Assembly: GCF_014873145.1 (NCBI RefSeq)
Contig: NZ_JADBEK010000001.1
Location: forward strand, 12,276,001 to 12,340,000
Length of the DNA stretch: 64,000 nt
Direction of reading: 5' to 3'
Source of the DNA: Nonomuraea angiospora
Lineage (GTDB): Bacteria > Actinomycetota > Actinomycetes > Streptosporangiales > Streptosporangiaceae
The notes beneath the pieces were generated by a model that was not told the origin of the DNA, searched no databases, and saw nothing but the letters and a program-made list of their open reading frames with translations. Made by a program: the position numbers and the translations under genes. Below are positions 1 to 64,000 of the stretch, piece by piece (within the stretch, counting starts at the first letter, position 1; every line of letters starts with the position of its first letter).

Positions 1-252
1 CGCCATCTTGGCGTCGCCGCGGTCGGTCACCATGGTGATCCCGTGCGCCTTGCGATGGGGGATCTTCAGGAACTCCTCGGCCAGCCCCAGCTCGTCGAGG
101 ACCTGCAGCGTGGACGGATGGATCGTGTCGCCCCGGAAGTCACGCAGGAAGTCGCCGTGCTTCTCCAGCAGCGTGACCTCGACGCCTGCCCTGGCCAGGA
201 GCAGCGCCAGCACCGCGCCGGCGGGCCCGCCCCCTGCTATTACACAGCTCAT
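1..252 (-). CDS. FAD-dependent monooxygenase, N-terminal part (cut by window edge)
   Basis: The gene starts at an ATG (position 252 reading left) and runs off the window, so only about 84 residues are visible. They form a classic FAD-binding Rossmann start: GGGPAGAVLALLLARAG, then an acidic residue at the end of the second strand (LLEKHGDF), then RDFRGDTIHPSTL, which is typical of the PHBH-fold class A flavin monooxygenases. A stop lies just upstream in frame, which fixes the start. It is divergent from the anti-sigma gene, separated by about 115 bases. Substrate cannot be inferred from this fragment. Confidence 0.85.
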   Translation of the reverse strand, partial: MSCVIAGGGPAGAVLALLLARAGVEVTLLEKHGDFLRDFRGDTIHPSTLQVLDELGLAEEFLKIPHRKAHGITMVTDRGDAKMA

Positions 253-371
253 AATTCATCACCCGATGAGATTGTCTCACGTCATGAGAAAAGAGCAAGC
301 CCCGCAGCCATCCGACATGCCCGAGTCGCCGAAGTACATGCGTGAGCCGCCTCTCACAAAGGGAGTGGATG

Positions 372-1220
372 ATGACGGACGACCTCCACGCCCTCTCCGG
401 CGCCTACGCCGTGCACGCACTGCCGTACGCCGAGTGGGTGCTGTACGAGGAGCATCTGCCGGCGTGCTCGGCCTGCTGGATGGAGGTCCGGCGGCTGCGG
501 GAGACGGCGGCCAGGCTCGCCGAGGCGGTGGCCGAGCCACCGCCCGCCCCGCTCCGGCAGCGCCTGCTCGACGCCGCCCACGACCAGCGGCGGCCCGACC
601 AGCGGCCCGACCAGCGGCCCGAGCGGCGGCGGCCCGAGGAGCGGCCGGAGAGGGGGTCAGGAGCGGTGCCCGACGACGGCCCGACCATCTGGTGGCCCCC
701 GGCGTCCCGCACGCCCGCAGCCCCGCCTGCGGCCCCGCCCGCGCCCCTCAGGCGCCGCCGGGCCAGGGTGACGGCGGGCCTGGCGGCCGTGGCCGCGGTG
801 GCCGCGGTCGCGCTCGGCGCCGTCGCCGTGGACGCCCGCCGTGACCTGAGCGACCTGACCGCCAGGAACGACGAGGTGATCGCCGTGCTGGCCGCGCCCG
901 ACGCCGAGACGGTACGCAGGCCCGCCACCTCCGGCGGCACCGGCACGGTCGTGATCTCCAGGGCCAGGGGACGCCTGGTGTTCGCCTCGTCCGGCCTGGC
1001 CGAGCTGCCCCGGTCCAAGGGGTACGAGCTGTGGCTGATGGGCCCGGACGGCCCCCGCCCCGCCGGGATGCTCGACCGGGCCGGGGGCGGCCTGACCGCC
1101 CCCCTGCTGATCACGCCGGAGCGGGGGGAGGACCGCGTGGCGCTCACGGTCGAGCCGGCGGCCGGTTCCGGCAGGCCCACGACGCGGCCGATCCTCCTGG
1201 CCGAGCTCCCGGAGGCCTGA
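372..1220 (+). CDS. RskA-family anti-sigma factor (zinc-binding, single-pass membrane)
   Basis: About 282 residues. The N-terminus carries a zinc anti-sigma (ZAS) motif H28-x3-C32-x2-C35 in an ALSGAYAVHAL context, typical of proteins that hold an ECF sigma factor inactive at the membrane. A Pro/Arg-rich hinge follows (RPDQRPDQRP, encoded by a short tandem repeat), then one transmembrane helix at about 133-154 and an extracytoplasmic RskA domain with the family motif GYELWLM. Start ATG at 372 is chosen because GGGAG lies 6 bases upstream; ATG at 369 is also possible. The usual partner sigma gene is not next to it in this window: upstream is a divergent flavoprotein, downstream a peptidase. Confidence 0.88.
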   Translation: MTDDLHALSGAYAVHALPYAEWVLYEEHLPACSACWMEVRRLRETAARLAEAVAEPPPAPLRQRLLDAAHDQRRPDQRPDQRPERRRPEERPERGSGAVPDDGPTIWWPPASRTPAAPPAAPPAPLRRRRARVTAGLAAVAAVAAVALGAVAVDARRDLSDLTARNDEVIAVLAAPDAETVRRPATSGGTGTVVISRARGRLVFASSGLAELPRSKGYELWLMGPDGPRPAGMLDRAGGGLTAPLLITPERGEDRVALTVEPAAGSGRPTTRPILLAELPEA

Positions 1221-1271
1221 CACGCAGTTAGGGGGTTGGTCACGGGCGTTTGATCGTAGATAGTGCTGGGC

Positions 1272-3491
1272 ATGCGTATCTTCGCGGCCCTGGCGCTGGC
1301 CGCCGCACTGTTACCCGTGTTACCCGTGCCCGCGGCGGCCGCCGAGGCGGGCGCGGCCACCGTGGCGCCCGTCCAGGTCACGGGCTCTCCGGCCAGGCGA
1401 TTCAACCTGATCATCATGGGCGACGGCTACACCGAGCCGGAGCAGGCGAAGTTCCGGGCGGACGTGGACCGGCACCTCAACGTGATGTGGTCGATCGAGC
1501 CGTTCAAGACGTATCGCAACTACATCAACGTCTACCGCGTCGACATCGTCTCCGGCGAGTCCGGCATCAGCTGCGACCCCGGACTGGACGCGCCGAGGAA
1601 GGTCACCCCGCTCGGCATGGGCTTCTGGGGCCGCTGCAACCCCGCCAGCGTCCAGCGCCTGATCACCATGGACAACGCCGCCGCCACCCGCTACGCCGAC
1701 CTGGTCACCGGCACCTCCTCCGGCAACCGGCAGATCCTCGCGCTCGGCAACAGCGGCACGTACGGCGGCGCCGGCGGCTCGTACGCCACCGCCTCGGGCA
1801 GCAACAGCATGTCCGCCCTGATCAGCCCGCACGAGCTGGGCCACTCCCTGGGCGGCCTGCAGGACGAGTACGACTACTACCAGCGCGGCGTCCCCGGCGG
1901 CGCCTACCCGGGAGCCGAGCCGTCCAGCCCCCACCACACCCTGCTGACCGAGCAGCAGCTGAAGGACCAGCAGAAGAAGTGGTGGCGCTGGCTGGGCGAG
2001 CCCAGCGAGTCGGGCGGCCCCATCGGCCGCTACGAGGGCGGCCTGTACTACACGACCGGCGTCTGGCGGCCCAGCCGGCACTCGATGATGAAGACCCTCG
2101 GCTATTACTTCGACCAGGTCAGCCGCGAGGTCATGGTCCAGCGCATCACCGCCAAGACCATGGTCATCCAGGACGCCACACCCAACCAGCAGCCCGTCGG
2201 CGCCGACCGGGTGCTCTGGGTCGAGCCGATGCGCCCCGTCGGCCACTCGCTGACGACCACCTGGAACGTGGACGGCAAGGACCTCGCGAGCCACGACGAC
2301 GCCCTCGACCTGCGCACCCTCGGCCTCAGCCCGGGCACGCACACCGTCACGGCCACCGTCTCGGACCCGACCGAGTTCGTCAGGGACCCGGCGATCAGGG
2401 CGGCCATCACCAAGTCCCGCACCTGGACGGTGGACACGTCGCTGACCACCCCGCCGGACGGCGCCGAGGCCGCGTTCGTCTCCTCCACCCCCACCGACCG
2501 GCCGCTGGGCCGCGCCGACGTCGTGTACGTGGAGACCACCCATCCGGCCGCGACCGTGCCCGAGGTGACGTGGACCGTGGACGGCCGCCCGGCGGGCGCC
2601 GGCACCGACCTCGACCTGGGCAAGCTGGACCTGCGACCGGGCACGCACACCCTGACCGCCGCCCTCGGCGGCCAGACCCTCAACTGGCAGATCGACGCGA
2701 GCCGGCCCGACACCCGCTACGAGCTGTCCGAGCCGCTCGCCGCGGCCGGCGACGCCTACGTCTACAACGGCCCGTTCTCCATGCGGCTGGCGGGCGAGGA
2801 CGACCGCGGCGGCTACGTGGTCTCGGAGTCCAGGATGGACGGGGACGGCTGGTTCAACTACTTCGGCTGGCCCACCTCCTCGGAGCTGCCGTGGACGTTC
2901 AGCGAGGAGGGCACGGTCATCGACTCCCTCGTGTACGGGAAGCTGCCGCGCGGCCGGCACACGATCGAGTACCGCTCGATCGACGCCGCGGGCAACCAGG
3001 GGACGCCGAAGAGCTTCACCGTCACCACGATCGCCCCGCCGCCCGCCTGCACCCGCACGGTCACCGGCCTCCACCAGGGCGCCATCGTCGTCGCCGACGG
3101 CGTCACCTGCCTCGACGGCGCGCAGGTCAGCGGGCCCATCACGGTGCGGCCCGGAGCCTCGCTCGTGGTCAAGGGCGGCCGGATCGCCGGCACGCTGACC
3201 GCGGCGCAGCCCGCCGCCGTCCACCTGCTCAAGGCCTCCCTGACCGGCGCGCTCAACGTCAGCGGCGCCAAGGCGCTGGCCATCGTGGGCGCCGACCTGC
3301 GCGGCGCCGTCCTGCTGGCCGGCAACACGGCGCCGATCCTGTCGGGCAGCACGATCAGCGGCGCGCTGCTGTGCACGGGTGACAGGCCCGTCGACCTCGG
3401 CGTGCCCAACAAGGGCGCGCGATCGTGCGTCCGGCTAGCCGCGGCCGCCAGAGGAGGCGCTTACGAGGCGGTCGAGCACGGCGGCAAGTGA
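1272..3491 (+). CDS. Secreted M64-family zinc metallopeptidase with C-terminal repeat-like domain
   Basis: About 739 residues. A signal peptide (residues 1-24, ending AAAA) is followed by an M64 (IgA-peptidase-like) domain: FNLIIMGDGYTEPEQ near the start and the zinc site HELGHSLGGLQDE, with H187, E188, H191 and D198. Two Ig-like stretches with repeated TWxVDG patterns follow (TTWNVDG, VTWTVDG). The last 130 residues (TVTGLHQGAIVVADGVTCL and onward) read as short beta-strand repeats such as GALNVSGAKALAIVGADL, likely a surface or polymer-binding domain. GTG at 1263 is an alternative start. The 3' end overlaps the convergent phosphotransferase gene by 57 bases. Likely digests extracellular protein; substrate unknown. 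Confidence 0.88.
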   Translation: MRIFAALALAAALLPVLPVPAAAAEAGAATVAPVQVTGSPARRFNLIIMGDGYTEPEQAKFRADVDRHLNVMWSIEPFKTYRNYINVYRVDIVSGESGISCDPGLDAPRKVTPLGMGFWGRCNPASVQRLITMDNAAATRYADLVTGTSSGNRQILALGNSGTYGGAGGSYATASGSNSMSALISPHELGHSLGGLQDEYDYYQRGVPGGAYPGAEPSSPHHTLLTEQQLKDQQKKWWRWLGEPSESGGPIGRYEGGLYYTTGVWRPSRHSMMKTLGYYFDQVSREVMVQRITAKTMVIQDATPNQQPVGADRVLWVEPMRPVGHSLTTTWNVDGKDLASHDDALDLRTLGLSPGTHTVTATVSDPTEFVRDPAIRAAITKSRTWTVDTSLTTPPDGAEAAFVSSTPTDRPLGRADVVYVETTHPAATVPEVTWTVDGRPAGAGTDLDLGKLDLRPGTHTLTAALGGQTLNWQIDASRPDTRYELSEPLAAAGDAYVYNGPFSMRLAGEDDRGGYVVSESRMDGDGWFNYFGWPTSSELPWTFSEEGTVIDSLVYGKLPRGRHTIEYRSIDAAGNQGTPKSFTVTTIAPPPACTRTVTGLHQGAIVVADGVTCLDGAQVSGPITVRPGASLVVKGGRIAGTLTAAQPAAVHLLKASLTGALNVSGAKALAIVGADLRGAVLLAGNTAPILSGSTISGALLCTGDRPVDLGVPNKGARSCVRLAAAARGGAYEAVEHGGK

Positions 3492-4430
3492 GCCGAACGA
3501 GGCCTCGCGGAGCCTGGCGTACTCCTCCTCCGGATACTGCCGGGGTCCGTTCTCCACCAGCAGGATCAGGTAGAGGTAGGCGCGGTAGAGGTCGATGCGG
3601 GTGCGCGCCGCCGGGGTGAGCTCCAGCGGCGTCACCTCGCGGTAGCCCGCCAGCAGCGGGTCGTCCTCCGCCAGCTCGCCGAAGATCGTCGGCGTGACGA
3701 ACTCGGCGAGCGGGTCGCCCCAGAAGGCCCGTTCGTGGTCGATGATGGCCTGGATCCGGGGCGGGCCGCTGACGTCGAGGAAGACGTTGCCCGGCCAGAC
3801 GTCGAAGTGCACCAGCCGCGGCGTCGTCACCTCGTCGAGCACCGGCGACGCGGCCTCGACCACCGCCATGATCTCGCCGGGGGAGCGCGGCAGCGGCGTC
3901 GGGTAGCGCTCGGTGTCGCCGACCAGCGCCCCCACCATCGCCAGGAACGCCTGCCGCCACGTGGCGCCGACGATCCCGGCGTGCGGGTAGCCGAAGACCT
4001 CGCCGCTCACCGCGTTGAACCTGGCCAGGTGGCGGCCCAGCTCCTGGCGCAGCGCCTGCTCGCCCTCCGGCTTGACGTCGTTCCACGAGACCCCGTCGAG
4101 CGCGTCGAGCAGCAGGTAGTCGCCGCCCAGCACCGGGTCGTCGAACCCGGCGCACAGCAGCGTGGCCACCGGCACGCCCGCCTGCGCCGCCAGCTCGTAC
4201 GCGGCGGCCTCCATGCGCAGCAGGTTGCGCTCGTAGCTGAGCTGGTCGAGGTCGGGCGGCGGGGACAGCTTGAGCACCACCTCGCGCCCGTCGTCGAGCT
4301 TCAGCCGCCACACGGCGTTGGCGTAGCCGTCGGTCAGCTCGGTGACGGCCACGACGCCCGTGCCCAGCGCGCGGCGGAGCAGGGCGTCGAGCTCGGCGTC
4401 GGATAAGCGGCGCTTGGTTCTACTGTCCAC
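3435..4430 (-). CDS. APH-family phosphotransferase (small-molecule kinase)
   Basis: 331 residues with the kinase-like APH fold. The nucleotide loop region DGYANAVWRLKLDDGREVVLK contains the ATP-binding lysine; the catalytic loop is HFDVWPGNVFLD (H-x-D-x4-N) and the metal-binding motif is IIDHERAFWGDP in place of the usual DxD/DFG. GTG start with AAAGG 5 bases upstream. It lies 9 bases after the cebR-like gene on the same strand, so it is probably the last gene of the cellobiose operon. Family members phosphorylate aminoglycosides, choline, sugars or other alcohols; the operon context hints at a sugar or metabolite kinase but resistance is not excluded. Confidence 0.82.
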   Translation of the reverse strand: MDSRTKRRLSDAELDALLRRALGTGVVAVTELTDGYANAVWRLKLDDGREVVLKLSPPPDLDQLSYERNLLRMEAAAYELAAQAGVPVATLLCAGFDDPVLGGDYLLLDALDGVSWNDVKPEGEQALRQELGRHLARFNAVSGEVFGYPHAGIVGATWRQAFLAMVGALVGDTERYPTPLPRSPGEIMAVVEAASPVLDEVTTPRLVHFDVWPGNVFLDVSGPPRIQAIIDHERAFWGDPLAEFVTPTIFGELAEDDPLLAGYREVTPLELTPAARTRIDLYRAYLYLILLVENGPRQYPEEEYARLREASFGSLAAVLDRLVSASSGGRG

Positions 4431-4439
4431 GAGGGCCTT

Positions 4440-5438
4440 TCACGCTGACTGCCGGCGTACCAGGTGGGTGTCGAGGATCACGACGGGCTGGCGCAGCTCC
4501 TCGCCGTTGATGCGGGCCACCAGCAGCTGCGCCATCTGCCGGCCCATCTGCTCGGTCGGCTGGTGGACGGTGGTCAGCGGCGGGTCGGCGTGCAGCGCGG
4601 CCTTGGAGTCGTCGAACCCGATCACCGCCACGTCCTCCGGGATCGCCCGCCCCGCCGCCTTGAGCACGCGCATCGCGCCCAGGGCCATCGGGTCGGACGC
4701 GGCGAAGACCGCGTCGAGATCGGGATGGCTCGCCAGCAGCTGGGTCATCGCCGCAGAGCCGCTCTCCTCCGAGAAGTCGCCGTACACCACCAGCTCCGGC
4801 AGCCCGGCGGGCAACAGCGCGTCGCGATAGCCGGCCAGACGGTCGACGCCCACGCCCATGTCCTGGTGACCGGCGATGGTGGCGATGCGCGTGCGGCCGA
4901 GGCCCAGCAGGTGTTTGACCGCCTGCCGGGCCCCTGCCCTGTTGTCCATGTCGACGTAGCTGTAGGGGTCGAGCCCGACGGGGCGGCCGCCGAGCACGGT
5001 CGGCACGCCCATCTCCTCGAGCCGCCCCGGCAGCGGGTCGGCGCCGTGCAGCGACAGCAGCAGCACGCCGTCGACGTGCTGCCCGGTCAGGTACTGCTCC
5101 AGCCGGTCGTACTCCTCGGTGGTGCGGGCCATCGCCAGGATGAGCTGCAGCCCGGTCTCCGAGAGCGCCGAGCCGATGCCGCGGATGGTGCCCGCGAAGA
5201 ACGGGTCGTCGAACACCCGCAGCTGTGACTCGGACACCACCAGGGCCACCGCGTCGGTGCGGCGCGTCACCAGGGCGCGCGCCGCGCGGTTGGGCACGTA
5301 GCCCAGCTCGCGGATGGCCAGCTCCACGGCCTCGCGGGCCTTGGAGCTGACGTTCGGCGAGCCGTTGATGACTCTAGACACCGTGCCCCGGCCTACACCG
5401 GCCCGAGCCGCGACTGCCTCAAGAGTCGGTCGGTTCAT
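4440..5438 (-). CDS. cebR: LacI-family repressor of the cellobiose operon (CebR-like)
   Basis: 332 residues. An N-terminal LacI helix-turn-helix and hinge (TLEAVAARAGVGRGTVSRVI) precedes a periplasmic-binding-protein-like sensor domain with typical landmarks GYVPNRAARAL, FAASDPMALGAMRVL and VIGFDDSKAA. The gene overlaps the end of the GH1 gene by 20 bases and lies in the cebEFG-bglC operon, which is preceded by two copies of TGGGAGCGCTCCCA, the known CebR operator of Streptomyces. This strongly suggests a repressor released by cellobiose or short cello-oligosaccharides. In Streptomyces cebR is usually upstream of cebE; here it is the fifth gene, so it would repress its own synthesis. Confidence 0.88.
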   Translation of the reverse strand: MNRPTLEAVAARAGVGRGTVSRVINGSPNVSSKAREAVELAIRELGYVPNRAARALVTRRTDAVALVVSESQLRVFDDPFFAGTIRGIGSALSETGLQLILAMARTTEEYDRLEQYLTGQHVDGVLLLSLHGADPLPGRLEEMGVPTVLGGRPVGLDPYSYVDMDNRAGARQAVKHLLGLGRTRIATIAGHQDMGVGVDRLAGYRDALLPAGLPELVVYGDFSEESGSAAMTQLLASHPDLDAVFAASDPMALGAMRVLKAAGRAIPEDVAVIGFDDSKAALHADPPLTTVHQPTEQMGRQMAQLLVARINGEELRQPVVILDTHLVRRQSA

Positions 5439-6828
5439 GGCGCCTATTCTGCCGGATGATCTCCGAGTACCAGAGCGCGCTGTCCTTGATCAGCCGTTCC
5501 TGGGTCTCGAAGTCCACGCGCACCAGGCCGAACCGCTTGCCATAGCCCCAGGCCCACTCGAAGTTGTCCATCAGTGACCAGGCGAAATAGCCCTCCAGGG
5601 GCACGCCCGCCTCGATGGCCTGCTTGCAGGCGCCCAGGTGCGCCTCCACGTACGCGCGCCGCTCGGCGTCGTGGATCCGGCCGTCCTCGAGCACGTCGTC
5701 GAAGGCGGCGCCGTTCTCGGAGACCACCATCGGGATCGGCGGGTACTCCCGCGCCACCCTCGTGAGGACCTCCACCAGGCCGCCCTCGTCGATCTCCCAG
5801 CCCATGGCCGTCACCGGCTGGCCACCGCTGACGAACGACACGTGCTCGCTGCCCACCCACGGAGACCCCGAGTCCGTGGGGGCGGCCGCCGCCGACTGCC
5901 TGCCGCCTGGTGCTCCCGAGACCGTGAAGCGGCTGTAGTAGTTGACGAGCAGCACGTCGATGGGCGCGTTGATGATCTTCAGGTCGCCCGGCTGGATGAA
6001 GTCGCCATCGCCCGGCACGTCCTCCAGCACGTCCTCCGGGTAGCGGCCCAGCAGCAGCGCGTCCAGGAAGAACCGGTTCTGCAGCCCGTCGATGCGCCGC
6101 GCGGCGTCCAGGTCCTCCGCGCTGTCGGTGGCGGGCGTGACCGCGTACAGGTTCACGCAGCCGCCGACGCGCCGGGCGTCCATCGCCTGGACGGCCAGCC
6201 CGTGCGCCAGGTTGAGGTGGTGCGCGCCCCTGATCGCGTTCTCCGGCTCGCGCCGGCCAGGGGCGTGCTCGCCCGAGGCGTAGCCGAGGAACGCGGCGCA
6301 CCATGGCTCGTTGACGGTGCTGAAGGTGTGGATGTGGTCCTTCAGCGCCTCGTGGACCGTCGCCGCGTAGTCCGCGAAGCAGTACGCCACGTCGCGGTTC
6401 GGCCAGCCGCCCTTGTCCTCCAGCTCCTGCGGCAGGTCCCAGTGGTAGAGGGTCAGCCACGGGTCGATGCCGTGCCCGCGCAGCTCGTCGGCGAGCCGCT
6501 TGTAGAAGTCCAGCCCCTTCTGGTTGACCTTGCCGGATCCGGTCGGCTGGATGCGGGGCCAGGAGACCGAGAAACGGTAGGCCGACAGGCCCAGGTCCGC
6601 CATGATCCGGACGTCTTCCCGGTACCGGTGGTAGTGGTCGATGGCCACGTCCGCGTTGTGGCCGTTGAGAATCCGGCCCGGCGTCCTGGTGAAGGTGTCC
6701 CAGATGGAGACGCCGCGCCCGTCCTCCTCGACCGCGCCCTCGATCTGGTACGCCGAGGTCGCCGCGCCCCACGCGAAGCCCGCAGGGAAGCGCAGCCCGG
6801 CACGCGTCTGTTCCTCTTGTGTCGTCAC
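5419..6828 (-). CDS. bglC: GH1 beta-glucosidase (BglC-like)
   Basis: 469 residues, normal for glycoside hydrolase family 1. The N-terminus FPAGFAWGAATSAYQIEGA is the family signature, the acid/base glutamate is E174 in TVNEPW and the nucleophile is E371 in VSENGAAF. No signal peptide, so it acts in the cytosol on imported cellobiose or other beta-glucosides, releasing glucose. The GTG start at 6828 overlaps the stop of the upstream permease gene (GTGA, 4 bases), indicating translational coupling. Longer readings upstream would run through the permease gene in another frame and are not credible. Confidence 0.93.
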   Translation of the reverse strand: MTTQEEQTRAGLRFPAGFAWGAATSAYQIEGAVEEDGRGVSIWDTFTRTPGRILNGHNADVAIDHYHRYREDVRIMADLGLSAYRFSVSWPRIQPTGSGKVNQKGLDFYKRLADELRGHGIDPWLTLYHWDLPQELEDKGGWPNRDVAYCFADYAATVHEALKDHIHTFSTVNEPWCAAFLGYASGEHAPGRREPENAIRGAHHLNLAHGLAVQAMDARRVGGCVNLYAVTPATDSAEDLDAARRIDGLQNRFFLDALLLGRYPEDVLEDVPGDGDFIQPGDLKIINAPIDVLLVNYYSRFTVSGAPGGRQSAAAAPTDSGSPWVGSEHVSFVSGGQPVTAMGWEIDEGGLVEVLTRVAREYPPIPMVVSENGAAFDDVLEDGRIHDAERRAYVEAHLGACKQAIEAGVPLEGYFAWSLMDNFEWAWGYGKRFGLVRVDFETQERLIKDSALWYSEIIRQNRRHEPTDS

Positions 6829-7655
6829 GCCTTGACCGCACCTTCCATGAGGCCGCCGACGATCTGGCGGCCGAATGCGACGAATACTGCGATGAGCGGA
6901 ATGATGGACAACGCCGTTCCCGCGAAGATCAACGTGTAGTTCGTGGAGAACCTGGCGTTGAGCGAGGTGATCGCGATCTGCACGGTCGGGTTGTCCGGGG
7001 TCAGCACGATCAGCGGCCACATGAAGTCGTTCCACATGAGCATGAACGTGTTGATGCCGAGCACCGCCATGCCCGGACGCACGGCGGGCAGGACGACGTT
7101 CCACCAGATCCGCAGCGTGGCGGCGCCGTCGACCCGGGCGGCCTCGACCAGCTCCATCGGCACGGCCTGGCGAGTGTACTGCGTCATCAGGAACACGCCG
7201 AACCCGTTGAGCAGGTACGGCAGGATGACCGCCTTGAGCGTGCCGGTCCACTCCAGGCTCACCATGAGCCGGTAGAGGGGCACCACGCCCATCTGCTGCA
7301 ACGGCACCGCCATCGTCAGCAGCACGAGCACCAGCAGCAGGTTCCTGCCCTTGAAGCTCAGGTTCGCGAAGGCGAAGCCGGCCAGCGTGGAGATGATCAC
7401 CACGGAGACGGTGACGATGCTCGACACGATGAACGAGTTCGTCAGGCCCAGCAGGAACTTGGCGTCCTCGTTGTTGAGCACCGCGACGATGTTGTCGCCC
7501 AGGTTCCCGCCCGGCAGGAACGGCGGCGGCACCGATACGGCGTCGGCGTTCGTACGGGAGGCGATGACGAGCATCCAGTACAGCGGGAACGCCGACAGCA
7601 GGACGGCCAGGGCCAGCATGAGCCGGGTGGCGAGGGTCGGGGAGAAGTTGTTCAT
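6825..7655 (-). CDS. cebG: ABC sugar permease, CebG-like (MalG type)
   Basis: 276 residues, six predicted transmembrane helices beginning RLMLALAVLLSAFPLYWML. The binding-protein-dependent permease (EAA) motif is EAARVDGAATLRIWWNVVLP. Proteins ending in GLMEGAVKA are typical of the CUT1 MalG branch. The ATG at 7655 overlaps the TGA of the previous permease (ATGA) and the stop overlaps the GTG of the beta-glucosidase. It forms the membrane channel with the CebF-like protein; no ATPase gene is in the operon. Confidence 0.93.
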   Translation of the reverse strand: MNNFSPTLATRLMLALAVLLSAFPLYWMLVIASRTNADAVSVPPPFLPGGNLGDNIVAVLNNEDAKFLLGLTNSFIVSSIVTVSVVIISTLAGFAFANLSFKGRNLLLVLVLLTMAVPLQQMGVVPLYRLMVSLEWTGTLKAVILPYLLNGFGVFLMTQYTRQAVPMELVEAARVDGAATLRIWWNVVLPAVRPGMAVLGINTFMLMWNDFMWPLIVLTPDNPTVQIAITSLNARFSTNYTLIFAGTALSIIPLIAVFVAFGRQIVGGLMEGAVKA

Positions 7656-8608
7656 CTGGTGCCCCCGATCCTGCGCACGAACAGGAAGTTGATCGCCGCT
7701 CCTATGAGGATGAGCAGGAACAGCAGCCAGGCGGCCGCCGCGGCGTAGCCGTAGTCGAACTCGCGGAAGCCCTGCTTGACGATGAACATGGCCACCGTCT
7801 GGAACTGTCCCTGCGAGCCGCCGTCGACGTTGCCGTTGTAGAACGTGGTCGGCTCGGAGAACAGCGTCAGGCCGCCGATCGTGGAGTTGAGCACCACGAA
7901 GATCATCGTCGGGCGCAGCATCGGCAGCGTGATCTGCCAGAACTGCCTGCGACGCGACGCGCCGTCGATCGCGGCGGCCTCGTACAGGTCGCGCGGGATC
8001 GTCTGCATGCCGGCCAGGAAGATGATCGCGTTGTAGCCCGTCCAGCGCCAGTCGACCATGGTGGCGATGGCGATCCACGACGGGATGCGCTCGGCCCGCC
8101 AGTTCGTCTTGTCGACACCGAGCCCGCTCAGGACCCAGTTGACCAGGCCCCAGTCGCGGGCGTACAGCTGCGTGAACACCACCGCGACCGCGACCACCGA
8201 CGTGACCAGCGGCAGCAGCACGCTCATGCGGATGGCCAGGCGGAGCTTCAGGCGCTTGTTCAGCGCGTTGGCCAGGAGCAGCGCGAGGATCATCTGGGGG
8301 ACGGTGGCGAGGATGAACATGCCCACCGTGTTGACCACGGCGTTCCAGAAGTCCTCGTCGCCGAGCAGGGCGGTGTAGTTGCCCAGCCCGGTCCACTCCA
8401 CGGTCCCGGCCAGGTCGTAGTCGTAGAGCGAGTAGTACAGGGTGAAGGCCAACGGGAACAGCCCGAAGGCGGCGAAAAGCAGGAAATAAGGGGACACCAG
8501 GGCGTACGGCATCGCTTTGACGTCGAATCGTGAACGCCAGCGGTGGCCGGGCGGACGGGCGCGGCGATGGTTGTTCCGCGCCGCCCGCGGGAGGGTGTCG
8601 AGGCTCAT
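7652..8608 (-). CDS. cebF: ABC sugar permease, CebF-like (MalF type)
   Basis: 318 residues. A basic cytosolic N-terminus is followed by helices starting at PYALVSPYFLLFAAFGLFPL; the EAA motif reads EAAAIDGASRRRQFWQITLP. This is the first permease of a CUT1 carbohydrate importer. ATG at 8608 is preceded by AAAGG at 6-base spacing. It follows the binding-protein gene after a 57-base gap that contains a strong hairpin, and overlaps the next permease by 4 bases. Confidence 0.93.
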   Translation of the reverse strand: MSLDTLPRAARNNHRRARPPGHRWRSRFDVKAMPYALVSPYFLLFAAFGLFPLAFTLYYSLYDYDLAGTVEWTGLGNYTALLGDEDFWNAVVNTVGMFILATVPQMILALLLANALNKRLKLRLAIRMSVLLPLVTSVVAVAVVFTQLYARDWGLVNWVLSGLGVDKTNWRAERIPSWIAIATMVDWRWTGYNAIIFLAGMQTIPRDLYEAAAIDGASRRRQFWQITLPMLRPTMIFVVLNSTIGGLTLFSEPTTFYNGNVDGGSQGQFQTVAMFIVKQGFREFDYGYAAAAAWLLFLLILIGAAINFLFVRRIGGTR

Positions 8609-8631
8609 GGCAGACCTTTCGGCGGCAACAA

Positions 8632-8658
8632 GCCCGGCCCGCTGCTCGCGGGCCGGGC
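8632..8658 (-). terminator. Intercistronic hairpin between cebE and cebF
   Basis: Perfect inverted repeat GCCCGGCCCGC / GCGGGCCGGGC with a 5-base loop, 7 bases after the cebE stop and about 24 bases before the cebF start. No U-tract follows. Such hairpins in sugar operons usually act as partial terminators or 3' protectors, leaving more binding-protein mRNA than permease mRNA. Confidence 0.75.
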
Positions 8659-8665
8659 GGGGAGA

Positions 8666-10012
8666 CTAGCCCGCGGCCTTCACCGCGTCGTCGACCAGCT
8701 GCTGCCAGGCCTTGTCGTACGGGACGGAGCCGTCGTCCATGCCCTGGATGACGGACTCGATGGCGTTCTTGACCTGGGCGTGCTTCACGCCGAGGAAGAC
8801 CGGCTGCAGGCTCGACGCGGACTTGGCGAAGATCTCACCGATGGGGGCGTCGTTGAAGAACTCGTTCTTCGCGCCCTGCACGGCCGGGTCCTGCTGGGCC
8901 TTCGTGTTGCTCGGCATGTTGCCGAAGTCGGCGAAGATGCTCGCCTCGGTCTGCGCGTTGGTCAGGTAGTCGGCGACCATCGCGGCTTCCTTCGGGTGCT
9001 TGGACTGCTTGGGCACGGCCAGCCAGGAGCCGCCCCAGTTGCCGCCGCCGCCCGGCACGCTGGCCACGTCCCACTTGCCCTTGCCGCCGTCGCCGGCGTT
9101 GCCGCTGACCACGCCGAGCATCCAGGACGGGCAGCCGACCGTGGCGAACGCGCCCTTCTGGGTGCCCGCCGCCCACTCGTCGGTGAAGTTGCGGAGCTTG
9201 GCGGTCAGGCCCTGCTGGCTCATCTTCGTGGCGAAGTCGAAGCCCGCCTTCACCGCCGGGTTCTTGTCGACGATGAGGTTGTTGTCCTTGTCGAAGTACG
9301 TCACGTTGCCGTTCTTGGCCGCCTCCTGGTAGAGGACGACCTGGTAGAGCGTGTTCGTGCCGTCGGTGAACTTGGTGTCCTTGACCTTCGACTGGAACGT
9401 CTTGGCGACGTTCATGAACTCGTCCCAGGTCGGCCAGAGCGCGCTGACCTTGTCACGCTCGGTCGGCAGCCCGGCCTTCTTGAACAGGTCCGCGCGGTAG
9501 CAGAGGCTCATGCCGCCGATGTCGGTGCCCAGGCCGAACAGCTTGCCGTCGGCCGTGACGCCGTTCTCCCACTTCCACGCCGGGAAGTCCGCCTTGCGGG
9601 ACTCCAGCCCGAACTCCTTGAGATCGGCCCACCATTCGGGGTGCGCCTTGGCCAGGCCCATGCCGCCCTCGTCGATGCCCACCACGTCGCCCGCGCCGTT
9701 GCCGGCCTGCAACCACTGGATCATCTGCGGCCAGTACTGCTGCTCGAACTGGTCGGTCAGGTGCTCTTCCTTGATCTGGATGTCCTTGTGCTCGGCGTTC
9801 CACTTCGTGATGGCGTTCTTGTAGCCGAAGTTGGTGCCGCCGCCAAAAGTCTGAACGCGGATGGTGACCGGCTCAGCCGCCGCGGAGGAGGCGGGAGCGC
9901 TGCTGGACCCCGTCGCGGTGCCGCCGCCGGAGCTGCAGGACGCGACGGCCAGCGCCGCCGCGGCCAGGGCAGAGGCCGCGGCGAGACCGCCGCGACGCTT
10001 GCTGATCATCAT
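8666..10012 (-). CDS. cebE: ABC sugar-binding lipoprotein, CebE-like
   Basis: 448 residues. A lipoprotein signal peptide ends in the lipobox LAVASC, so Cys26 would be lipidated and the protein anchored outside the membrane; a Ser/Ala/Gly linker follows. The rest fits family 1 extracellular solute-binding proteins (VTIRVQTFGGGTNFGYKNAI; PTWDEFMNVAKTF). ATG at 10012 follows AAGGGG at 6-base spacing. It is the first gene of the operon and sits directly downstream of two CebR boxes. Predicted ligand is cellobiose or cello-oligosaccharides, inferred from the boxes and the GH1 gene rather than from residues in the pocket. Confidence 0.92.
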   Translation of the reverse strand: MMISKRRGGLAAASALAAAALAVASCSSGGGTATGSSSAPASSAAAEPVTIRVQTFGGGTNFGYKNAITKWNAEHKDIQIKEEHLTDQFEQQYWPQMIQWLQAGNGAGDVVGIDEGGMGLAKAHPEWWADLKEFGLESRKADFPAWKWENGVTADGKLFGLGTDIGGMSLCYRADLFKKAGLPTERDKVSALWPTWDEFMNVAKTFQSKVKDTKFTDGTNTLYQVVLYQEAAKNGNVTYFDKDNNLIVDKNPAVKAGFDFATKMSQQGLTAKLRNFTDEWAAGTQKGAFATVGCPSWMLGVVSGNAGDGGKGKWDVASVPGGGGNWGGSWLAVPKQSKHPKEAAMVADYLTNAQTEASIFADFGNMPSNTKAQQDPAVQGAKNEFFNDAPIGEIFAKSASSLQPVFLGVKHAQVKNAIESVIQGMDDGSVPYDKAWQQLVDDAVKAAG

Positions 10013-10082
10013 GGGTGACCCCTTCTCGGGTGAATGTTGGGGGAGTGCACCGCGGCTCGCGCTCCGCCGCGGTGGGAGTCTT

Positions 10083-10096
10083 TGGGAGCGCTCCCA
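10083..10096. promoter_or_regulatory. CebR box 1
   Basis: Perfect 14-bp palindrome TGGGAGCGCTCCCA, identical to the established CebR operator of Streptomyces. It lies 70 bases upstream of the cebE start, placed to block transcription of the operon. Confidence 0.9.
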
Positions 10097-10212
10097 CAAA
10101 GGGTGCACTTACGTGGTCTGCACGTCAATCCACCGAAACGCAACCGTTACCAATGAGGCGGTTTGTCACTCTAGAACGGGATTTTTGGCGTTATACCTCG
10201 CAAAGGGCGGCT

Positions 10213-10226
10213 TGGGAGCGCTCCCA
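10213..10226. promoter_or_regulatory. CebR box 2
   Basis: Second perfect copy of TGGGAGCGCTCCCA, 130 bases (centre to centre) upstream of box 1, about 200 bases from the cebE start. Two distant boxes could permit looping or cooperative repression. I found no third copy in the window. Confidence 0.88.
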
Positions 10227-10307
10227 CCACAAGAGGCATCTTTTGTGTCGCATCAAGGGCATGTCACCCGCACCGACCACGCTTTCTCCCGGTCACACCA
10301 CCAGTGA

Positions 10308-10355
10308 GAACCCCGGTCGGAGGGGCGGGAGCCGTCCCGTCCCCGACCGGGGTTC
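10308..10355 (-). terminator. Terminator hairpin after the SRPBCC gene
   Basis: Perfect 13-bp arms GAACCCCGGTCGG / CCGACCGGGGTTC, with an inner partly paired GGGGCGGGA / TCCCGTCCC segment. It starts about 40 bases past the SRPBCC stop, in the position expected for the end of the ECF42 operon and insulating the cebE promoter. Confidence 0.75.
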
Positions 10356-10394
10356 GTGGGCGTCGGAGGTCTGCCGGCCGTCCCGCCGGCGACC

Positions 10395-10892
10395 TCACCC
10401 GACGGAGACGAGCTCGGCCAGGTGGCGCAGCGAGTTGCTGAGATGCTCCGGGCCGAACGGCGGGAACCGGATGTGCTCCCGGAGGTACGGCGACACCGCC
10501 GACCAGTCATAGGAGAGCGTGACCTCGGTCTCGGACGGCCCGAGCGGCGCGAGGTCGTAACGCCAGATCCAGCCGCCGAACTCCAGCCGGCCGTCGTCCT
10601 TCTCCGACCCCGTCAGCCAGGCGATGGCGCGCGGCGGGTCGAGCACCTGGACCTTGTTGGCCACCCGGTAGTCGCCGTTCGGATGGTTGTCGTGATACAT
10701 GTCCATCCGGAAGATCTGCCCCACCTCGGTCAGCGGCGCCCGGTTCACGGCCTTCTGGACCCAGCCGGTGCCGTCGATCGCCGCATGGGTCGCCGGGTCC
10801 GCCAGCACCGCGAACACCCTCGCGGCGGGCACGGCGACGGTCAGGCTGGCGCTCACGTTCTCCTGGTCCACGGTGTGCACGCTCCTCGTCAT
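10395..10892 (-). CDS. SRPBCC-family (START/polyketide-cyclase-like) protein
   Basis: 165 residues. It has the SRPBCC beginning (SASLTVAVPAARVFAVLADP) and continues with alternating strands such as WLTGSEKDDGRLEFGGWIWRY to a C-terminal helix. Proteins of this fold bind hydrophobic ligands; many in actinobacteria have no known ligand. It is encoded 86 bases downstream of the ECF42 sigma factor on the same strand, so it may be a target or partner of that regulon. Start ATG at 10892. Confidence 0.8.
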   Translation of the reverse strand: MTRSVHTVDQENVSASLTVAVPAARVFAVLADPATHAAIDGTGWVQKAVNRAPLTEVGQIFRMDMYHDNHPNGDYRVANKVQVLDPPRAIAWLTGSEKDDGRLEFGGWIWRYDLAPLGPSETEVTLSYDWSAVSPYLREHIRFPPFGPEHLSNSLRHLAELVSVG

Positions 10893-10978
10893 CTCATCGC
10901 GGGCCTCCCGCGGGCGCGGAAGGTCCCCCCATGCAGACGACGCGGCGAGGCGGAACTCATCGGTCGTAGGGCCGAATC

Positions 10979-12262
10979 TCACCCGGCCTCCCGGCAGGCG
11001 GTGGCGCGTTCCTGGAGTAGGGCGCGTTCGCGGGCGTTGCGGGTCATGTCCGCCGCTCTCTCGAACTCGGTGCGGGCCTCCTCCCTCCGGCCCAGCTTGA
11101 AGAGCAGGTCTCCTCGTACGCTCGGCAGCAGGTGGTAGTCCTTGAGTGAGGGCTCGCCGGCGATCTGGTCGAGGAGTTGGAGGCCGACCGCGGGGCCGTA
11201 GGCCATGGAGAGGGCGACGGCCCGGTTGAGCTCGACGATGGGGGAGCGGGACAGCTTGGCCAGCGCCTCGTACAGGCTCGCGATGCCTGCCCAGTCGGTG
11301 TCCTCCGGGTCGAGCGCTCGCGCGTGGCAGGCGGCGATGGCGGCCTGGAGGGTGTACGGGCCGGGCGCTCCGTCCCCCAGCTTCTCGGCCCGCTCCAGGG
11401 CGGTGAGGCCGCGGTGGATGAGAAGCCGGTCCCAGCGGGCGCGGTCCTGGTCGAGGAGGAGGACGGGCTCGCCGGACGGGCTCACGCGGGCCGCCGACCT
11501 GGAGGCCTGGATCTCCATGAGGGCGACCAGGCCGTGCACCTCCGGCTCCTCGGGCATCAGGCCGGCCAGGACCCGGCCCAGCCGGAGCGCGTCCTCGCAC
11601 AGGGCGGGACGCATCCAGTCGTCGCCGGCCGTCGCCGAATAGCCCTCGTTGAAGATCAGATAGATGACCTCCAGGACCGATTCCAGGCGCGCGGACAGCT
11701 CGGCGGCCTGGGGGACCTCGAAGGGGATCTTCCTGTCGGCCAGGGTTCGCTTGGCGCGGACGATCCGCTGCGCCGCCGTGGACTCCGGGACCAGGAACGC
11801 GCGGGCGATCTCGTCGGTGGTCAGGCCGCCGAGCACGCGGAGCGTGAGGGCCACCCGGGCGTCCATGGAGAGCGTCGGGTGGCAGGCCGTGAACACCAGC
11901 CGCAGGAGGTCGTCTTCGATCTCGTCGACCTGGGGCAGGTCCTCCTCGGTGCCGAGCCGGTGGCCGAGCTCGATCAGGTTGCGTTCGAGGCGTTCGTTCC
12001 TGCGGATCAGGTCGATGGCGCGGCGCTTCGACACCGTCATCAGCCAGGCGCCGGGGTTGCGGGGCACGCCGGACTCCGGCCACTGCTCCAGGGCGGCGAC
12101 CAGCGCGTCCTGGGCCAGCTCCTCGGCCAGGCCGACGTCGCGCACCAGCCGGGCGAGCCCGGCGATGAGCCGGGCCGCCTCGATCCGCCACACCGCCTCG
12201 ATGGCCCGATGGGTCTCCGCCCCGCGGCGAGCGGGGGGCTGGTCGTCGGCGTCGGAAGCCAT
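10979..12262 (-). CDS. ECF42-type RNA polymerase sigma factor (DUF6596)
   Basis: 427 residues, much longer than ordinary ECF sigma factors. The sigma-2 region (RLVRDVGLAEELAQDALVAA; WLMTVSKRRAIDLIRR) and sigma-4 region (TTDEIARAFLVPESTAAQRI) are followed by the DUF6596 motif YLIFNEGYSATAG and a TPR-like helical C-terminus with acidic and Ala-rich helices. This architecture is ECF42, which has no anti-sigma factor; the C-terminal domain is thought to control it. A DGPF/YCII gene upstream on the same strand is the standard genomic partner. I use ATG at 12262 (MASDADDQPP) because the family alignment begins just after it; an ATG at 12316 is in frame. Confidence 0.9.
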   Translation of the reverse strand: MASDADDQPPARRGAETHRAIEAVWRIEAARLIAGLARLVRDVGLAEELAQDALVAALEQWPESGVPRNPGAWLMTVSKRRAIDLIRRNERLERNLIELGHRLGTEEDLPQVDEIEDDLLRLVFTACHPTLSMDARVALTLRVLGGLTTDEIARAFLVPESTAAQRIVRAKRTLADRKIPFEVPQAAELSARLESVLEVIYLIFNEGYSATAGDDWMRPALCEDALRLGRVLAGLMPEEPEVHGLVALMEIQASRSAARVSPSGEPVLLLDQDRARWDRLLIHRGLTALERAEKLGDGAPGPYTLQAAIAACHARALDPEDTDWAGIASLYEALAKLSRSPIVELNRAVALSMAYGPAVGLQLLDQIAGEPSLKDYHLLPSVRGDLLFKLGRREEARTEFERAADMTRNARERALLQERATACREAG

Positions 12263-12323
12263 CACCGGCCCATGAGAGCAGCGCGAAGCCACCGATGGCA
12301 ACCCGCGTCTCGTCATGCGCCCC

Positions 12324-12459
12324 GGCGGGTGATGGCCGGGGCCTTCGTGAAGGCGGCCTGGCAGTGCCGGCGGGCGGTGGCGGGGGCCTTCCTGGGCGCG
12401 GGCCCGGCAGTGCTGGCGGGTGGTGGCCGAGGCATTCCTGGGCGCGGGCCCGGCAGGCC
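12324..12459. repeat. Three-copy intergenic tandem repeat, 45-46 bp period
   Basis: Copies begin at 12324, 12369 and 12415, each opening GGCGGG(T/C)G(A/G)TGGC and containing a (G)GGCxTTCxTG core followed in copies 2 and 3 by GGCGCGGGCCCGGCAG. It fills the gap between the YCII gene and the sigma factor gene. No start codon with a ribosome site or plausible protein family supports translation. Confidence 0.75.
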
Positions 12460-12479
12460 GGCGCAGGCGTGTGGGTGGG

Positions 12480-12920
12480 TCAGGTGCCGGGCGTGTCGAC
12501 GCCGAGGCGTTCGCGCAGGGCTTGTTCGCGTTCGCGCTCGTCCGCGGGCAGCGAGTCGTCCGGCACGTCCGAAGCGTCGAACACCCGCCACACGTCCAGC
12601 CCGATCCCGTCAGACCCCGGCGGCACCGGCACGCGCATCGCCCATTCGATCGCCTCTTCCCGGGACTTGACCTGGATCAGCCAGAAGCCGGCGATGAGCT
12701 CCTTGGCCTCGGCGAAGGGGCCGTCGATCACGGTCGCCTTGCCGCCGCTGTACGCGATCTGGGCCCCCTGCGAGCTCGGGTAGAGCCCTTCGGCCGCCAG
12801 CAGCACGCCCGCCTTGGCCAGCGCCTCGTTGTAGGCGTGCATGCTGTCCACGACCTCCTGGCTGGGCAGCGTCCCCGCCTCGGTCTCCGCGCCGCCCTTG
12901 CCGACGATCATGAATTTCAT
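12480..12920 (-). CDS. YCII-related (DGPF) protein
   Basis: 146 residues starting MKFMIVGKGG. It contains the family motif VIDGPFAEAKELIAGFW, in which the D-G-P-F tetrad gives DGPF proteins their name, and a C-terminal basic/acidic helix. Family members have a dimeric ferredoxin-like fold; biochemical role is unproven. Its location 217 bases before an ECF42 sigma gene matches the widely conserved DGPF-ECF42 pairing, and such proteins are expected targets of the sigma factor. Confidence 0.88.
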   Translation of the reverse strand: MKFMIVGKGGAETEAGTLPSQEVVDSMHAYNEALAKAGVLLAAEGLYPSSQGAQIAYSGGKATVIDGPFAEAKELIAGFWLIQVKSREEAIEWAMRVPVPPGSDGIGLDVWRVFDASDVPDDSLPADEREREQALRERLGVDTPGT

Positions 12921-13153
12921 GGCTGTCTCTCTTTCATCCGGTTCCGGCTCTCGCAGAACGCGTCGAACGACGGCAGGCGGAATCGACACGTCCGCGAGAG
13001 ATTCATCTCGCGGACAGCCGGCCCGCGATGCCGTCCAGTGACTCCCTGCGTGTAGGAGCTGACGTGTTGACGATGGCCATTTCGGTGTCGGCGTCCAGGC
13101 CCGCCGCGGCCATGGATCGCCCTCCTCTGGGGCAAGTCGGCGTACACGTGAAT

Positions 13154-14017
13154 CTACAATGTAAAGGCGGCGAGCTGGTCGAGAAAAGCACGGGCGGTCG
13201 GGGCGCAGTCGTCCGCCGATGGAACAGCCAGGGCCAGCGAGCGGGTCATCTTCGGCTCCAGGGGCCGGGTGACGACGGTGCTCAGGTCGGCGGGCAGGCC
13301 GAGGGTGGGGACGATGCTGACGCCCAGCCCCGCGGCCACCATCTCCAGGATGGCGGCGGGCCCGCTGGCCTCGAAGGCGACGTCGAGCCGTACCTGGGCC
13401 GTCAGTGCCGCACCCATGATGAGGGGGCGGCAGCCGGCGGTGGTCAGGATGAACGGCCTGCCCGCCAAATCGGCGAGAGTGACGGCCGGGCGGGCGGTCA
13501 GAGGGTGGTCGGCGGGCAGCACGGCGACCATGTCGTGGGTGCTCAGGTGGACGGTGTGCAGGCCGGGCGCGGGGAGGGTGACGACGCCGACCTCGGCGGC
13601 GCCGCGCTGCAGCCATTCGCGGATGTCGTCGTCCATGCCCTCGAAGAGGCGTACGCGGACTTGCGGGTAGCGGTCGGTGAATGCGCGCAGCAGCTTGGCG
13701 ACGAGCGTGCCGGTGGCGCTGGGGAGGCTGGCCAGGCGGAGTTCGCCGGTGATCTGGCCGCTGGCGGCGGCCACGTCGGCGCGGATGAGGTCGAAGTGGC
13801 GCAGGGTCTCGCGGGTGCGGGCGAGGGCTCGCCGGCCGGCCTCGGTGAGGGCGATGCCGTCGCGGTGGCGGACGAACAGGGCGGCGCCGAGCTCGCGTTC
13901 GAGGGCGGCGATGGCGCGGCTGACGGCGGGCTGGGACATGCCGGTGTGCTCGGCGGCGGCGGTGAAGCCGCCGTGTTCGGCGACTGCGACCAGGGCTCTG
14001 AGCTGCGCCAATGTCAT
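13154..14017 (-). CDS. LysR-family transcriptional regulator
   Basis: 287 residues. The N-terminal winged helix-turn-helix is clear: TLAQLRALVAVAEHGGFTAA, then HTGMSQPAVSRAIAALERELG. The remaining 200 residues are the effector-binding domain (TGELRLASLPSATGTLVAKL; MVAAGLGVSIVPTLGLP). It is divergent from an alpha/beta hydrolase gene 47 bases away, the usual arrangement of a LysR regulator and its target. An ATACC-N6-GGTAT palindrome sits in the shared gap. Confidence 0.92.
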   Translation of the reverse strand: MTLAQLRALVAVAEHGGFTAAAEHTGMSQPAVSRAIAALERELGAALFVRHRDGIALTEAGRRALARTRETLRHFDLIRADVAAASGQITGELRLASLPSATGTLVAKLLRAFTDRYPQVRVRLFEGMDDDIREWLQRGAAEVGVVTLPAPGLHTVHLSTHDMVAVLPADHPLTARPAVTLADLAGRPFILTTAGCRPLIMGAALTAQVRLDVAFEASGPAAILEMVAAGLGVSIVPTLGLPADLSTVVTRPLEPKMTRSLALAVPSADDCAPTARAFLDQLAAFTL

Positions 14018-14023
14018 ACCGGC

Positions 14024-14039
14024 ATACCTTAATTGGTAT
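14024..14039. promoter_or_regulatory. Probable LysR binding site
   Basis: ATACC-TTAATT-GGTAT, a perfect inverted repeat in the 47-base gap between the divergent lysR and hydrolase genes. It fits the general LysR pattern of a partly palindromic ATAC...GTAT-like site with an AT-rich centre. Assignment to this regulator is by position. Confidence 0.65.
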
Positions 14040-14064
14040 TTGACCGGGATACTTCCAGAACACG

Positions 14065-14895
14065 ATGGTTATGTCCATGTTCGAGCGAATGACGATCGAA
14101 GTCGACGGCCGCGTGGCCAGTTATCTGACGGCGGGCGAGCGGGGCCCGGTGGTGTTGCTGTTGCACGGCACGTACTGGAGCCGGGTCTGGGCGCCGGTGA
14201 TCGACGGGCTGGCTGCGGCGGGGCTGCGTCCTGTGGCGGTGGATCTGCCGGGGCTGGGGCGTTCCGGCGGGGAGCTGACGATGGAGACGGCGGCGGTTCC
14301 GGCGCTGGCGGCGTGGGTGGCCCGGTTCGCGGCCGCGGTCGGCGCGGGGGAGCGGCTCTCGGTGGCGGGCCACGACATCGGCGGTGCGGTTGCCCAGCAG
14401 CTGCTGGTGGAGGGGGAGCCGGAGGTGCGGCGGCTGGCGCTGGTCAACTCGGTCACATACGACTCCTGGCCGGTGCCCGGCGTGGCCCGTTACCGGGATC
14501 CGGCCGTGGTGGCGGCCACGACCGTGGAGGAACTGCTCGCCGCCCGCCGCAGGGCGGTCACCACCGCGCTCGCCCGGCCGGCCACCGAGGCGGAGCTGGC
14601 CGATTACCTCGATCCGTGGAACGACCCGCGGGTGGGCCGGTCGTGGATGGCGCTGGCGGGCGCGGCCGACAGCCGTTACACGCTGGACCTGGTGCCCGCG
14701 CTCAAGGCCGATCAGACGCCGAAGCTGCTGGTGTGGGGGGAGGACGACACGTTCCAGGAGGTCCGGTACGCCGAGCGCTTCGCCGCCGAGGTGCCGAACA
14801 CGACGCTGGTGCGCGTTCCCGGGGCGGGGCACATCCCGATGGAGAACGATCCGGCCGGGGTCACGCGGGTCCTGGCGGAGTTCTTTCTCGGCTGA
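14065..14895 (+). CDS. Alpha/beta hydrolase with Asp nucleophile
   Basis: 276 residues. The oxyanion region is LLLHGTYWS; the nucleophile elbow is GHDIGG with Asp104 rather than Ser, as in haloalkane dehalogenases and epoxide hydrolases. The acid is in LVWGEDDTF and the histidine in GAGHIPMEND. Cytosolic, no signal peptide. ATG at 14065 gives the longest start; ATGs at 14071 and 14077 are also in frame. It is probably regulated by the divergent LysR protein. The 3' end overlaps the convergent membrane-protein gene by 35 bases. Substrate unknown. Confidence 0.85.
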   Translation: MVMSMFERMTIEVDGRVASYLTAGERGPVVLLLHGTYWSRVWAPVIDGLAAAGLRPVAVDLPGLGRSGGELTMETAAVPALAAWVARFAAAVGAGERLSVAGHDIGGAVAQQLLVEGEPEVRRLALVNSVTYDSWPVPGVARYRDPAVVAATTVEELLAARRRAVTTALARPATEAELADYLDPWNDPRVGRSWMALAGAADSRYTLDLVPALKADQTPKLLVWGEDDTFQEVRYAERFAAEVPNTTLVRVPGAGHIPMENDPAGVTRVLAEFFLG

Positions 14896-15607
14896 GACCG
14901 CCGCGGGCCATGAGGGCGGCGGTGGCGAGCAGGATCAGGGCGGCCGCCAGGGCGGGGGCCGGGCCGGTGGTGAGGTGGAAAGTGGCGCCGGCCAGGGCGC
15001 CGAGGAACATCGCGGCCACGGAGGCGACCCGGCGCAGGGCGGCCCGGCCCGGCGTGTCGGCGGCCAGGCCCGTGAGCGTCGTGGTGAGGACGTTGGTGAC
15101 CAGGTCGGGTACGCCGAGCGCCCGTACGGACGCGTTCTGCAGGCCCATGCCGCAGGCCAGCAGCGTGATGAGGGCCGCCTGGGGCCAGGTCGCGCGGTGC
15201 CCGGCCGTGAGGGCGACGGCGAGGGCGGCGGCGACGAGGAGCGCGTGTACGGCGGTGGCGGCGGCGAACGCCCGTCGCGCGTTCGCGGTCCACCTGATCA
15301 CCCGCCCGGCGCTCCAGGCGCCGGCTCCGAAGGCGGCGAGGGCCGCCGGCGAGGCCCATCTGGACATCTGGGCCTCCCCGGCCAGGGCGAAGCTGAGGAA
15401 GACGATGTTGCCGGTCATGTTGGCGACGAAGACGCGGCCCAGGCCGAGGAAGCTGACGGCGTCCACGAGGCCGGTGACGAAGGCCAGCAGGATCAGCAGG
15501 GCCGGCAGGACGCCGTGCGGGTTGGCGCCGCTCGGGAAGAGCCCGTCGGCGACCCACCGCAGCCCGCCGCGCACCAGCCGTCCTGGGCGTCTGCGCGCGG
15601 CTGGCAT
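14861..15607 (-). CDS. YoaK-family (DUF1275) membrane protein
   Basis: 248 residues with about six transmembrane helices. The family pattern FVTGLVDAVSFLGLGRVFVA followed by NMTGNIVFL is clear, and a second conserved segment CGMGLQNASVRAL lies in the C-terminal half. Function of the family is unknown; transport has been suggested. ATG at 15607 is preceded by GGAG with 9-base spacing. Confidence 0.87.
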   Translation of the reverse strand: MPAARRRPGRLVRGGLRWVADGLFPSGANPHGVLPALLILLAFVTGLVDAVSFLGLGRVFVANMTGNIVFLSFALAGEAQMSRWASPAALAAFGAGAWSAGRVIRWTANARRAFAAATAVHALLVAAALAVALTAGHRATWPQAALITLLACGMGLQNASVRALGVPDLVTNVLTTTLTGLAADTPGRAALRRVASVAAMFLGALAGATFHLTTGPAPALAAALILLATAALMARGGLSRERTPPGPA

Positions 15608-15728
15608 GGTGGGCGGCTCCTTGGCGAGGTCGCGGGCGGTTCGCCACGGGTCTTTCCCCGGTGGCGGGCCGCCGCACTCGCCGCACCGGGACCGCGGCCG
15701 AGAAGGAGCCGACGCGGGGGTGAACGCG

Positions 15729-15763
15729 ACGAGCGCGCGTCCCGTTGCGGGACGCGCGCTCGT
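15729..15763 (-). terminator. Strong terminator hairpin after the CHAP gene
   Basis: Perfect 16-bp arms ACGAGCGCGCGTCCCG / CGGGACGCGCGCTCGT with a 3-base loop, about 57 bases beyond the stop of the riboswitch-controlled CHAP gene. There is no clear U-tract, as is common in actinobacteria. The rest of the 15608-15819 gap holds nothing I recognise. Confidence 0.8.
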
Positions 15764-15819
15764 TCGGCGCCGGGCAGGAGGCGCCGAGGGGGAGGCTGGA
15801 GGCCTCGGGGGAGGTCCGG

Positions 15820-16494
15820 TCAGGAACGGTACTGCGGGTAGCCGTAGCCGACGACCTGGGACTTGGGACGGACGCGCTCCTCGACCTTGCCGTTGCCGGT
15901 GTTGCCCTCGACGGTCGAGATGGTGCCGTCGCCGTTGTCCTTCTCGACGAACCCGACGTGGTTGATGTCGTTGAGGTCCTTGCTGCCGCTCCAGGCGAAG
16001 AACACGACGGCGCCGGGCTTGGCCTCGGTGCCGAAGCGGTGGTTGGCCTGGAACCACTTGGCGTGGGCGACGGTCCAGGCGTCCCAGCCGATCTGCGGGC
16101 GGGCGCCGGTCTGCTCGCCGACCCAGGAGACGAACATCGCGCACCAGGCGGCGTTCAGGTAGTCGGCGCGGCTGCCGCCGTCACGGGCGATGGTCTCCGC
16201 GGCGCGCTGCGAGCTGGCGTACCACCGCTGGAACTTGGTGCCGCCGCCGGCCGCGTTCTCGGTGATGCCGACCTGGGACTTGGCGAGCGCCAGGACCTGG
16301 GCGGCGGTGACGCCGGCCTTGGCCTCGCGCGAGCGCTCGGCGTGGTCGGCGACGGTGGCGGTGTCGATCGGCTGCTTCTCCGCTGCGGTGGCGCTGGTCA
16401 TGTGGGCGCCGAACGCGGTTCCGAGGATGGTTGCGCCGAGAAGGGCGCGGGCGATGTTGGTCTTCGCAGCAGAGGTAAAGCGGAAGGTGGCCAT
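15820..16494 (-). CDS. Secreted CHAP-domain cell-wall hydrolase
   Basis: 224 residues. A signal-peptide-like N-terminus (ARALLGATILGTAFGAHM to about residue 38) suggests export. The CHAP (NlpC/P60-like) core has the catalytic Cys118 in AAWCAMFVSW, a histidine in DINHVGFVEK and the polar third residue in VEGNTG. Such enzymes cleave peptidoglycan peptides or cross-bridges. The mRNA leader contains a ydaO-type c-di-AMP riboswitch, a known arrangement for wall hydrolases in actinobacteria, linking hydrolase expression to c-di-AMP level. Downstream is a strong terminator, so the gene is probably transcribed alone. Confidence 0.88.
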   Translation of the reverse strand: MATFRFTSAAKTNIARALLGATILGTAFGAHMTSATAAEKQPIDTATVADHAERSREAKAGVTAAQVLALAKSQVGITENAAGGGTKFQRWYASSQRAAETIARDGGSRADYLNAAWCAMFVSWVGEQTGARPQIGWDAWTVAHAKWFQANHRFGTEAKPGAVVFFAWSGSKDLNDINHVGFVEKDNGDGTISTVEGNTGNGKVEERVRPKSQVVGYGYPQYRS

Positions 16495-16514
16495 CGAGGG
16501 GGTTTGCTCCTTGC

Positions 16515-16640
16515 TTCCATGCCGCTTACCGGGTTAGCTGACGGGTTCGGGCGTGGAAGCTGCCCTACGGCACCGAAGTGCCGATTCACCCCAAAGGACG
16601 TGGGTCCCCGGTTCCGCCCGAGGGCGGATTCAGCGGTCAC
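16515..16640 (-). promoter_or_regulatory. Cyclic-di-AMP riboswitch (ydaO/yuaA type)
   Basis: Read on the minus strand the leader of the CHAP gene shows the ydaO consensus in order: CCGCTGAATCC, GGGGACCCA, TTTGGGGTGAATCGGC, a small hairpin GGCACTTCGGTGCC, TAGGG, then CCGAACCCGTCAGCTAACC and GGTAAGCGGC. The first and last segments pair (CCGCT/AGCGG) to close P1. In this class ligand binding lowers downstream expression, and known targets in actinobacteria are peptidoglycan hydrolases and resuscitation factors, which matches the gene that follows. The boundaries are approximate. Confidence 0.9.
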
Positions 16641-16655
16641 AGGACGGTCCTGTGA
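16637..16655. promoter_or_regulatory. 19-bp palindrome upstream of the riboswitch
   Basis: TCACAGGACGGTCCTGTGA, a perfect 9-1-9 inverted repeat directly at the 5' edge of the riboswitch. It could be a protein operator at the CHAP promoter or a 5' stabilising stem of the leader RNA. Further upstream (16671-16700) there are repeated CGGACAA elements in the gap to the next gene. Confidence 0.6.
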
Positions 16656-16762
16656 TGTGTCTTGCGATGGTCGGACAAGTCCGGACAAACCGGACGTATG
16701 TCTCAAGAATGCCTTAAACGTAATGCATAAGGCAAGAGCGTTACAAATCGATAAAGGCCCAG

Positions 16763-17716
16763 CTAGACGACCTGCCTCCGGGCCTCGGCCAGAAGCCCCA
16801 TCATGGCAAGGGATTCGTCGAGCGGCATGATCGAACTTTCGGTCCTGCCTTCGGCCGTCGCGGCCCGGACCTCGCGGAGCTCTCCGGCGTAGCCGTTGTC
16901 CGCCGGATCGAGGGTGTACTCCTCCGGCTTCATGGAAGGCCCGGACAGCCGAATCCGCGGCGTAGCCCAGAACGGCGCCTGGAGGTCCGCCCGCATCTGA
17001 GTCCCTACAACACTGGCCTGGTTCGGGTAATTCCCGAGCAACGAGGTCTCCACGAGAGCCTTCCTGCCACCCGGGTAGAGCAGGACGCCGCCGGCCTCCG
17101 CGTCGACGCCGTTGGGCGCCAGAGCGCCGGTGATCCGCAGGTCGGAGGGCATGCCGAGGAGCAGCTGGGCCAGCCCGAACGGGTAGATCCCGAGGTCCAG
17201 GAGCGCCCCGCCGCCGAGCTCCGGCGCCCACAGCCGGTGCTGCGGGTCGTAGGGCTTGGCGAAGCCGAAGGAGGCGTGCACCGAGCGCAGGTCGCCGAAG
17301 CGCTCGTCGGCCGCGATCTTCTGGATGAGCGGGTTGAACCTCATCCACATCGCTTCCATCAGGAACACGCCCGCCTCGCGTGCCAGGCGCACCATCTTCT
17401 CCGCGTCGTCCACGGTGGCGGCCAGCGGCTTCTCGCACAGCACGGCCTTGCCCGCGGCGATGGCGACCTCGGCCACCTCCAGGTGCTGGGCGTGCGGCGT
17501 CGCCACGTAGACGGCGTCCACGGCCGGGTCGGCGCAGAGCCGCTCATAGGAGTCGTACGCGGACTCCGCCCCCAGCGTGGCGGCCAGCGCCTGCGCCCGC
17601 CCCAGGTTCCTCGATCCGACGGCGGCCACCCGCATGCCGGGTTCGGCCGCGATGGCCTTCCCGACGGTCCGCGCGATATTCCCTGTCGCCGCTATGCCCC
17701 ACGCAAAATCCCGCAC
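16763..17716 (-). CDS. Gfo/Idh/MocA-family NAD(P)-dependent oxidoreductase
   Basis: 317 residues. The N-terminal Rossmann region begins FAWGIAATGNIARTVGKAI and contains the family motif CEKPLAATVDDAEKMV (the EKP motif with the conserved lysine). The C-terminal domain includes GALLDLGIYPFGLAQLLLG, typical of the Gfo/Idh/MocA alpha/beta domain. It likely oxidises or reduces a sugar or polyol with NAD(P). GTG start at 17716. It is 19 bases downstream of the aldo-keto reductase gene on the same strand, so the two may be co-transcribed. Confidence 0.88.
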   Translation of the reverse strand: MRDFAWGIAATGNIARTVGKAIAAEPGMRVAAVGSRNLGRAQALAATLGAESAYDSYERLCADPAVDAVYVATPHAQHLEVAEVAIAAGKAVLCEKPLAATVDDAEKMVRLAREAGVFLMEAMWMRFNPLIQKIAADERFGDLRSVHASFGFAKPYDPQHRLWAPELGGGALLDLGIYPFGLAQLLLGMPSDLRITGALAPNGVDAEAGGVLLYPGGRKALVETSLLGNYPNQASVVGTQMRADLQAPFWATPRIRLSGPSMKPEEYTLDPADNGYAGELREVRAATAEGRTESSIMPLDESLAMMGLLAEARRQVV

Positions 17717-17735
17717 GCGGGAGATCGTAGACGAA

Positions 17736-18557
17736 TCAGGTCATGTTGAACGTGTCGGGGTCGGGTCCGATCCGCTGGCCCCTGCTCATCGCGCCGATGG
17801 CGGCCATGTCCTCGGCGTCGAGGATGAAGTCGAAGACGCCGATGTTCTCGGCGATGCGCGCCGGGGTGACCGACTTGGGGATGGCGACGTGGCCGAGCTG
17901 CAGGTGCCAGCGGAGCACGATCTGCGCGGGCGTCTTGCCGCACTTGTCCGACAGCTTGGCCAGCGCCGGGTCGTTCAGCAGGCCCTGGCCCTGGCCGAGC
18001 GGGCTCCACGCCTCGGTGAGGATGCCGTTGGCCTCGTGGAAGGCGCGCAGCTCGCGCTGCTGGAAGTAGGGGTGCAGCTCGATCTGGTTGATGGAGGGCA
18101 CGAGGTCGGTCTCGTTCATGAGGCGGGTGAGGTGGGCGATGGTGAAGTTGGAGGTGCCGATGGCCTTGGCGCGCCCGTCACGGTAGATCTTCTCGATCGC
18201 CTTCCACGCCTGCACGTACTTGTCCTGCTGCGGCACCGGCCAGTGGATGAGGAAGAGGTCGATGTAGTCGAGGCCGAGCCGGGCCAGGGACTCGTCGAAG
18301 GCCGCCTCCGCGCGGCCGTGGTCGGCGTTCCACAGCTTGGTGGTCACGAACAGCTTGCGGCGCGGCAGCTCACTTTCGCGTACGGCCTGACCCACGCCCT
18401 CTTCGTTGCCGTACGCGGAGGCGGTGTCCACGTGCCGGTAACCGGCTTTGAGCGCGGTCGTGACGGCCTGCGCGGCCTCGTCGGCGGGGACCTGCCAGAC
18501 GCCGTAGCCGAGCTGCGGGATCTGCACGCCGTCGGTGTTGAGCATGAGCGAGTTCAT
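17736..18557 (-). CDS. Aldo/keto reductase (2,5-diketo-gluconate reductase-like)
   Basis: About 273 residues forming an AKR barrel. The catalytic Asp and Tyr are in HVDTASAYGNEEGV, the Lys in VTTKLWNADHG and the His in FLIHWPVP; the NADPH site is near AIPKSVTPARIAENI. Cytosolic NADPH-dependent reductase of small carbonyls. The start is uncertain: ATG codons at 18566, 18557 and 18545 are in frame and a GGAGGG sits too close to the middle one. It precedes the Gfo/Idh/MocA gene on the same strand. Confidence 0.88.
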   Translation of the reverse strand: MNSLMLNTDGVQIPQLGYGVWQVPADEAAQAVTTALKAGYRHVDTASAYGNEEGVGQAVRESELPRRKLFVTTKLWNADHGRAEAAFDESLARLGLDYIDLFLIHWPVPQQDKYVQAWKAIEKIYRDGRAKAIGTSNFTIAHLTRLMNETDLVPSINQIELHPYFQQRELRAFHEANGILTEAWSPLGQGQGLLNDPALAKLSDKCGKTPAQIVLRWHLQLGHVAIPKSVTPARIAENIGVFDFILDAEDMAAIGAMSRGQRIGPDPDTFNMT

Positions 18558-18654
18558 ACCCTCCATTGTTCACGTCGCGTTTCTGGTGGCTTAAGGCGGC
18601 GGGGCTAGCTTGAAGCGGTCGTGAACGGGCCATCACCCGGCGGGGAGGACAGGA

Positions 18655-19599
18655 GTGGTCGAACAGGCGTCGGCCTGGGTGGAGTCACCGCTCCAGATGC
18701 TGTGCGCCGTCGAGGCCCATCACGCGGGCGTGCTCGGCCCCGAGACGGTGGTCGTGCCGCGCGCCGGTCTGCGGCCGCTGAAGGCCACGCGCCGGGAGCT
18801 GAGGTCTCTCGGGCTGCCCGACGGCCTGGAGCTGGCGGAGCCGCTCGAGCGCATGCCCAGACGCGTGCAGGCCGTCGGCGACGCCTTCTCCGGCAGGGTG
18901 CAGCTGCGCTGGCTCACCTCGCGTCCCGGACGCATCGTCATCGTGGACGACGGGCTGGCCACGCTCCGGCTGCTGGAGCTGCTGGCCGCGGGGCCGTACC
19001 GGCCGCTGCTGCGGGCCAGGGCCCAGCCGACGAAGCTGCGTTCCGCGCTGGGCCTGGCGGCCGCGCTGCGGCTGCGCCTGAGCGACGTGTCGGTCTTCAC
19101 CGCCCTGCCCGTGGACGAGGCCCTGGTGGAGGGCGTACGGCGGGCCGGGATCAACCTGGTACGTCACCAGTTCGCCTGGTTGCGTGCCCAGCCGCCCAGC
19201 GCGGAGGGGCCCGCGGAGCGCACGGTCGTCCTCGGCACCTCGCTCGTCCGGAACGGGCTCGTGCACCGCGGCCACTACCTGCGCTGGCTGACGGAGCTGG
19301 CGGCCCAGGAGCCGCTCGCGTACTACCCGCACCGCCGCGAGGACCCCGTGGACGTGGCCCTGATCAGGGAGCGCCCCGGCATCACCGTGCACGACGTGGG
19401 CGCGCCGGCCGAGCTGACGCTGCGCGGCCTGGACGCGAGCCAGCGCGTGCTCAGCCTGCCCTCGACCGCGATCACCTCGCTGCGGGTGCTGCTCAGCCCG
19501 CGCGGTGTCACCGTGGAGCCCGTGGACGTTCCTGACGACTGGTGGACCAGCAGGGCGGCCCCCGCCCTTCGCTCGCATCTGACAGGAGTGTCCGGTTGA
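18655..19599 (+). CDS. Putative polysialyltransferase-like glycosyltransferase
   Basis: 314 residues, cytosolic, no transmembrane segment. The opening WVESPLQMLCAVEA and the later VIVDDGLATLRLL are typical of the GT52/polysialyltransferase-like proteins in nonulosonic acid loci; the C-terminal part has GITVHDVGAPAELTL and VLSLPSTAITSLRVLL. GTG start with GGGGAGG 6 bases upstream. It ends in TTGA, overlapping the TTG start of the next glycosyltransferase. With the genes to the right it likely transfers sialic-acid-like sugars onto a surface polymer. Family assignment is from motif recognition and moderate. Confidence 0.7.
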   Translation: MVEQASAWVESPLQMLCAVEAHHAGVLGPETVVVPRAGLRPLKATRRELRSLGLPDGLELAEPLERMPRRVQAVGDAFSGRVQLRWLTSRPGRIVIVDDGLATLRLLELLAAGPYRPLLRARAQPTKLRSALGLAAALRLRLSDVSVFTALPVDEALVEGVRRAGINLVRHQFAWLRAQPPSAEGPAERTVVLGTSLVRNGLVHRGHYLRWLTELAAQEPLAYYPHRREDPVDVALIRERPGITVHDVGAPAELTLRGLDASQRVLSLPSTAITSLRVLLSPRGVTVEPVDVPDDWWTSRAAPALRSHLTGVSG

Positions 19600-20762
19600 A
19601 AGTGTTGGCGGTCGCCGACTCCGACTCGTATCTGAAGTGGGCGGCCTGCCTGCTCGGCGACCTTCCCCCCGGCGGCACGGCGGAGCTCGTGGTGGTACGC
19701 ACGCCGATCGCGCCCTCGCCGGAGCAGATCGCCGCCGCCGTGGGCGGTCTGGAGCCGCCGCCGGTGATCTCGGCGCGGTCCGTGCGGCGGCTGGCCGAGC
19801 GCACGCGTCCGGACGTGGTGCTGGTGGCCTGCACGGGCCCGGTGGTGGACGTGCTGGTGGCCGACGTGCTCGGCGACCTGCGGCCGCGGCCGGTGTTCGT
19901 GAGCGGGCTGCCGGGCATCTCGGTGCCGGCGACGGAGAAGGCGTGGCTGTTCCGCAGCGGGTGTGACCTGTTCGTGGTGCACAGCGAGCGTGAGGTGGCC
20001 GAGTTCTCCGAGATCGCCGGCCGGCTCGGCGGGGGAGGGGCGGTGGGGCTGGCCAGGCTGCCGTTCCTGCGCTCCGACGTGGTCGCCGGGGGCGGGAACC
20101 GGGTCGTGTTCGCCACCCAGGCCAAGGTGCCGCGCGAGCGCCCGGACCGCGAGCGGATCCTGCTGGCGCTGGCCGAGCTCGCCCGGCTGCGGCCGGAGCT
20201 GGACGTGGTGGTCAAGCTGCGGGCCCTTGAGGACGAGCGGCAGACGCACAACGAGCGCCACCACTACCAGCGGCTGTGGCGGGAGATGGGCGAGCCGGGG
20301 CGGGTGGAGTTCGCGGCGGGGTCGATGCACGACCAGCTCGAACGGGCGGCCGGGTTCGTCACGGTGAGCTCGACGGCGGCGCTGGAGGCGATCGCGCTGG
20401 GCGTGCCGTCGCTGGTGCTGGAGGACTTCGGCGTCAGCGCCGAGATGATCAACCTGGTGTTCGAGGGCAGCGGGCTGCTGGGCACGCTCGACGACCTGGC
20501 CGAGGGCGGTTTCCGGGCGGCCTCTCCGGAGTGGTGCGAGGCCAACTACTTCCACCCGCCGGCGCGCAACGACTGGGCCGGGCGGCTGGCCGGGCTGGTG
20601 GCGGGCGGGCCGCGCGTACCGGCCCGGTCGCTGCTGGACGGGCCGGAGCACGCGGCGGCGCGGCGGCGGGCCAGGCTGCGGGTGGAGGTGCATCCCTCGA
20701 TGCTGCGGGCCGGCTACCGGGCCAAGCGCCGCGTGCGCCGCTACCTCAGGGCCCTCGGCTGA
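19596..20762 (+). CDS. DUF6716-type putative glycosyltransferase (TTG start)
   Basis: 388 residues starting (M)KVLAVADSDSYLKWAACLL. The N-terminal half has VVVRTPIAPSPEQIAAAV and PVFVSGLPGISVPATEKAW; the C-terminal half looks like a GT-B nucleotide-sugar domain, with VKLRALEDERQTHNERHHY and VTVSSTAALEAIALGVPSL. The start is a TTG fixed by AGGAG at 7-base spacing and by TTGA overlap with the upstream stop. Members of this family accompany sialic-acid-type biosynthesis genes in actinobacteria. Enzymatic activity is unproven. Confidence 0.75.
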   Translation: MKVLAVADSDSYLKWAACLLGDLPPGGTAELVVVRTPIAPSPEQIAAAVGGLEPPPVISARSVRRLAERTRPDVVLVACTGPVVDVLVADVLGDLRPRPVFVSGLPGISVPATEKAWLFRSGCDLFVVHSEREVAEFSEIAGRLGGGGAVGLARLPFLRSDVVAGGGNRVVFATQAKVPRERPDRERILLALAELARLRPELDVVVKLRALEDERQTHNERHHYQRLWREMGEPGRVEFAAGSMHDQLERAAGFVTVSSTAALEAIALGVPSLVLEDFGVSAEMINLVFEGSGLLGTLDDLAEGGFRAASPEWCEANYFHPPARNDWAGRLAGLVAGGPRVPARSLLDGPEHAAARRRARLRVEVHPSMLRAGYRAKRRVRRYLRALG

Positions 20763-20765
20763 CCG

Positions 20766-20890
20766 CCGCCTGAGGCGCGGCTCACCTGCGCCGGTTCCTC
20801 CAAGGGGCCGCCTGGGCGCGGCTCACGCGCGCTTGTTTTCCCGCAGGACCGCCTGGGGCGCGGCCGTTCGCGCTCCTTTCCGCCGAAAGG
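20766..20890. repeat. Three-copy intergenic tandem repeat, 41-42 bp period
   Basis: Copies start at CCGCCTG in 20766, 20808 and 20849; each continues with (G)GGCGCGGC and ends in a T/C-rich stretch such as GGTTCCTCC, TTGTTTTCCC or TCCTTTCC. It lies right after the DUF6716 stop codon. The core CCTGGGCGCGG also occurs in the 12.3-kb tandem repeat. Confidence 0.65.
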
Positions 20891-20945
20891 ACCGCAACCC
20901 CGGACGGCGGGAGAGGGTCCCTCCCGTCGCCCGGGGTTGCGGTCC
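20889..20945 (+). terminator. Large hairpin, probable terminator
   Basis: Perfect 15-bp outer arms GGACCGCAACCCCGG / CCGGGGTTGCGGTCC enclosing an imperfect inner stem (GGCGGGAG / CTCCCGTC). It lies about 130 bases past the DUF6716 stop on the plus strand. Its arm shares CCGCAACCCC with the second hairpin at 21098. Confidence 0.7.
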
Positions 20946-21097
20946 CACGGGAAGCGCGGCGGCGGGATCGGCCGGGGAAAGCGGTCGCCTGGGACGCGCG
21001 GTGGCCGGGCGGGCCGCGGTGGGTAGCCGGATCGGCCGGGGTCGCGGTCCCCGAGGAAGCGCGGGGGCCGGAGGTCTCGCCACCGGTCCCATGACGA

Positions 21098-21132
21098 AAG
21101 GCCGCAACCCCCGTCGTCGGGGTTGCGGCCTT
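21098..21132 (-). terminator. Terminator hairpin after the polysialyltransferase-like gene
   Basis: Perfect 14-bp arms AAGGCCGCAACCCC / GGGGTTGCGGCCTT with a 7-base loop, starting 11 bases after the stop of the minus-strand gene. The arm ends in AA/TT, giving a short U run on both strands, so it may work in both directions. Confidence 0.85.
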
Positions 21133-21143
21133 GTCGTGGGCTG

Positions 21144-22379
21144 TCAGATCGCCGAGCGGATCTTCCGGCGCAGCCGGGTGAGCGCCGTGGGCCGGGCCAC
21201 CAGGCCGAGGGTCTCCAGGCGCTTGCGCTTGAAGTAGCGGGCGTCGAACTCGATGCTCGCCGGCCGCAGCTCCGGATACGTCTCGGCCTGCATGCAGTAG
21301 CCCACCGCCCGGACGAGCCCGCGCAGGTCCACCGCCGTCGGGTGCTCGATGCCGCCGTCCGGCGACAGCCGGGGCAGCAGCGCGTCCACGATCGTGACCG
21401 GGATCCGGTTGCTGTTCTCGTACGGCGCCAGCCGGTCGAGCACCAACTCCGTGCCGTACGAGGCCACCTGCAGCCCGAAGTAGCGCTGCGCGGTCAGCAG
21501 CCCGGTCGAGAAGCAGCCCACGACCAGTTCGGGCCGCAGCGCCGCGAAGCACACCTCGGCGGGCACGCTCTCGGCGGCCACCGACAGCCGGACGCCCAGG
21601 GGTTCGGCCGCGGCCCGCAGTAGCTGGGCGTGGCGCCGCCCGGCGGCCGGGTGCGGCTTGAAGACGATGTCGGTGTAGCCGCGGGCGGCCAGGGCCTTGA
21701 GCATCGTCTCGTGCAGCGCCGCCTCCTCCTCCGGGGTGACGATCTCCAGCGCCGACAGGTACTGGCCGAGGATCATCGCCTGCCCGGGCCGCATGTCGGG
21801 GGCGGTGGCGGTGACCTCGTGCACGATCGACATGAACCGCTCGTCCGGCAGGATCGAGGGCGCGACGTCGTACTCGCTGAGCAGCAGCGGGGTCAGGCCC
21901 GGCACGAGGTCCAGGTGGAGCAGGCGGCCGATGCGGCGGTAGATCTCCGCCGGCAGCGGGTCGCGGGTGGGGCCGTAGCTCATCAGGCCGTCGGAGTAGA
22001 CGGTGATCGGGCAGTCGCGCACCAGCCCGGCGATGGTCCGGGCCGGGGGCACCGCGATGGACTCCAGCACCAGCTCCTCGACCCCGTCCAGACCCCAGAC
22101 CGAGCGGAGGAGGCGCTCCATCATCGGCACCTCGATGACGCGGGCGCGCCAGTCGGAGGGGTGCAGCGGCGCGATGAGGTCGTTCCACGAGTGCACGGCG
22201 TCGAAGCGCGAGCGCAGCACGGCGAAGCCGGGCGACTTGTCGAGCGGCGCCGTCACCTCGGGGATGGCCGCGTTGTTCGAGACGATCAGGACGCGGCGCC
22301 CGTCGCCGAAGCGGCCGTCGTCGATGGCCGCGGCCAGCGACATCGCGCCGAACAGCGTCGAGGCGTAGAAGACCTTCAC
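21144..22379 (-). CDS. Polysialyltransferase-family (POLYSIA) glycosyltransferase
   Basis: 411 residues starting (M)KVFYASTLFGAMSLAAAID. It contains features of the alpha-2,8-polysialyltransferase family: TVYSDGLMSYGPTRD, FKPHPAAGRRHAQLL (the HP motif) and GCFSTGLLTAQRYFGLQ (the S/T motif), which together form the CMP-sugar site of bacterial sialyltransferases. Cytosolic with a basic C-terminal tail that could touch the membrane. GTG start at 22379 shares one base with the TAG of the upstream GT2 gene. Predicted to polymerise or add nonulosonic acid residues to a surface glycan. Confidence 0.82.
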   Translation of the reverse strand: MKVFYASTLFGAMSLAAAIDDGRFGDGRRVLIVSNNAAIPEVTAPLDKSPGFAVLRSRFDAVHSWNDLIAPLHPSDWRARVIEVPMMERLLRSVWGLDGVEELVLESIAVPPARTIAGLVRDCPITVYSDGLMSYGPTRDPLPAEIYRRIGRLLHLDLVPGLTPLLLSEYDVAPSILPDERFMSIVHEVTATAPDMRPGQAMILGQYLSALEIVTPEEEAALHETMLKALAARGYTDIVFKPHPAAGRRHAQLLRAAAEPLGVRLSVAAESVPAEVCFAALRPELVVGCFSTGLLTAQRYFGLQVASYGTELVLDRLAPYENSNRIPVTIVDALLPRLSPDGGIEHPTAVDLRGLVRAVGYCMQAETYPELRPASIEFDARYFKRKRLETLGLVARPTALTRLRRKIRSAI

Positions 22380-23359
22380 TATGTCTCCTCCCGGTCGCGG
22401 CGGACCCGGACGTGCGGGCTGGGCGGCAGGTCGGGCACCAGGGCCCGCAGCGTGGTCTCGCGTTCGGCGGACATGCGCGCCACCGACTCCGACACCAGCT
22501 CGGCGGGCAGGGCGCGCACCATGTGGGCGCCGCGCTCCTCGAAGCGGGAGCGCAGCGCCGGGGTGAACCGGTCGGCGATCTCCAGGTGGTGGGCGAGCAG
22601 CGCGCAGAAGTTGCGCACCGCCTTGGGCAGGAACTCCGGCTCGAGATCCTTGAACACCAGGTCGAACGCGTCGAAGAAGTGCAGCTGGCGCTCGTCGCCG
22701 ACCTGGGTCAGCGACCCGGACACCAGGCGGCGGTAGAACACCCCGGCCAGCGACACCACCGCGAACGTGGCGGCCTCCCGGTGCAGGCGCCAGATCCACG
22801 GCCGGTCCTCGGCGGTGTGCAGGGAGCCGGGGAAGTGCAGCAGGTCGCGCAGGGAGCGCCGGTAGATCCCGGCCCACGCGTACGGGTAGTCGACCATGGT
22901 CCGCACGCCGGCGGGCAGGATCGCCTCCCGTGGGTCGAGCACCACGCCCCTCCGCGCCATGGGGGCGCGGTGCACGACCCGTTTGCGGCCCTCGACCTGC
23001 ACGTGGTCGGCGCGTACGAAGTCGCAGCCGAGCCCGTCGATCGCCTCGACGAGCCGTGCCAGGTAGCCCGGGGCGAGCCAGTCGTCGGCGTCCATGAACG
23101 TGACGTACCGGCCGGAGGCGGCCGACAGGCCCGTGTTGCGGGCGTCGGCCAGCCCGACGGGGGCCGGGTTGCGCAGCATGGTCAACCCGGGCAGGTCGCG
23201 CGTGAAGTCGTCGACGATGTCCCCGGTGGCATCCGTGGACCCGTCGTTCACGACGATGAACTCGAAGTCGTGCCGGGCGTTGCGGCAGAGCGACGACAGC
23301 GCGTCGGCGATGTACCGCTCGCCGTTCAGCACCGGCACGACGACCGAGAGAGTGATCAA
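22379..23359 (-). CDS. Family 2 glycosyltransferase (TTG start)
   Basis: 326 residues with a GT-A fold. ITLSVVVPVLNGERYIADAL begins the nucleotide-sugar domain, FIVVNDGSTDATGDIV is the first Asp motif and GRYVTFMDADDWLAPGY holds the metal-binding DxD (DAD). The C-terminal region has TAEDRPWIWRLHREAATF, common in wall-polymer glycosyltransferases. The start is TTG at 23359 with GGAG 9 bases upstream; the next GTG lies inside the first strand and would break the fold. It sits 28 bases after the NeuA-HAD-NeuB gene on the same strand. Confidence 0.87.
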   Translation of the reverse strand: MITLSVVVPVLNGERYIADALSSLCRNARHDFEFIVVNDGSTDATGDIVDDFTRDLPGLTMLRNPAPVGLADARNTGLSAASGRYVTFMDADDWLAPGYLARLVEAIDGLGCDFVRADHVQVEGRKRVVHRAPMARRGVVLDPREAILPAGVRTMVDYPYAWAGIYRRSLRDLLHFPGSLHTAEDRPWIWRLHREAATFAVVSLAGVFYRRLVSGSLTQVGDERQLHFFDAFDLVFKDLEPEFLPKAVRNFCALLAHHLEIADRFTPALRSRFEERGAHMVRALPAELVSESVARMSAERETTLRALVPDLPPSPHVRVRRDREET

Positions 23360-23387
23360 GAGTGGATTCTCCAGAGTGCGGACGAGG

Positions 23388-25496
23388 TCAGACGGTCACC
23401 CGGCGCAGGCGGGCCTTGGGGGCCTCCTCGCCGGGGAAGACGCGCTTGACGCCGTCGCCCATGGCCTGCTCGATGATGCGGATGTCACGGACGAGGTGCT
23501 CGAGGCCGGCCGGCTCCAGGGAGGCGGCGTGGTCGGAGCCCCACATGGTCCGGTCGAGCGTGATGTGCCGCTCCACGGTGACCGCGCCGAGCGTGACCGC
23601 GGCCAGGGAGATCTGCAGGCCGCGCTCGTGGCCGGAGTAGCCGACGGGCACGCCGTAGCGCTCCTTGAGCGTGGTGATCGTGCGCAGGTTCGCCTCTTCC
23701 GGCGGCAGCGGGTAGGTGGACGTCGCGTGCATCATGATCAGCTTGTCGGTGCCGAGGATCTCGACGGCCGCGTCGATCTCCGACAGCGTGGACATGCCGG
23801 TGGACAGGATGATCGGCTTGCCGGTGGCGGCCAGGACCCGCAGCAGCTCGTGGTCGGCGACGCTGGCCGAGGCCACCTTGTGGACGAGGACGTCCATCTC
23901 CTCCAGGAACTCCACGGAGGGCACGTCCCACGGCGAGGCGAACCAGTGCAGGCCGCGCTCGTCGCAGTATTTCGCGATCTGCCGGTACTCGTCGTAGCCG
24001 AACTCGGTCCGCTCCTTGTACTCCAGGTACGTCATCTCGCCCCACGGCGTCTGCCTGATCTGGCCCTTCTGCTCCTCGGGCACGCAGATCGCGGGGGTGC
24101 GCTTCTGGAACTTGACCGCCTGGCAGCCGGCCTCGGCCGCCACGTCGATGAGGCGGCGGGCGATGTCGATGTCGCCGTTGTGGTTGATGCCGATCTCGCC
24201 GATCACGTACACGGGCTCGCCGTCGCCGACCAGGACGTCGCCGATCGCAACGTGCTCATGGTCGCGGCCGCTTCCGGGCTCGTTGGCTCGTCCCTCGCTC
24301 TCTCCCCCGGAGCTCCTCCGCTCCGGCCCGAGCCTGGGCCGCGTGCGGACCTCGGCGGCGGGCGGCTCGGGACGGGCGGCCACGACGCGGTCGCACAGCT
24401 CGCGCACGGCGCCGGACCCGCCGGCCCTGGTCAGCACGACCCTGGCGGCGGCGCGGACGCGCGGGTGGGCGTCGGGGGTGGCGACGGGCCAGCCGACCTC
24501 GGCCATCGGGCCCAGGTCGTTGACGTCGTTGCCGACGTAGGCGACGCGGGCCGGGTCGAGGCCCTCGATGGTCAGCCAGTCGCGCAGCACGGTCCGCTTC
24601 TCGGCCAGGCCCTGCAGCACGGGGACGCCGAGCTTGCGGGCGCGGGCGGCCACCACCGGGTTGTGCTCGGTGGACATGACCAGCACCTTCACCCCGGACC
24701 GCTTCAGCAGCGCGATGCCCATCCCGTCGGAGCGGCTGACGAGCACCATCTCGCGGCCGTCGGAGTCGACGTAGGCGCGGTCGTCGGTGTGCACGCCGTC
24801 GAAGTCGGTGATGACGGCGTCCACGTCGATCGGCTCGGGCTCGTCGATGAACGGGGCGAGCGCGCGCACCAGCTCGAGGTCGTCCGGGTTGTCGATCTCG
24901 ACGCCGTGCTTGGGCGAGACCGGCTGGACGGCGACCTGGCCGAAGAAGCGGTGGCCGTGCTCGCGCAGGCCGGAGGTGCGCATGACGTAGAAGGCGCCGT
25001 TCTCGCGGAACTCGGGGTCGCGGTCCTGGCGGCGCTGCCGGATGGCCGGGTCGTGGTTGATGCCGGCCCCGGCGGCGGTCCACAGGAACTCGTGCGTCGG
25101 CAGCCCCGACACGACCGAGTCGGCCTCCCCGTCCAGCACCTTGCGCACCGCCTCGGAGAGGTTCTCCGGGTCGATGAACGCGCTGGTGCACTGCACCAGC
25201 ACGACGACCTCGGGGTCCTCGCCGAGGGCGTCGAGCGCGTGCAGCACCGCCGACTCGCTGGAGGCGGTCGCGCCGCTCAGCTCCTCGGGGCGGTCCACGA
25301 CGATGGCCCCCGCCTCGCGGGCGGTCTCGGCGATGCCCGCGTGGTCGGTGCTGACCACGACCTGGTCCACGAGCTCGGCCCGCAGGGCGGCCCGAACCGC
25401 TCGGGTGACCAGCGGGACGCCGCCGACCAGGGCGAGGTTCTTCAGGGGTACGCCCGCCGAACCTCCGCGGGCGGGAACTACGGCCAGGACTCGCAA
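23388..25496 (-). CDS. Three-domain nonulosonic acid enzyme: NeuA - HAD phosphatase - NeuB
   Basis: 702 residues in one open frame. Residues 1-215 are a CMP-acylneuraminate synthetase (VLAVVPARGGSAGVPLKNL; VVVLVQCTSAFIDPENL; HGVEIDNPDDLELV). About 220-372 form a HAD phosphatase of the KdsC/NeuA-C type (VDAVITDFDGVHTDD; VAYVGNDVNDLGPMAEVG). A Gly/Arg/Glu-rich linker (about 376-420) leads to a NeuB sialic-acid synthase domain (VIGEIGINHNGDIDIARRL; QAVKFQKRTP; TYPLPPEEANL; ITLDRTMWGSDH). The C-terminal antifreeze-like SAF domain of NeuB is absent. TTG start with GAGGAG at 7-base spacing. Predicted route: condensation with PEP, 9-dephosphorylation, CMP activation. No ATG or GTG start fits a separate NeuB gene, but a start inside the linker cannot be excluded. 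Confidence 0.88.
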   Translation of the reverse strand: MRVLAVVPARGGSAGVPLKNLALVGGVPLVTRAVRAALRAELVDQVVVSTDHAGIAETAREAGAIVVDRPEELSGATASSESAVLHALDALGEDPEVVVLVQCTSAFIDPENLSEAVRKVLDGEADSVVSGLPTHEFLWTAAGAGINHDPAIRQRRQDRDPEFRENGAFYVMRTSGLREHGHRFFGQVAVQPVSPKHGVEIDNPDDLELVRALAPFIDEPEPIDVDAVITDFDGVHTDDRAYVDSDGREMVLVSRSDGMGIALLKRSGVKVLVMSTEHNPVVAARARKLGVPVLQGLAEKRTVLRDWLTIEGLDPARVAYVGNDVNDLGPMAEVGWPVATPDAHPRVRAAARVVLTRAGGSGAVRELCDRVVAARPEPPAAEVRTRPRLGPERRSSGGESEGRANEPGSGRDHEHVAIGDVLVGDGEPVYVIGEIGINHNGDIDIARRLIDVAAEAGCQAVKFQKRTPAICVPEEQKGQIRQTPWGEMTYLEYKERTEFGYDEYRQIAKYCDERGLHWFASPWDVPSVEFLEEMDVLVHKVASASVADHELLRVLAATGKPIILSTGMSTLSEIDAAVEILGTDKLIMMHATSTYPLPPEEANLRTITTLKERYGVPVGYSGHERGLQISLAAVTLGAVTVERHITLDRTMWGSDHAASLEPAGLEHLVRDIRIIEQAMGDGVKRVFPGEEAPKARLRRVTV

Positions 25497-25569
25497 GATC
25501 TGTCTCCTCAGTGCATCGGACTGCACCCAGAAGCTAGAGGCCCGGATTGAACGGCCAGCGTCACCATCA

Positions 25570-26265
25570 TTAACTTTCCATGGGGATCCGGTAGAGGAGT
25601 TCTGGCCGGCCGACTCCTCCGTATTGCGGGATGCGGGCCGCCACCCCCAGCTCGACCAGGTATTCCAGGTAGCGGCGGGCCGTCACGCGGGACACCCCGA
25701 TCGCGTCGGCGACGGCTTGGGCCGCCATGCCCTCGGGGCTGTCGCGCAGCTTCGCGGCGACCGTGTCGAGGGTGTCGCGCGCCATGCCCTTCGGCAGCTC
25801 CGAGCTGCCCCGCAGGGTGCCGAGGACCCGGTCCACGTCGCCCTGCCCGACGGCCAGGCCCGCCTCGTCCTTGAACCGGGCGTAACGCGTCAGCTTTTCG
25901 GAGAGTGTCGCGTAGGTGAACGGTTTGAGCAGGTACTGGGAGATGCCGAGCGAGACCGCCGAGCGCACCATGGCCAGGTCGCGGGCCGAGGTGACGGCGA
26001 TCACGTCGCACATGAGCCCGCCCGCGCGGATCGCCCGGCACACCTCCAGCCCGTGCATGTCCGGCAGGTACAGGTCGAGCAGGACGAGGTCCACGGGCCT
26101 GCCGCGCAGGAACCGCAGGGCCTCGCCGCCGGTCCTGACCACCCCGGCCACCTCGAACCCGGGCGTGCGCTCGACGTAGATGCGGTTGGCCTCGGCCGTG
26201 ATCTCCTCGTCCTCCACGACGAGCACGGAGATCTTCGCGCCCGATCCCGGCGCCGGGATGGTCAT
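25570..26265 (-). CDS. CitB/DcuR-family response regulator
   Basis: 231 residues. The receiver domain (ISVLVVEDEEITAEANRIYV; LVLLDLYLPDMHGLEV with the phosphoacceptor Asp; VTSARD; LLKPFTY) is followed by a C-terminal helix-turn-helix (AVADAIGVSRVTARRYLEYL), the architecture of CitB/DcuR regulators of di- and tricarboxylate uptake. ATG at 26265 overlaps the kinase stop by 4 bases (ATGA). With the divergent dctA gene the obvious target is C4-dicarboxylate transport. Confidence 0.92.
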   Translation of the reverse strand: MTIPAPGSGAKISVLVVEDEEITAEANRIYVERTPGFEVAGVVRTGGEALRFLRGRPVDLVLLDLYLPDMHGLEVCRAIRAGGLMCDVIAVTSARDLAMVRSAVSLGISQYLLKPFTYATLSEKLTRYARFKDEAGLAVGQGDVDRVLGTLRGSSELPKGMARDTLDTVAAKLRDSPEGMAAQAVADAIGVSRVTARRYLEYLVELGVAARIPQYGGVGRPELLYRIPMES

Positions 26266-27755
26266 CGCACCCGCTCCGGCACCGGCAGCCGCACGGTGAA
26301 CACCGAGCCCTTCACGTCGATGGTGCCGCCGAGCCGCCGCACCGCCTGCCCCACCAGCGCCAGGCCGAGCCCGCGCCCGTCGCCCTTGGTGGTCCAGCCC
26401 TTCTCGAACGCCTGCGGGTCGGCCGGCCCGGGGCCGTTGTCGGCGACCCTGATGAGCACCTCGCCGCCGCCCGCGCTGAGGTGGACCTCCACCCGGGAGG
26501 CCGCGTCGATGGCGTTGTCGATCAGGTTGCCCACGATCGTGACGAGCTCGCGCGGGTCGAGGCCCAGGTCGTCGAGCTCGCTGTCCTGGCTGATCACGAG
26601 CTCGGCGCCGCGTTCGGCCGCCTCGGCGCTCTTGCCCAGCAGCAGCGCGGCGAGCACCGGCTCGCGCACGGCGCCGACCACCCGGTCGGTCAGCTCCTGC
26701 GCGGCGCGCAGCTCCGCCGTGCCGAGCGCCACGGCCTGTTCGGTACGGCCCAGCTCCACCAGCGTGATGACGGTGTGCAGCCGGTTGGCGGCCTCGTGGG
26801 CGGCCGAGCGCAGCGAGTCGGCGAAGTCGCGCTCGGCGTCGAGCTGCCCGGTCAGCGCCTGGAGCTCGGTGTGGTCGCGCACGGTCACGACGGTGCCGAG
26901 CCGGCTGGCGGCGCTGTTGACCGCGAGGACGCGGTCGCCGACCAGGTGGACGCGCTCGTCGTCGTCGGCCAGCACCTCCGACAGGCCGAGCTCGTCCACG
27001 TGCCGCCCTTCGGCGTCGGCGGGCAGGCCGAGCAGCATCCGGGCGGCGTCGTTGCACAGCGTCAGCGTGCCGTCCTTGCCCACCAGTAGCAGGCCCTCCC
27101 GGACGGCGTGCAGGACGGCGTCGTGGTGCTCGTGGATGCGGCCCAGCTCCACCGGGCCGAGGCCGTGCGTCTGGCGGCGCAGCCGCGCGGTGACCAGCCA
27201 CGTGCCGGCGGCGCCCAGCGAGAGCGCGAGCGCGACGATGAGGCCGCCCCAGGCGAGCTGGTCGCGGACCCTGGCGCTGATCTTGTTGATCGTGATGCCC
27301 GCGCTGACCAGCGCCCGCACCCGGCCGTCCGACATGACGGGGGTCACCACCCGCCTGGACTCGCCGAGGGTGCCGGTGTAGGTCTCGGTGAACGTCTCGC
27401 CCGCCAGCGCCCGCTCGGTGTGGCCGAGGTAGTGCTTGCCGATCTCGGCGGGGTTGGGGTGGGTGTAGCGGGTGCCGTCCGGTTTCATGATGGTGATGAA
27501 GTCCACGCCCGTCTGGTGGCGTACCCGCTCGGCGTACGGCTGCAGCCGTACGGACGGGTTCGGGTCGTCGAGGGCGGCCAGCACGCTGGGCGAGGCCGCC
27601 ACGCTCACCGCGACGGCCCTGGCCTTGCTGCTGGCCTCGTCGGTGAGCAGCTCGTGCGCCTGCACGAGCGCGAGCACCGCCAGGCCCGCCACCGTGACGG
27701 CGACCACGAGCAGCTGCAGGACCAGCATCTGGCCCGCCAGGCTCCAGCGCCGCAT
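26262..27755 (-). CDS. CitA/DcuS-family sensor histidine kinase
   Basis: 497 residues. An N-terminal helix (LVLQLLVVAVTVAGLAVLAL) and a second helix near LIVALALSLGAAGTWLVTA enclose an extracytoplasmic sensor of about 130 residues (VDFITIMKPDGTRYTHPNP). A cytoplasmic PAS domain (VREGLLLVGKDGTLTLCN) precedes the CitA-type H-box LRSAAHEAANRLHTVITL and an ATPase domain with NLIDNAIDAA and GDGRGLGLALVG. ATG at 27755 with GGGGAG at 7-base spacing. Senses a carboxylate outside the cell by family analogy; the divergent dctA supports this. Confidence 0.92.
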   Translation of the reverse strand: MRRWSLAGQMLVLQLLVVAVTVAGLAVLALVQAHELLTDEASSKARAVAVSVAASPSVLAALDDPNPSVRLQPYAERVRHQTGVDFITIMKPDGTRYTHPNPAEIGKHYLGHTERALAGETFTETYTGTLGESRRVVTPVMSDGRVRALVSAGITINKISARVRDQLAWGGLIVALALSLGAAGTWLVTARLRRQTHGLGPVELGRIHEHHDAVLHAVREGLLLVGKDGTLTLCNDAARMLLGLPADAEGRHVDELGLSEVLADDDERVHLVGDRVLAVNSAASRLGTVVTVRDHTELQALTGQLDAERDFADSLRSAAHEAANRLHTVITLVELGRTEQAVALGTAELRAAQELTDRVVGAVREPVLAALLLGKSAEAAERGAELVISQDSELDDLGLDPRELVTIVGNLIDNAIDAASRVEVHLSAGGGEVLIRVADNGPGPADPQAFEKGWTTKGDGRGLGLALVGQAVRRLGGTIDVKGSVFTVRLPVPERVR

Positions 27756-27790
27756 CTGACATCTCCCCTGTGAACGAAACTTACTCAATC

Positions 27791-27804
27791 GTGACCTATG
27801 TCAC
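27791..27804. promoter_or_regulatory. Inverted repeat in the dctA / sensor kinase divergent promoter
   Basis: GTGAC-CTAT-GTCAC in the 107-base gap between the divergent kinase and dctA starts. It is a candidate site for the CitB-like response regulator or a CRP-like protein; assignment is positional. Confidence 0.5.
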
Positions 27805-27862
27805 TGTGAGGGGCATACTCGGGCGTCTAGAAGGTCATTCCATCACCGCTGGAGAGCCCCCC

Positions 27863-29212
27863 ATGCGTGATCGCACTCGCTACCTCTATCTGGCCGTCAT
27901 CGGGGCGGTCCTACTCGGCATCCTGGTCGGATTCGTCTGGCCGGACGTGGGCAAGGAGCTCAAACCGCTCGGCACCGGCTTCGTGGCGCTGATCCAGATG
28001 GTGATCGGGCCGATCATCTTCTGCACGATCGTGCTGGGCATCGGCTCGGTGCGCCAGGCGGCCAAGGTCGGCAAGGTCGGCGGCCTCGCGCTCGGCTACT
28101 TCATCGTCATGTCCACGGTAGCCCTGCTCATCGGCCTGCTGGTCGGCAACGTCATCGACCCGGGCTCGGGGCTGCACCTCAGCGACGCCGCCAAGCAGGC
28201 GGCCGAGGCGCAGGCGGCCAAGGGCGGCGAGTCCAGCACGGTCGACTTCCTGCTGGGCATCATCCCGAAGACGCTGGTGTCCTCGCTCACCGAAGGCTCG
28301 GTGCTGCAGGCGCTGCTCGTGGCGCTGCTGGCCGGGTTCGCGATCCAGGCCATGGGCGCCAAGGGCGAGCCGATCCTGCGCACCATCGAGCACTTCCAGC
28401 GGCTGACGTTCCGGATCCTCGCCATGATCATGTGGGCCGCGCCCGTCGGCGCGTTCGGCGCGATCGCGGCGGTCGTGGGGGAGACCGGGCTGGAGGCGCT
28501 CAAGAGCCTGGCGATCATCATGATCGCCTTCTACATCACCTGCCTGCTGTTCGTCGGCGTCGTGCTCGGCTCGATCCTGTGGCTGGTCGCCCGGATCAAC
28601 CTGTGGTCGCTGCTGAAGTACCTGGGCCGCGAGTTCCTGCTCATCCTGTCCACCTCCTCCTCGGAGACGGCCCTGCCCAGGCTCATCGCGAAGATGGAGC
28701 ACCTGGGCGTGAGCAAGACCGTGGCCGGCATCACCGTGCCGACCGGCTACTCCTTCAACCTCGACGGCACGGCGATCTACCTGACCATGGCCACGCTGTT
28801 CATCGCCGAGGCCACCGGGGCGCCGCTGCAGTTCGGCGAGCAGATCGCGCTGCTGCTGTTCATGATGATCGCCTCCAAGGGCGCCGCGGGCGTGACCGGG
28901 GCCGGGCTGGCCACGCTGGCCGGCGGGCTGCAGGCGCACCGTCCCGCGCTGGTCGACGGCGTCGGCCTCATCGTGGGCATCGACCGCTTCATGTCCGAGG
29001 CCAGGGCGCTGACGAACTTCGCCGGCAACTCCGTCGCCACCGTGCTGGTCGCCGTCTGGACCGGTGACTTCGACCGGGAGCGCGCGAACCAGGTGCTCGC
29101 CGGGAACGCGCCCTTCGACGAGGCCACGCTGCTGGACGAGGACGACGACAACGACGGCAACGGCCGTCCCGGGCCCGACGAGTCGGGCGACCGGGAACTG
29201 TCGAAGGTCTAG
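27863..29212 (+). CDS. dctA: C4-dicarboxylate/proton (sodium) symporter DctA
   Basis: 449 residues with eight membrane helices and two re-entrant hairpins of the DAACS/EAAT fold. Landmarks are LGTGFVALIQMVIGPIIFCT, the serine-rich hairpin LSTSSSETALPRLI, the helix VPTGYSFNLDGTAIYLTMA and the C-terminal DRFMSEARALTNFAGNSVAT with the substrate-binding Arg and Asn. Imports succinate, malate and fumarate. The tail is unusually acidic (LLDEDDDNDGNG). ATG at 27863 has GGAG 8 bases upstream. Divergent from the two-component system; its stop codon shares CTAG with the convergent methyltransferase gene. Confidence 0.94.
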   Translation: MRDRTRYLYLAVIGAVLLGILVGFVWPDVGKELKPLGTGFVALIQMVIGPIIFCTIVLGIGSVRQAAKVGKVGGLALGYFIVMSTVALLIGLLVGNVIDPGSGLHLSDAAKQAAEAQAAKGGESSTVDFLLGIIPKTLVSSLTEGSVLQALLVALLAGFAIQAMGAKGEPILRTIEHFQRLTFRILAMIMWAAPVGAFGAIAAVVGETGLEALKSLAIIMIAFYITCLLFVGVVLGSILWLVARINLWSLLKYLGREFLLILSTSSSETALPRLIAKMEHLGVSKTVAGITVPTGYSFNLDGTAIYLTMATLFIAEATGAPLQFGEQIALLLFMMIASKGAAGVTGAGLATLAGGLQAHRPALVDGVGLIVGIDRFMSEARALTNFAGNSVATVLVAVWTGDFDRERANQVLAGNAPFDEATLLDEDDDNDGNGRPGPDESGDRELSKV

Positions 29213-30030
29213 GGCTTGCGGGCGATGCCCGCGTAGCCCATCCGCGACATGTCCGCGTCGAGGAAGATCGGGACGTCGCGGTCGAGGTACGGCCATCCCA
29301 GCTCCGGCCCGATGCCGTTGGCGAGGTAGCCGGGCGGGATGAACTCGAAGTCACCGAAGAAGGCCGCGATCTCCTTGCCGGGTCGCGGCCTGAACGGCAT
29401 GTTGGCCCGCTGGTAGAACTCGACCACCCGGTCCGTCAGCTCCGAGTGGGAGTCGCTGCCCACGTGCGAGATGGCCAGATAGCTGCCCGGCGCCATCGCC
29501 TCGCGGTAGGCGGCCACGAACGCGTTCGGGTCGTCCTCGTCGGGGATCAGGTGCAGGATGAACATCATCAGCACGGCCACCGGCCGCTCGAAGTCCAGGA
29601 GCGCGCGCACTTCGGGGTTGGCCAGGATCTCCTTCGGCCGCCGCACGTCGCCCAGCACCATGGCCACCCGGTCCGGGTCGGCCAGCAGGGCCCTGCCGTG
29701 CGTGGCCACCACCGGGTCGTTGTCCACGTAGACCACGCGGGCGTCGGGGGTGTGGCGGAGCGCGACCTCGTGCACGTTCTCCTGCCCCGGCAGGCCGGAG
29801 CCGAGGTCGAGGAACTGCGTGATGCCCTGCTCGCACAGGTAACGCACGAACCGGCCCACGAGTGCCCGGTTCTCCCTGGTGCCGTCGCGGGTCTCCGGAA
29901 CCGCGCTCAGGACCAGTTCGGCCAGATCCCTGTCGGCTTGGAAATTGTCCTTGCCACCCAGGAAGTAGTCGTACATGCGCGCCGCGTTAGGGATGTGCGG
30001 GTCGACGCCCTGCGGCGCTTGTTCCGTCAT
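29209..30030 (-). CDS. S-adenosylmethionine methyltransferase, PF04672 family
   Basis: 273 residues with the hallmarks of this actinobacterial family: PNAARMYDYFLGGKDNFQAD at the N-terminus, the SAM-binding FLDLGSGLPGQENVHEVA, VVYVDNDPVVATHG and the C-terminal FFGDFEFIPPGYL. The family is highly expanded in Streptosporangiales and streptomycetes; substrates are unknown. Stands alone on the minus strand between dctA and an orphan kinase; its stop overlaps that of dctA at a CTAG. Confidence 0.9.
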   Translation of the reverse strand: MTEQAPQGVDPHIPNAARMYDYFLGGKDNFQADRDLAELVLSAVPETRDGTRENRALVGRFVRYLCEQGITQFLDLGSGLPGQENVHEVALRHTPDARVVYVDNDPVVATHGRALLADPDRVAMVLGDVRRPKEILANPEVRALLDFERPVAVLMMFILHLIPDEDDPNAFVAAYREAMAPGSYLAISHVGSDSHSELTDRVVEFYQRANMPFRPRPGKEIAAFFGDFEFIPPGYLANGIGPELGWPYLDRDVPIFLDADMSRMGYAGIARKP

Positions 30031-30076
30031 GGCACCATGATCTATGACTTGAGCACCGGAAATCTACGAAAAGCGG

Positions 30077-31420
30077 TCAAACGGCGGGAAGTCTCAACAC
30101 AAACCGCGCCCCGCCCACACGGTCCTCAACGGTGATCTGTCCCCCATGGGCCACCGCGACGTCGCGCGCGATGGCCAGGCCCAGCCCCGTTCCGCCGGCG
30201 TCGCGGCTGCGGGCGGCGTCCAGGCGGGTGAAGCGCTGGAAGATGCGCTCGCGATCCTCCTCGGCGATCTCCACGCCGTCGTTCTCGACCGCCAGCAGCG
30301 CCGTGTGCCCGCCCTCCCTGCGGACCTCGACCTGGACGGTGTGCTCGGCGTGGCGCTGGGCGTTGTCCAGCAGGTTCGTCAGCACCCTGGCGAGCTGGAG
30401 CCGTACGCCCTCGACCACCACCCCCTCGGCCAGATCCACGTGCACGGGCACCTTGTCGCAGCGCACGGACAGCTCCTGGCGCACCAGCTCGGCGAGGTCC
30501 ACCCGCTCCTTGACCACGTCCACCCGGGAGCCGATCCTGGCCAGCAGCAGCAGGTCGGTGATGATGGCCTCCAGGCGGTCGGTGTCGCGCAGCGCGCTGT
30601 CCACCAGCGCCTCGACGTCGGTGTCGTCGGGATAGAGCTGGGCGCTCTCCAGCTGGGCGCGCAGTCCCGCGATGGGGGTGCGCAGCTCATGGGAGGCGTC
30701 GGAGGCGAACTGGCGCTGCTGCTGGGCCGAGCGCTCCAGCCGGGCCAGCGTGCCATTGACGGACCTGGCGAGCTGGGCCACCTCGTCCCCGCCCGGCGGC
30801 TGCGTGACGCGCCGGCTCAGGTCGCCCGCGTGGACGGCGTCCAGCTCGGCCCGCATGGTCGCCACCGGCCGCAGCGCGCGCCCCGTGACCAGCCACGTGG
30901 CCCACGACGCCAGCCCGATCAGCACCCCGACCTCGATGAACACCACCACTTCCAGGCCGCGGTTGGCCAGCAGGTCGGGCGTGCTGCGGCCCGCGTAGAC
31001 CACGGGGGAGTCGGCGAACATGCTCACCCGGACGGCCGTGACGTGGACGCACTCGGTCGGCAGGCAGTTCATCACGCTGATGACCCGGTTCTCGGGCGTG
31101 GGGCGGATGTCGCTGAGCGGCGGCAGGTTCCTGGCCGCGTCGCTGCTGGCCAGGATCTGCCCGTTGGGGCCGACGACCTGGATCAGGTCCACCGACGGGT
31201 TGGGGACCGGGATGGCGGCGCCCATGGGCAGCGCGCCGCCGCGCATCTCGTATGCGATCCGCTCGGCGGTGTCCCTGGTGTCGCGGAACACGCTGGCCGT
31301 CATCAGCGACCTGGCGGTGATCACCCCGGCGACGGCCACGGGGATGAGCACGAGGGCGGCTACCGCCGTCGCGATGAGGGTGACGCGTCCGCGCAGGGAT
31401 CTGGCCCACCAGGGTGGCAC
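30077..31420 (-). CDS. Orphan sensor histidine kinase (HAMP, HisKA)
   Basis: 447 residues. TM1 is VTLIATAVAALVLIPVAVAG, a sensor loop of about 120 residues follows (with a pair of cysteines in MNCLPTECVHV), TM2 is near VVVFIEVGVLIGLASWATWL, then HAMP, the H-box FASDASHELRTPIAGL, the N-box NLLDNAQRHA and the G-box GGTGLGLAIA. No response regulator is adjacent: neighbours are a methyltransferase and a GH13 gene. GTG start at 31420, without a clear ribosome site. Signal unknown. Confidence 0.9.
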   Translation of the reverse strand: MPPWWARSLRGRVTLIATAVAALVLIPVAVAGVITARSLMTASVFRDTRDTAERIAYEMRGGALPMGAAIPVPNPSVDLIQVVGPNGQILASSDAARNLPPLSDIRPTPENRVISVMNCLPTECVHVTAVRVSMFADSPVVYAGRSTPDLLANRGLEVVVFIEVGVLIGLASWATWLVTGRALRPVATMRAELDAVHAGDLSRRVTQPPGGDEVAQLARSVNGTLARLERSAQQQRQFASDASHELRTPIAGLRAQLESAQLYPDDTDVEALVDSALRDTDRLEAIITDLLLLARIGSRVDVVKERVDLAELVRQELSVRCDKVPVHVDLAEGVVVEGVRLQLARVLTNLLDNAQRHAEHTVQVEVRREGGHTALLAVENDGVEIAEEDRERIFQRFTRLDAARSRDAGGTGLGLAIARDVAVAHGGQITVEDRVGGARFVLRLPAV

Positions 31421-31498
31421 CCTGTGAGGTTACCGAGCGTGATTACCGGCATTTGCCGCGTTAAGGGAAAGATTCCCCCAACCTGGGGTCGGATCCGG

Positions 31499-32992
31499 TC
31501 AGCGCTGGATCCACACCGCGGTGTCCGGCGGGAGGGCCCCGTCCTCGGCCAGCGGGCCGCTGGACAGCAGCACCTCGCCGCCCAGGTCGAGCCGGACCGG
31601 CTCCTCGCCCGTGTTGAGCACCACGACCAGCCCCGGGTCACGCTCGATGGCCAGCACGTCCTTGGGGGAGTCGAGCCACGTCACGGTGCCGCCGCCGAGC
31701 GCCGGGTGCTGCTTGCGCAGCCTCAGCGCGGCGCGGTAGAGGTTCAGGGTGGAGGCGGGGTCGTGCTCCTGGGCCTCGGCCGACAGCGGCCCCCACGAGG
31801 CGGGGATCGGCAGCCACGGGTCACGCCAGCCGAAGTCGCCGGAGGCGGTCCACGGGATCGGCACCCGGCAGCCGTCGCGGCTCTCGCCGGTGCGCCGGAA
31901 GGCGGGGTCCTGGCGCAGCTCGTCCGGCAGGTCGAGCACCTCGGGCAGGCCCAGCTCCTCGCCGTTGTAGAGGTAGGCAGAGCCGGGCAGGGCCAGCATG
32001 AGCAGCGTGGCCGCCCGGGCGCGGGCCAGGCCGCCGTGGCGGGTGACGTGGCGGGGCTTGTCGTGGTTGGACAGCACCCATGTGGTGGGCGCGCCGACCA
32101 GCTCCGACTCCTTCAGCGCCTTCTCGATGACGGTACGGAACGACTTGGCGTGGAAGTCGGCCATCATGAACTCGAACGAGAACGCCTGGTGCAGCTCGTC
32201 GGGCCCGACGTAGCGGGCCAGCCGCTCGGGGGAGGACACCCACGCCTCGGCCACCGCCATCCGGCCGCCGGGGTAGGAGTCGAGGATCGGCCGCCACTCC
32301 CGGTAGATCTCGTGCACGCCGTCCTGGTCGAAGTACGGGAGCTGCTCGTCACCCAGCATCTCGGCCTGGCGACCCTCCTTCGGCCCCACGTCGGGCAGCC
32401 CGGCGGCCTTGATCATGCCGTGCGCCACGTCGACCCTGAAGCCGTCCACGCCCCGGTCGAGCCAGAAGCGCAGGATGTCGCGGAACTCGGCGCGCACGTC
32501 CGGGTTCTCCCAGTTGAGGTCCGGCTGCTCGGGGGCGAACAGGTGCAGGTACCACTGCCCGTCCGCCACCTGCGTCCAGGCGGGGCCGCCGAAGATCGAC
32601 TCCCAGTCGTTGGGCTCGTCGCGGAAGATGTAGCGATCGCGCAGCCCGGCCTGGAACCACGGGTGCCGGTCGGAGGAGTGGTTCGGGACCAGGTCCACGA
32701 TGACCCTGATGCCCTTGTCGTGGGCGTCGGCGACGAGGGCGTCGAAGTCGGCGAGCGTGCCGAACATGGGGTCCACGTCCCGGTAGTCGGCCACGTCGTA
32801 GCCGCCGTCGGCCATGGGGGAGGTGTAGAAGGGGCTCAGCCAGATGGCGTCCACGCCCAGTTCGGCGAGGTAGCCGAGGCGGTCGCGCACGCCGGCGAGG
32901 TCGCCCATGCCATCGCCGTTCGCGTCGGCGAAGCTGCGCGGGTAGACCTGGTACACGACGGCGTCACGCCACCAGTCGTCGTTGCCGAGCAT
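31499..32992 (-). CDS. GH13 alpha-glucosidase (AglA-like), copy 1
   Basis: 497 residues, cytosolic. The (beta/alpha)8 core of GH13 begins WWRDAVVYQVYPRSFADANG and has the four conserved regions: VIVDLVPNHSS, GFRVDVAHGM (Asp nucleophile), MAVAEAWVS (Glu acid/base) and LSNHDKPRH. QVYPRSF and DxNGDGxGD are typical of alpha-glucosidase/oligo-1,6-glucosidase branches. ATG at 32992 with GGGAGG at 6-base spacing. Divergent from the malE-like gene over a 299-base region with three inverted repeats, so it is likely induced together with the importer. A close paralogue lies at 52.5-53.9 kb. Confidence 0.93.
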   Translation of the reverse strand: MLGNDDWWRDAVVYQVYPRSFADANGDGMGDLAGVRDRLGYLAELGVDAIWLSPFYTSPMADGGYDVADYRDVDPMFGTLADFDALVADAHDKGIRVIVDLVPNHSSDRHPWFQAGLRDRYIFRDEPNDWESIFGGPAWTQVADGQWYLHLFAPEQPDLNWENPDVRAEFRDILRFWLDRGVDGFRVDVAHGMIKAAGLPDVGPKEGRQAEMLGDEQLPYFDQDGVHEIYREWRPILDSYPGGRMAVAEAWVSSPERLARYVGPDELHQAFSFEFMMADFHAKSFRTVIEKALKESELVGAPTTWVLSNHDKPRHVTRHGGLARARAATLLMLALPGSAYLYNGEELGLPEVLDLPDELRQDPAFRRTGESRDGCRVPIPWTASGDFGWRDPWLPIPASWGPLSAEAQEHDPASTLNLYRAALRLRKQHPALGGGTVTWLDSPKDVLAIERDPGLVVVLNTGEEPVRLDLGGEVLLSSGPLAEDGALPPDTAVWIQR

Positions 32993-33070
32993 GGCTGTCC
33001 TCCCTGGATGCCCGAGATGTCCTGCGATGTTCTGGTGAAGGATGTCGCGCTCGTTCGGGCACGGTCAAGC

Positions 33071-33089
33071 GCAACTTGCGGAAAGTTGC
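33071..33089. promoter_or_regulatory. Inverted repeat 1 in the aglA/malE promoter region
   Basis: GCAACTT-GCGGA-AAGTTGC, perfect 7-5-7. It lies about 80 bases upstream of the alpha-glucosidase start and contains CTTGCG, the half-site pattern of MalR-like operators. Confidence 0.65.
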
Positions 33090-33172
33090 ATAGGTCACCT
33101 TGACCCGCCCGTATTCGCCCCGAGCCCTCGTGCGGGAGGCGCTTTCGTCGGGTTCGGTGAGGATCACGTAAC

Positions 33173-33208
33173 GCTCTTTCGCAAGTTCTTCCAATTCTTG
33201 CAAAGAGC
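33173..33208. promoter_or_regulatory. Inverted repeat 2 in the aglA/malE promoter region
   Basis: GCTCTTTCGCAAG...CTTGCAAAGAGC with an 11-base centre; arms match over 12 bases with one inserted C. It lies midway in the divergent region and carries CGCAAG/CTTGC half-sites also found upstream of the GH13/msiK pair at 54 kb. Confidence 0.7.
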
Positions 33209-33210
33209 CG

Positions 33211-33231
33211 CTAACGTCCCGGAAACGTTAG
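33211..33231. promoter_or_regulatory. Inverted repeat 3 upstream of malE
   Basis: CTAACGT-CCCGGAA-ACGTTAG, perfect 7-7-7, three bases to the right of repeat 2 and 60 bases before the malE start. A second operator or an activator site is possible; LacI-family sites often contain AACGTT. Confidence 0.6.
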
Positions 33232-33291
33232 AGCTTTCTTCCGGCGGCGCTCGCGTGGCACCGCCGTTCCTGCGTGACCTCAGGAGGTCCC

Positions 33292-34572
33292 ATGCGCATG
33301 CGGGCTCTGGGTGTGGCCGCTCTCGCGACCCTCGCGTTCGCCGCCACGGCGTGCGGCGAATCCCAGCCGGCTTCCCAGTCGGCGTCCCCGGCGGCACCCG
33401 GTGCGTCCGCCTCCGCCCCGGCGGCCAAGAGCGGCGGCACGCTCGTGATCTGGGCCGACCCCAGCCGCGTCAAGCCGCTCAAGCCGTTCGCCGACCAGTT
33501 CGGCACCGAGAACGGCGTGACCGTCGAGGTGAAGGAGATCAGCAAGGACAACCAGACGACCTTCCTCACCGCCTCCCAGCAGGGCAGCGGCCCGGACATC
33601 ATGATCGGCGCGCACGACTGGATCGGCAACCTCGTGCAGAACGGCGCCATCGACCCCGTCACCCTGACCGACGAGCAGAAGGCCGCCTTCTCGGCCAAGG
33701 CGATGCAGGCCGTGACGTTCAACGGCCAGGTCTACGGCGCCCCCTACGCGGTGGAGAACATCGCCCTGATCCGCAACACCAAGCTCGCCCCCGACGCGCC
33801 CGCCTCGATCGAGGACATGGTCGCCAAGGGCAAGGAGCTCAAGGCGGCCGGCAAGGTCAAGGAGGTGCTCTGCATCCCCGTCGGCCAGAAGGGCGACGCC
33901 TTCCACGTCTACCCGATCTTCGCCTCGGCGGGCGGCGCGCTGTTCGGCGCCACCTCCACCGGCGACCCCGACCCCAAGCAGGTGCTGGTCGGCTCGCCCG
34001 ACTCGGTCAAGGCGTTCGGCAAGCTCAAGGACCTGGGCGAGAAGGGCGACGGCGCGCTGCGCACGTCGATCACGAACGAGAACTACATCGTGAACTTCGC
34101 CGGCGGCAAGTGCGCCTACCTGATCTCCGGCCCGTGGGCGATGAGCGAGGTCAAGAAGGGCGGCATCACGTACGACATCACGGCCGTCCCGTCGTTCAAG
34201 GGCGGCAAGCCCGCCACCCCGTTCGTCGGCGTGCAGACGTTCTTCGTGGCCTCCAAGGGCAAGAACAAGGCCCTGGCCCAGGAGTTCGTCGCCAACTACG
34301 TGACCAACAAGGACGTCGCGAAGGCGCTGTACGAGGCCGACCCGCGGCCCCCGGCGCTGACCGCCGCCCTCCAGGAGGTCCAGGCGAGCGACCCGGACGC
34401 GGTCAAGTTCATGGAGGCGGGCAAGGACGGCCTGCCGATGCCGGCCATTCCTGAAATGGCGGCCATCTGGGAGCCGTTCGGCATCGCCGAGAACGCCGTC
34501 GTCAAGGGCGGCGACGCGGCCAAGGCCGCCGCGGCCGCGCAGAAGGCCATCGACGGCTCGCTCAAGCACTGA
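33292..34572 (+). CDS. malE: Maltose/maltodextrin-binding lipoprotein (MalE-like)
   Basis: 426 residues. Lipoprotein signal peptide with lipobox LAFAATAC, then a Ser/Ala/Pro linker and a family 1 solute-binding fold (LVIWADPSRVKPLKPFADQF; GAPYAVENIALIRNTKL; YLISGPWAMSEVKKGG). AGGAGG precedes the ATG at 33292 by 4 bases; ATG at 33298 is also possible. Two bases separate its stop from malF. Maltose or maltodextrin is inferred from the GH13 genes and the MalF-type permease. Confidence 0.92.
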   Translation: MRMRALGVAALATLAFAATACGESQPASQSASPAAPGASASAPAAKSGGTLVIWADPSRVKPLKPFADQFGTENGVTVEVKEISKDNQTTFLTASQQGSGPDIMIGAHDWIGNLVQNGAIDPVTLTDEQKAAFSAKAMQAVTFNGQVYGAPYAVENIALIRNTKLAPDAPASIEDMVAKGKELKAAGKVKEVLCIPVGQKGDAFHVYPIFASAGGALFGATSTGDPDPKQVLVGSPDSVKAFGKLKDLGEKGDGALRTSITNENYIVNFAGGKCAYLISGPWAMSEVKKGGITYDITAVPSFKGGKPATPFVGVQTFFVASKGKNKALAQEFVANYVTNKDVAKALYEADPRPPALTAALQEVQASDPDAVKFMEAGKDGLPMPAIPEMAAIWEPFGIAENAVVKGGDAAKAAAAAQKAIDGSLKH

Positions 34573-34574
34573 TC

Positions 34575-36155
34575 ATGGCGCTCGACGTGCGCGAGGTCCC
34601 GAGAAAAGGCGGGGGGCCCAAGGCGGCTCCGCGGCCCCGCCGGGAGATCACCACGGCGTTCGTGGTGAGCAGGATCGCGGTGCTGGCCGTGGCCGCCGCG
34701 ATCCTGCTCTACGCCGTGCCGCCGCTGGTCGCCGCCGAATCGTGGGTCTCGCTCGCGCTGCTGGGCGCCGTCAGCGCGGCCATCGCCTACCTCTACCTGA
34801 CCCGGCGCTTCATTCCGGCCAAGTATCTGGTCCCCGGCACCGTCTTCCTGATCGCGTTCCAGGTGTTCCCGGTCGTCTACACGGTCACCACCGCGTTCAC
34901 GAACTTCGGCGACGGGCACCGCGGCGACAAGGCCGCCGCGGTCACCGCCATCGAGACCGGCTCGGTGCGTCAGACCCCCGGCTCGCCCGAGTACGCCATG
35001 ACGGCCGCGCTGCGCGGCGACGAATTGGTGTTCCTGCTGGTCGACCCCAAGACCAAGCAGGTGCGGCTGGGCGACGCCAAGGGGCTGTCGCCGCTGGCGG
35101 GCGCCCAGGTCGGGACCACCGGCAAGGTGCTGGCGGCCCCCGGGCTGACCGTGCTCAAGGCGCCCGAGGCCGCCGCCCGCGGGCAGGAGATCTCCGCGCT
35201 GGCCGTGCCGGCCGGCGACGGCGTGATCAAGGCGAACGGGCTCAGCCGGGCCGTCGAGGGCAAGGCGGCTCTGGTGTACGACGCCGGGTGCGACTGCGTG
35301 CGCGGCAACGGCGACACCTGGATGGCCGACGAGAGCCAGGGCTTCTTCGTCAACGCCAAGGGCGAGCACCTGGCGCAGGGCTGGCAGGTCGGCGTCGGGC
35401 TGGACAACTTCGCTCGGGTGCTGACAAATCCGACTATTTCGGGATATTTCGCGGGGGTGTTCGGCTGGAACCTGGTCTTCGCCCTGGCCTCCGTGCTCGG
35501 CACGTTCGCGCTCGGCATGTCGGTCGCGCTGGCGCTGCACCACCCGAGGATGCGCGGCACCCGGTTCTACCGGATCGCGCTGATCCTGCCGTACGCGATG
35601 CCCGCCTTCGCCATGCTGCTGGTCTGGCGTGACATGTTCAACCGCGACTTCGGCCTGATCAACCAGCTCCTCGGCGCCAACGTCGACTGGCTGGGCGAGA
35701 CGGCGACCGCCCGGTTCGGGGTGATCCTGGTCAACCTCTGGCTCGGCTTCCCGTACATGTTCCTCGTCACCACCGGCGCGCTGCAGGCCATCCCGCGCGA
35801 GCTGACCGAGGCGGCGGCCATCGACGGGGCCACGCCGTGGAAGGCGTTCCGGCGGGTGACGCTGCCGCTGCTGCTGGTGGCGCTCACGCCGCTGCTGATC
35901 TCGTCGTTCGCCTACAACTTCAACAACTTCAACGCGATCGCGCTCACCACCGAGGGCGGGCCGTTCCCGGCCGACAACCCGCAGGTGGGCGGCACCGACC
36001 TGCTGATCACCTACACCTTCAGGCTGGCGTTCGGCGCGGGCGGCGCGCAGTTCGGCTTCGCGGCGGCCGTCTCGGTGTTCATCTTCACGATCGTGGCCGT
36101 CATCTCGGCCGTGGCGTTCCGCCGTACCCGCAAGCAGGAGGAGGTCTACGCGTGA
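34575..36155 (+). CDS. malF: Maltose ABC permease MalF, with large extracytoplasmic domain
   Basis: 526 residues. Helices at about 28-50, 54-72 and 82-105 are followed by a soluble stretch of roughly 170 residues (about 110-280), the position and size of the P2 domain of E. coli MalF, which contacts the binding protein. Then come five helices with the EAA motif EAAAIDGATPWKAFRRVTLP and the core FGLINQLLGANVDWLG. Overlaps malG by 4 bases (GTGA). This loop distinguishes it from the shorter CebF-type permease in the same window. Confidence 0.94.
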   Translation: MALDVREVPRKGGGPKAAPRPRREITTAFVVSRIAVLAVAAAILLYAVPPLVAAESWVSLALLGAVSAAIAYLYLTRRFIPAKYLVPGTVFLIAFQVFPVVYTVTTAFTNFGDGHRGDKAAAVTAIETGSVRQTPGSPEYAMTAALRGDELVFLLVDPKTKQVRLGDAKGLSPLAGAQVGTTGKVLAAPGLTVLKAPEAAARGQEISALAVPAGDGVIKANGLSRAVEGKAALVYDAGCDCVRGNGDTWMADESQGFFVNAKGEHLAQGWQVGVGLDNFARVLTNPTISGYFAGVFGWNLVFALASVLGTFALGMSVALALHHPRMRGTRFYRIALILPYAMPAFAMLLVWRDMFNRDFGLINQLLGANVDWLGETATARFGVILVNLWLGFPYMFLVTTGALQAIPRELTEAAAIDGATPWKAFRRVTLPLLLVALTPLLISSFAYNFNNFNAIALTTEGGPFPADNPQVGGTDLLITYTFRLAFGAGGAQFGFAAAVSVFIFTIVAVISAVAFRRTRKQEEVYA

Positions 36156-36991
36156 AGCTCGCCCTCAGGCACGTCTTCGTGCTGATCGTGTGCGCGTTCG
36201 CGCTCTTCCCGATCCTGTTCGTGGTCTCGGCCGCGATCAACCCCATGGGCACGCTGGCCTCCACCGACCTGCTGCCGACCGGGGCCAGCCTGGTCAACTT
36301 CGCCCACCTGCTGACCTCCGACAGCTACCCGTTCGGCCGATGGTTCTTCAACTCGGTGTTCATCGCGCTGGTGGCCTCGTTCGCGAGCCTGCTGCTGTCG
36401 ATGCTCGCCGCGTACGCCTTCAGCCGCATGCGCTTCGCGGGCCGCCGGGTCGGGCTGCTGGCGCTGCTGCTCATCCAGATGTTCCCGCAGTTCCTGGCCA
36501 TCGTGACGATCTTCATGATCTTCACCAGGGTGACCGAGCTGTACCCGGCCTTCGGGTTCAACACGGTGTGGGGGCTGATGCTGCTCTACCTCGGCGGCGC
36601 GCTCGGCGTGAACACCTGGCTGATGAAGGGCTTCCTCGACACCGTGCCGAAGGAGCTGGACGAGGCCGCCACCGTGGACGGGGCCACGCACGCGCAGATC
36701 TTCTGGCGGGTCATCATGCCGCTGGTCACGCCGATCCTCGCGGTCACGGCGCTGCTGGCGTTCATCGGCACGATGAGCGAGTTCCTCATGGCGAACGTGT
36801 TCCTGCGCGACCCCGAGAGCAAGACCCTCGCCGTCGGCATGTACGGGATGATCGCCGGCGACCACCGCAACGCGAACTTCGGCATGTTCGCCGCGGCGAC
36901 GCTGCTTACCGCGATTCCGACGGTCAGTGTGTTCCTCTGGTTGCAGAAGTACATCGTCTCCGGGCTCACCGCCGGGGCTGTCAAGGGATAG
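36152..36991 (+). CDS. malG: Maltose ABC permease MalG
   Basis: 279 residues with six helices starting HVFVLIVCAFALFPILFVVS and the EAA motif EAATVDGATHAQIFWRVIMP; it ends in SGLTAGAVKG as MalG proteins do. GTG start at 36152 overlaps the malF stop. The next gene begins on the base right after its stop codon, so the operon is continuous. No ATPase gene is present here. Confidence 0.94.
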   Translation: MKLALRHVFVLIVCAFALFPILFVVSAAINPMGTLASTDLLPTGASLVNFAHLLTSDSYPFGRWFFNSVFIALVASFASLLLSMLAAYAFSRMRFAGRRVGLLALLLIQMFPQFLAIVTIFMIFTRVTELYPAFGFNTVWGLMLLYLGGALGVNTWLMKGFLDTVPKELDEAATVDGATHAQIFWRVIMPLVTPILAVTALLAFIGTMSEFLMANVFLRDPESKTLAVGMYGMIAGDHRNANFGMFAAATLLTAIPTVSVFLWLQKYIVSGLTAGAVKG

Positions 36992-38776
36992 GTGGATTTG
37001 CGCTTCATCGGGGAGCCGCATCACGACGGCTCAGCTCTGTACGTCTCCGAGCAGGAGCCCGCCCTCGGCTCGCGGGTGACGCTGTGGCTGCGGGCGCCGC
37101 TGGCCGCCGGGATCACGGGCGTGCACGTGCGTACCGTGCACGACGGCGAGCCGCGCTACGCCGAGGCGGCGCCGGACCCGTCGCGGCGGGAGGCCGGCAG
37201 GTACGGCGGCACGGACGTCTGGTGGCGGGCCGAGATCACCGCGGTCAACCCGGTGACCCCGTACCGGTTCCTGCTCGCCACGCGGGGCGGCCAGGCGTGG
37301 CTGACCGCGGCCGGGCTCGTCGCCCACGACGTGACCGACGCGGGCGACTTCCGCCTCGTGTGCCACCAGCCGCCGCCCTCCTGGATGTCGGACGCGATCG
37401 TCTACCAGATCTTCCCCGACCGCTTCGACCGCTCCCGGCCCATGCGCGACCTGCCCGACTGGGCGCTGCCGCGCGACTGGGACCGCGACCCGGTCATCCC
37501 CGCCGGCCCCGGCACCTCGGACCAGTTCTACGGCGGCGACCTCGACGGCGTCGCCCAGCGGCTCGACCACGTCCAGAGCCTCGGCGTGAACACCGTCTAC
37601 CTGACGCCGATCTTCCCCGCCCGCTCCAACCACCGCTACAACGCCTCCACGTTCGAGCACGTCGATCCGCTGCTCGGCGGCGACGAGGCGCTGCACCGCC
37701 TGTCCGGCGCGCTGCACGCCCGCGGCATGCGCCTGCTCGGCGACATCACCACCAACCACTGCGGCGACACGCACGAATGGTTTACCGCGGCCGTCTCCGA
37801 CGTGAACGCGGTCGAGCGCGAGATGTTCTACTTCGACCCCGACTCCGGCGACTACGAGTCCTGGTGGGGCGTCAAGACGCTGCCCAAGCTCAACTGGGGC
37901 AGCGAGCTCGTCCGCGCCCGCATGCGGGCCGTGCTGAAGAAGTGGCTGGGGCCGCTGGACGGCTGGCGCGTGGACGTGGCCAACATGACCGGCAGGCGCG
38001 CCGCCGACGACCACAACCACGAGGTCGCCGCCATGCTGCGGGCCGAGCTGGGCCCAGAGGCCGCGTTCATCGCCGAGCACAACCACGACGCCTCCTCCGA
38101 CCTCGACCGCGACGGCTGGCACGGCACCATGAACTACGGCGGCTTCACCCGCCCCGTCTGGACCTGGCTGCGCGGGCCCGAGCTGGACCTCGACCACTTC
38201 CTCGGCGTGCCGGGCGGCGTGCCGTCGCGCGACGGGACGGCCACGCTGGCCACGTTCCGGTCGTTCGCGTCCCACATGTCGTGGCGCTCGCTCGTCCACT
38301 CCTGGCAGCTGCTCGACTCGCACGACTCGCCCCGCATCCGCACCGTCACCGGCTCGCGCGAGCGCCACCTGCTCGCCCTCGCCCTGCAGGCCACGCTGCC
38401 GGGCACGCCGATGGTGTTCGCGGGTAGCGAGTTCGGCCTGACCGGGGTGAACGGCGAGCACTCCCGCACGCCGATGCCCTGGAACCGGCCCGCCGACCAG
38501 GACCTGGCGACGCTGGCGGCCTACCGGGAGCTGTTCGGGCTGCGCCGCGCCGAGCCCGCGCTGCGCCACGGCGGCCTGCGCTGGCTGCACGCCGACGCCG
38601 ACTGCCTGGTCTTCGCGCGGGAGACCTACGAGGAGTCGATCCTGGTGTGCGTGCGGCGGGCGCCCGGCACGCCGCTGCGCCTCGGCGTCCACGCCCGCGG
38701 CCTCTACAACGCCGAGGACGGGGATCTGCTGCCCGGCGACGGACCTTCGGTGCGTCTCTGGCGTCTCGCGCGCTGA
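36992..38776 (+). CDS. GH13 alpha-glycosidase with N-terminal beta domain (neopullulanase/maltogenic type)
   Basis: 594 residues, cytosolic. The first 125 residues are an Ig-like N-domain of the cyclomaltodextrinase/neopullulanase class (GSRVTLWLRAPLAAGITGV; YRFLLATRGG). The catalytic barrel has IVYQIFPDRFDRSRP, LLGDITTNHCGDTHEW, GWRVDVANMTG (Asp nucleophile), FIAEHNHD (Glu) and LDSHDSPRI. GTG start directly abuts the malG stop (TAGGTG). Probably shortens imported maltodextrins in the cytosol, feeding the alpha-glucosidases. Confidence 0.9.
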   Translation: MDLRFIGEPHHDGSALYVSEQEPALGSRVTLWLRAPLAAGITGVHVRTVHDGEPRYAEAAPDPSRREAGRYGGTDVWWRAEITAVNPVTPYRFLLATRGGQAWLTAAGLVAHDVTDAGDFRLVCHQPPPSWMSDAIVYQIFPDRFDRSRPMRDLPDWALPRDWDRDPVIPAGPGTSDQFYGGDLDGVAQRLDHVQSLGVNTVYLTPIFPARSNHRYNASTFEHVDPLLGGDEALHRLSGALHARGMRLLGDITTNHCGDTHEWFTAAVSDVNAVEREMFYFDPDSGDYESWWGVKTLPKLNWGSELVRARMRAVLKKWLGPLDGWRVDVANMTGRRAADDHNHEVAAMLRAELGPEAAFIAEHNHDASSDLDRDGWHGTMNYGGFTRPVWTWLRGPELDLDHFLGVPGGVPSRDGTATLATFRSFASHMSWRSLVHSWQLLDSHDSPRIRTVTGSRERHLLALALQATLPGTPMVFAGSEFGLTGVNGEHSRTPMPWNRPADQDLATLAAYRELFGLRRAEPALRHGGLRWLHADADCLVFARETYEESILVCVRRAPGTPLRLGVHARGLYNAEDGDLLPGDGPSVRLWRLAR

Positions 38777-38832
38777 TCACGCTACCTTGAGCTACCCCCC
38801 CATCCGCTCCAACTCGATAGTGGTGTGCTCGA

Positions 38833-40089
38833 ATGAGGTTGCTGCCCGTCGCCGTCATGGCGGCTCTCCTGCCCGGTTTCACTCCGGCGGCCCCCGCGTA
38901 CGCGCTGGCGGGCACCACGTACTACGTGGACTCCAAGTCGGGCAACGACGACGCGGCGGGCACCAGCGCCACCGCGCCGTGGAAGTCCCTCGACAAGGTC
39001 AACTCCGCCGACCTCAAGCCGGGCGACGCGGTCAGCTTCAAGCGCGGCAGCTCCTTCACCGGGCCGCTCAAGCTGGAGGCCAACGGCACCGCGGCCAGGC
39101 CGATCGTCGTCCAGGCGTACGGCACGGGCCCGCTGGCCAAAATCAGCGGCATGGACGACGACTGCGTCGTGCTCAGCGGCGACCACTGGCGCGTCGGCGG
39201 CCTGCGGGCCTCCCGCTGCCGCTGGGCCGGCTTCCAGCTGGCCGGTGACAGCAACGAGCTGGCCGGCGTGCAGGCCGACGGCAACATCGCCGGCGTCTAC
39301 GTCACCCCGTCCGGCTCCCACAACGTCATCCGCGACAGCGTCCTGACCGACAACAACCGGATGAGCGTCAACGACGAGGGCGGCGACAACGACTCCGGCG
39401 CCTTCGGCGTGCTGCTCAACGGCGACGACAACCTCGTGACCGGCAACACCATCACCGGCAGCTTCGCCAAGAGCGCCGACTACGGCACCGACGGGGCCGC
39501 CGTCGAGATCTTCGACGGCGACCGTAACCGCGTCACCCACAACATCTCCAGGAACAACGAGACGTTCACCGAGCTCGGCGCCAAGAAGGGCAAGACCGCC
39601 ACCGGCAACGTGTTCGCCTTCAACGTCGTGACCTCCTCCCGCAGCCGCGGCTCGTTCCTCATCACCCGAGGCCCGCGCCACATCGTGGGGCCTGTCAAGG
39701 GCACGATCGCCGTCCACAACTCGGTCTACCTGCCGGCCAGGGACACCATCGGCTGGTCCTGCCACGACGGCTGCTCCCCGTCGATCCTGAAGCTGCGCAA
39801 CAACGTGATCGTGGTGGGCGGCGAGGCCGGCTGGGAGGACGGCAAGGGGGCCGACGAGGGCGGCAGCGTCTACCGGGGGCGCGTGGACAAGTTCAAGCTG
39901 GGGCCGAAGTCGATCGTGGCCGACCCGAAGTTCGTCTCCCGTACCGACCTGCGGCTGCGGCCCGGCTCGCCGGCGCTCGGCCGCGGCCTGCCCCTCACGT
40001 CCAAGTGGTACGGCGGCAGCGCGCTCAGCAAGGACATGGCCGGCAAGCCCCTGGCCGGTGCCCCCGACGCGGGCGCCTACCAGCACTGA
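38833..40089 (+). CDS. Secreted right-handed beta-helix protein (polysaccharide-lyase-like)
   Basis: 418 residues. Signal peptide 1-25 ends in AYALA; TTYYVDSKSGNDDAAGTSA and KPGDAVSFKRGSSF are the usual opening of PL1/PL9-like and DUF1565 beta-helix proteins. Parallel beta-helix repeats follow (NELAGVQADGN, NVIRDSVLTDNN, NLVTGNTITGSF, NRVTHNISRNNE). Two cysteine pairs, e.g. SCHDGC. Same strand as the maltose operon, 56 bases after it; it may be a read-through member acting on an external polysaccharide, or independent. No catalytic residue can be named. Confidence 0.82.
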   Translation: MRLLPVAVMAALLPGFTPAAPAYALAGTTYYVDSKSGNDDAAGTSATAPWKSLDKVNSADLKPGDAVSFKRGSSFTGPLKLEANGTAARPIVVQAYGTGPLAKISGMDDDCVVLSGDHWRVGGLRASRCRWAGFQLAGDSNELAGVQADGNIAGVYVTPSGSHNVIRDSVLTDNNRMSVNDEGGDNDSGAFGVLLNGDDNLVTGNTITGSFAKSADYGTDGAAVEIFDGDRNRVTHNISRNNETFTELGAKKGKTATGNVFAFNVVTSSRSRGSFLITRGPRHIVGPVKGTIAVHNSVYLPARDTIGWSCHDGCSPSILKLRNNVIVVGGEAGWEDGKGADEGGSVYRGRVDKFKLGPKSIVADPKFVSRTDLRLRPGSPALGRGLPLTSKWYGGSALSKDMAGKPLAGAPDAGAYQH

Positions 40090-40183
40090 CGCCGTTCCCC
40101 CGCACCAACGCCGCTCTCTGCGCTGGTGCGGGGCCTCGCCGCCGGAGCGGTGTAAAGATGCAGTGAGTGTAAGCTTGCCGCCT

Positions 40184-40795
40184 ATGGAGGAGTCGCGGCG
40201 CGAGCGTAAGAAGCGGCAGACCAGGCAGTTGCTCGTCGGCACGGCGCTCAGGCTGTTCGCCGCGCAGGGATACGAGCAGACGACCGTCGCGCAGATCGCC
40301 GCCGCGGCCGACGTCGCCACCAAGACGTTCTTCAACTACTTCCCGACCAAGGAAGACGTGCTGTTCGCCGAGGTCGTGGAGTACATGGAGCAGATGGCCG
40401 GCGTGGTCGCCGAGCGCGAGCCGTCGGACCGCGTCGCCGACGTGCTGCTCAAGACCTACGACCGGGTCATCGCCCACTACCTGACCAAGGGCCCGGTGGC
40501 GGGCGACCCCGAGCTGGCGAAGGTCTACGAGCACCTGGTCGCCACCGTGCCCGCCATCCAGGCCAAGGCGCTGCACATGATGTTCGGGGTGCAGCGCGAG
40601 GTCGCCCGGCACCTGCTGGAGGCCTTCCCCGACGTGCTCGACCCGATCAGCGCCGCGGCGGTGGCGGGCGCGTTCGTGGGCGCGGTCCAGGGGGCGGGCG
40701 GCGCCGCCCGCGAGGCAGGCCAGTCCGATGAGGAGATCGTGGCCTCGATGGCCCGCGCCGCCGAGATCGCCATCGGCGGGCTGCGCCCGTTCTAG
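40184..40795 (+). CDS. TetR-family transcriptional regulator
   Basis: 203 residues with a typical TetR DNA-binding domain (ALRLFAAQGYEQTTVAQIAA; VATKTFFNYFPTKEDVLFAE). The C-terminal ligand domain is Ala-rich and unlike any I can name. ATG at 40184 has no ribosome site; GTG at 40163 in frame is an alternative. Next on the same strand is a small orphan gene 9 bases away. Confidence 0.88.
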   Translation: MEESRRERKKRQTRQLLVGTALRLFAAQGYEQTTVAQIAAAADVATKTFFNYFPTKEDVLFAEVVEYMEQMAGVVAEREPSDRVADVLLKTYDRVIAHYLTKGPVAGDPELAKVYEHLVATVPAIQAKALHMMFGVQREVARHLLEAFPDVLDPISAAAVAGAFVGAVQGAGGAAREAGQSDEEIVASMARAAEIAIGGLRPF

Positions 40796-40804
40796 AGTGG
40801 ACGG

Positions 40805-41107
40805 GTGCTTCCAGATCTTCGCCAGCCGCTGGTGCGGCAGCTCGCCGAGTCCGACGCCCCCCGGCGCTACTGGCACCTGGGCGACGACGACGGGCGGGCC
40901 TGGCTGTTCGAGAGCGTCGAGGGCGACGGCGCCGAACAGTGGGCGATCAGGCAGGTGCTGGTCGGCGCCGACCGGGCCGCCCGCCGCTACTGGTGGCGCC
41001 ACCTGCAGGACGAGCACGGCTTCCTCACCGACCAGCCGCTGGAGGTCTGGGAGCTGACCGAGATCACGGAGCAGGCGTTCGAGGCCGTCTGGGAGGCGAG
41101 CGGCTGA
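40805..41107 (+). CDS. Small uncharacterised protein
   Basis: 100 residues from a GTG. I do not recognise it. It is rich in Trp and charged residues (YWHLGDDDGRAWLFESVEG; RRYWWRHLQDEHGFL), cytosolic, with no membrane or signal segment. It follows the TetR gene by 9 bases and probably shares its transcript; codon use and GC skew at third positions look like a real gene. The convergent SDR gene ends 4 bases later. Confidence 0.65.
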   Translation: MLPDLRQPLVRQLAESDAPRRYWHLGDDDGRAWLFESVEGDGAEQWAIRQVLVGADRAARRYWWRHLQDEHGFLTDQPLEVWELTEITEQAFEAVWEASG

Positions 41108-41111
41108 GGCG

Positions 41112-41813
41112 TCAGCCGCCGGCGGCCAGCGCCGGGTAGAGGCGCTCCAGCTCGCCCGAGAGCCCGGCCTTCGACTGCCGGCTGAGGGCGTCGGCCAGCA
41201 CCTCGTAGGCCCCGCTCTCCAGGGCGTCGAGGGTCTGCGCGACGACCTCCCCCGGAGCGATCTTGGGTCCGGTGACGTGGGCGGCCATGTCGGTGTCGAT
41301 GTAGCCCGCGTGCACCCCCAGGACGTGGGTGCCCTGCTCCTTCAGCTCCAGCCGCAGGGCGTTGGTCAGGGACCACGCCGCCGCCTTCGACGCGGCGTAC
41401 CCGCTCACCTGGGGCAGCGTGATGAACGACAGCACCGACAGGACGTTCACCAGCGCCCCGCCGCCGTTGCGGGCCAGGACGGGGGCGAAGGCGCGGCTCA
41501 TGGACAGGGTGCCGAAGTAGTTGGTGTCCATCTCGGCGCGCGCCGAGTCCGGGTCCGAGCTTCCGGAGCGCGAGATGCCGGCGTTGTTGACGAGCAGGTC
41601 CACGTCGGCGCAGCGCTCGGCCGCGGCCGCGACGGCGGCCGGGTCGGTGACGTCGAGCTCGATCGGGGTGAGGTTCGTGCCGGTGATCGTGGCGGGGTTC
41701 CTGGCGGCCGCGTAGACCGTGCGGGCCCCCCGGTCCAGGAGGGCCTGGGCGAAGGCGGCGCCCAGGCCGCGGTTGGCGCCGGTGACGAGTGCGACGCTGC
41801 CGGAGATCTTCAT
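41112..41813 (-). CDS. Short-chain dehydrogenase/reductase
   Basis: 233 residues. NAD(P) motif TGANRGLG, the NNAG motif (LVNNAGISRSG) and the catalytic YAASK (GYAASKAAAWSLTNAL) with a Ser in NVLSVLSFITLP. Cytosolic classical SDR. ATG at 41813 with GGAG 8 bases upstream. It lies 22 bases downstream of the thiolase gene on the same strand, likely one operon; a role in fatty-acid or ketone metabolism is suggested by that pairing only. Confidence 0.9.
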   Translation of the reverse strand: MKISGSVALVTGANRGLGAAFAQALLDRGARTVYAAARNPATITGTNLTPIELDVTDPAAVAAAAERCADVDLLVNNAGISRSGSSDPDSARAEMDTNYFGTLSMSRAFAPVLARNGGGALVNVLSVLSFITLPQVSGYAASKAAAWSLTNALRLELKEQGTHVLGVHAGYIDTDMAAHVTGPKIAPGEVVAQTLDALESGAYEVLADALSRQSKAGLSGELERLYPALAAGG

Positions 41814-41835
41814 GACGACTGCTCCCAAGGTGTGG

Positions 41836-42993
41836 TCAGGGACGTTCGAGGATGAGGGCGTTGGCGAGGCCGCCCGCCTCGCACATGGTCTGCAGGGCGT
41901 AGCGGGCGCCGCGCTCGGCCATCGCGTGGACCAGGGTCGTGGCGATGCGGGCGCCGCTGGCGCCCAGCGGGTGGCCGAGGGCGATGGCGCCGCCCTTGAC
42001 GTTGACCTTGGCCGGGTCGGCGCCGGTCTCCTGGAGCCAGGCCAGCACGACGCTCGCGAACGCCTCGTTGACCTCGAACAGGTCGATGTCGGCCAGGCTC
42101 AGCCCCGCGCGGCGCAGGACCTTCTCCGTGGCCGGGATGACGCCGGTGAGCATGAGGATCGGGTCCGAGCCGACGACGGCGAAGCTGTGCAGGCGGGCCA
42201 GGGGCCGCAGGCCCAGGCGGGCCGCCGTCTCCGAGGTGGTGACCAGTACGGCCGCCGCCCCGTCGTTGATCGGGCTGCTGTTGCCCGCGGTCACCGACCA
42301 GTCGATCTGCGGGAACCGCTCGGCGTAACCGGGGTCGGTGAAGGCCGGCCTGAGCCCGGCCAGGATCTCCGGCGTCGTGCTCGGGCGTACCGACTCGTCC
42401 CGGTCGAGCCCGCCGACGGGCGCGAGCTCGCCGGCGAAGGAGGAGGCGGCGGCCTTGCGGTGCGAGCCGGCGGAGAACTCGTCGAGCTGCTCGCGGCCGA
42501 GCGACCACTTGGCCGCGATGAGCTCCGCGCTGATGCCCTGCGGCACCAGGCCGTCGGGGAAGCGCGCGGCCAGCGCCGGGCCGAACGGGTCGGCGCCCGC
42601 GGGCACGTTCGACCACATCGGCACCCGGCTCATCGACTCCACGCCGCAGGCCACCACCAGGTCGTACGCGCCCGACATCACCCCCTGTGCGGCGAAATGC
42701 ACCGCCTGCTGTGACGAACCGCACTGCCGGTCCACCGTGACCGCGGGCACCGACTCCGGGAGCCCGGCCGCCAGCCAGGCGTTGCGGGTGGTGTTCATGG
42801 CCTGCTCGCCCACCTGGTCGACGCAGCCGCCGATCACGTCGTCCACCAGGGACGGGTCCACCCCGCTGCGCTCGATCAGGGCGCGCAGCGTGTGCGCGAG
42901 CAGGTCCACCGGGTGGATCGCGGACAGGCCGCCGCCCGGTTTGCCCTTGCCGATCGGAGTACGTACGGCTTGCACGATGACGGCATCACGCAC
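41836..42993 (-). CDS. Thiolase (acetyl-CoA C-acyltransferase)
   Basis: 385 residues. Active-site Cys in TVDRQCGSSQQAVHFAAQG, the GxxNDGAAAV segment (NSSPINDGAAAVLV), NEAFA, the His of GGAIALGHPLGASGAR and the C-terminal MCEAGGLANALIL. Catalyses thiolytic cleavage or Claisen condensation of acyl-CoAs. GTG start at 42993. The promoter region contains a 19-bp imperfect inverted repeat, so this thiolase-SDR unit is probably repressor-controlled. Confidence 0.93.
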   Translation of the reverse strand: MRDAVIVQAVRTPIGKGKPGGGLSAIHPVDLLAHTLRALIERSGVDPSLVDDVIGGCVDQVGEQAMNTTRNAWLAAGLPESVPAVTVDRQCGSSQQAVHFAAQGVMSGAYDLVVACGVESMSRVPMWSNVPAGADPFGPALAARFPDGLVPQGISAELIAAKWSLGREQLDEFSAGSHRKAAASSFAGELAPVGGLDRDESVRPSTTPEILAGLRPAFTDPGYAERFPQIDWSVTAGNSSPINDGAAAVLVTTSETAARLGLRPLARLHSFAVVGSDPILMLTGVIPATEKVLRRAGLSLADIDLFEVNEAFASVVLAWLQETGADPAKVNVKGGAIALGHPLGASGARIATTLVHAMAERGARYALQTMCEAGGLANALILERP

Positions 42994-43009
42994 AGCGCCC
43001 TCCTCATCA

Positions 43010-43057
43010 GTTGGAAAACTGAACCCACTCTAGACCCGGTGGGTTGGATTTTCCAAC
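43010..43057. promoter_or_regulatory. Inverted repeat upstream of the thiolase operon
   Basis: Arms GTTGGAAAACTGAACCCAC (43010-43028) and GTGGGTTGGATTTTCCAAC (43039-43057) match in 16 of 19 positions around a 10-base centre. It lies 17-64 bases before the thiolase start, on the promoter. The binding protein is unknown; the two TetR proteins nearby are candidates. Confidence 0.7.
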
Positions 43058-43070
43058 GGACCCCTCCGGG

Positions 43071-43634
43071 TCAGGAGGTGGCGCTCGCCAAACCGCCGAT
43101 GATCAGCTGGATGGCCGCGTCGAACGTGCGGCCGATCTCCTCAGGATCGTCCGACATGTGTCCCTGGGTCTCGGCCAGGATGAAACCCGAGACGAACGCG
43201 TGCAGGATGTCGCTCGTCCGCCGCAGCTCCGGGTCCGGCACCCCCGCCAGTCGCAGGATGCGGTAGAGCGTCTGCCAGATGGGCAGCCGCCGGTCGGCGA
43301 TGAGTCTCGGATGGGTGTGGAGATATCCCCAGATGGCGGGGTGTTCCTTCGCGTGCCGGTGGTAGGCCAGCGCCAGCGCCATGAGCTGCTCCTGCCACGG
43401 GGCGCCGTCGTCCGGCGGCATGTGCATGCGCTCGGCCGCCGTGGCGCAGATCAGTGCCAGCAGCGCGTCCTTGCTCTCCACGTGGTGGTAGAGCGACATC
43501 GGGTTGACGTTCAGCTCGGCTGCCAGCTTGCGCATGGACAGCCCCTCCACCCCGCTCGCCTCCATCAGGCGAACCGCCGTGGAGCTGATCTCGTCGAGGG
43601 TCAAAGGGGCACCTCTGCGCGCGCTCACTGCCAT
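43071..43634 (-). CDS. TetR-family repressor of the CYP102 gene
   Basis: 187 residues: DNA-binding domain TLDEISSTAVRLMEASGVEG followed by MRKLAAELNVNPMSLYHHVE, then a TetR_C domain (MALALAYHRHAKEHPAIWGY; HAFVSGFILAETQGH). It is divergent from the P450 gene, 54 bases away, and its own start codon lies inside the left arm of a perfect 15-bp inverted repeat, so it should repress both itself and the P450. No ribosome site precedes ATG 43634 (leaderless start likely); GTG at 43628 is an alternative. Functional analogue of BM3R1 of Bacillus by context. Confidence 0.87.
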   Translation of the reverse strand: MAVSARRGAPLTLDEISSTAVRLMEASGVEGLSMRKLAAELNVNPMSLYHHVESKDALLALICATAAERMHMPPDDGAPWQEQLMALALAYHRHAKEHPAIWGYLHTHPRLIADRRLPIWQTLYRILRLAGVPDPELRRTSDILHAFVSGFILAETQGHMSDDPEEIGRTFDAAIQLIIGGLASATS

Positions 43635-43669
43635 ACACCGTATGGTAGCGTCAGCCATACGGTGTATGG
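43631..43669. promoter_or_regulatory. Double operator between tetR and the CYP102 gene
   Basis: CCATACACCGTATGG (43631-43645) and its exact reverse complement CCATACGGTGTATGG (43655-43669), separated by TAGCGTCAG. Each arm is itself nearly palindromic (ATAC...GTAT), so the site can hold two TetR dimers. It covers the whole 54-base divergent region. Confidence 0.88.
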
Positions 43670-43688
43670 CTACTCGAAGGGAGCAATC

Positions 43689-46600
43689 ATGGCGGAGATC
43701 CCCGCCCCGCAGGGCCTGCCCATCCTCGGCAACACGCTGCAGATTCCCTCTCACTCGCCGATGGAGCACTTCGCCCAGGTCGCGTCCCGGTACGACGAGG
43801 GCATCTACCGGCTGGAGATCGTCGGCCGCACGGTCGTGCTGGTGTACGACCCCGACCTGGTCGCCGAGGTGTGCGACGAGAGCCGGTTCGTCAAGCGGAT
43901 CAAGCCGCCGCTGACGATCGTGCGCGACTTCGCCGGTGACGGGCTGTTCACGGCCGACCCGGACGAGCCGGTGTGGGGGCACGCGCACCGCATCCTGATG
44001 CCGGCCTTCAGCCAGCGGGCCATGAAGGCGTACTACGGGCAGATGCTCGAGGTCGCCGAGCAGCTCGTCGAGTCGTGGGCAGCCCGCCAGGGGGAGGACC
44101 TGCCCGTCTCCGACGACATGACCAGGCTGACCCTGGACACGATCTCGCTCACCGGGTTCGGCTACCGGTTCAACTCCTTCGACTCGCCCGAGCTGCACCC
44201 GTTCCTACAGGCCATGGGCGGCGCGCTCACCGAGGCCATGCTGCGCAACCAGCAGCTGCCGTTCGTCACCAAGCTCAAGCGCGGGCGCGAGGAGGCCTAC
44301 CGGCGCGACATCGCCACCATGCAGTCGCTGGTCGACGACGTGATCAGGCAGCGCCGCGCCGAGGGCGCCACCGGCTCCAAGGACCTGCTCGGCCTCATGC
44401 TGGAGGCGTCCGACCCGCAGAGCGGCGCCCGCCTTTCCGACGAGAACATCCGCAACCAGGTCCTCACCTTCCTCATCGCCGGCCACGAGACCACCAGCGG
44501 CCTGCTCTCCTTCGCGCTCTACAACCTGCTGCGCGAGCCGCACACCCTGGCCCGCGCCTACGAGGAGGTGGACCGGCTGCTGCCGGGCGACGAGCCGCCC
44601 ACGTACGAGACGATCATGAAGCTCGACGTCATCGCGCGTGTCCTGGAGGAGACGCTGCGGCACTGGTCGCCGATCCCGGGGTTCAGCGTCAGCGCGCTCG
44701 AGGACACCACGATCGGCGGCTACCCCATCGCCAAGGACCAGGGCGTCCTCGTGCTGCTGCCGGTGCTGCACCGCAGCCCCAAGGTGTGGGAGCGGCCGGA
44801 CGAGTTCGACATCGACCGCTGGCTGCCGGAGAACAAGAAGGACCACCACCCCGGGGCGTACAAGCCGTTCGGCAACGGCGAGCGGGCCTGCATCGGCCGC
44901 CAGTTCGCGCTGACCGAGGCCAGGCTGGCGCTGGCGATGATCCTGCGGCGGTTCGCGATCTCCGACCCGAACGTCTACCGCATGAAGATCAAGCAGACCC
45001 TCACCCTCAAGCCCGACGGGTTCACGCTCAGGGTCCGCGAGCGGCGGGCGCACGAGCGGGCCGTCGTCGTGGCCCAGGAGGTCGAGGAGAGCGCGCAGCA
45101 GGAGATCGCCGTCACCGGCGTGCCGCTCACCGTCGCCTACGGCTCCAACCTCGGCACCAGCTCCGACATCGCCGAGCGCCTGGCCGAGCGGGCCGGCCGC
45201 GCGGGCTTCGCCACGACGCTGACCTCGCTCGACGACATGACGCCGCCGAGCGAGGGCCTGCTGGTCGTGGTCGCCTCCTCCTACAACGGCAAGGCCCCCG
45301 ACAACGCCCAGCGCTTCGACGCCCTGGAGGCGCTGCCCGACCTGTCCGGGGTCCGGCTGGCCGTGCTGGGCTGCGGGAACACGCAGTGGCCCACGTACCA
45401 GGAGTTCCCGAAGCGCGCGTACGAGAAGCTGACGGCCGCCGGAGCGGTGCCGCTGATCGAGCGCGGCGAGGCCGACGCGGACGGCGACTTCGACGGCGAC
45501 GTGACCGCCTGGACGGCCGGGCTGTGGGCGGCGCTGGCCGAGGAGTACTCGACTCCCGCGAATCTGGGCACCGAGAGCGCCGGGCCGCGTTACGAGATGG
45601 AGGTGCTCAGCGAGGCCGAGGTCAGGCCCTCGGTCGTCTCCGCGCGCGCGTTCCCGCTGACCGTCGTCTCCAACGAGGAGCTGACCTCCGACCCGAGCGG
45701 CCTCTGGGACTTCTCGACCGAGGCGCCGCGCCCCGGCGTGCGCTCCATCGTGGCCCGGCTGCCCGAAGGCGTCACCTACTCGGCGGGCGACCACGTGGCC
45801 GTCTTCGCCAAGAACGACCCCGAGCTGGTGGAGTGGGCGCTGCGCTGCCTGCGCGTCCCCCGCGAGCAGGTGGTACGGCTGCGCGCCGCCGGATCCACCC
45901 ACCTGCCCGTGGACACGGCGGTCACGGCGGGCCTGCTGCTGACCGAGTTCGCCGAGCTGCAGGAGGTGGCCACCAGGTCCGACCTGGAGGCGCTGGCCGC
46001 GCACACCGCCTGCCCCTGGACCAAGGGCCAGCTCGCCGAGCTGACCGCGAACTACGCCGACGAGATCCTCGCCAAGCGCGTCTCCCCGCTCACCCTGCTC
46101 GAACGCTTCCCCGCGATCGAGCTGCCGCTGCCGGTGTTCCTGGAGATGGCCGGGCCGATCAAGCCGCGCTACTACTCCGTCTCCTCCTCGCCGCTGGCCG
46201 ACCCCTCGCTCGTGCGCCTCACCGTCGGCCTCGTCGAGGGCCCCGCCTGGTCCGGCTCGGGCACCTACCAGGGCATGTGCTCGGCCTACCTCGCCGGGCT
46301 GAAGGAGGGCGAGGTGTTCTACGGCTACATCCGCGTGCCCGCGCCGCCGTTCCGGCTGCCGGACGACCCGGCCACGCCGGTGATCCTCGTCGGCCCCGGC
46401 ACCGGCTTCGCGCCGCTGCGCGGCTTCATCGAGGAGCGCCTGCTGACCGGGGCTCCCGGCCGCGCCGCCGTCTTCACCGGCAGCCGCCACCCCCGGCACG
46501 ACGAGCTGTACGCGGGCGACCTGGCCCGCTGGGGCGTGCCCGCGCACGCCGCGTACTCCGCCGTGCCCGGGCACCCGTACCGGTTCGTCCAGGACGCCAT

Positions 46601-46799
46601 CGCGGCGCACGCCGACGAGGTGTGGGAGCTGCTCTCCCAGGGGGCGTACGTGTACGTCTGCGGCGACGGGCTGCGGATGGCGCCCGCGGTGCGGCAGACG
46701 CTGCTGGACATCTACCGGTCACGGACGGGGGAGGACGGGGCCGGGTGGCTGGCCGAGCTGGAGTCCTCCGGCCGCTACCAGCAGGACGTCTTCGCCTGA
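43689..46799 (+). CDS. Self-sufficient cytochrome P450/NADPH-P450 reductase fusion (CYP102, BM3 type)
   Basis: 1036 residues. The P450 part (1-460) has FVRDFAGDGLF-like IVRDFAGDGLF with the Phe equivalent to BM3 F87, the I-helix FLIAGHETTSG and the heme loop FGNGERACIG with Cys401. BM3 Arg47 appears conserved (VGRT) but Tyr51 is Leu. The reductase part has a flavodoxin FMN domain (VAYGSNLGTSSDIAERLAE; SSYNGKAPDNA), then FAD and NADPH domains (RYYSVSSSPLA; GPGTGFAPLRGFIEER; YVCGDGLRMAP). Length equals BM3. ATG at 43689 has AAGGGAG at 5-base spacing. Predicted subterminal fatty-acid hydroxylase using NADPH, controlled by the divergent TetR. Confidence 0.96.
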   Translation: MAEIPAPQGLPILGNTLQIPSHSPMEHFAQVASRYDEGIYRLEIVGRTVVLVYDPDLVAEVCDESRFVKRIKPPLTIVRDFAGDGLFTADPDEPVWGHAHRILMPAFSQRAMKAYYGQMLEVAEQLVESWAARQGEDLPVSDDMTRLTLDTISLTGFGYRFNSFDSPELHPFLQAMGGALTEAMLRNQQLPFVTKLKRGREEAYRRDIATMQSLVDDVIRQRRAEGATGSKDLLGLMLEASDPQSGARLSDENIRNQVLTFLIAGHETTSGLLSFALYNLLREPHTLARAYEEVDRLLPGDEPPTYETIMKLDVIARVLEETLRHWSPIPGFSVSALEDTTIGGYPIAKDQGVLVLLPVLHRSPKVWERPDEFDIDRWLPENKKDHHPGAYKPFGNGERACIGRQFALTEARLALAMILRRFAISDPNVYRMKIKQTLTLKPDGFTLRVRERRAHERAVVVAQEVEESAQQEIAVTGVPLTVAYGSNLGTSSDIAERLAERAGRAGFATTLTSLDDMTPPSEGLLVVVASSYNGKAPDNAQRFDALEALPDLSGVRLAVLGCGNTQWPTYQEFPKRAYEKLTAAGAVPLIERGEADADGDFDGDVTAWTAGLWAALAEEYSTPANLGTESAGPRYEMEVLSEAEVRPSVVSARAFPLTVVSNEELTSDPSGLWDFSTEAPRPGVRSIVARLPEGVTYSAGDHVAVFAKNDPELVEWALRCLRVPREQVVRLRAAGSTHLPVDTAVTAGLLLTEFAELQEVATRSDLEALAAHTACPWTKGQLAELTANYADEILAKRVSPLTLLERFPAIELPLPVFLEMAGPIKPRYYSVSSSPLADPSLVRLTVGLVEGPAWSGSGTYQGMCSAYLAGLKEGEVFYGYIRVPAPPFRLPDDPATPVILVGPGTGFAPLRGFIEERLLTGAPGRAAVFTGSRHPRHDELYAGDLARWGVPAHAAYSAVPGHPYRFVQDAIAAHADEVWELLSQGAYVYVCGDGLRMAPAVRQTLLDIYRSRTGEDGAGWLAELESSGRYQQDVFA

Positions 46800-46988
46800 T
46801 CCCACCCGCCCGCAGCGCGCTCCCGGCCGGTCGGCCGCCACGGCGAGCCGCGGTGCGACGGAGGCCGCTCGCCCTGCGGAGATCACGGCGGCCGGCCTCC
46901 GGGCGCCGCGTCGGCGGGGCGGGGAGGGGCGTACCGTGACCTGCGGAAACCTGCGACAGCCCTTTATCGACATTCCGGACTTAACACT

Positions 46989-47015
46989 GCATGCTGGGAT
47001 ATAAGCGCAGCATGC
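46989..47015. promoter_or_regulatory. Inverted repeat upstream of the ACT-domain gene
   Basis: GCATGCTG-N11-CAGCATGC, perfect 8-bp arms, about 70 bases before the ACT gene start in a 285-base gap after the P450 gene. A possible operator; nothing else is recognisable in the gap apart from a GC-rich stretch near 46840-46930. Confidence 0.45.
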
Positions 47016-47084
47016 GCGACATGTCCGTGGAACATGCTCGAAACTTTTCCACGGCACTGTGAGAGCCTCTGAAAGGGGGCGGCA

Positions 47085-47714
47085 ATGCTGCTGCGACTGA
47101 GGGTGTCGCTGCCGGACCGGCCGGGCGGCCTTGGCCAGGTCGCCAAGTCTCTTGGAGCGCTGGGCGCGGACATCCTGCAGGTCACCGTGCTCGAACGCGA
47201 GGCCGGACGGGCCGTGGACGATTTCACTGTTTCCTGGCCGGGCCCGGTGACCGCCTCAGAGGCTCGCGAGCGATTGTCGGGCATACCGGGGGTACGGGTG
47301 GAGGGCGTCTGGGCGACCAAGGAGGTGCCGGGCTCGGCGCTGGACTACGACCTTCTCATGCACGTCGTGTCCCAGCCCGCCCGGGGATTCGCCGCGCTGG
47401 TGGACGCGTTGCCGGGATTGTGCGGGGCGGAGTGGTCGGTGGCGCTGGCCGACGGCGCCGTGCGGCACGCCTCGCTGGCCGCTCCCGCGACGTTCGAGCT
47501 GAACCTTCCGGAGCCCCCGCCGCGGGCCGCCACCATGGACGCCAACGAACTGCGCCTGATGTTGCTGCCGGTGGTGGCGCAGGGGCTGCACCTGGTGGTC
47601 GCCAGGGCGGACGGGCCGGTGTTCCACCGCGCCGAGCTGGAGCGCGCCTCCCGCATCGTGGACGTGGTCGCCAAGCTGGCCGCCCGCGCCCGGCCCGGGG
47701 CGGCTACCGGCTAG
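47085..47714 (+). CDS. ACT-domain protein (amino-acid-binding regulator type)
   Basis: 209 residues. The first 75 residues are an ACT domain (LLRLRVSLPDRPGGLGQVAK; GADILQVTVLERE), the fold that binds small ligands such as amino acids. The remaining 130 residues are less recognisable; ALDYDLLMHVVSQPARGFA and HLVVARADGPVFHRAELERA suggest a GAF-like sensory module. No DNA-binding or catalytic domain is visible. ATG at 47085 follows GGGGGCGGCA. Function unknown. Confidence 0.8.
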   Translation: MLLRLRVSLPDRPGGLGQVAKSLGALGADILQVTVLEREAGRAVDDFTVSWPGPVTASEARERLSGIPGVRVEGVWATKEVPGSALDYDLLMHVVSQPARGFAALVDALPGLCGAEWSVALADGAVRHASLAAPATFELNLPEPPPRAATMDANELRLMLLPVVAQGLHLVVARADGPVFHRAELERASRIVDVVAKLAARARPGAATG

Positions 47715-48067
47715 TCGTGGCCGGGCAGGCCGGACACCTCGTGGCCGGCGTGGAACAGCGCCTCCGCGATGAGAGCCCGTACGTGGGAGTCGCGTGCCCG
47801 GTAGAGCACGCGACGCCCGTCCCTGCGGGTGTCCACCAGTCCCGCCAGCCGGAGCTTGGCGAGGTGCTGCGACACGGACGGGCGGGGCACGCCGATGGCC
47901 TCGGCAAGCGAGTTCACATCCTTCTCGCCGGATGAGAGCAACCACATCAGCCTCAGCCGGGTGCCGTCGCTGAGCATGCGGAAGGCGTCCACGGCCGCGT
48001 TCACCTGGGCGGGAGTGGGTTGCTCCTGCGACTGTTTGGCACCTGAGACGTTGTCGCGTGCGTACAT
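47711..48067 (-). CDS. ArsR/SmtB-family zinc-type repressor (CzrA-like)
   Basis: 118 residues with the winged helix VNSLAEAIGVPRPSVSQHLA and wing VDTRRDGRRVLYRA. The last helix carries D93-x-H95-x10-H106-x2-H109, the exact spacing of the alpha5 zinc site of CzrA (D84, H86, H97, H100). No Cys site as in ArsR proper. It should repress, and be released by Zn or Co, the divergent CDF exporter gene 49 bases away. The stop abuts the end of the ACT gene (4-base overlap). Confidence 0.9.
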   Translation of the reverse strand: MYARDNVSGAKQSQEQPTPAQVNAAVDAFRMLSDGTRLRLMWLLSSGEKDVNSLAEAIGVPRPSVSQHLAKLRLAGLVDTRRDGRRVLYRARDSHVRALIAEALFHAGHEVSGLPGHD

Positions 48068-48116
48068 AACTACATATCCTGGTCAAAAGGGTCGAATTGC
48101 GCAAGCGAGGAATGCG

Positions 48117-49184
48117 ATGACTGACCACAGGGACCATGAGGCACACGGGCACGGCCACGGGCATGGGCACTTCGGCGGGAGCCGGGGGTGGTTCGCCCGG
48201 GTGGCGCACGCGGTCGCGGCGCACAGTCCGCTCAGCGCCCACTCCCACGACAGCGCCGACAAGACCGACGCCGCCCTGGAGACCAGCAGCCGCGGCATGC
48301 GCGTGCTGGCCGTCTCGTTCGCCGTCCTCATGGTCACCGCCGCCGTTCAGGCGGTGATCGTCCTGGCCTCCGGGTCGGTCGCGCTGCTCGGCGACACCCT
48401 GCACAACGTGGCCGACGCGCTCACCGCCGTCCCGCTGGCGATCGCGTTCTCGCTCGGCCGCCGCGCCGCCACCCGGCGCTTCACCTACGGGTACGGCAGG
48501 GCCGAGGACCTCGCGGGCATCGTCATCGTCCTGCTGATCGCCGCCTCGGCGGCCCTGGCCGGGTACGAGGCCGTCACCCGCCTGCTGAACCCCCAGGATC
48601 TCCGGGCCGTCGCATGGGTGGCCGGGGCGGCCGTGGTGGGGTTCGCGGGGAACGAGTGGGTGGCCCGCTACCGGATCAAGGTGGGCCGGGAGATCGGCTC
48701 GGCCGCCCTGGTGGCCGACGGGCTGCACGCCAGGACCGACGGCTTCACCTCGCTGGCCGTCCTGCTGGGCGCGGGCGGCGCAGCGCTCGGCTTCCCCCTG
48801 GCGGACCCGATCGTGGGCCTGCTGATCACGTTCGCCATCTGCTTCGTGCTGCGGGACGCCGCCCGTGAGATCTACCACCGGCTCATGGACGCCGTGGACC
48901 CCGCCCTCGTGGACCAGGCCGAGCGCATCCTGGGCGGGGTGGCCGGGGTCCACCGCGTCGGCTCCGTACGCCTGCGCTGGATCGGCCACGCCCTGCACGC
49001 GGAGGTGGAGATCCTCGTAGATCACGACATGTCGGTGGTGGACGCCCACGCGGTGGCGGTGGAGGCCGAGCACCGGCTCATCCACGAGCTGCCGCGCCTG
49101 AGAGCCGCCACCGTCCACACCGACCCGCACGGCCCCGCGGGCGCCGACCACCACGCCAGCCTGTCAACCCACCGCTCGCGCTGA
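48117..49184 (+). CDS. CDF-family zinc/cation exporter
   Basis: 355 residues. His-rich cytosolic N-terminus (HEAHGHGHGHGHF), six transmembrane helices with HNVAD in TM2 and HARTD in TM5, the HxxxD pairs of zinc-selective CDF proteins, and a cytosolic C-terminal domain (RLRWIGHALHAEVEILVD; VEAEHRL). Exports Zn(II), possibly Co or Ni, by proton exchange. ATG at 48117 with a GAGG 7 bases upstream. Divergent from the CzrA-like repressor. Confidence 0.93.
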   Translation: MTDHRDHEAHGHGHGHGHFGGSRGWFARVAHAVAAHSPLSAHSHDSADKTDAALETSSRGMRVLAVSFAVLMVTAAVQAVIVLASGSVALLGDTLHNVADALTAVPLAIAFSLGRRAATRRFTYGYGRAEDLAGIVIVLLIAASAALAGYEAVTRLLNPQDLRAVAWVAGAAVVGFAGNEWVARYRIKVGREIGSAALVADGLHARTDGFTSLAVLLGAGGAALGFPLADPIVGLLITFAICFVLRDAAREIYHRLMDAVDPALVDQAERILGGVAGVHRVGSVRLRWIGHALHAEVEILVDHDMSVVDAHAVAVEAEHRLIHELPRLRAATVHTDPHGPAGADHHASLSTHRSR

Positions 49185-49252
49185 GACGCAACCGGCCACG
49201 GAACCCTGCCTTGACCGCACGCCGACCGTGAGGAACGCTGAAGCGGGAGACG

Positions 49253-50482
49253 ATGCCGGGGGCATTACGCGTGAGGCGTCCATTCATCACCTTGTTGTCC
49301 GCCAACGCCCTGTCCGTCACCGGAAACGTGCTCTCCATGCTCGCCGTCCCCTGGTTCGTCCTGGAGACCACGGGAAGCGCCGCGCTCACGGGGCTGGCCG
49401 CCTTCGCCACCACCTTCCCCATCGTCATCTCCGCCGCGTTCGGCGGCACGCTGGTGGACTGGCTGGGGTTCCGCGCGGCGAGCGTGGTGTCCGACCTGGT
49501 CAGCGGGGTCGTCGTGCTCGCCGTTCCGGCGCTGTTCCTGACGACCGGGCTGTCCTATCCGCTCCTGCTGCTCCTGCTGTTCGTACGGTGGCTGGCCGCC
49601 ACGCCGGGGGAGACCGCGCGCAAGGCCATGCTGCCCGACCTGTCGGCCCTCGGCCGCGTCCGCATCGAGCACGCGACGGCGGCCTACGACGGCGCCAGCC
49701 GCGGCGCGACCATGGTGGGCGCCCCGCTCGCCGGGGTCCTGATCCTCTGGGCGGGACCGAGCACGCTCCTCATCGTCGACGGCGTCACCTTCCTGCTGTC
49801 GGCGGCGCTCGTCGCCGGCGGAGTCCCGCGCATCGAGAACGCCGACCGCGAATCCGGCGGCTACCTGCGCGACCTGCGCGACGGCCTGGCCTTCCTCTGG
49901 CGCGACCGCCTGCAGCTGAGCGCCACCAGCATGATCGTGGTCGTCAACATGCTCGACACGGGCGTGACCCAGGTGCTGCTGGCCCTGTACGCCCGGGACG
50001 TGGCCGGCGACCCCCGCGCGTTCGGCCTGCTCACCGGCGCGCTCGGGGCGGGCGCCGTGGCGGGGACGATCGTGTACGGGGCCGCCGGCGAACGATTACC
50101 CATGAGGCTGACCTACGGAGTGTGCTTCCTCATCGCCGGCGTCCCGCGCGTGCTGGTCCTGGCGCTCGGCGCGCCGTTCCCCGTGGCGCTCGCCACGGCC
50201 GCGCTGTCCGGGTTCGCCGCCGGCGCGATCAACCCGATCCTCGGCATCCTGCAGTTCGGCCGCATCCCCGCCCCCATGAGAGCGCGGGCGCTCGGCACCA
50301 TGACGGCCGCCGCGTACGCCGCCATGCCGGCCGGCGGGCTGCTGGCCGGCTCGCTCACCGAGCTGACCGGCCTGCGGACCACGCTCTACGCGTTCGCCGC
50401 CCTCTATCTGATCACGTCCATCCCGCCGTTCGTCTGCCGGGCCTGGCGGGAGCTGGATCAGCCGTCTACCGCGAAACCGTAG
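49253..50482 (+). CDS. MFS transporter (MFS_3/enterobactin-exporter type)
   Basis: 409 residues with about 11-12 membrane helices (PFITLLSANALSVTGNVLSM; LVDWLGFRAASVVSDLVSG with the conserved loop 2-3; FVRWLAATPGETARKAML). Resembles efflux members of the MFS_3 group. ATG at 49253, GGGAG close upstream. The 3' end overlaps the convergent PfkB gene by 17 bases. Substrate not predictable. Confidence 0.87.
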   Translation: MPGALRVRRPFITLLSANALSVTGNVLSMLAVPWFVLETTGSAALTGLAAFATTFPIVISAAFGGTLVDWLGFRAASVVSDLVSGVVVLAVPALFLTTGLSYPLLLLLLFVRWLAATPGETARKAMLPDLSALGRVRIEHATAAYDGASRGATMVGAPLAGVLILWAGPSTLLIVDGVTFLLSAALVAGGVPRIENADRESGGYLRDLRDGLAFLWRDRLQLSATSMIVVVNMLDTGVTQVLLALYARDVAGDPRAFGLLTGALGAGAVAGTIVYGAAGERLPMRLTYGVCFLIAGVPRVLVLALGAPFPVALATAALSGFAAGAINPILGILQFGRIPAPMRARALGTMTAAAYAAMPAGGLLAGSLTELTGLRTTLYAFAALYLITSIPPFVCRAWRELDQPSTAKP

Positions 50483-51338
50483 CCAACAGCGCGGACTCCG
50501 TGATGGGGGACTCGTGCGTGCCGGCGACCGTGCACGCGTGCGCGCCGGCCACCGCGCCCAGGCGTACGCACTCCTCCAGCGACCGGCCGCGCAAGGTGCC
50601 GTACAGGAAGCCGGAGACGAACGCGTCGCCCGCCCCGTTGCTGTCGGCCACCGGCCCGGGCAGCGGCGCGGCCGGGAAGGCGCGCACGCCGCGGTCGCGC
50701 GTCAGCACGAGGCAGCCGTCGGCCCCGCGCGTGCAGACGACGGTGTGGGCGCGGCCGCGCTCGAGGATGTCGCGCATCGTGGCGGCCGGGTCGGCCAGCG
50801 CGGTGGCCGACAGGAACACCAGGTCGGAGCGGTAGGCGAAGTCCTTGTGGTAGTCGTTGGCGCCGTCCCAGTCGTGCAGGTCGGTGGAGATCGGCGTGCC
50901 GTCGAGGTCGGGGTAGACGTGGCGGCAGAAGTCCATGATCGACAGGTGGACGTGCCTGGCGCGCGTGTTCGCGTACAGCTCGCGCGGCAGGCGCTCGTCC
51001 GGCGTGACCTTCGGGTCGTGGAGCGAGGTGCGGCGGCCGTCCGGCCCCACGAGCAGGACGCTGCGCCGGGTGCCCGCCGCGGCGGGCCCGAAGGAGCAGT
51101 CGACCTCGCGCAGCGCCTGGCGGACCAGCGCGCCCTGCGGGTCGTCGCCGATCAGGTCGGCGAAGGCGACGGCGAGGCCGAGCGCGTGGCAGCCCAGCGC
51201 CACGCCCGCGCCCGTGTTGCCGATCCGGTCGACGACCGGGGGCACGTGGTAGGTGTCCTGGTACGGCAGCGGCAGCTCCGGCACGTACACCGTCGTATCG
51301 ACCCCGGCCCCTCCGAGGACCAAGATATCCGTATTCAT
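50466..51338 (-). CDS. PfkB-family carbohydrate kinase
   Basis: 290 residues with a ribokinase fold: start DILVLGGAGVDTTVYVPELP, substrate lid GNTGAGVALGCHALGL and the PfkB signature with the catalytic Asp in DSNGAGDAFVSGFLYG. Phosphorylates a sugar or nucleoside; the exact substrate is unclear. ATG at 51338 with GGAG 8 bases upstream; GTG at 51347 is possible. Same strand as the LacI gene, separated by a 115-base gap with a repeat-like sequence. Confidence 0.9.
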   Translation of the reverse strand: MNTDILVLGGAGVDTTVYVPELPLPYQDTYHVPPVVDRIGNTGAGVALGCHALGLAVAFADLIGDDPQGALVRQALREVDCSFGPAAAGTRRSVLLVGPDGRRTSLHDPKVTPDERLPRELYANTRARHVHLSIMDFCRHVYPDLDGTPISTDLHDWDGANDYHKDFAYRSDLVFLSATALADPAATMRDILERGRAHTVVCTRGADGCLVLTRDRGVRAFPAAPLPGPVADSNGAGDAFVSGFLYGTLRGRSLEECVRLGAVAGAHACTVAGTHESPITESALLATVSR

Positions 51339-51453
51339 GGCTTCCACTCCGTGGAGGCGGGCTCGGTCGCTGGGGAGCCGTCGCCTTCCCTCGTCGCTCT
51401 GGTCGCTGCGCTCCCGCCGCTCCTCAGTCCAGGCGACGGCGCTCCCTCGCCGG

Positions 51454-52479
51454 TCACCGGTTGACCAGCGGGCCGGAGCCGGTGGAGCCGCGGACGACGA
51501 GCTCTGGCTGGAAGATCAGCTCGACGTGCTTGGCGGGGGCGCTGTTGACCTCTTCGAGCAGCGTCTGCACGGCCGCCGAGGCCATCGCGCCGATCGGCTT
51601 GCGCACGGTGGTCAGCGGCGGGTCGGTGAACGCGATCAGCGGCGAGTCGTCGAAGCCCACCACGGACACCTCTCCCGGCACCGACAGCCCCTTCTCCCGG
51701 CAGGCGCGGATCGCGCCCAGCGCCATCAGGTCGCTCGCGCACACGATGCCGGTGCAGCCGCGGGCCAGCAGCTGCGCGGCGGCCGCCTGACCGCCCTCGA
51801 CGGAGAACAGCGAGTGGGCGATCAGCTCGTCGACGTCGGTCGCGCCGAGCAGCTGCGCCATGGCCTGCTTGTAGCCGTCGATCTTCCTGATCACCGGCAC
51901 GAACCTGCGCGGCCCCAGCGCGATCCCGATCCGCTCGTGGCCGAGGTCGACCAGGTGCTGCACGGACAGCCGGGCGGCCATGCGGTCGTCGGGCGAGATG
52001 AAGGGCGCGTCGATGTGCTCGCTGTAGCCGTCGACCAGCACGATCGGCAGCCCGCGGTCGGTCAGGCGGGTGTAGCGGTCCATGCGGGCGGTGCTGTCGG
52101 CGTGCAGCCCGGAGATGAACACGATGCCGCTCACCCCGCGGTCGACCAGCAGCTCGGTGAACTCGTCCTCCGGCGCGCCGCCGGGCAGCTGGGTGCACAG
52201 GACCGGCGTGTAGCCGTGCTGGGTCAGCGCCTTCTCGATGGCCTGCGCGAACGCGGGGAAGATCGGGTTGTCCAGCTCCGGCGTCACCAGGCCGACCAGC
52301 CCGTTGCTGCGCTGGCGCAGCCGGGGCGGGCGCTCGTAGCCCATGAGGTCGAGCGCGGTCATCACCGCCTGGCGGGTGGCGGCCGAGACGCCGGGTTTGC
52401 CGTTGAGCACCCTGCTGACCGTGGCCTCACTCACCCCGGCCTGGGCGGCGATGTCGGCTAGGCGAGCGTGACCGTTCAT
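51454..52479 (-). CDS. malR: LacI-family repressor, MalR-like
   Basis: 341 residues: helix-turn-helix ARLADIAAQAGVSEATVSRV, hinge VMTALDLMGYERPP, sensor core LVGLVTPELDNPIFPAFAQA, GIVCASDLMALGAIRACREKG and VVGFDDSPLIAFTDPPLTTV. It follows the GH13 gene on the same strand with coupled ends, next to the MsiK-like gene, so it most likely controls maltose/maltodextrin use including the 33-kb operon. ATG at 52479 chosen; GTG at 52488 would overlap the GH13 stop by 4 bases and is equally plausible. The malR symbol is inferred from context. Confidence 0.8.
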   Translation of the reverse strand: MNGHARLADIAAQAGVSEATVSRVLNGKPGVSAATRQAVMTALDLMGYERPPRLRQRSNGLVGLVTPELDNPIFPAFAQAIEKALTQHGYTPVLCTQLPGGAPEDEFTELLVDRGVSGIVFISGLHADSTARMDRYTRLTDRGLPIVLVDGYSEHIDAPFISPDDRMAARLSVQHLVDLGHERIGIALGPRRFVPVIRKIDGYKQAMAQLLGATDVDELIAHSLFSVEGGQAAAAQLLARGCTGIVCASDLMALGAIRACREKGLSVPGEVSVVGFDDSPLIAFTDPPLTTVRKPIGAMASAAVQTLLEEVNSAPAKHVELIFQPELVVRGSTGSGPLVNR

Positions 52480-52484
52480 GCCAC

Positions 52485-53945
<1,461 letters not shown>

Positions 53946-53978
53946 AGTCTCCCCTTGACGGTCCCGACTATGAAATCC

Positions 53979-53999
53979 CTTGCCGCAAGTTTACGCAAG
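53979..53999. promoter_or_regulatory. CTTGC/GCAAG operator-like element
   Basis: CTTGC-C-GCAAG palindrome at 53979-53989 followed by a second CGCAAG at 53994-53999, giving two direct CGCAAG repeats 10 bases apart. The same half-sites occur in the malE/aglA region at 33.18-33.21 kb. Probably the MalR-like operator of the GH13-lacI unit, 35 bases upstream of the GH13 start. I see no other clear element between 54000 and 54174. Confidence 0.65.
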
Positions 54000-54174
54000 C
54001 CCTTACATACCCCTCCAATACGGAAATTCCGGCGTAAGAACGCACAAAGCCCTCGACCGAAAGGCCTGCGCAGGAGATTCTTTATGTCAAGGGTGGACAT
54101 CTAGCGTTAAGGCGCGATGTACTACCTCTTCAATCAGCCTCGTCACAGGTGACACGCGCGCAAGGTGTGGGCCC

Positions 54175-55461
54175 ATGAGCTCGGTCGTTCTCGACAAAGT
54201 GACCAAGGTGTATCCGGGCGACTACCTCGCAGTCGACCGGTTGAGCCTGCGGGCCGAAGACGGCGAGTTCCTCGTCCTCCTCGGGCCCTCCGGCTGCGGC
54301 AAGTCCACGCTGCTCCGCATGATCGCGGGCCTGGAGGAGATCACCGACGGTGACCTGTGGCTGGACGGCGAGCTCGCCAACCATCTGGCCCCGCGCGATC
54401 GTGACGTCGCCATGGTGTTCCAGAACGGCGCGCTGTATCCGCACCGGACGGTGCGCGGGAACATCGCCTTCCCCCTGGAGATAGCCAAGTCGGACCCGGC
54501 GATGGTGCGCGAGCGGGTGACCGAGCTGTCGAAGGCGTTACACATCGACGAGACGCTGGACCGCCGCCCCGGCACGCTCTCCGGCGGCCAGCGGCAGCGC
54601 GTGGCCATGGGGCGGGCCATCGTCCGCCAGCCCAAGCTGTTCCTCATGGACGAGCCGCTGTCGAACCTGGACGCGGGCATGCGCACCGAGCTGCGCATGG
54701 AGATCTCGGCGCTGGTCAGGTCGCTCGGCGTCACCACGATCTACGTGACGCACGACCAGGTGGAGGCGCTCACGCTCGCCGACCGGATCGCCATCCTGAA
54801 CCGAGGGGTGCTCCAGGACGTCGGCACCCCCGCCCAGATTTACAACGATCCAGCCACCGCGTTCGTGGCGGCGTTCCTCAACTCCCAGCAGTTGAACCTG
54901 TTGGCGGCCACTGTCAGGACGCCGCAGAACCAGTACGTCATGCTCGACTTCGGGCCGCACCAGCTCACGATGCCGTGGAGCGATCCGAGGGCGTACGCGA
55001 TCTCGCAGCACACCGGCGGGCAGGTGCTGGTGGGCATGCGCCCGGACGGGCTGGCGCCGGTGCAGGAGTCGTACGACGGGCCGTCGTTCTTCGGGCGGGT
55101 GCGGGCGCTGGAGTACCACGGGCACGAGTGGCTGGCGTACCTGGAGTGCGGGGTGCCCGCCGTACCGGTGCCGGAGCCGCCGGACCCGCGCCAGCGGAGC
55201 AACGCGAACAAGAACGGCTCGGGGAAGCTGTCAGGACTGGTACGGCGGATCTTCTCCGCGCAGCGGGAGGAGGAGCACCAGGAGCAGGAGCAGGTCGGCC
55301 AGCACCCGAACAGCGGCATCCACCGCCGCTCCGACCTGATCGTCCGCCTGGGCAACCGCCCCGTCTGGCGCGCGGGCGACGCCGCCAAGGTCGCGATCGA
55401 CCTTTCCCGCATCATGATCTTCACCCTCGACGGCGCCCGCATCGACCCCCCGCGCCGATAG
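54175..55461 (+). CDS. msiK: MsiK-like shared sugar-importer ATPase
   Basis: 428 residues. ABC ATPase domain with Walker A GPSGCGKST, signature LSGGQRQRVAMGRA, Walker B LFLMDEPLSNLD and a MalK-type regulatory TOBE domain. It stands alone without permease or binding protein, as MsiK does, while both importers in the window (ceb, mal) have no ATPase. Odd points: the Q-loop region has FQNGALYPHRTV, and a long charged insert near residues 340-385 (QREEEHQEQEQVGQHPN) makes it longer than usual MsiK. ATG at 54175, weak ribosome site. Confidence 0.87.
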   Translation: MSSVVLDKVTKVYPGDYLAVDRLSLRAEDGEFLVLLGPSGCGKSTLLRMIAGLEEITDGDLWLDGELANHLAPRDRDVAMVFQNGALYPHRTVRGNIAFPLEIAKSDPAMVRERVTELSKALHIDETLDRRPGTLSGGQRQRVAMGRAIVRQPKLFLMDEPLSNLDAGMRTELRMEISALVRSLGVTTIYVTHDQVEALTLADRIAILNRGVLQDVGTPAQIYNDPATAFVAAFLNSQQLNLLAATVRTPQNQYVMLDFGPHQLTMPWSDPRAYAISQHTGGQVLVGMRPDGLAPVQESYDGPSFFGRVRALEYHGHEWLAYLECGVPAVPVPEPPDPRQRSNANKNGSGKLSGLVRRIFSAQREEEHQEQEQVGQHPNSGIHRRSDLIVRLGNRPVWRAGDAAKVAIDLSRIMIFTLDGARIDPPRR

Positions 55462-55483
55462 CCCGCCGCCACCGCCCCGCGGT

Positions 55484-56200
55484 TCACTGCTGGAGGGTCT
55501 GGCTGCGTTCGATGAGGTCCAGCATTCCTTTCCGGATCTGGCGCAGGAAGACGAGGACCTCCTCGGCGGCCGCGGCGACGGCCTGGTCGCCGGGGGCGAC
55601 GGCGGGTTCGAGCAGCCGGGCCACGGTGTCGGCGAGAACCTGGTCGGGATCGACGCCGAGGGCGGCGGTGGCCGGGTCGGACAGGGCGGCGCCGAACCCG
55701 GTGAGCACGGCGTGCACGGCGTAGGTCAGCTCGGGCAGCGGACGGTCGTGGCGGATCAGCCCGTGGCGGTGATGGATCGGCATGCCCGCCTCGCACAGGG
55801 CGCTGGGCGTGGTGCGGGCGAACAGCTCGCGGTCGCCCGCCTGCTGGGTGAGCAGCCGCAGCAGGTCGGCGTCGCCGCTCTGCACCCGGCGGGCCAGCGG
55901 GAACTTCAGCCCGGTGCGGACCAGCAGCGGGGCCAGGCGGTGCGGCAGCACGGTGGCGGGGTCGGCGCTGACGCGGGTGGTGATCTCGTCCAGGAAGGCC
56001 AGCAGTTCGCGGGCGAACAGCCCGAGGATGAGGTCCTCTTTGGCGGGCCAGTACAGGTAGACGGTGCCCTTGCCGACCCCCGCCGCGCGGGCGATCTCGC
56101 TGACCGTCACCTTGTGCACGCCGTGATCGAGCACCAGCTCCCGTGCGCTGTCCAGGATGCGGGCGGCTTTGCGCGAGTGGCGCTCGATCAGCTGGCTCAC
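55484..56200 (-). CDS. TetR-family regulator next to the flavin monooxygenase
   Basis: 238 residues: RILDSARELVLDHGVHKVTV, EIARAAGVGKGTVYLYWPAK. The C-terminal domain is unclassified. GTG start at 56200, GAGGA 8 bases upstream. Located 40 bases downstream of the monooxygenase gene on the same strand, so regulator and enzyme probably form one autoregulated operon behind the inverted repeat at 57.5 kb. Confidence 0.88.
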   Translation of the reverse strand: MSQLIERHSRKAARILDSARELVLDHGVHKVTVSEIARAAGVGKGTVYLYWPAKEDLILGLFARELLAFLDEITTRVSADPATVLPHRLAPLLVRTGLKFPLARRVQSGDADLLRLLTQQAGDRELFARTTPSALCEAGMPIHHRHGLIRHDRPLPELTYAVHAVLTGFGAALSDPATAALGVDPDQVLADTVARLLEPAVAPGDQAVAAAAEEVLVFLRQIRKGMLDLIERSQTLQQ

Positions 56201-56240
56201 GTGGGCTGTCCTCTTTCGTGTGCTTCCGTGCCGGCGTCGG

Positions 56241-57452
56241 TCACACGGCGGCGACGTCGAAGGTCTTGTTCCTCATGTCCGGACCGTTCATTATCTTGCC
56301 CATGGCCGGCCCGATGACCGGCGCGCGCATGAGGCGCAGCATCGCGCCGCGCATGACCTGCTCCTTGCGGTCGTGCGGCGTGAAGATCCTGCGCATGATC
56401 AGCGCGCTGTCCTGCTCGGTCTGGATGAAGGGCCGCATCCGGGCCTCCCACGCCCGCAGCGCGCCGGGCAGGTCGCCGGGGTGGCGCTGCAGCATGGTGC
56501 CCAGTAGCTCGCCGCCGGCGATGCCGCTGGAGGCGCCCATGCCCGCGTACAAGGTCACGCACCAGGCGGCGTCGCCGACCAGGACCACCCGGCCGTGGTG
56601 CCAGCGCGGCATCTTGACCTGGTTCACCGAGTCGAACAGGAACTCCGGGGCCTGCTCGAACGCCGTGAACAGCTTCTCCAGGAGCGGTCCGGCGGGCTGC
56701 GGGCCGAACGCGGCGCGGATGGACTCGATCGGCGGGCGGGCGAACTCGGCGTCGATGTCGCCGGTGCGGTAGGAGAACAGCAGGCCCGGCGGGTGGTCGG
56801 AGAAGGGGAAGATCCACGCTGAGCGTCCCGGCTCGGCCAGGGTCAGGCCCTGCCCCTGGCCGAGGCCCTCGATCGGCTGGTCCAGCACGGTGGCGCCGAT
56901 CATGTAGTTCAGCGGGTGCAGGTGCTCCTCGGGGCCGAAGGCCAGCCTGCGCACGGTCGAGCGCATCCCGTCGGCGCCCACCACCAGGTCGAAGCGCTCG
57001 GTGACGGTGGCGCCGGAGGCGGTGTCGCGCAGGGTGACCTCCGCCGCGGAGTCGTCCTGGGCGATGTGGGTGGGCACGGTGGAATAGCGGATCTCCACAT
57101 CGGCCGGGAGCGCGGCGAACAGCGCCCGCTCGATGTCGCCGCGCAGCACCACCCGCGGCTTGCCGGGCAGGTTGGCCAGGCTCATGCCGGCGGTGTGGCG
57201 TCCGGCCCGGTTCACCTCGTACGGGGGAAACCGCGGGGTGCGGTCGCCGATCGCCTCCAGCACGCCCAGCCGCCCCGCGGAGGCGACACCGGTGCCGAAC
57301 AGCAGGATGAAGTACCCGCCTGAGCGGCGTGCCGGAGCCCGCTCCACCAGCACCGGCTCCCAGCCCACCTGCCGCAGGCGCAGCGCGGTGGCGATGCCCG
57401 CGATCCCGAGCCCCACCACCAGCGCACGGCCACGCCCGACTGCGTCCTTCAT
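56241..57452 (-). CDS. FAD-dependent monooxygenase (TetX/PHBH type)
   Basis: 403 residues. GXGXXG region RALVVGLGIAGIATALRLRQ, the second conserved segment VVGADGMRSTVRRLAFG (DG motif) and the GD motif VVLVGDAAWCVTLYAGMGAS. Class A flavoprotein hydroxylase that may modify an aromatic or antibiotic-like compound. ATG at 57452 with GGGGAG at 7-base spacing. The TetR gene downstream and the operator upstream suggest substrate-induced expression. Confidence 0.9.
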   Translation of the reverse strand: MKDAVGRGRALVVGLGIAGIATALRLRQVGWEPVLVERAPARRSGGYFILLFGTGVASAGRLGVLEAIGDRTPRFPPYEVNRAGRHTAGMSLANLPGKPRVVLRGDIERALFAALPADVEIRYSTVPTHIAQDDSAAEVTLRDTASGATVTERFDLVVGADGMRSTVRRLAFGPEEHLHPLNYMIGATVLDQPIEGLGQGQGLTLAEPGRSAWIFPFSDHPPGLLFSYRTGDIDAEFARPPIESIRAAFGPQPAGPLLEKLFTAFEQAPEFLFDSVNQVKMPRWHHGRVVLVGDAAWCVTLYAGMGASSGIAGGELLGTMLQRHPGDLPGALRAWEARMRPFIQTEQDSALIMRRIFTPHDRKEQVMRGAMLRLMRAPVIGPAMGKIMNGPDMRNKTFDVAAV

Positions 57453-57493
57453 ACCGGACTCCCCTTCTGTCGTGTTGGTACGACTCTATTCGA

Positions 57494-57527
57494 CGAACTG
57501 ACCAGATTGGTTCTGTTGGTCAGTTCG
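57494..57527. promoter_or_regulatory. Inverted repeat upstream of the flavin monooxygenase operon
   Basis: CGAACTGACCA / TGGTCAGTTCG, perfect 11-bp arms with a 12-base centre that itself contains ATTGGTT. It lies 42-75 bases before the monooxygenase start and its right arm runs over the stop codon of the ykcB-like gene. Probable TetR operator; a terminator role is possible. Confidence 0.75.
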
Positions 57528-59604
57528 CGCAGTCGTAGAGGGTGAGGCCGCCGGTCGTGGAACTTCCGCCATAGGCGGCGGCGGGGACTACGGCGCAGTT
57601 CGCTTTCATCCATTGCGAGCGGTTCGTGCTCGACCCGCCCATCCCGCCCCAGCCGGTGTCCAGGACGAAGCGCAGCTGCCCGGAATCCGTCCAGTCCTTC
57701 AGCTGCTGGACGGCCGGGGCGTCGTCGATGCCGATGAAGCCGCCCATGCCGATGACGGTGGCGTCGCTGCCGAGGATGAACGTGGAGGCGAACATGGCGC
57801 CACCCTCGACGGCGAGCTTGATCCGGGCGGAGCCGGAGTTCCTGACGGCATGGTCGAGGATCTTGCGCTGGTCGGCGGTGAGCTCGGCGCCGCCCCCGGG
57901 AAAGCCACCCGGGAAGCCGCCCGCGAGCCCGGACGGCATGCCGCCCGAGCTCCCACCGGGAAAGCCCTCGGGGAGCTCCATGCCGGGCGGGAGCTCCATA
58001 CCTGGCGGGAGCTCCATACCGGGCGGGAGTTCCATGCCCGGTGGGAGCCGCATCCCTTCGGGGAGCCCGGAACCGGCCGGGGCCGAGCCGGGTCCGCCGC
58101 CGCGGCCGAAGGGCATGACCGGCGGCCCCGCGGTGGGGTTGGCGCCGCCCAGCACCGACGTGGCGCCGGGGACGCTCATCGCCCAGGCCGCGGGCGCCGC
58201 CAGCACCGCCAGGACCGCGACGCCGAGGGCCGCGGGCAGCAGCCGTCGCCGGCCGGCGGACAGCAGGAGCAGGACGACCGCCACCACTCCGGCCGCGCCC
58301 ACGGGCCACACCAGCCAGCCGTTCCAGGACGGGACCCGCCCGATCATCGCGCAGGCCCAGACCGCGGTCACCGCGACGGTCCCGGCGCCCAGCGGAAGCG
58401 CCCAGCGAGCCCCCGCGCGATGGGCGCGGGCCAGCGTCGTGACGAAACCCGCGGTGACGGCGGCGATCGCCGGGGCGAGCTGCGTCGTGTAGTACGGGTG
58501 GAAGATCCCCTGCTGCGTGGCGAACACCAGCCCGCAGACCACCAGCCAGGTGCCCCACAGCACCCATCCGGCCGCGGCCAACGGCTCACCGGGGGTCGCG
58601 ACCCCGCGCCGGCGCAGCACGGCGACGGCCAGGACCAGCGCCAGCGCCACCCCGCACAGCGGCAGGAGCCAGCTGATCTGCCCGCCGACCTGCTCGTTGA
58701 AGAGCCGCCCCGGACCGGCCGCCCCGCCGAAGGAGATGCCGAAGCCGCCCATGCCGCCGCCGCTCCCGCCGAAGACCCGGCCGAGGCCGTTGTAGCCGAC
58801 GACCAGGTCCCAGGCGCCGCCGTCGGTGCTGCCGCCGACGTACGGCCGCTCTCCCGGCCAGAGCGCGACCATCGCGACCCACCACAGGGAGGACACCGCG
58901 AGGACGGCGCCGCCGGCCAGCAGCCTGGCGAGCCGGCCGGGCCAGGGGCCCCGGGCGCCGGCCAGCCAGGCCGCCGCGAAGGCGGGGATCACCATCCAGG
59001 CGGCCAGCATCTTCGTCAGGAAGCCGAGTCCGATCAGGAACCCGGCGACGCACAGCCACCGCAGGGCGGCCCGGCCGGAAGCCGTCCGCAAGGCCCGCGT
59101 GAGCGCGTACGCCGCCGCCACCAGCGTCAGCACCAGCAGCGTGTCGGGGTTGTTGTCGCGGTTGATCGCCACCGTGATCGGGGTCAGGGTCAGGACCAGC
59201 GCGGCCAGCAGCCCCGCCGCCTCGCCCGCCCACAGGCGTACGGTGCGGTGCAGGAGGAACACCGTGGCGACGCCCTCCAGCACCTGGGGGAGGATCAGCG
59301 CCCAGCCGTGCAGGCCGAAGACCTTGGTGCTGAGGACCTGCGGCCACAGCGCCGCCGGCGGCTTGTCGACGGTGATCACGCCGGCCGGGTCGTAGGCGCC
59401 GAACAGGAAGTTCGTCCAGCTCTGGCCCATCGACTTCACGGCGGCGGAGTAGTAGCTGTTGCCCCAGCCGAGGGAGCCCAGGGCCCAGCCGTACAGGCCG
59501 GCGGCCAGGAGCAGGATCGCCGCCAGCGCGGCCGGGGCCGCCCAGCCGGGCAGGTGACGGCCGGTGGCGCGTGGCGGCGACGGCAGTTCGGTGATGTCGG
59601 TCAT
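57520..59604 (-). CDS. YkcB-type GT39-family membrane glycosyltransferase
   Basis: 694 residues. An ArnT/PMT-like integral membrane domain of about 11-13 helices with the catalytic first-loop region YYSAAVKSMGQSWTNFLFGA and ITVDKPPAALWPQVL (DKPP motif), then a low-complexity PPGMEL segment (about 520-545) and the YkcA/B-like C-terminal domain (LTADQRKILDHAVRNSGSA; ATVIGMGGFIGIDDAPAV). Uses a lipid-phosphate sugar to glycosylate a wall or membrane acceptor by family analogy. It follows the GT2-GtrA gene by 25 bases on the same strand, as ykcB and ykcC pair in Bacillus. Confidence 0.88.
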   Translation of the reverse strand: MTDITELPSPPRATGRHLPGWAAPAALAAILLLAAGLYGWALGSLGWGNSYYSAAVKSMGQSWTNFLFGAYDPAGVITVDKPPAALWPQVLSTKVFGLHGWALILPQVLEGVATVFLLHRTVRLWAGEAAGLLAALVLTLTPITVAINRDNNPDTLLVLTLVAAAYALTRALRTASGRAALRWLCVAGFLIGLGFLTKMLAAWMVIPAFAAAWLAGARGPWPGRLARLLAGGAVLAVSSLWWVAMVALWPGERPYVGGSTDGGAWDLVVGYNGLGRVFGGSGGGMGGFGISFGGAAGPGRLFNEQVGGQISWLLPLCGVALALVLAVAVLRRRGVATPGEPLAAAGWVLWGTWLVVCGLVFATQQGIFHPYYTTQLAPAIAAVTAGFVTTLARAHRAGARWALPLGAGTVAVTAVWACAMIGRVPSWNGWLVWPVGAAGVVAVVLLLLSAGRRRLLPAALGVAVLAVLAAPAAWAMSVPGATSVLGGANPTAGPPVMPFGRGGGPGSAPAGSGLPEGMRLPPGMELPPGMELPPGMELPPGMELPEGFPGGSSGGMPSGLAGGFPGGFPGGGAELTADQRKILDHAVRNSGSARIKLAVEGGAMFASTFILGSDATVIGMGGFIGIDDAPAVQQLKDWTDSGQLRFVLDTGWGGMGGSSTNRSQWMKANCAVVPAAAYGGSSTTGGLTLYDCAN
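57965..58055. repeat. 18-bp tandem repeat coding PPGMEL units
   Basis: Four to five copies of an 18-bp unit within the YkcB-like gene encode LPPGMELPPGMELPPGMEL and flanking variants (RLPPG, ELPEG). The copies differ by only a few bases, which points to recent slippage and probably to length variation between strains. The segment joins the membrane domain to the soluble C-terminal domain. Confidence 0.88.
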
Positions 59605-59629
59605 CTGTGCTTCGCTTCTCCGAAGACGA

Positions 59630-60874
59630 TCAGGGGGTGGTACGGCGGAAGACGGCCAGGCGTAGCGCCACGAAACGGACGGCGGTGACCAGGACGGACG
59701 AGGCGGTGAGGACGAGCGTCTCGGCCGCGGCCGACGCCTCGGGCTGGGCGTTGCGGAACAGCAGCACGGCGGCGGAGGTGACGACGTACCCGAGCACGAA
59801 CAGGGCTCCAGCGCCCAGGTGCGCCCGCCCGGCCCCCGTGCCGGACCAGCGGAAGGTGAGACGGCGGTTGGCCTCGGTGTTGAGCACGGTGAGGACGAGC
59901 AGCGACACCAGGTTCGCGATCATGGGCGGCCACCACGCGCGCAGCAGCCAGTAGAGCAGGGCCTGACCGGCCGTCGAGAGCACGCCGATGGCCACGAAGC
60001 AGCCGACCTCCCAGGTGATGCGGGAGCGCGCCCCGGCGGGGGCCAGCACGGCGTCGGGATGCTCGGCGGCGGGGGCGGGGCGCCTCGGCAACGGGGCCCG
60101 CGCGGCGCCCGACGCCTTCATGCGGGCCACCCGCCACAGCCCGCGCAGGTCGTCCGCGGCGGTGCTGACGACGTCGACCCGGGTGTCCACGTCCTCGACC
60201 CAGTCGACCGGGACCTCGTGGATGCGCAGCCCGTTGTGCTCGGCGAGCAGCAGCAGCTCGGTGTCGAAGAACCAGGCGTCGTCCTGTGTCCTTTCGAGCA
60301 GCGGGCCGAGCACGTCCGTACGGGCGGCCTTGAAGCCGCACTGCGCGTCGCTGAAGCGGGCTCCGTGGGTGAGCCGGATGATCGCGTTGTAGCAGCGGGA
60401 GATCAGCTCGCGGCGCGGCCCGCGCACGGTGCGCGCGCCGGCGGCCAGCCTGCTGCCGATCGCGAGATCGGAGTGGCCGCTGGCCAGCGGGGCGATCAGC
60501 GGCAGCAGCCCGTCCAGGCGCGTGGACAGGTCGACGTCCATGTAGACGACGATGTCGGCCTCGCTCGCGCCCCACACCGTACGCAGCGCGAGCCCGCGCC
60601 CCTTCCTGTCGAGGTGGACCACGTTCGTGCCGGGCAGTTCGGCGGCCAGCTCCCGGGCCACCTCCAGCGTCCGGTCACGGCTCGCGTTGTCCGCCACGGT
60701 GATCCGCCAGGGGAACGGCATCCGCTCACGCAGGTGCGCGTGAAGGGTGCGCAGGCATCCGGGGAGCGCGCGCTCCTCGTTGTAGACGGGGATGACGATC
60801 TCGACCGTGGGGTTCGGCAGCTCCGCGCGCTGGAAGTCGCACAGGGCGCCCCGGCCGCGGATGGCGTCGGTCAT
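59630..60874 (-). CDS. GT2-GtrA bifunctional protein (YkcC-like)
   Basis: 414 residues. Residues 20-255 are a dolichyl-phosphate-sugar synthase-like GT2 domain (VEIVIPVYNEERALPGCLRT; VADNASRDRTLEVARE; VVYMDVDLSTRLDGL; GFKAARTDVLGPLLERTQDD). A linker follows, then a GtrA domain with four helices from WEVGCFVAIGVLSTAGQALL. Makes a lipid-linked sugar and may flip it, to be used by the YkcB-like protein 25 bases downstream. ATG at 60874 with GAGG 6-7 bases upstream. Confidence 0.9.
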   Translation of the reverse strand: MTDAIRGRGALCDFQRAELPNPTVEIVIPVYNEERALPGCLRTLHAHLRERMPFPWRITVADNASRDRTLEVARELAAELPGTNVVHLDRKGRGLALRTVWGASEADIVVYMDVDLSTRLDGLLPLIAPLASGHSDLAIGSRLAAGARTVRGPRRELISRCYNAIIRLTHGARFSDAQCGFKAARTDVLGPLLERTQDDAWFFDTELLLLAEHNGLRIHEVPVDWVEDVDTRVDVVSTAADDLRGLWRVARMKASGAARAPLPRRPAPAAEHPDAVLAPAGARSRITWEVGCFVAIGVLSTAGQALLYWLLRAWWPPMIANLVSLLVLTVLNTEANRRLTFRWSGTGAGRAHLGAGALFVLGYVVTSAAVLLFRNAQPEASAAAETLVLTASSVLVTAVRFVALRLAVFRRTTP

Positions 60875-61189
60875 CGCCGACCTCGCGGCGCGCGTGCTTC
60901 TTCAGTTCGCCGGTGTCCGGGGCGACGACCGACATCTGGGGGAACGACGGCAAGGGCAGCAGGCATCTTTCCACTTCTCTTCGCAGGGAGGTCAGACCGC
61001 ACGGTGGGACGGCTCCGTCACCGGCGATCAGCACGACGCCGGGCGCGACCCTGCGCCGGGGCCGTCGTGGTTCACCCTTCAAGCCTCGTGGCCTCGCCCC
61101 GGGGGAACGTCCGCCTGGAGGAGGGTTCTGAACTGCGGCGATCGCAGTAGACGCGGGCGCCGGCTACCGCGCTCGCGGTTCCCGGCCGA
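60875..61189. other. Intergenic region upstream of the ykcC-like gene
   Basis: 315 bases between the response regulator end and the ykcC-like gene, both minus strand. It contains ACTGCG-GCGAT-CGCAGT (61132-61148), an element resembling one in front of the kinase gene at 63.1 kb. No gene or other structure seen. Confidence 0.65.
61132..61148. promoter_or_regulatory. ACTGCG inverted repeat, site A
   Basis: ACTGCG-GCGAT-CGCAGT, perfect 6-5-6, about 260 bases upstream of the ykcC-like gene start and 42 bases past the response regulator gene. Possible site of the NarL-type regulator encoded next to it. Confidence 0.5.
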
Positions 61190-61861
61190 TCAGCGGGCCT
61201 GGGGACGGACCAGGCCGGTCTCGTAGGCGATGATCACCAGTTGGGCGCGGTCGTGCGCCTTCAGCTTGGTCATGGCCCGGTTGACGTGCGTCTTGGCGGT
61301 CACCCGGCTGATCCCCAGCTGGTCGGCGATCTCGTCGTTGGTACGCCCGCAGGCGACCAGGGTCATCACCTCTCGCTCGCGCTCGGTGAGCACGGCCAGG
61401 TCTTCGGGCACGTACTGGGCCGAGACGCCGGGGCCGGCCAGGAAGCGGGTGATCAGCCGTCTGGTCGCCGACGGCGACAGCAGCGCCTCGCCCCTGGCCA
61501 CCACCCTGATGGCCTCCTGCAGCTCGCCGGCCTCCACCCCCTTGCCGAGGAAGCCGCTGGCGCCCGCCCGCAGCGCGGCGAAGACGTACTCGTCGATCTC
61601 GAACGTGGTCAGGACCAGCACCCGGACCCCGGACATGGCCACGTCGCCGGTGATCTCCCTCGTCGCGGCCAGGCCGTCCATCCCGGGCATGCGGACGTCC
61701 ATCAGCACCACGTCGGCCATGGTCTCCCGCGCCAGCCGTACGGCGTCGTGACCGTTGGCGGCCTCGCCGACCACGTGCAGGTCGGGGGCCGAGTCGATCA
61801 GCACCCGGAACCCCGCGCGGACCAGCGCCTGGTCGTCGGCCAGCAGCACTCTGACGGTCAT
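61190..61861 (-). CDS. NarL/LuxR-family response regulator
   Basis: 223 residues. Receiver domain VRVLLADDQALVRAGFRVLI with phosphoacceptor in VVLMDVRMPGMDG; output LuxR HTH LTEREREVMTLVACG with NDEIADQLGISRVTAKTHVN. ATG at 61861 overlaps the kinase stop (ATGA). Target unknown; the adjacent ykcC/ykcB-like operon is the natural candidate. Confidence 0.93.
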   Translation of the reverse strand: MTVRVLLADDQALVRAGFRVLIDSAPDLHVVGEAANGHDAVRLARETMADVVLMDVRMPGMDGLAATREITGDVAMSGVRVLVLTTFEIDEYVFAALRAGASGFLGKGVEAGELQEAIRVVARGEALLSPSATRRLITRFLAGPGVSAQYVPEDLAVLTEREREVMTLVACGRTNDEIADQLGISRVTAKTHVNRAMTKLKAHDRAQLVIIAYETGLVRPQAR

Positions 61862-63063
61862 CGCCTGTTCTCCCTGGAGGTGGGCAGCACCGCGTGCACC
61901 CGGAACCCGCCGCCGTCCACGGGCCCGGCGAGGAACGCGCCGTCGACCGACAGGGCCCGCTCCCGCATGCCGATCAGCCCGTGACCGGACCCGGGGGAGA
62001 TCCCGCCCGCACCACCCTGACCGTCGTCGGTCACGTTGACGGTCACCTTGTCGGCGGCGTACTCGATCCGCACGGTGGCGGTCGCCCGCGGCGCGTGCTT
62101 GCTCACGTTGGTCAGCGCCTCCTGGACGATCCGGAACGCGGCGAGGTCCACCGGGGCGGGCAACGGCCTCGGGTCGCCGTAGAGCAGCCAGCCGAGTCTC
62201 AGCCCGGCGGCGGTGAAGGATTCGACCAGTTCGGGCAGCCGATCCAGCCCCGGGGAGGGCTCGGTCAGGAGCTCGTCGCGGCTGCCCGGACGGCGCAGCA
62301 GCCCCACCGTCGTGCGCAGCTCGTCCAGCGCCTCCTTGCCGGCTTCGCGGACATGCCCCAGCGCCGTGCGGGCCTGCTCGGGTTCGCTCGCCAGCATGAA
62401 CGAGGCCACCTGCGCCTGCACGTTGATCAGCGCGATGTGGTGGGCGAGCACGTCGTGCAGCTCCCGCGCGATGTGCAGCCGCTCCTCCATCACCCGGCGT
62501 TCGGCCTCCTCCTCGCGCGTCTCCTCGGCCCTGCGCGCCCGCTCCTCGATGGCGGCCACGTAGGCCCGGCGGCTGCGCAGGGAGTCCCCGACGGCGGTCG
62601 CCATGCCGATCGCCGCGATCGGCGCCAGCATCTCGGGCGCCAGCCACGCGCTGTCGCCGAACACGACCCTGGCCACGGCGACCACGAGCGCGGCGAGCCC
62701 GCCGTAGATCCAGGCGTGCCGGCGCGGGCATCGCGAGGCCAGCGTGTACATCGCGACCGCCGACGCCAGGTCCAGCGCGCTCCGCCCGCTGTCGAGCATG
62801 GCATGGGCGGTGAACCCGGTGAGCGTGACGGCGAGCACGGCGTGGGGCCATCGCCGCCGGAAGACCAGAGCGCCGCAGACGACCGCGGCCAGTGCGATGT
62901 CGTACGAGGTGAGAGGCCGCATCGGGTCGTGCCACTCCGCGCCCGGCGGCGGAGGTGCGCCCGGCGCCAGCAGCGTCATCGCATACACGCACACGGCCAG
63001 GGCCGTGTCGGCCACATAGGGCCGGGAAAGGAGCTCCCGTCTCAGCCAGGTCAGCGTACGCAC
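61858..63063 (-). CDS. HisKA_3-type sensor histidine kinase
   Basis: 401 residues. Four to five membrane helices in the first 150 residues (ADTALAVCVYAMTLLAPGA; ALAALVV region) with little outside the membrane, then a coiled coil, the HisKA_3 box ERLHIARELHDVLAHHIALI and an ATPase domain (FRIVQEALTNVSKHAP; GHGLIGMRERALSVDG). This is the intramembrane-sensing type partnered with NarL regulators. Coupled to the regulator gene by a 4-base overlap. Confidence 0.93.
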   Translation of the reverse strand: MRTLTWLRRELLSRPYVADTALAVCVYAMTLLAPGAPPPPGAEWHDPMRPLTSYDIALAAVVCGALVFRRRWPHAVLAVTLTGFTAHAMLDSGRSALDLASAVAMYTLASRCPRRHAWIYGGLAALVVAVARVVFGDSAWLAPEMLAPIAAIGMATAVGDSLRSRRAYVAAIEERARRAEETREEEAERRVMEERLHIARELHDVLAHHIALINVQAQVASFMLASEPEQARTALGHVREAGKEALDELRTTVGLLRRPGSRDELLTEPSPGLDRLPELVESFTAAGLRLGWLLYGDPRPLPAPVDLAAFRIVQEALTNVSKHAPRATATVRIEYAADKVTVNVTDDGQGGAGGISPGSGHGLIGMRERALSVDGAFLAGPVDGGGFRVHAVLPTSRENRR

Positions 63064-63122
63064 CTCTCAAAGGGTAGGTCTGACCTGGGCGAAGTCCCTC
63101 ATCCCCTGGTACCCATCCGCCC

Positions 63123-63138
63123 TACTGCGACCGCAGTA
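63123..63138. promoter_or_regulatory. ACTGCG inverted repeat, site B
   Basis: TACTGC-GACC-GCAGTA, perfect 6-4-6, 60 bases upstream of the kinase start. It shares ACTGCG/CGCAGT half-sites with site A (closer spacing). Confidence 0.55.
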
Positions 63139-63163
63139 CCAAGCCGCGTGCGACCCGCTTGAC

Positions 63164-63214
63164 TAATCGGACCGCAGTCCGTATTTTCGTGGGCAGTAAT
63201 CGGACCACGGTCCG
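63164..63214. promoter_or_regulatory. Two palindromic repeats in the azoreductase promoter
   Basis: TAATCGGACCGCAGTCCG (63164-63181) and TAATCGGACCACGGTCCG (63197-63214) start 33 bases apart, about three turns of DNA. Each contains CGGAC...GTCCG. They lie within 67 bases of the azoreductase start, a probable binding pair for a TetR- or HxlR-type repressor not encoded in the visible region. Confidence 0.7.
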
Positions 63215-63230
63215 GAAAGGATGGGAAACC

Positions 63231-63854
63231 ATGAGCAGACTGCTGCACATCTCCGCCTCTCCCCGCGGGGGCGAGTCGATCTCGCTGGGCATCGCGCGGA
63301 CGTTCGTCGAGGAGTACCGCGCCGCCCGGCCCGGCGCGACGGTCGACCACCTCGACCTGTGGGACGGCACGCTCCCCGAGTTCGGCCCCGCCGCCGCGGG
63401 CGCGAAGATGACCGTGTTCGGCGGTGGCACGCCCGAGGGGGAGCAGGCACGGGCGTGGGCGGCGGCCGTGCGGACGTTCGAGCGCTTCGACTCCTACGAC
63501 CGTTACCTCTTCAGCGTGCCGATGTGGAACGGGGGCGTGCCGTACAAGCTGAAGCAGTTCATCGACGTGGTCAGCCAGCCGGCGATGGTCTTCGACGTGC
63601 ACCCGGAGACCGGCTACCGCCCCCTCCTGACCGGCAAGCGCGCCGCCGTCGTCTACACCAGCGCCGTCTGGGGTCCCGGCCTGGGGCCGGAGTTCGGCAA
63701 CGACTTCCAGTCGACGTACTTCGGCGACTGGCTCCGCTGGGCCGGCATCGCCGACGTCCAGGAGATCCGCCACCACCCCACGCTCACGGGCTCGTACGAG
63801 GCCGAACGCAAGCAGGCCGACGAACACGCCCGCCGGCTCGCCAGGACGTTCTAG
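63231..63854 (+). CDS. FMN-dependent NADH-azoreductase-like flavoprotein
   Basis: 207 residues of the flavodoxin-like NAD(P)H dehydrogenase type. LLHISASPRGGESISLGIAR contains the FMN phosphate loop (SPRGGES), VPMWNGGVPYKLKQFIDVVS the conserved MWN FMN contact, and YRPLLTGKRAAVVYTSAVWG the second loop. Reduces quinones or azo compounds using NADH. ATG at 63231 with AAAGG about 12 and GGGAA 3 bases upstream. The promoter has two palindromic repeats. Confidence 0.92.
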   Translation: MSRLLHISASPRGGESISLGIARTFVEEYRAARPGATVDHLDLWDGTLPEFGPAAAGAKMTVFGGGTPEGEQARAWAAAVRTFERFDSYDRYLFSVPMWNGGVPYKLKQFIDVVSQPAMVFDVHPETGYRPLLTGKRAAVVYTSAVWGPGLGPEFGNDFQSTYFGDWLRWAGIADVQEIRHHPTLTGSYEAERKQADEHARRLARTF

Positions 63855-64000
63855 CCCTGGGTCGTCGATCGCCGCCCGGTCAGCACGGCCGGGTCGAAGG
63901 ACAAGGGGAAGGGCTGGTCGAGCGAGAGGACATTGCCCGCCTTCCCCTCCGCGACGAGCTCGTAGCCCTCGCCGCTCAGGTTGAAGACCTCGACGCGGGG
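63851..64000 (-). CDS. Uma2-family (DUF820) protein, C-terminal end only
   Basis: The last 49 codons are visible and the rest lies beyond the window. PRVEVFNLSGEGYELVAEGK, then LSLDQPFPLSFDPAVL, is the usual C-terminus of Uma2 proteins, which have a PD-(D/E)XK nuclease-like fold and no settled function. Its stop shares CTAG with the azoreductase stop on the other strand. Confidence 0.75.
   Translation of the reverse strand, partial: PRVEVFNLSGEGYELVAEGKAGNVLSLDQPFPLSFDPAVLTGRRSTTQG

Follow-up and report, generated by a model that had tools for sequence, protein, structure and literature searches.

A single gene of the soil actinomycete Nonomuraea angiospora joins a CMP-nonulosonate synthetase (NeuA), a HAD phosphatase and a NeuB-type synthase in one polypeptide, and this fusion is real and conserved, not an artefact. 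It lies in the window, the whole stretch of 64,000 nucleotides analysed here, and 82 genomes, all of the family Streptosporangiaceae, carry the same order in one frame. We consider it likely that the chain is a fixed three-step enzyme that arose once in this family and that would probably supply CMP-Kdn for a teichulosonic-acid-type polymer.

An earlier note on this DNA had described a single frame of 702 codons with a TTG start and the order NeuA, HAD phosphatase, NeuB, and both the frame and the Pfam, NCBIfam and PDB matches agree with that description (Table 1). The earlier note leaves unsaid that the gene is encoded on the minus strand. The open reading frame listing gives a longest frame, 23388..25526 on the minus strand, that begins at a GTG 30 bases upstream of the TTG at 25496 and yields 712 residues instead of 702. 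The TTG is the better start, because it follows an AGGAG site and because this pattern of start codon and ribosome-binding site recurs at the aligned place in all 82 fused loci. The start codon there is TTG in 62 and GTG in 20, the window's own counted, and the site, no more than 18 nt upstream, reads AGGAG in 79 and GGAG in 3. CGA directly follows the start codon in 77 of the 82. Many fused loci of the genus Nonomuraea also share an upstream stretch, CTAGCTTCTGGGTGCA..., at 25497-25560 of the window (minus strand), which may be a promoter or leader sequence.

Table 1. The fused gene, its parts and its neighbours in the window.
Feature	Position	Strand	Basis and remarks
Fused NeuA-HAD-NeuB gene	23388..25496	minus	702 codons, TTG start, TGA stop, 75.9 kDa
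Putative ribosome-binding site AGGAG	25504..25508	minus	7 nt before TTG; from sequence
CMP-nonulosonate synthetase (NeuA) domain	24855..25496	minus	Pfam CTP_transf_3; signature PARGGSAG, Lys of S-K-G replaced by Ala
KdsC/Kdn-9-phosphatase-like HAD domain	24372..24824	minus	motifs DFDGVHTD, GNDVND
Interdomain linker	24255..24371	minus	model residues 379-411 under pLDDT 50
72-bp dispersed repeat, in-frame insert in linker	24253..24324	minus	sequence comparison
SAF-less NeuB-type synthase domain	23391..24254	minus	Pfam NeuB; model's best match 6ncs
Family 2 glycosyltransferase	22379..23359	minus	28 nt after the fusion's stop, same strand; neighbour in relatives
Alpha-2,8-polysialyltransferase-family protein (PF07388)	21144..22364	minus	Pfam; also in relatives' loci
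DUF6716 putative glycosyltransferase	19542..20762	plus	Pfam; also in relatives' loci
Conserved cluster protein	18655..19599	plus	model; no Pfam or NCBIfam match

The three domains differ in how firmly profile searches name them. NeuA matches CTP_transf_3 (E 4e-22), and the NeuB TIM-barrel (PF03102, E 6e-84) scores 281.6 bits, over a cut-off of 22.1. The HAD domain reaches 23.3 bits against Pfam Hydrolase (E 1e-4), under the cut-off of 26.4, and matches NCBIfam KdsC at E 3e-29, also under that model's own cut-off; against PDB entry 3mmz it reaches E 5e-51. In an alignment of 111 rows all three domains contain many near-invariant columns. These include the NeuB catalytic residues E444, K472, Q474 and H654 with their neighbours, and the HAD residues D241, D243, K310, N333 and D334, with DxD, K and GNDxxD present. 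NCBIfam returned 15 families, NeuB_NnaB, PseI and KdsC among the best, and all 15 fall under their own cut-offs, so that no curated model assigns a specificity. The NeuB score lies under the cut-off for PseI and, at 270.5 against 399.65, under that of the NeuB_NnaB equivalog (TIGR03569), although a missing SAF domain alone would lower the latter score. The HAD domain scores 84.9 bits against the Kdn-9-phosphatase equivalog (NF058599), whose cut-off is 180.

The SAF domain usual in NeuB was said to be lacking, and indeed no SAF match up to E 0.001 was found in the fused protein, where only about 20 residues follow the NeuB match. SAF is absent from all ten aligned NeuBs, fused and split. Its loss through fusion is ruled out, since the separate NeuBs of split relatives also lack it; the sequences thus point to an ancestral condition not caused by the fusion.

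The closest solved chains by sequence are 9t4z for NeuA, 3mmz for the HAD domain and 6ncs for NeuB, and these are also the first Foldseek matches of the three parts. The best NeuA-type structure match, 9t4z, is a CMP-Kdn synthetase; 6ncs is a 290-residue Leptospira synthase chain with no SAF in the chain. The HAD part superposes on the listed KdsC-type and 3mmz chains with an rmsd of 1.3-2.3 Å. The AlphaFold model (mean pLDDT 89.3) predicts three firm domains on a floppy tether, and its pTM of 0.50 says nothing about how these domains pack.

A search of related genomes for NeuA-HAD-NeuB in one frame, proposed in the earlier note, bore out its claim of one chain with three pathway enzymes. Within the genus Nonomuraea the three domains share a frame in 52 of 54 genomes, and G007 and G010 gave only distant NeuB or weak matches. 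In a sample of 120 genomes from the family, 58 had a match of some kind. Of these, 38 are fused, 33 of them confirmed by script and 5 judged from the match listing alone; 10 are split, contig ends interrupt 2, and 7 show weak or partial matches only. The remaining one, G134, has a listing like that of the fused G159. Together, the genus, family and class samples hold 82 fused loci in 82 genomes. The split arrangement, with NeuA-HAD and NeuB as neighbouring separate genes, occurs in 29 distinct genomes, 10 in the window's family and 19 outside it (32 split loci less 3 from genomes already counted). The locus set comprised 124 loci, of which 10 were dropped (8 for a domain missing in the stretch, 1 for strand, 1 for distance).

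Broader samples place the fusion in the same family. Among 246 genomes of the class, 110 had a match, and the full-length matches without a stop that were listed all belong to the window's family. In a phylum sample, also of 246 genomes, matches at E up to 1e-30 came from 26, and the window's own was the only full-length match without a stop among those listed. A scan with named organisms covered the best 80 of 583 confirmed stretches: the domains are fused in 17 and split in 46, the parts stand apart in 5, and in 12 the stretch has no NeuA/HAD upstream. The fused ones include Nonomuraea (4), Planobispora, Acrocarpospora (2), Microbispora, Microtetraspora, Streptosporangium (2) and Herbidospora (3).

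Linkers of the 82 fused loci span 16 to 44 residues, and all are a multiple of three without a stop. The spacers of the 29 split relatives, in contrast, fall in all three phases (11, 10 and 8), and 29 of 29 have an in-frame ATG for NeuB within 22 codons. This difference means that sequencing error cannot explain the fusion. Homology over the whole length, together with the 82 in-frame genomes, likewise rules out a chance frame in G+C-rich DNA and a sequencing frameshift as the source of the join. The findings that the earlier note had named as fatal to the fusion were looked for by sequence, and none came true: there is no frameshift, homologues are not all split, and no in-frame ATG, GTG or TTG occurs in the linker of the window's gene.

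The split relatives already have a joined NeuA-HAD protein, so that the only new step is the addition of NeuB. A tree of concatenated NeuA-HAD and NeuB was built from 61 rows, namely all 29 split genomes and 32 of the 82 with the fusion; the fused rows form one side of a branch with SH-aLRT 98.9, and one change of state suffices. Several origins within the family were considered, as the tree of NeuB only (111 rows) needs two changes, but the longer concatenated alignment needs one. Since the groups outside the family are all split in both trees, the fusion is most simply read as one derived clade. The chain would have arisen once in the family, when the stop codon and the NeuB start between the NeuA-HAD gene and the downstream NeuB gene were lost.

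Three further joins lie outside the family, in an uncultured Isoptericola, Cellulosimicrobium terreum and Arthrobacter castelli (among the best 80 of 583 stretches). The stop is gone there, and the NeuB ATG behind a purine-rich stretch is still present in the open frame. They look like young, parallel joins and may yield both the fused form and a separate NeuB; each is a single case in a draft assembly, where sequence errors are possible.

We infer the substrates, product and polymer, the activity of all three domains and the benefit of their linkage as follows. The C-terminal NeuB domain would form a nonulosonate 9-phosphate from a hexose-6-phosphate and phosphoenolpyruvate, the middle HAD domain would remove the phosphate, and the N-terminal NeuA domain would attach CMP to the free sugar. 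Because the chain includes a phosphatase with its HAD motifs kept, a 9-phosphate intermediate is the simple reading, and this part of the earlier proposal stands as the economical one. As to the further proposal of Kdn-type or mammalian-type synthesis, either mannose-6-phosphate or ManNAc-6-phosphate may be the substrate: the genome has no NeuC over the cut-off (best match 65.9 bits against 235.9) but does have a NanE homologue over its own. The product would most likely be CMP-Kdn from mannose-6-phosphate, with no further dedicated enzyme needed.

The sugar is thus probably Kdn, and three hints lead there: the lack of a NeuC over the cut-off, the lack of a SAF domain and the cluster neighbours. 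A passage of PMC6795526 on the Neisseria enzyme gives the SAF arginine a presumed role in positioning the N-acetyl group of ManNAc, so that the absence of SAF fits a substrate without that group. It is no proof of Kdn, since Leptospira, the source of the closest synthase structure, is reported to make Neu5Ac (for Leptospira interrogans, which is related to the source of 6ncs, in a passage of PMC3438082). The same fused enzyme could therefore act on ManNAc-6-phosphate and make Neu5Ac or another N-acylated nonulosonate, as in animals; we regard this as unlikely, though it survives better than any other alternative. The NanE homologue means that ManNAc-6-phosphate could be available, but it lies about 0.76 Mb from the fused gene. 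NanE can also be catabolic. The missing NeuC and the CMP-Kdn synthetase as closest solved NeuA also speak against Neu5Ac, as does the Kdn in a Streptomyces wall polymer reported in a passage of PMC11481543. The genome holds a second NeuB (L001, G000:C1:8896590-8900309), 39% identical and with a SAF-like tail in frame; it is flanked by frames that by eye are acetyltransferase-like and PseG-like, and the locus looks like a separate pseudaminic acid pathway.

CMP-Kdn, as the preferred product, would be used by the four adjacent glycosyltransferase-like neighbours (Table 1) for a teichulosonic-acid-type wall glycopolymer. The protein at 18655..19599 is a candidate transferase for this polymer, with a predicted fold that weakly resembles sialyltransferases dependent on CMP-sialic acid. 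Its model (pLDDT 91.7) has two sialyltransferases (2yk4, 2yk5) and two polysialyltransferases (5wcn, 5wc6) as first four matches, all weak (E 7e-6 to 6e-5, TM 0.41-0.51, rmsd 8-17 Å) and with other GT-B folds close behind. The five genes occur together in four of five compared loci of the split group f18, the fifth being without a homologue of 18655..19599, and all five homologues are together in the f43 locus too; five outer loci of groups f36 and f26 have two to four of the five. Group f18 is probably Streptomyces, judging among other things by a signature shared with the named L246. The five-gene cluster may correspond to SCO4873-SCO4882 of S. coelicolor, which a passage of PMC13011467 gives as the teichulosonic acid biosynthetic cluster. 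Passages elsewhere report a galactose-Kdn teichulosonic acid in Streptomyces walls (PMC11481543) and a teichulosonic acid in Kribbella (PMC6113628); the literature passages name no wall polymer for the genus Nonomuraea.

The linker bears on whether the fusion is the working form. An alternative, which we hold to be very unlikely, accepts the continuous frame but has a separate NeuB made also or mainly from an internal start. The three joins outside the family, with their NeuB ATG and purine-rich stretch kept, make such dual use plausible there, and an in-frame ATG, GTG or TTG is present somewhere in the linker region of 61 of the 82 fused loci; in 11 of these it is a GTG that has a weak Shine-Dalgarno-like match. 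However, an ATG occurs in the linker region of 1 of 82 fused loci, without a Shine-Dalgarno-like site, against 29 of 29 split relatives, and in 21 of the 82, the window's included, no ATG, GTG or TTG is present as far as the fifth codon of NeuB. The full chain remains our preferred reading of the gene product.

This linker was put at about 45 residues rich in Gly, Arg and Glu. The richness is confirmed but belongs largely to 24 residues derived from a 72-bp dispersed repeat, and the length between the HAD and NeuB folds is closer to 40. The insert is a multiple of three in length, and the frame stays open. Six of seven compared relatives lack the 72 extra bases, only G020 sharing them with the window, and among the 82 fused proteins just these 2 contain the repeat peptide. 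Within its own genome the insert has 10 more matches (11 with itself, E up to 0.01). At E up to 1e-8 the repeat is present in at least 41 of the 54 genus genomes, its own counted; these genus counts are lower bounds, with at most 16 candidates scored per genome. In some places it is tandem with a 72-base period. Recorded positions, besides that in Table 1, are L128-L138, G048:C34:12182-12397 and G046:C1:2205056-2205271. Copies lie near the 3' ends of alcohol dehydrogenase, OppC-type permease and cytidylate kinase frames, and also within an ABC-ATPase frame; possibly the repeat is an element tolerated in protein tails and linkers. A hairpin element was considered and rejected, since as single-stranded DNA the insert folds no better than shuffled sequences do (z 0.30).

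Of the NeuA signature PARGGSKG...KN, R20, K29 and N30 are near-invariant, and the lysine of S-K-G is replaced by Ala in the window (25472-25452, minus strand). The 82 fused loci carry Ala (57), Val (24) or Thr (1) at this position, whereas of the 29 split genomes 27 have Lys, 1 has Gln and 1 has Arg, and because the fused loci are one clade the change may be one event. A loss specific to the fusion is weakened as an idea by the split Agromyces loci L184 and L186, which carry Val, and by the Promicromonospora and Isoptericola loci L185, L187, L188 and L190, also split, which carry Gln. Fused and split proteins also differ at other positions (712-residue numbering): A86 corresponds to Asp in 28 of the 29 split genomes, A116 to Pro in all 29, and T507 to Val in all 29. 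The lysine of the later K-N pair, kept here, is presumably the counterpart of E. coli Lys21. Since earlier work on the E. coli enzyme named Lys21 and Arg12 (as a passage of PMC2901514 has it), the change probably leaves the enzyme alive, but may alter it. That one domain is degenerate (NeuA, for example, through this lysine) and another protein supplies its activity is the least probable alternative we weighed: the replacement in every fused locus favours it, but the residues named in E. coli, the near-invariant R20, K29 and N30, the Val of split Agromyces proteins and the many near-invariant columns of all three domains argue against it.

Domain fusions show which enzymes work together, and here related bacteria have the same three steps fused, split or, it seems, recently joined, which makes the effect of tethering measurable on natural pairs. 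For a complete pathway from mannose-6-phosphate to CMP-Kdn in one polypeptide, a speculative and rather doubtful extension is that the tethered domains hand over the 9-phosphate and the free sugar, and that the change from S-K-G to S-A/V-G went with the fusion, with kinetics differing from those of the split ancestors; in that case the parallel young joins would show selection for tethering. A single gene leading from a common sugar phosphate to CMP-Kdn (or CMP-Neu5Ac) would be useful as a biocatalyst, and it would also serve as a recognisable marker for a wall polymer of rare actinomycetes about which little is known.

The closest known systems include the split actinomycete one (Streptomyces sp. 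HM190, L246), which has the same three domains in the same DNA order, a SAF-less NeuB and, in group f18, the same neighbouring glycosyltransferases. It differs in that NeuB has a gene and an ATG of its own and that the signature lysine is present in L246 and the compared f18 loci. Mammalian CMP-sialic acid synthetase (murine 1qwj; 3ewi), entries that we take to be one protein, has NeuA followed by a C-terminal HAD domain, as here, but no NeuB in the chain. The NeuB-phosphatase fusion of Leptospira, described in a passage of PMC3438082, likewise unites the synthase and the phosphatase of a proposed 9-phosphate pathway, but has two domains, the synthase first, and no NeuA in the chain. The Kdn pathway of Prymnesium parvum, with a Bacteroides thetaiotaomicron phosphatase, leads from mannose-6-phosphate and phosphoenolpyruvate to Kdn-9-phosphate and then CMP-Kdn, as a passage of PMC6200933 describes, and its NeuA (9t4z) is homologous to the window's NeuA domain. 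It relies on separate proteins, however, and the same passage reports that no phosphatase homologue was found in Prymnesium. No description of the three-domain fusion was found in the open-access literature, subscription journals being outside the scope of the search. Each enzyme, NeuA-HAD proteins and the Leptospira fusion (in the passage of PMC3438082) are already known; new, as far as the open-access literature goes, are the union of all three enzymes in a single chain, the fixation of that chain in one actinomycete family and what look like parallel young joins.
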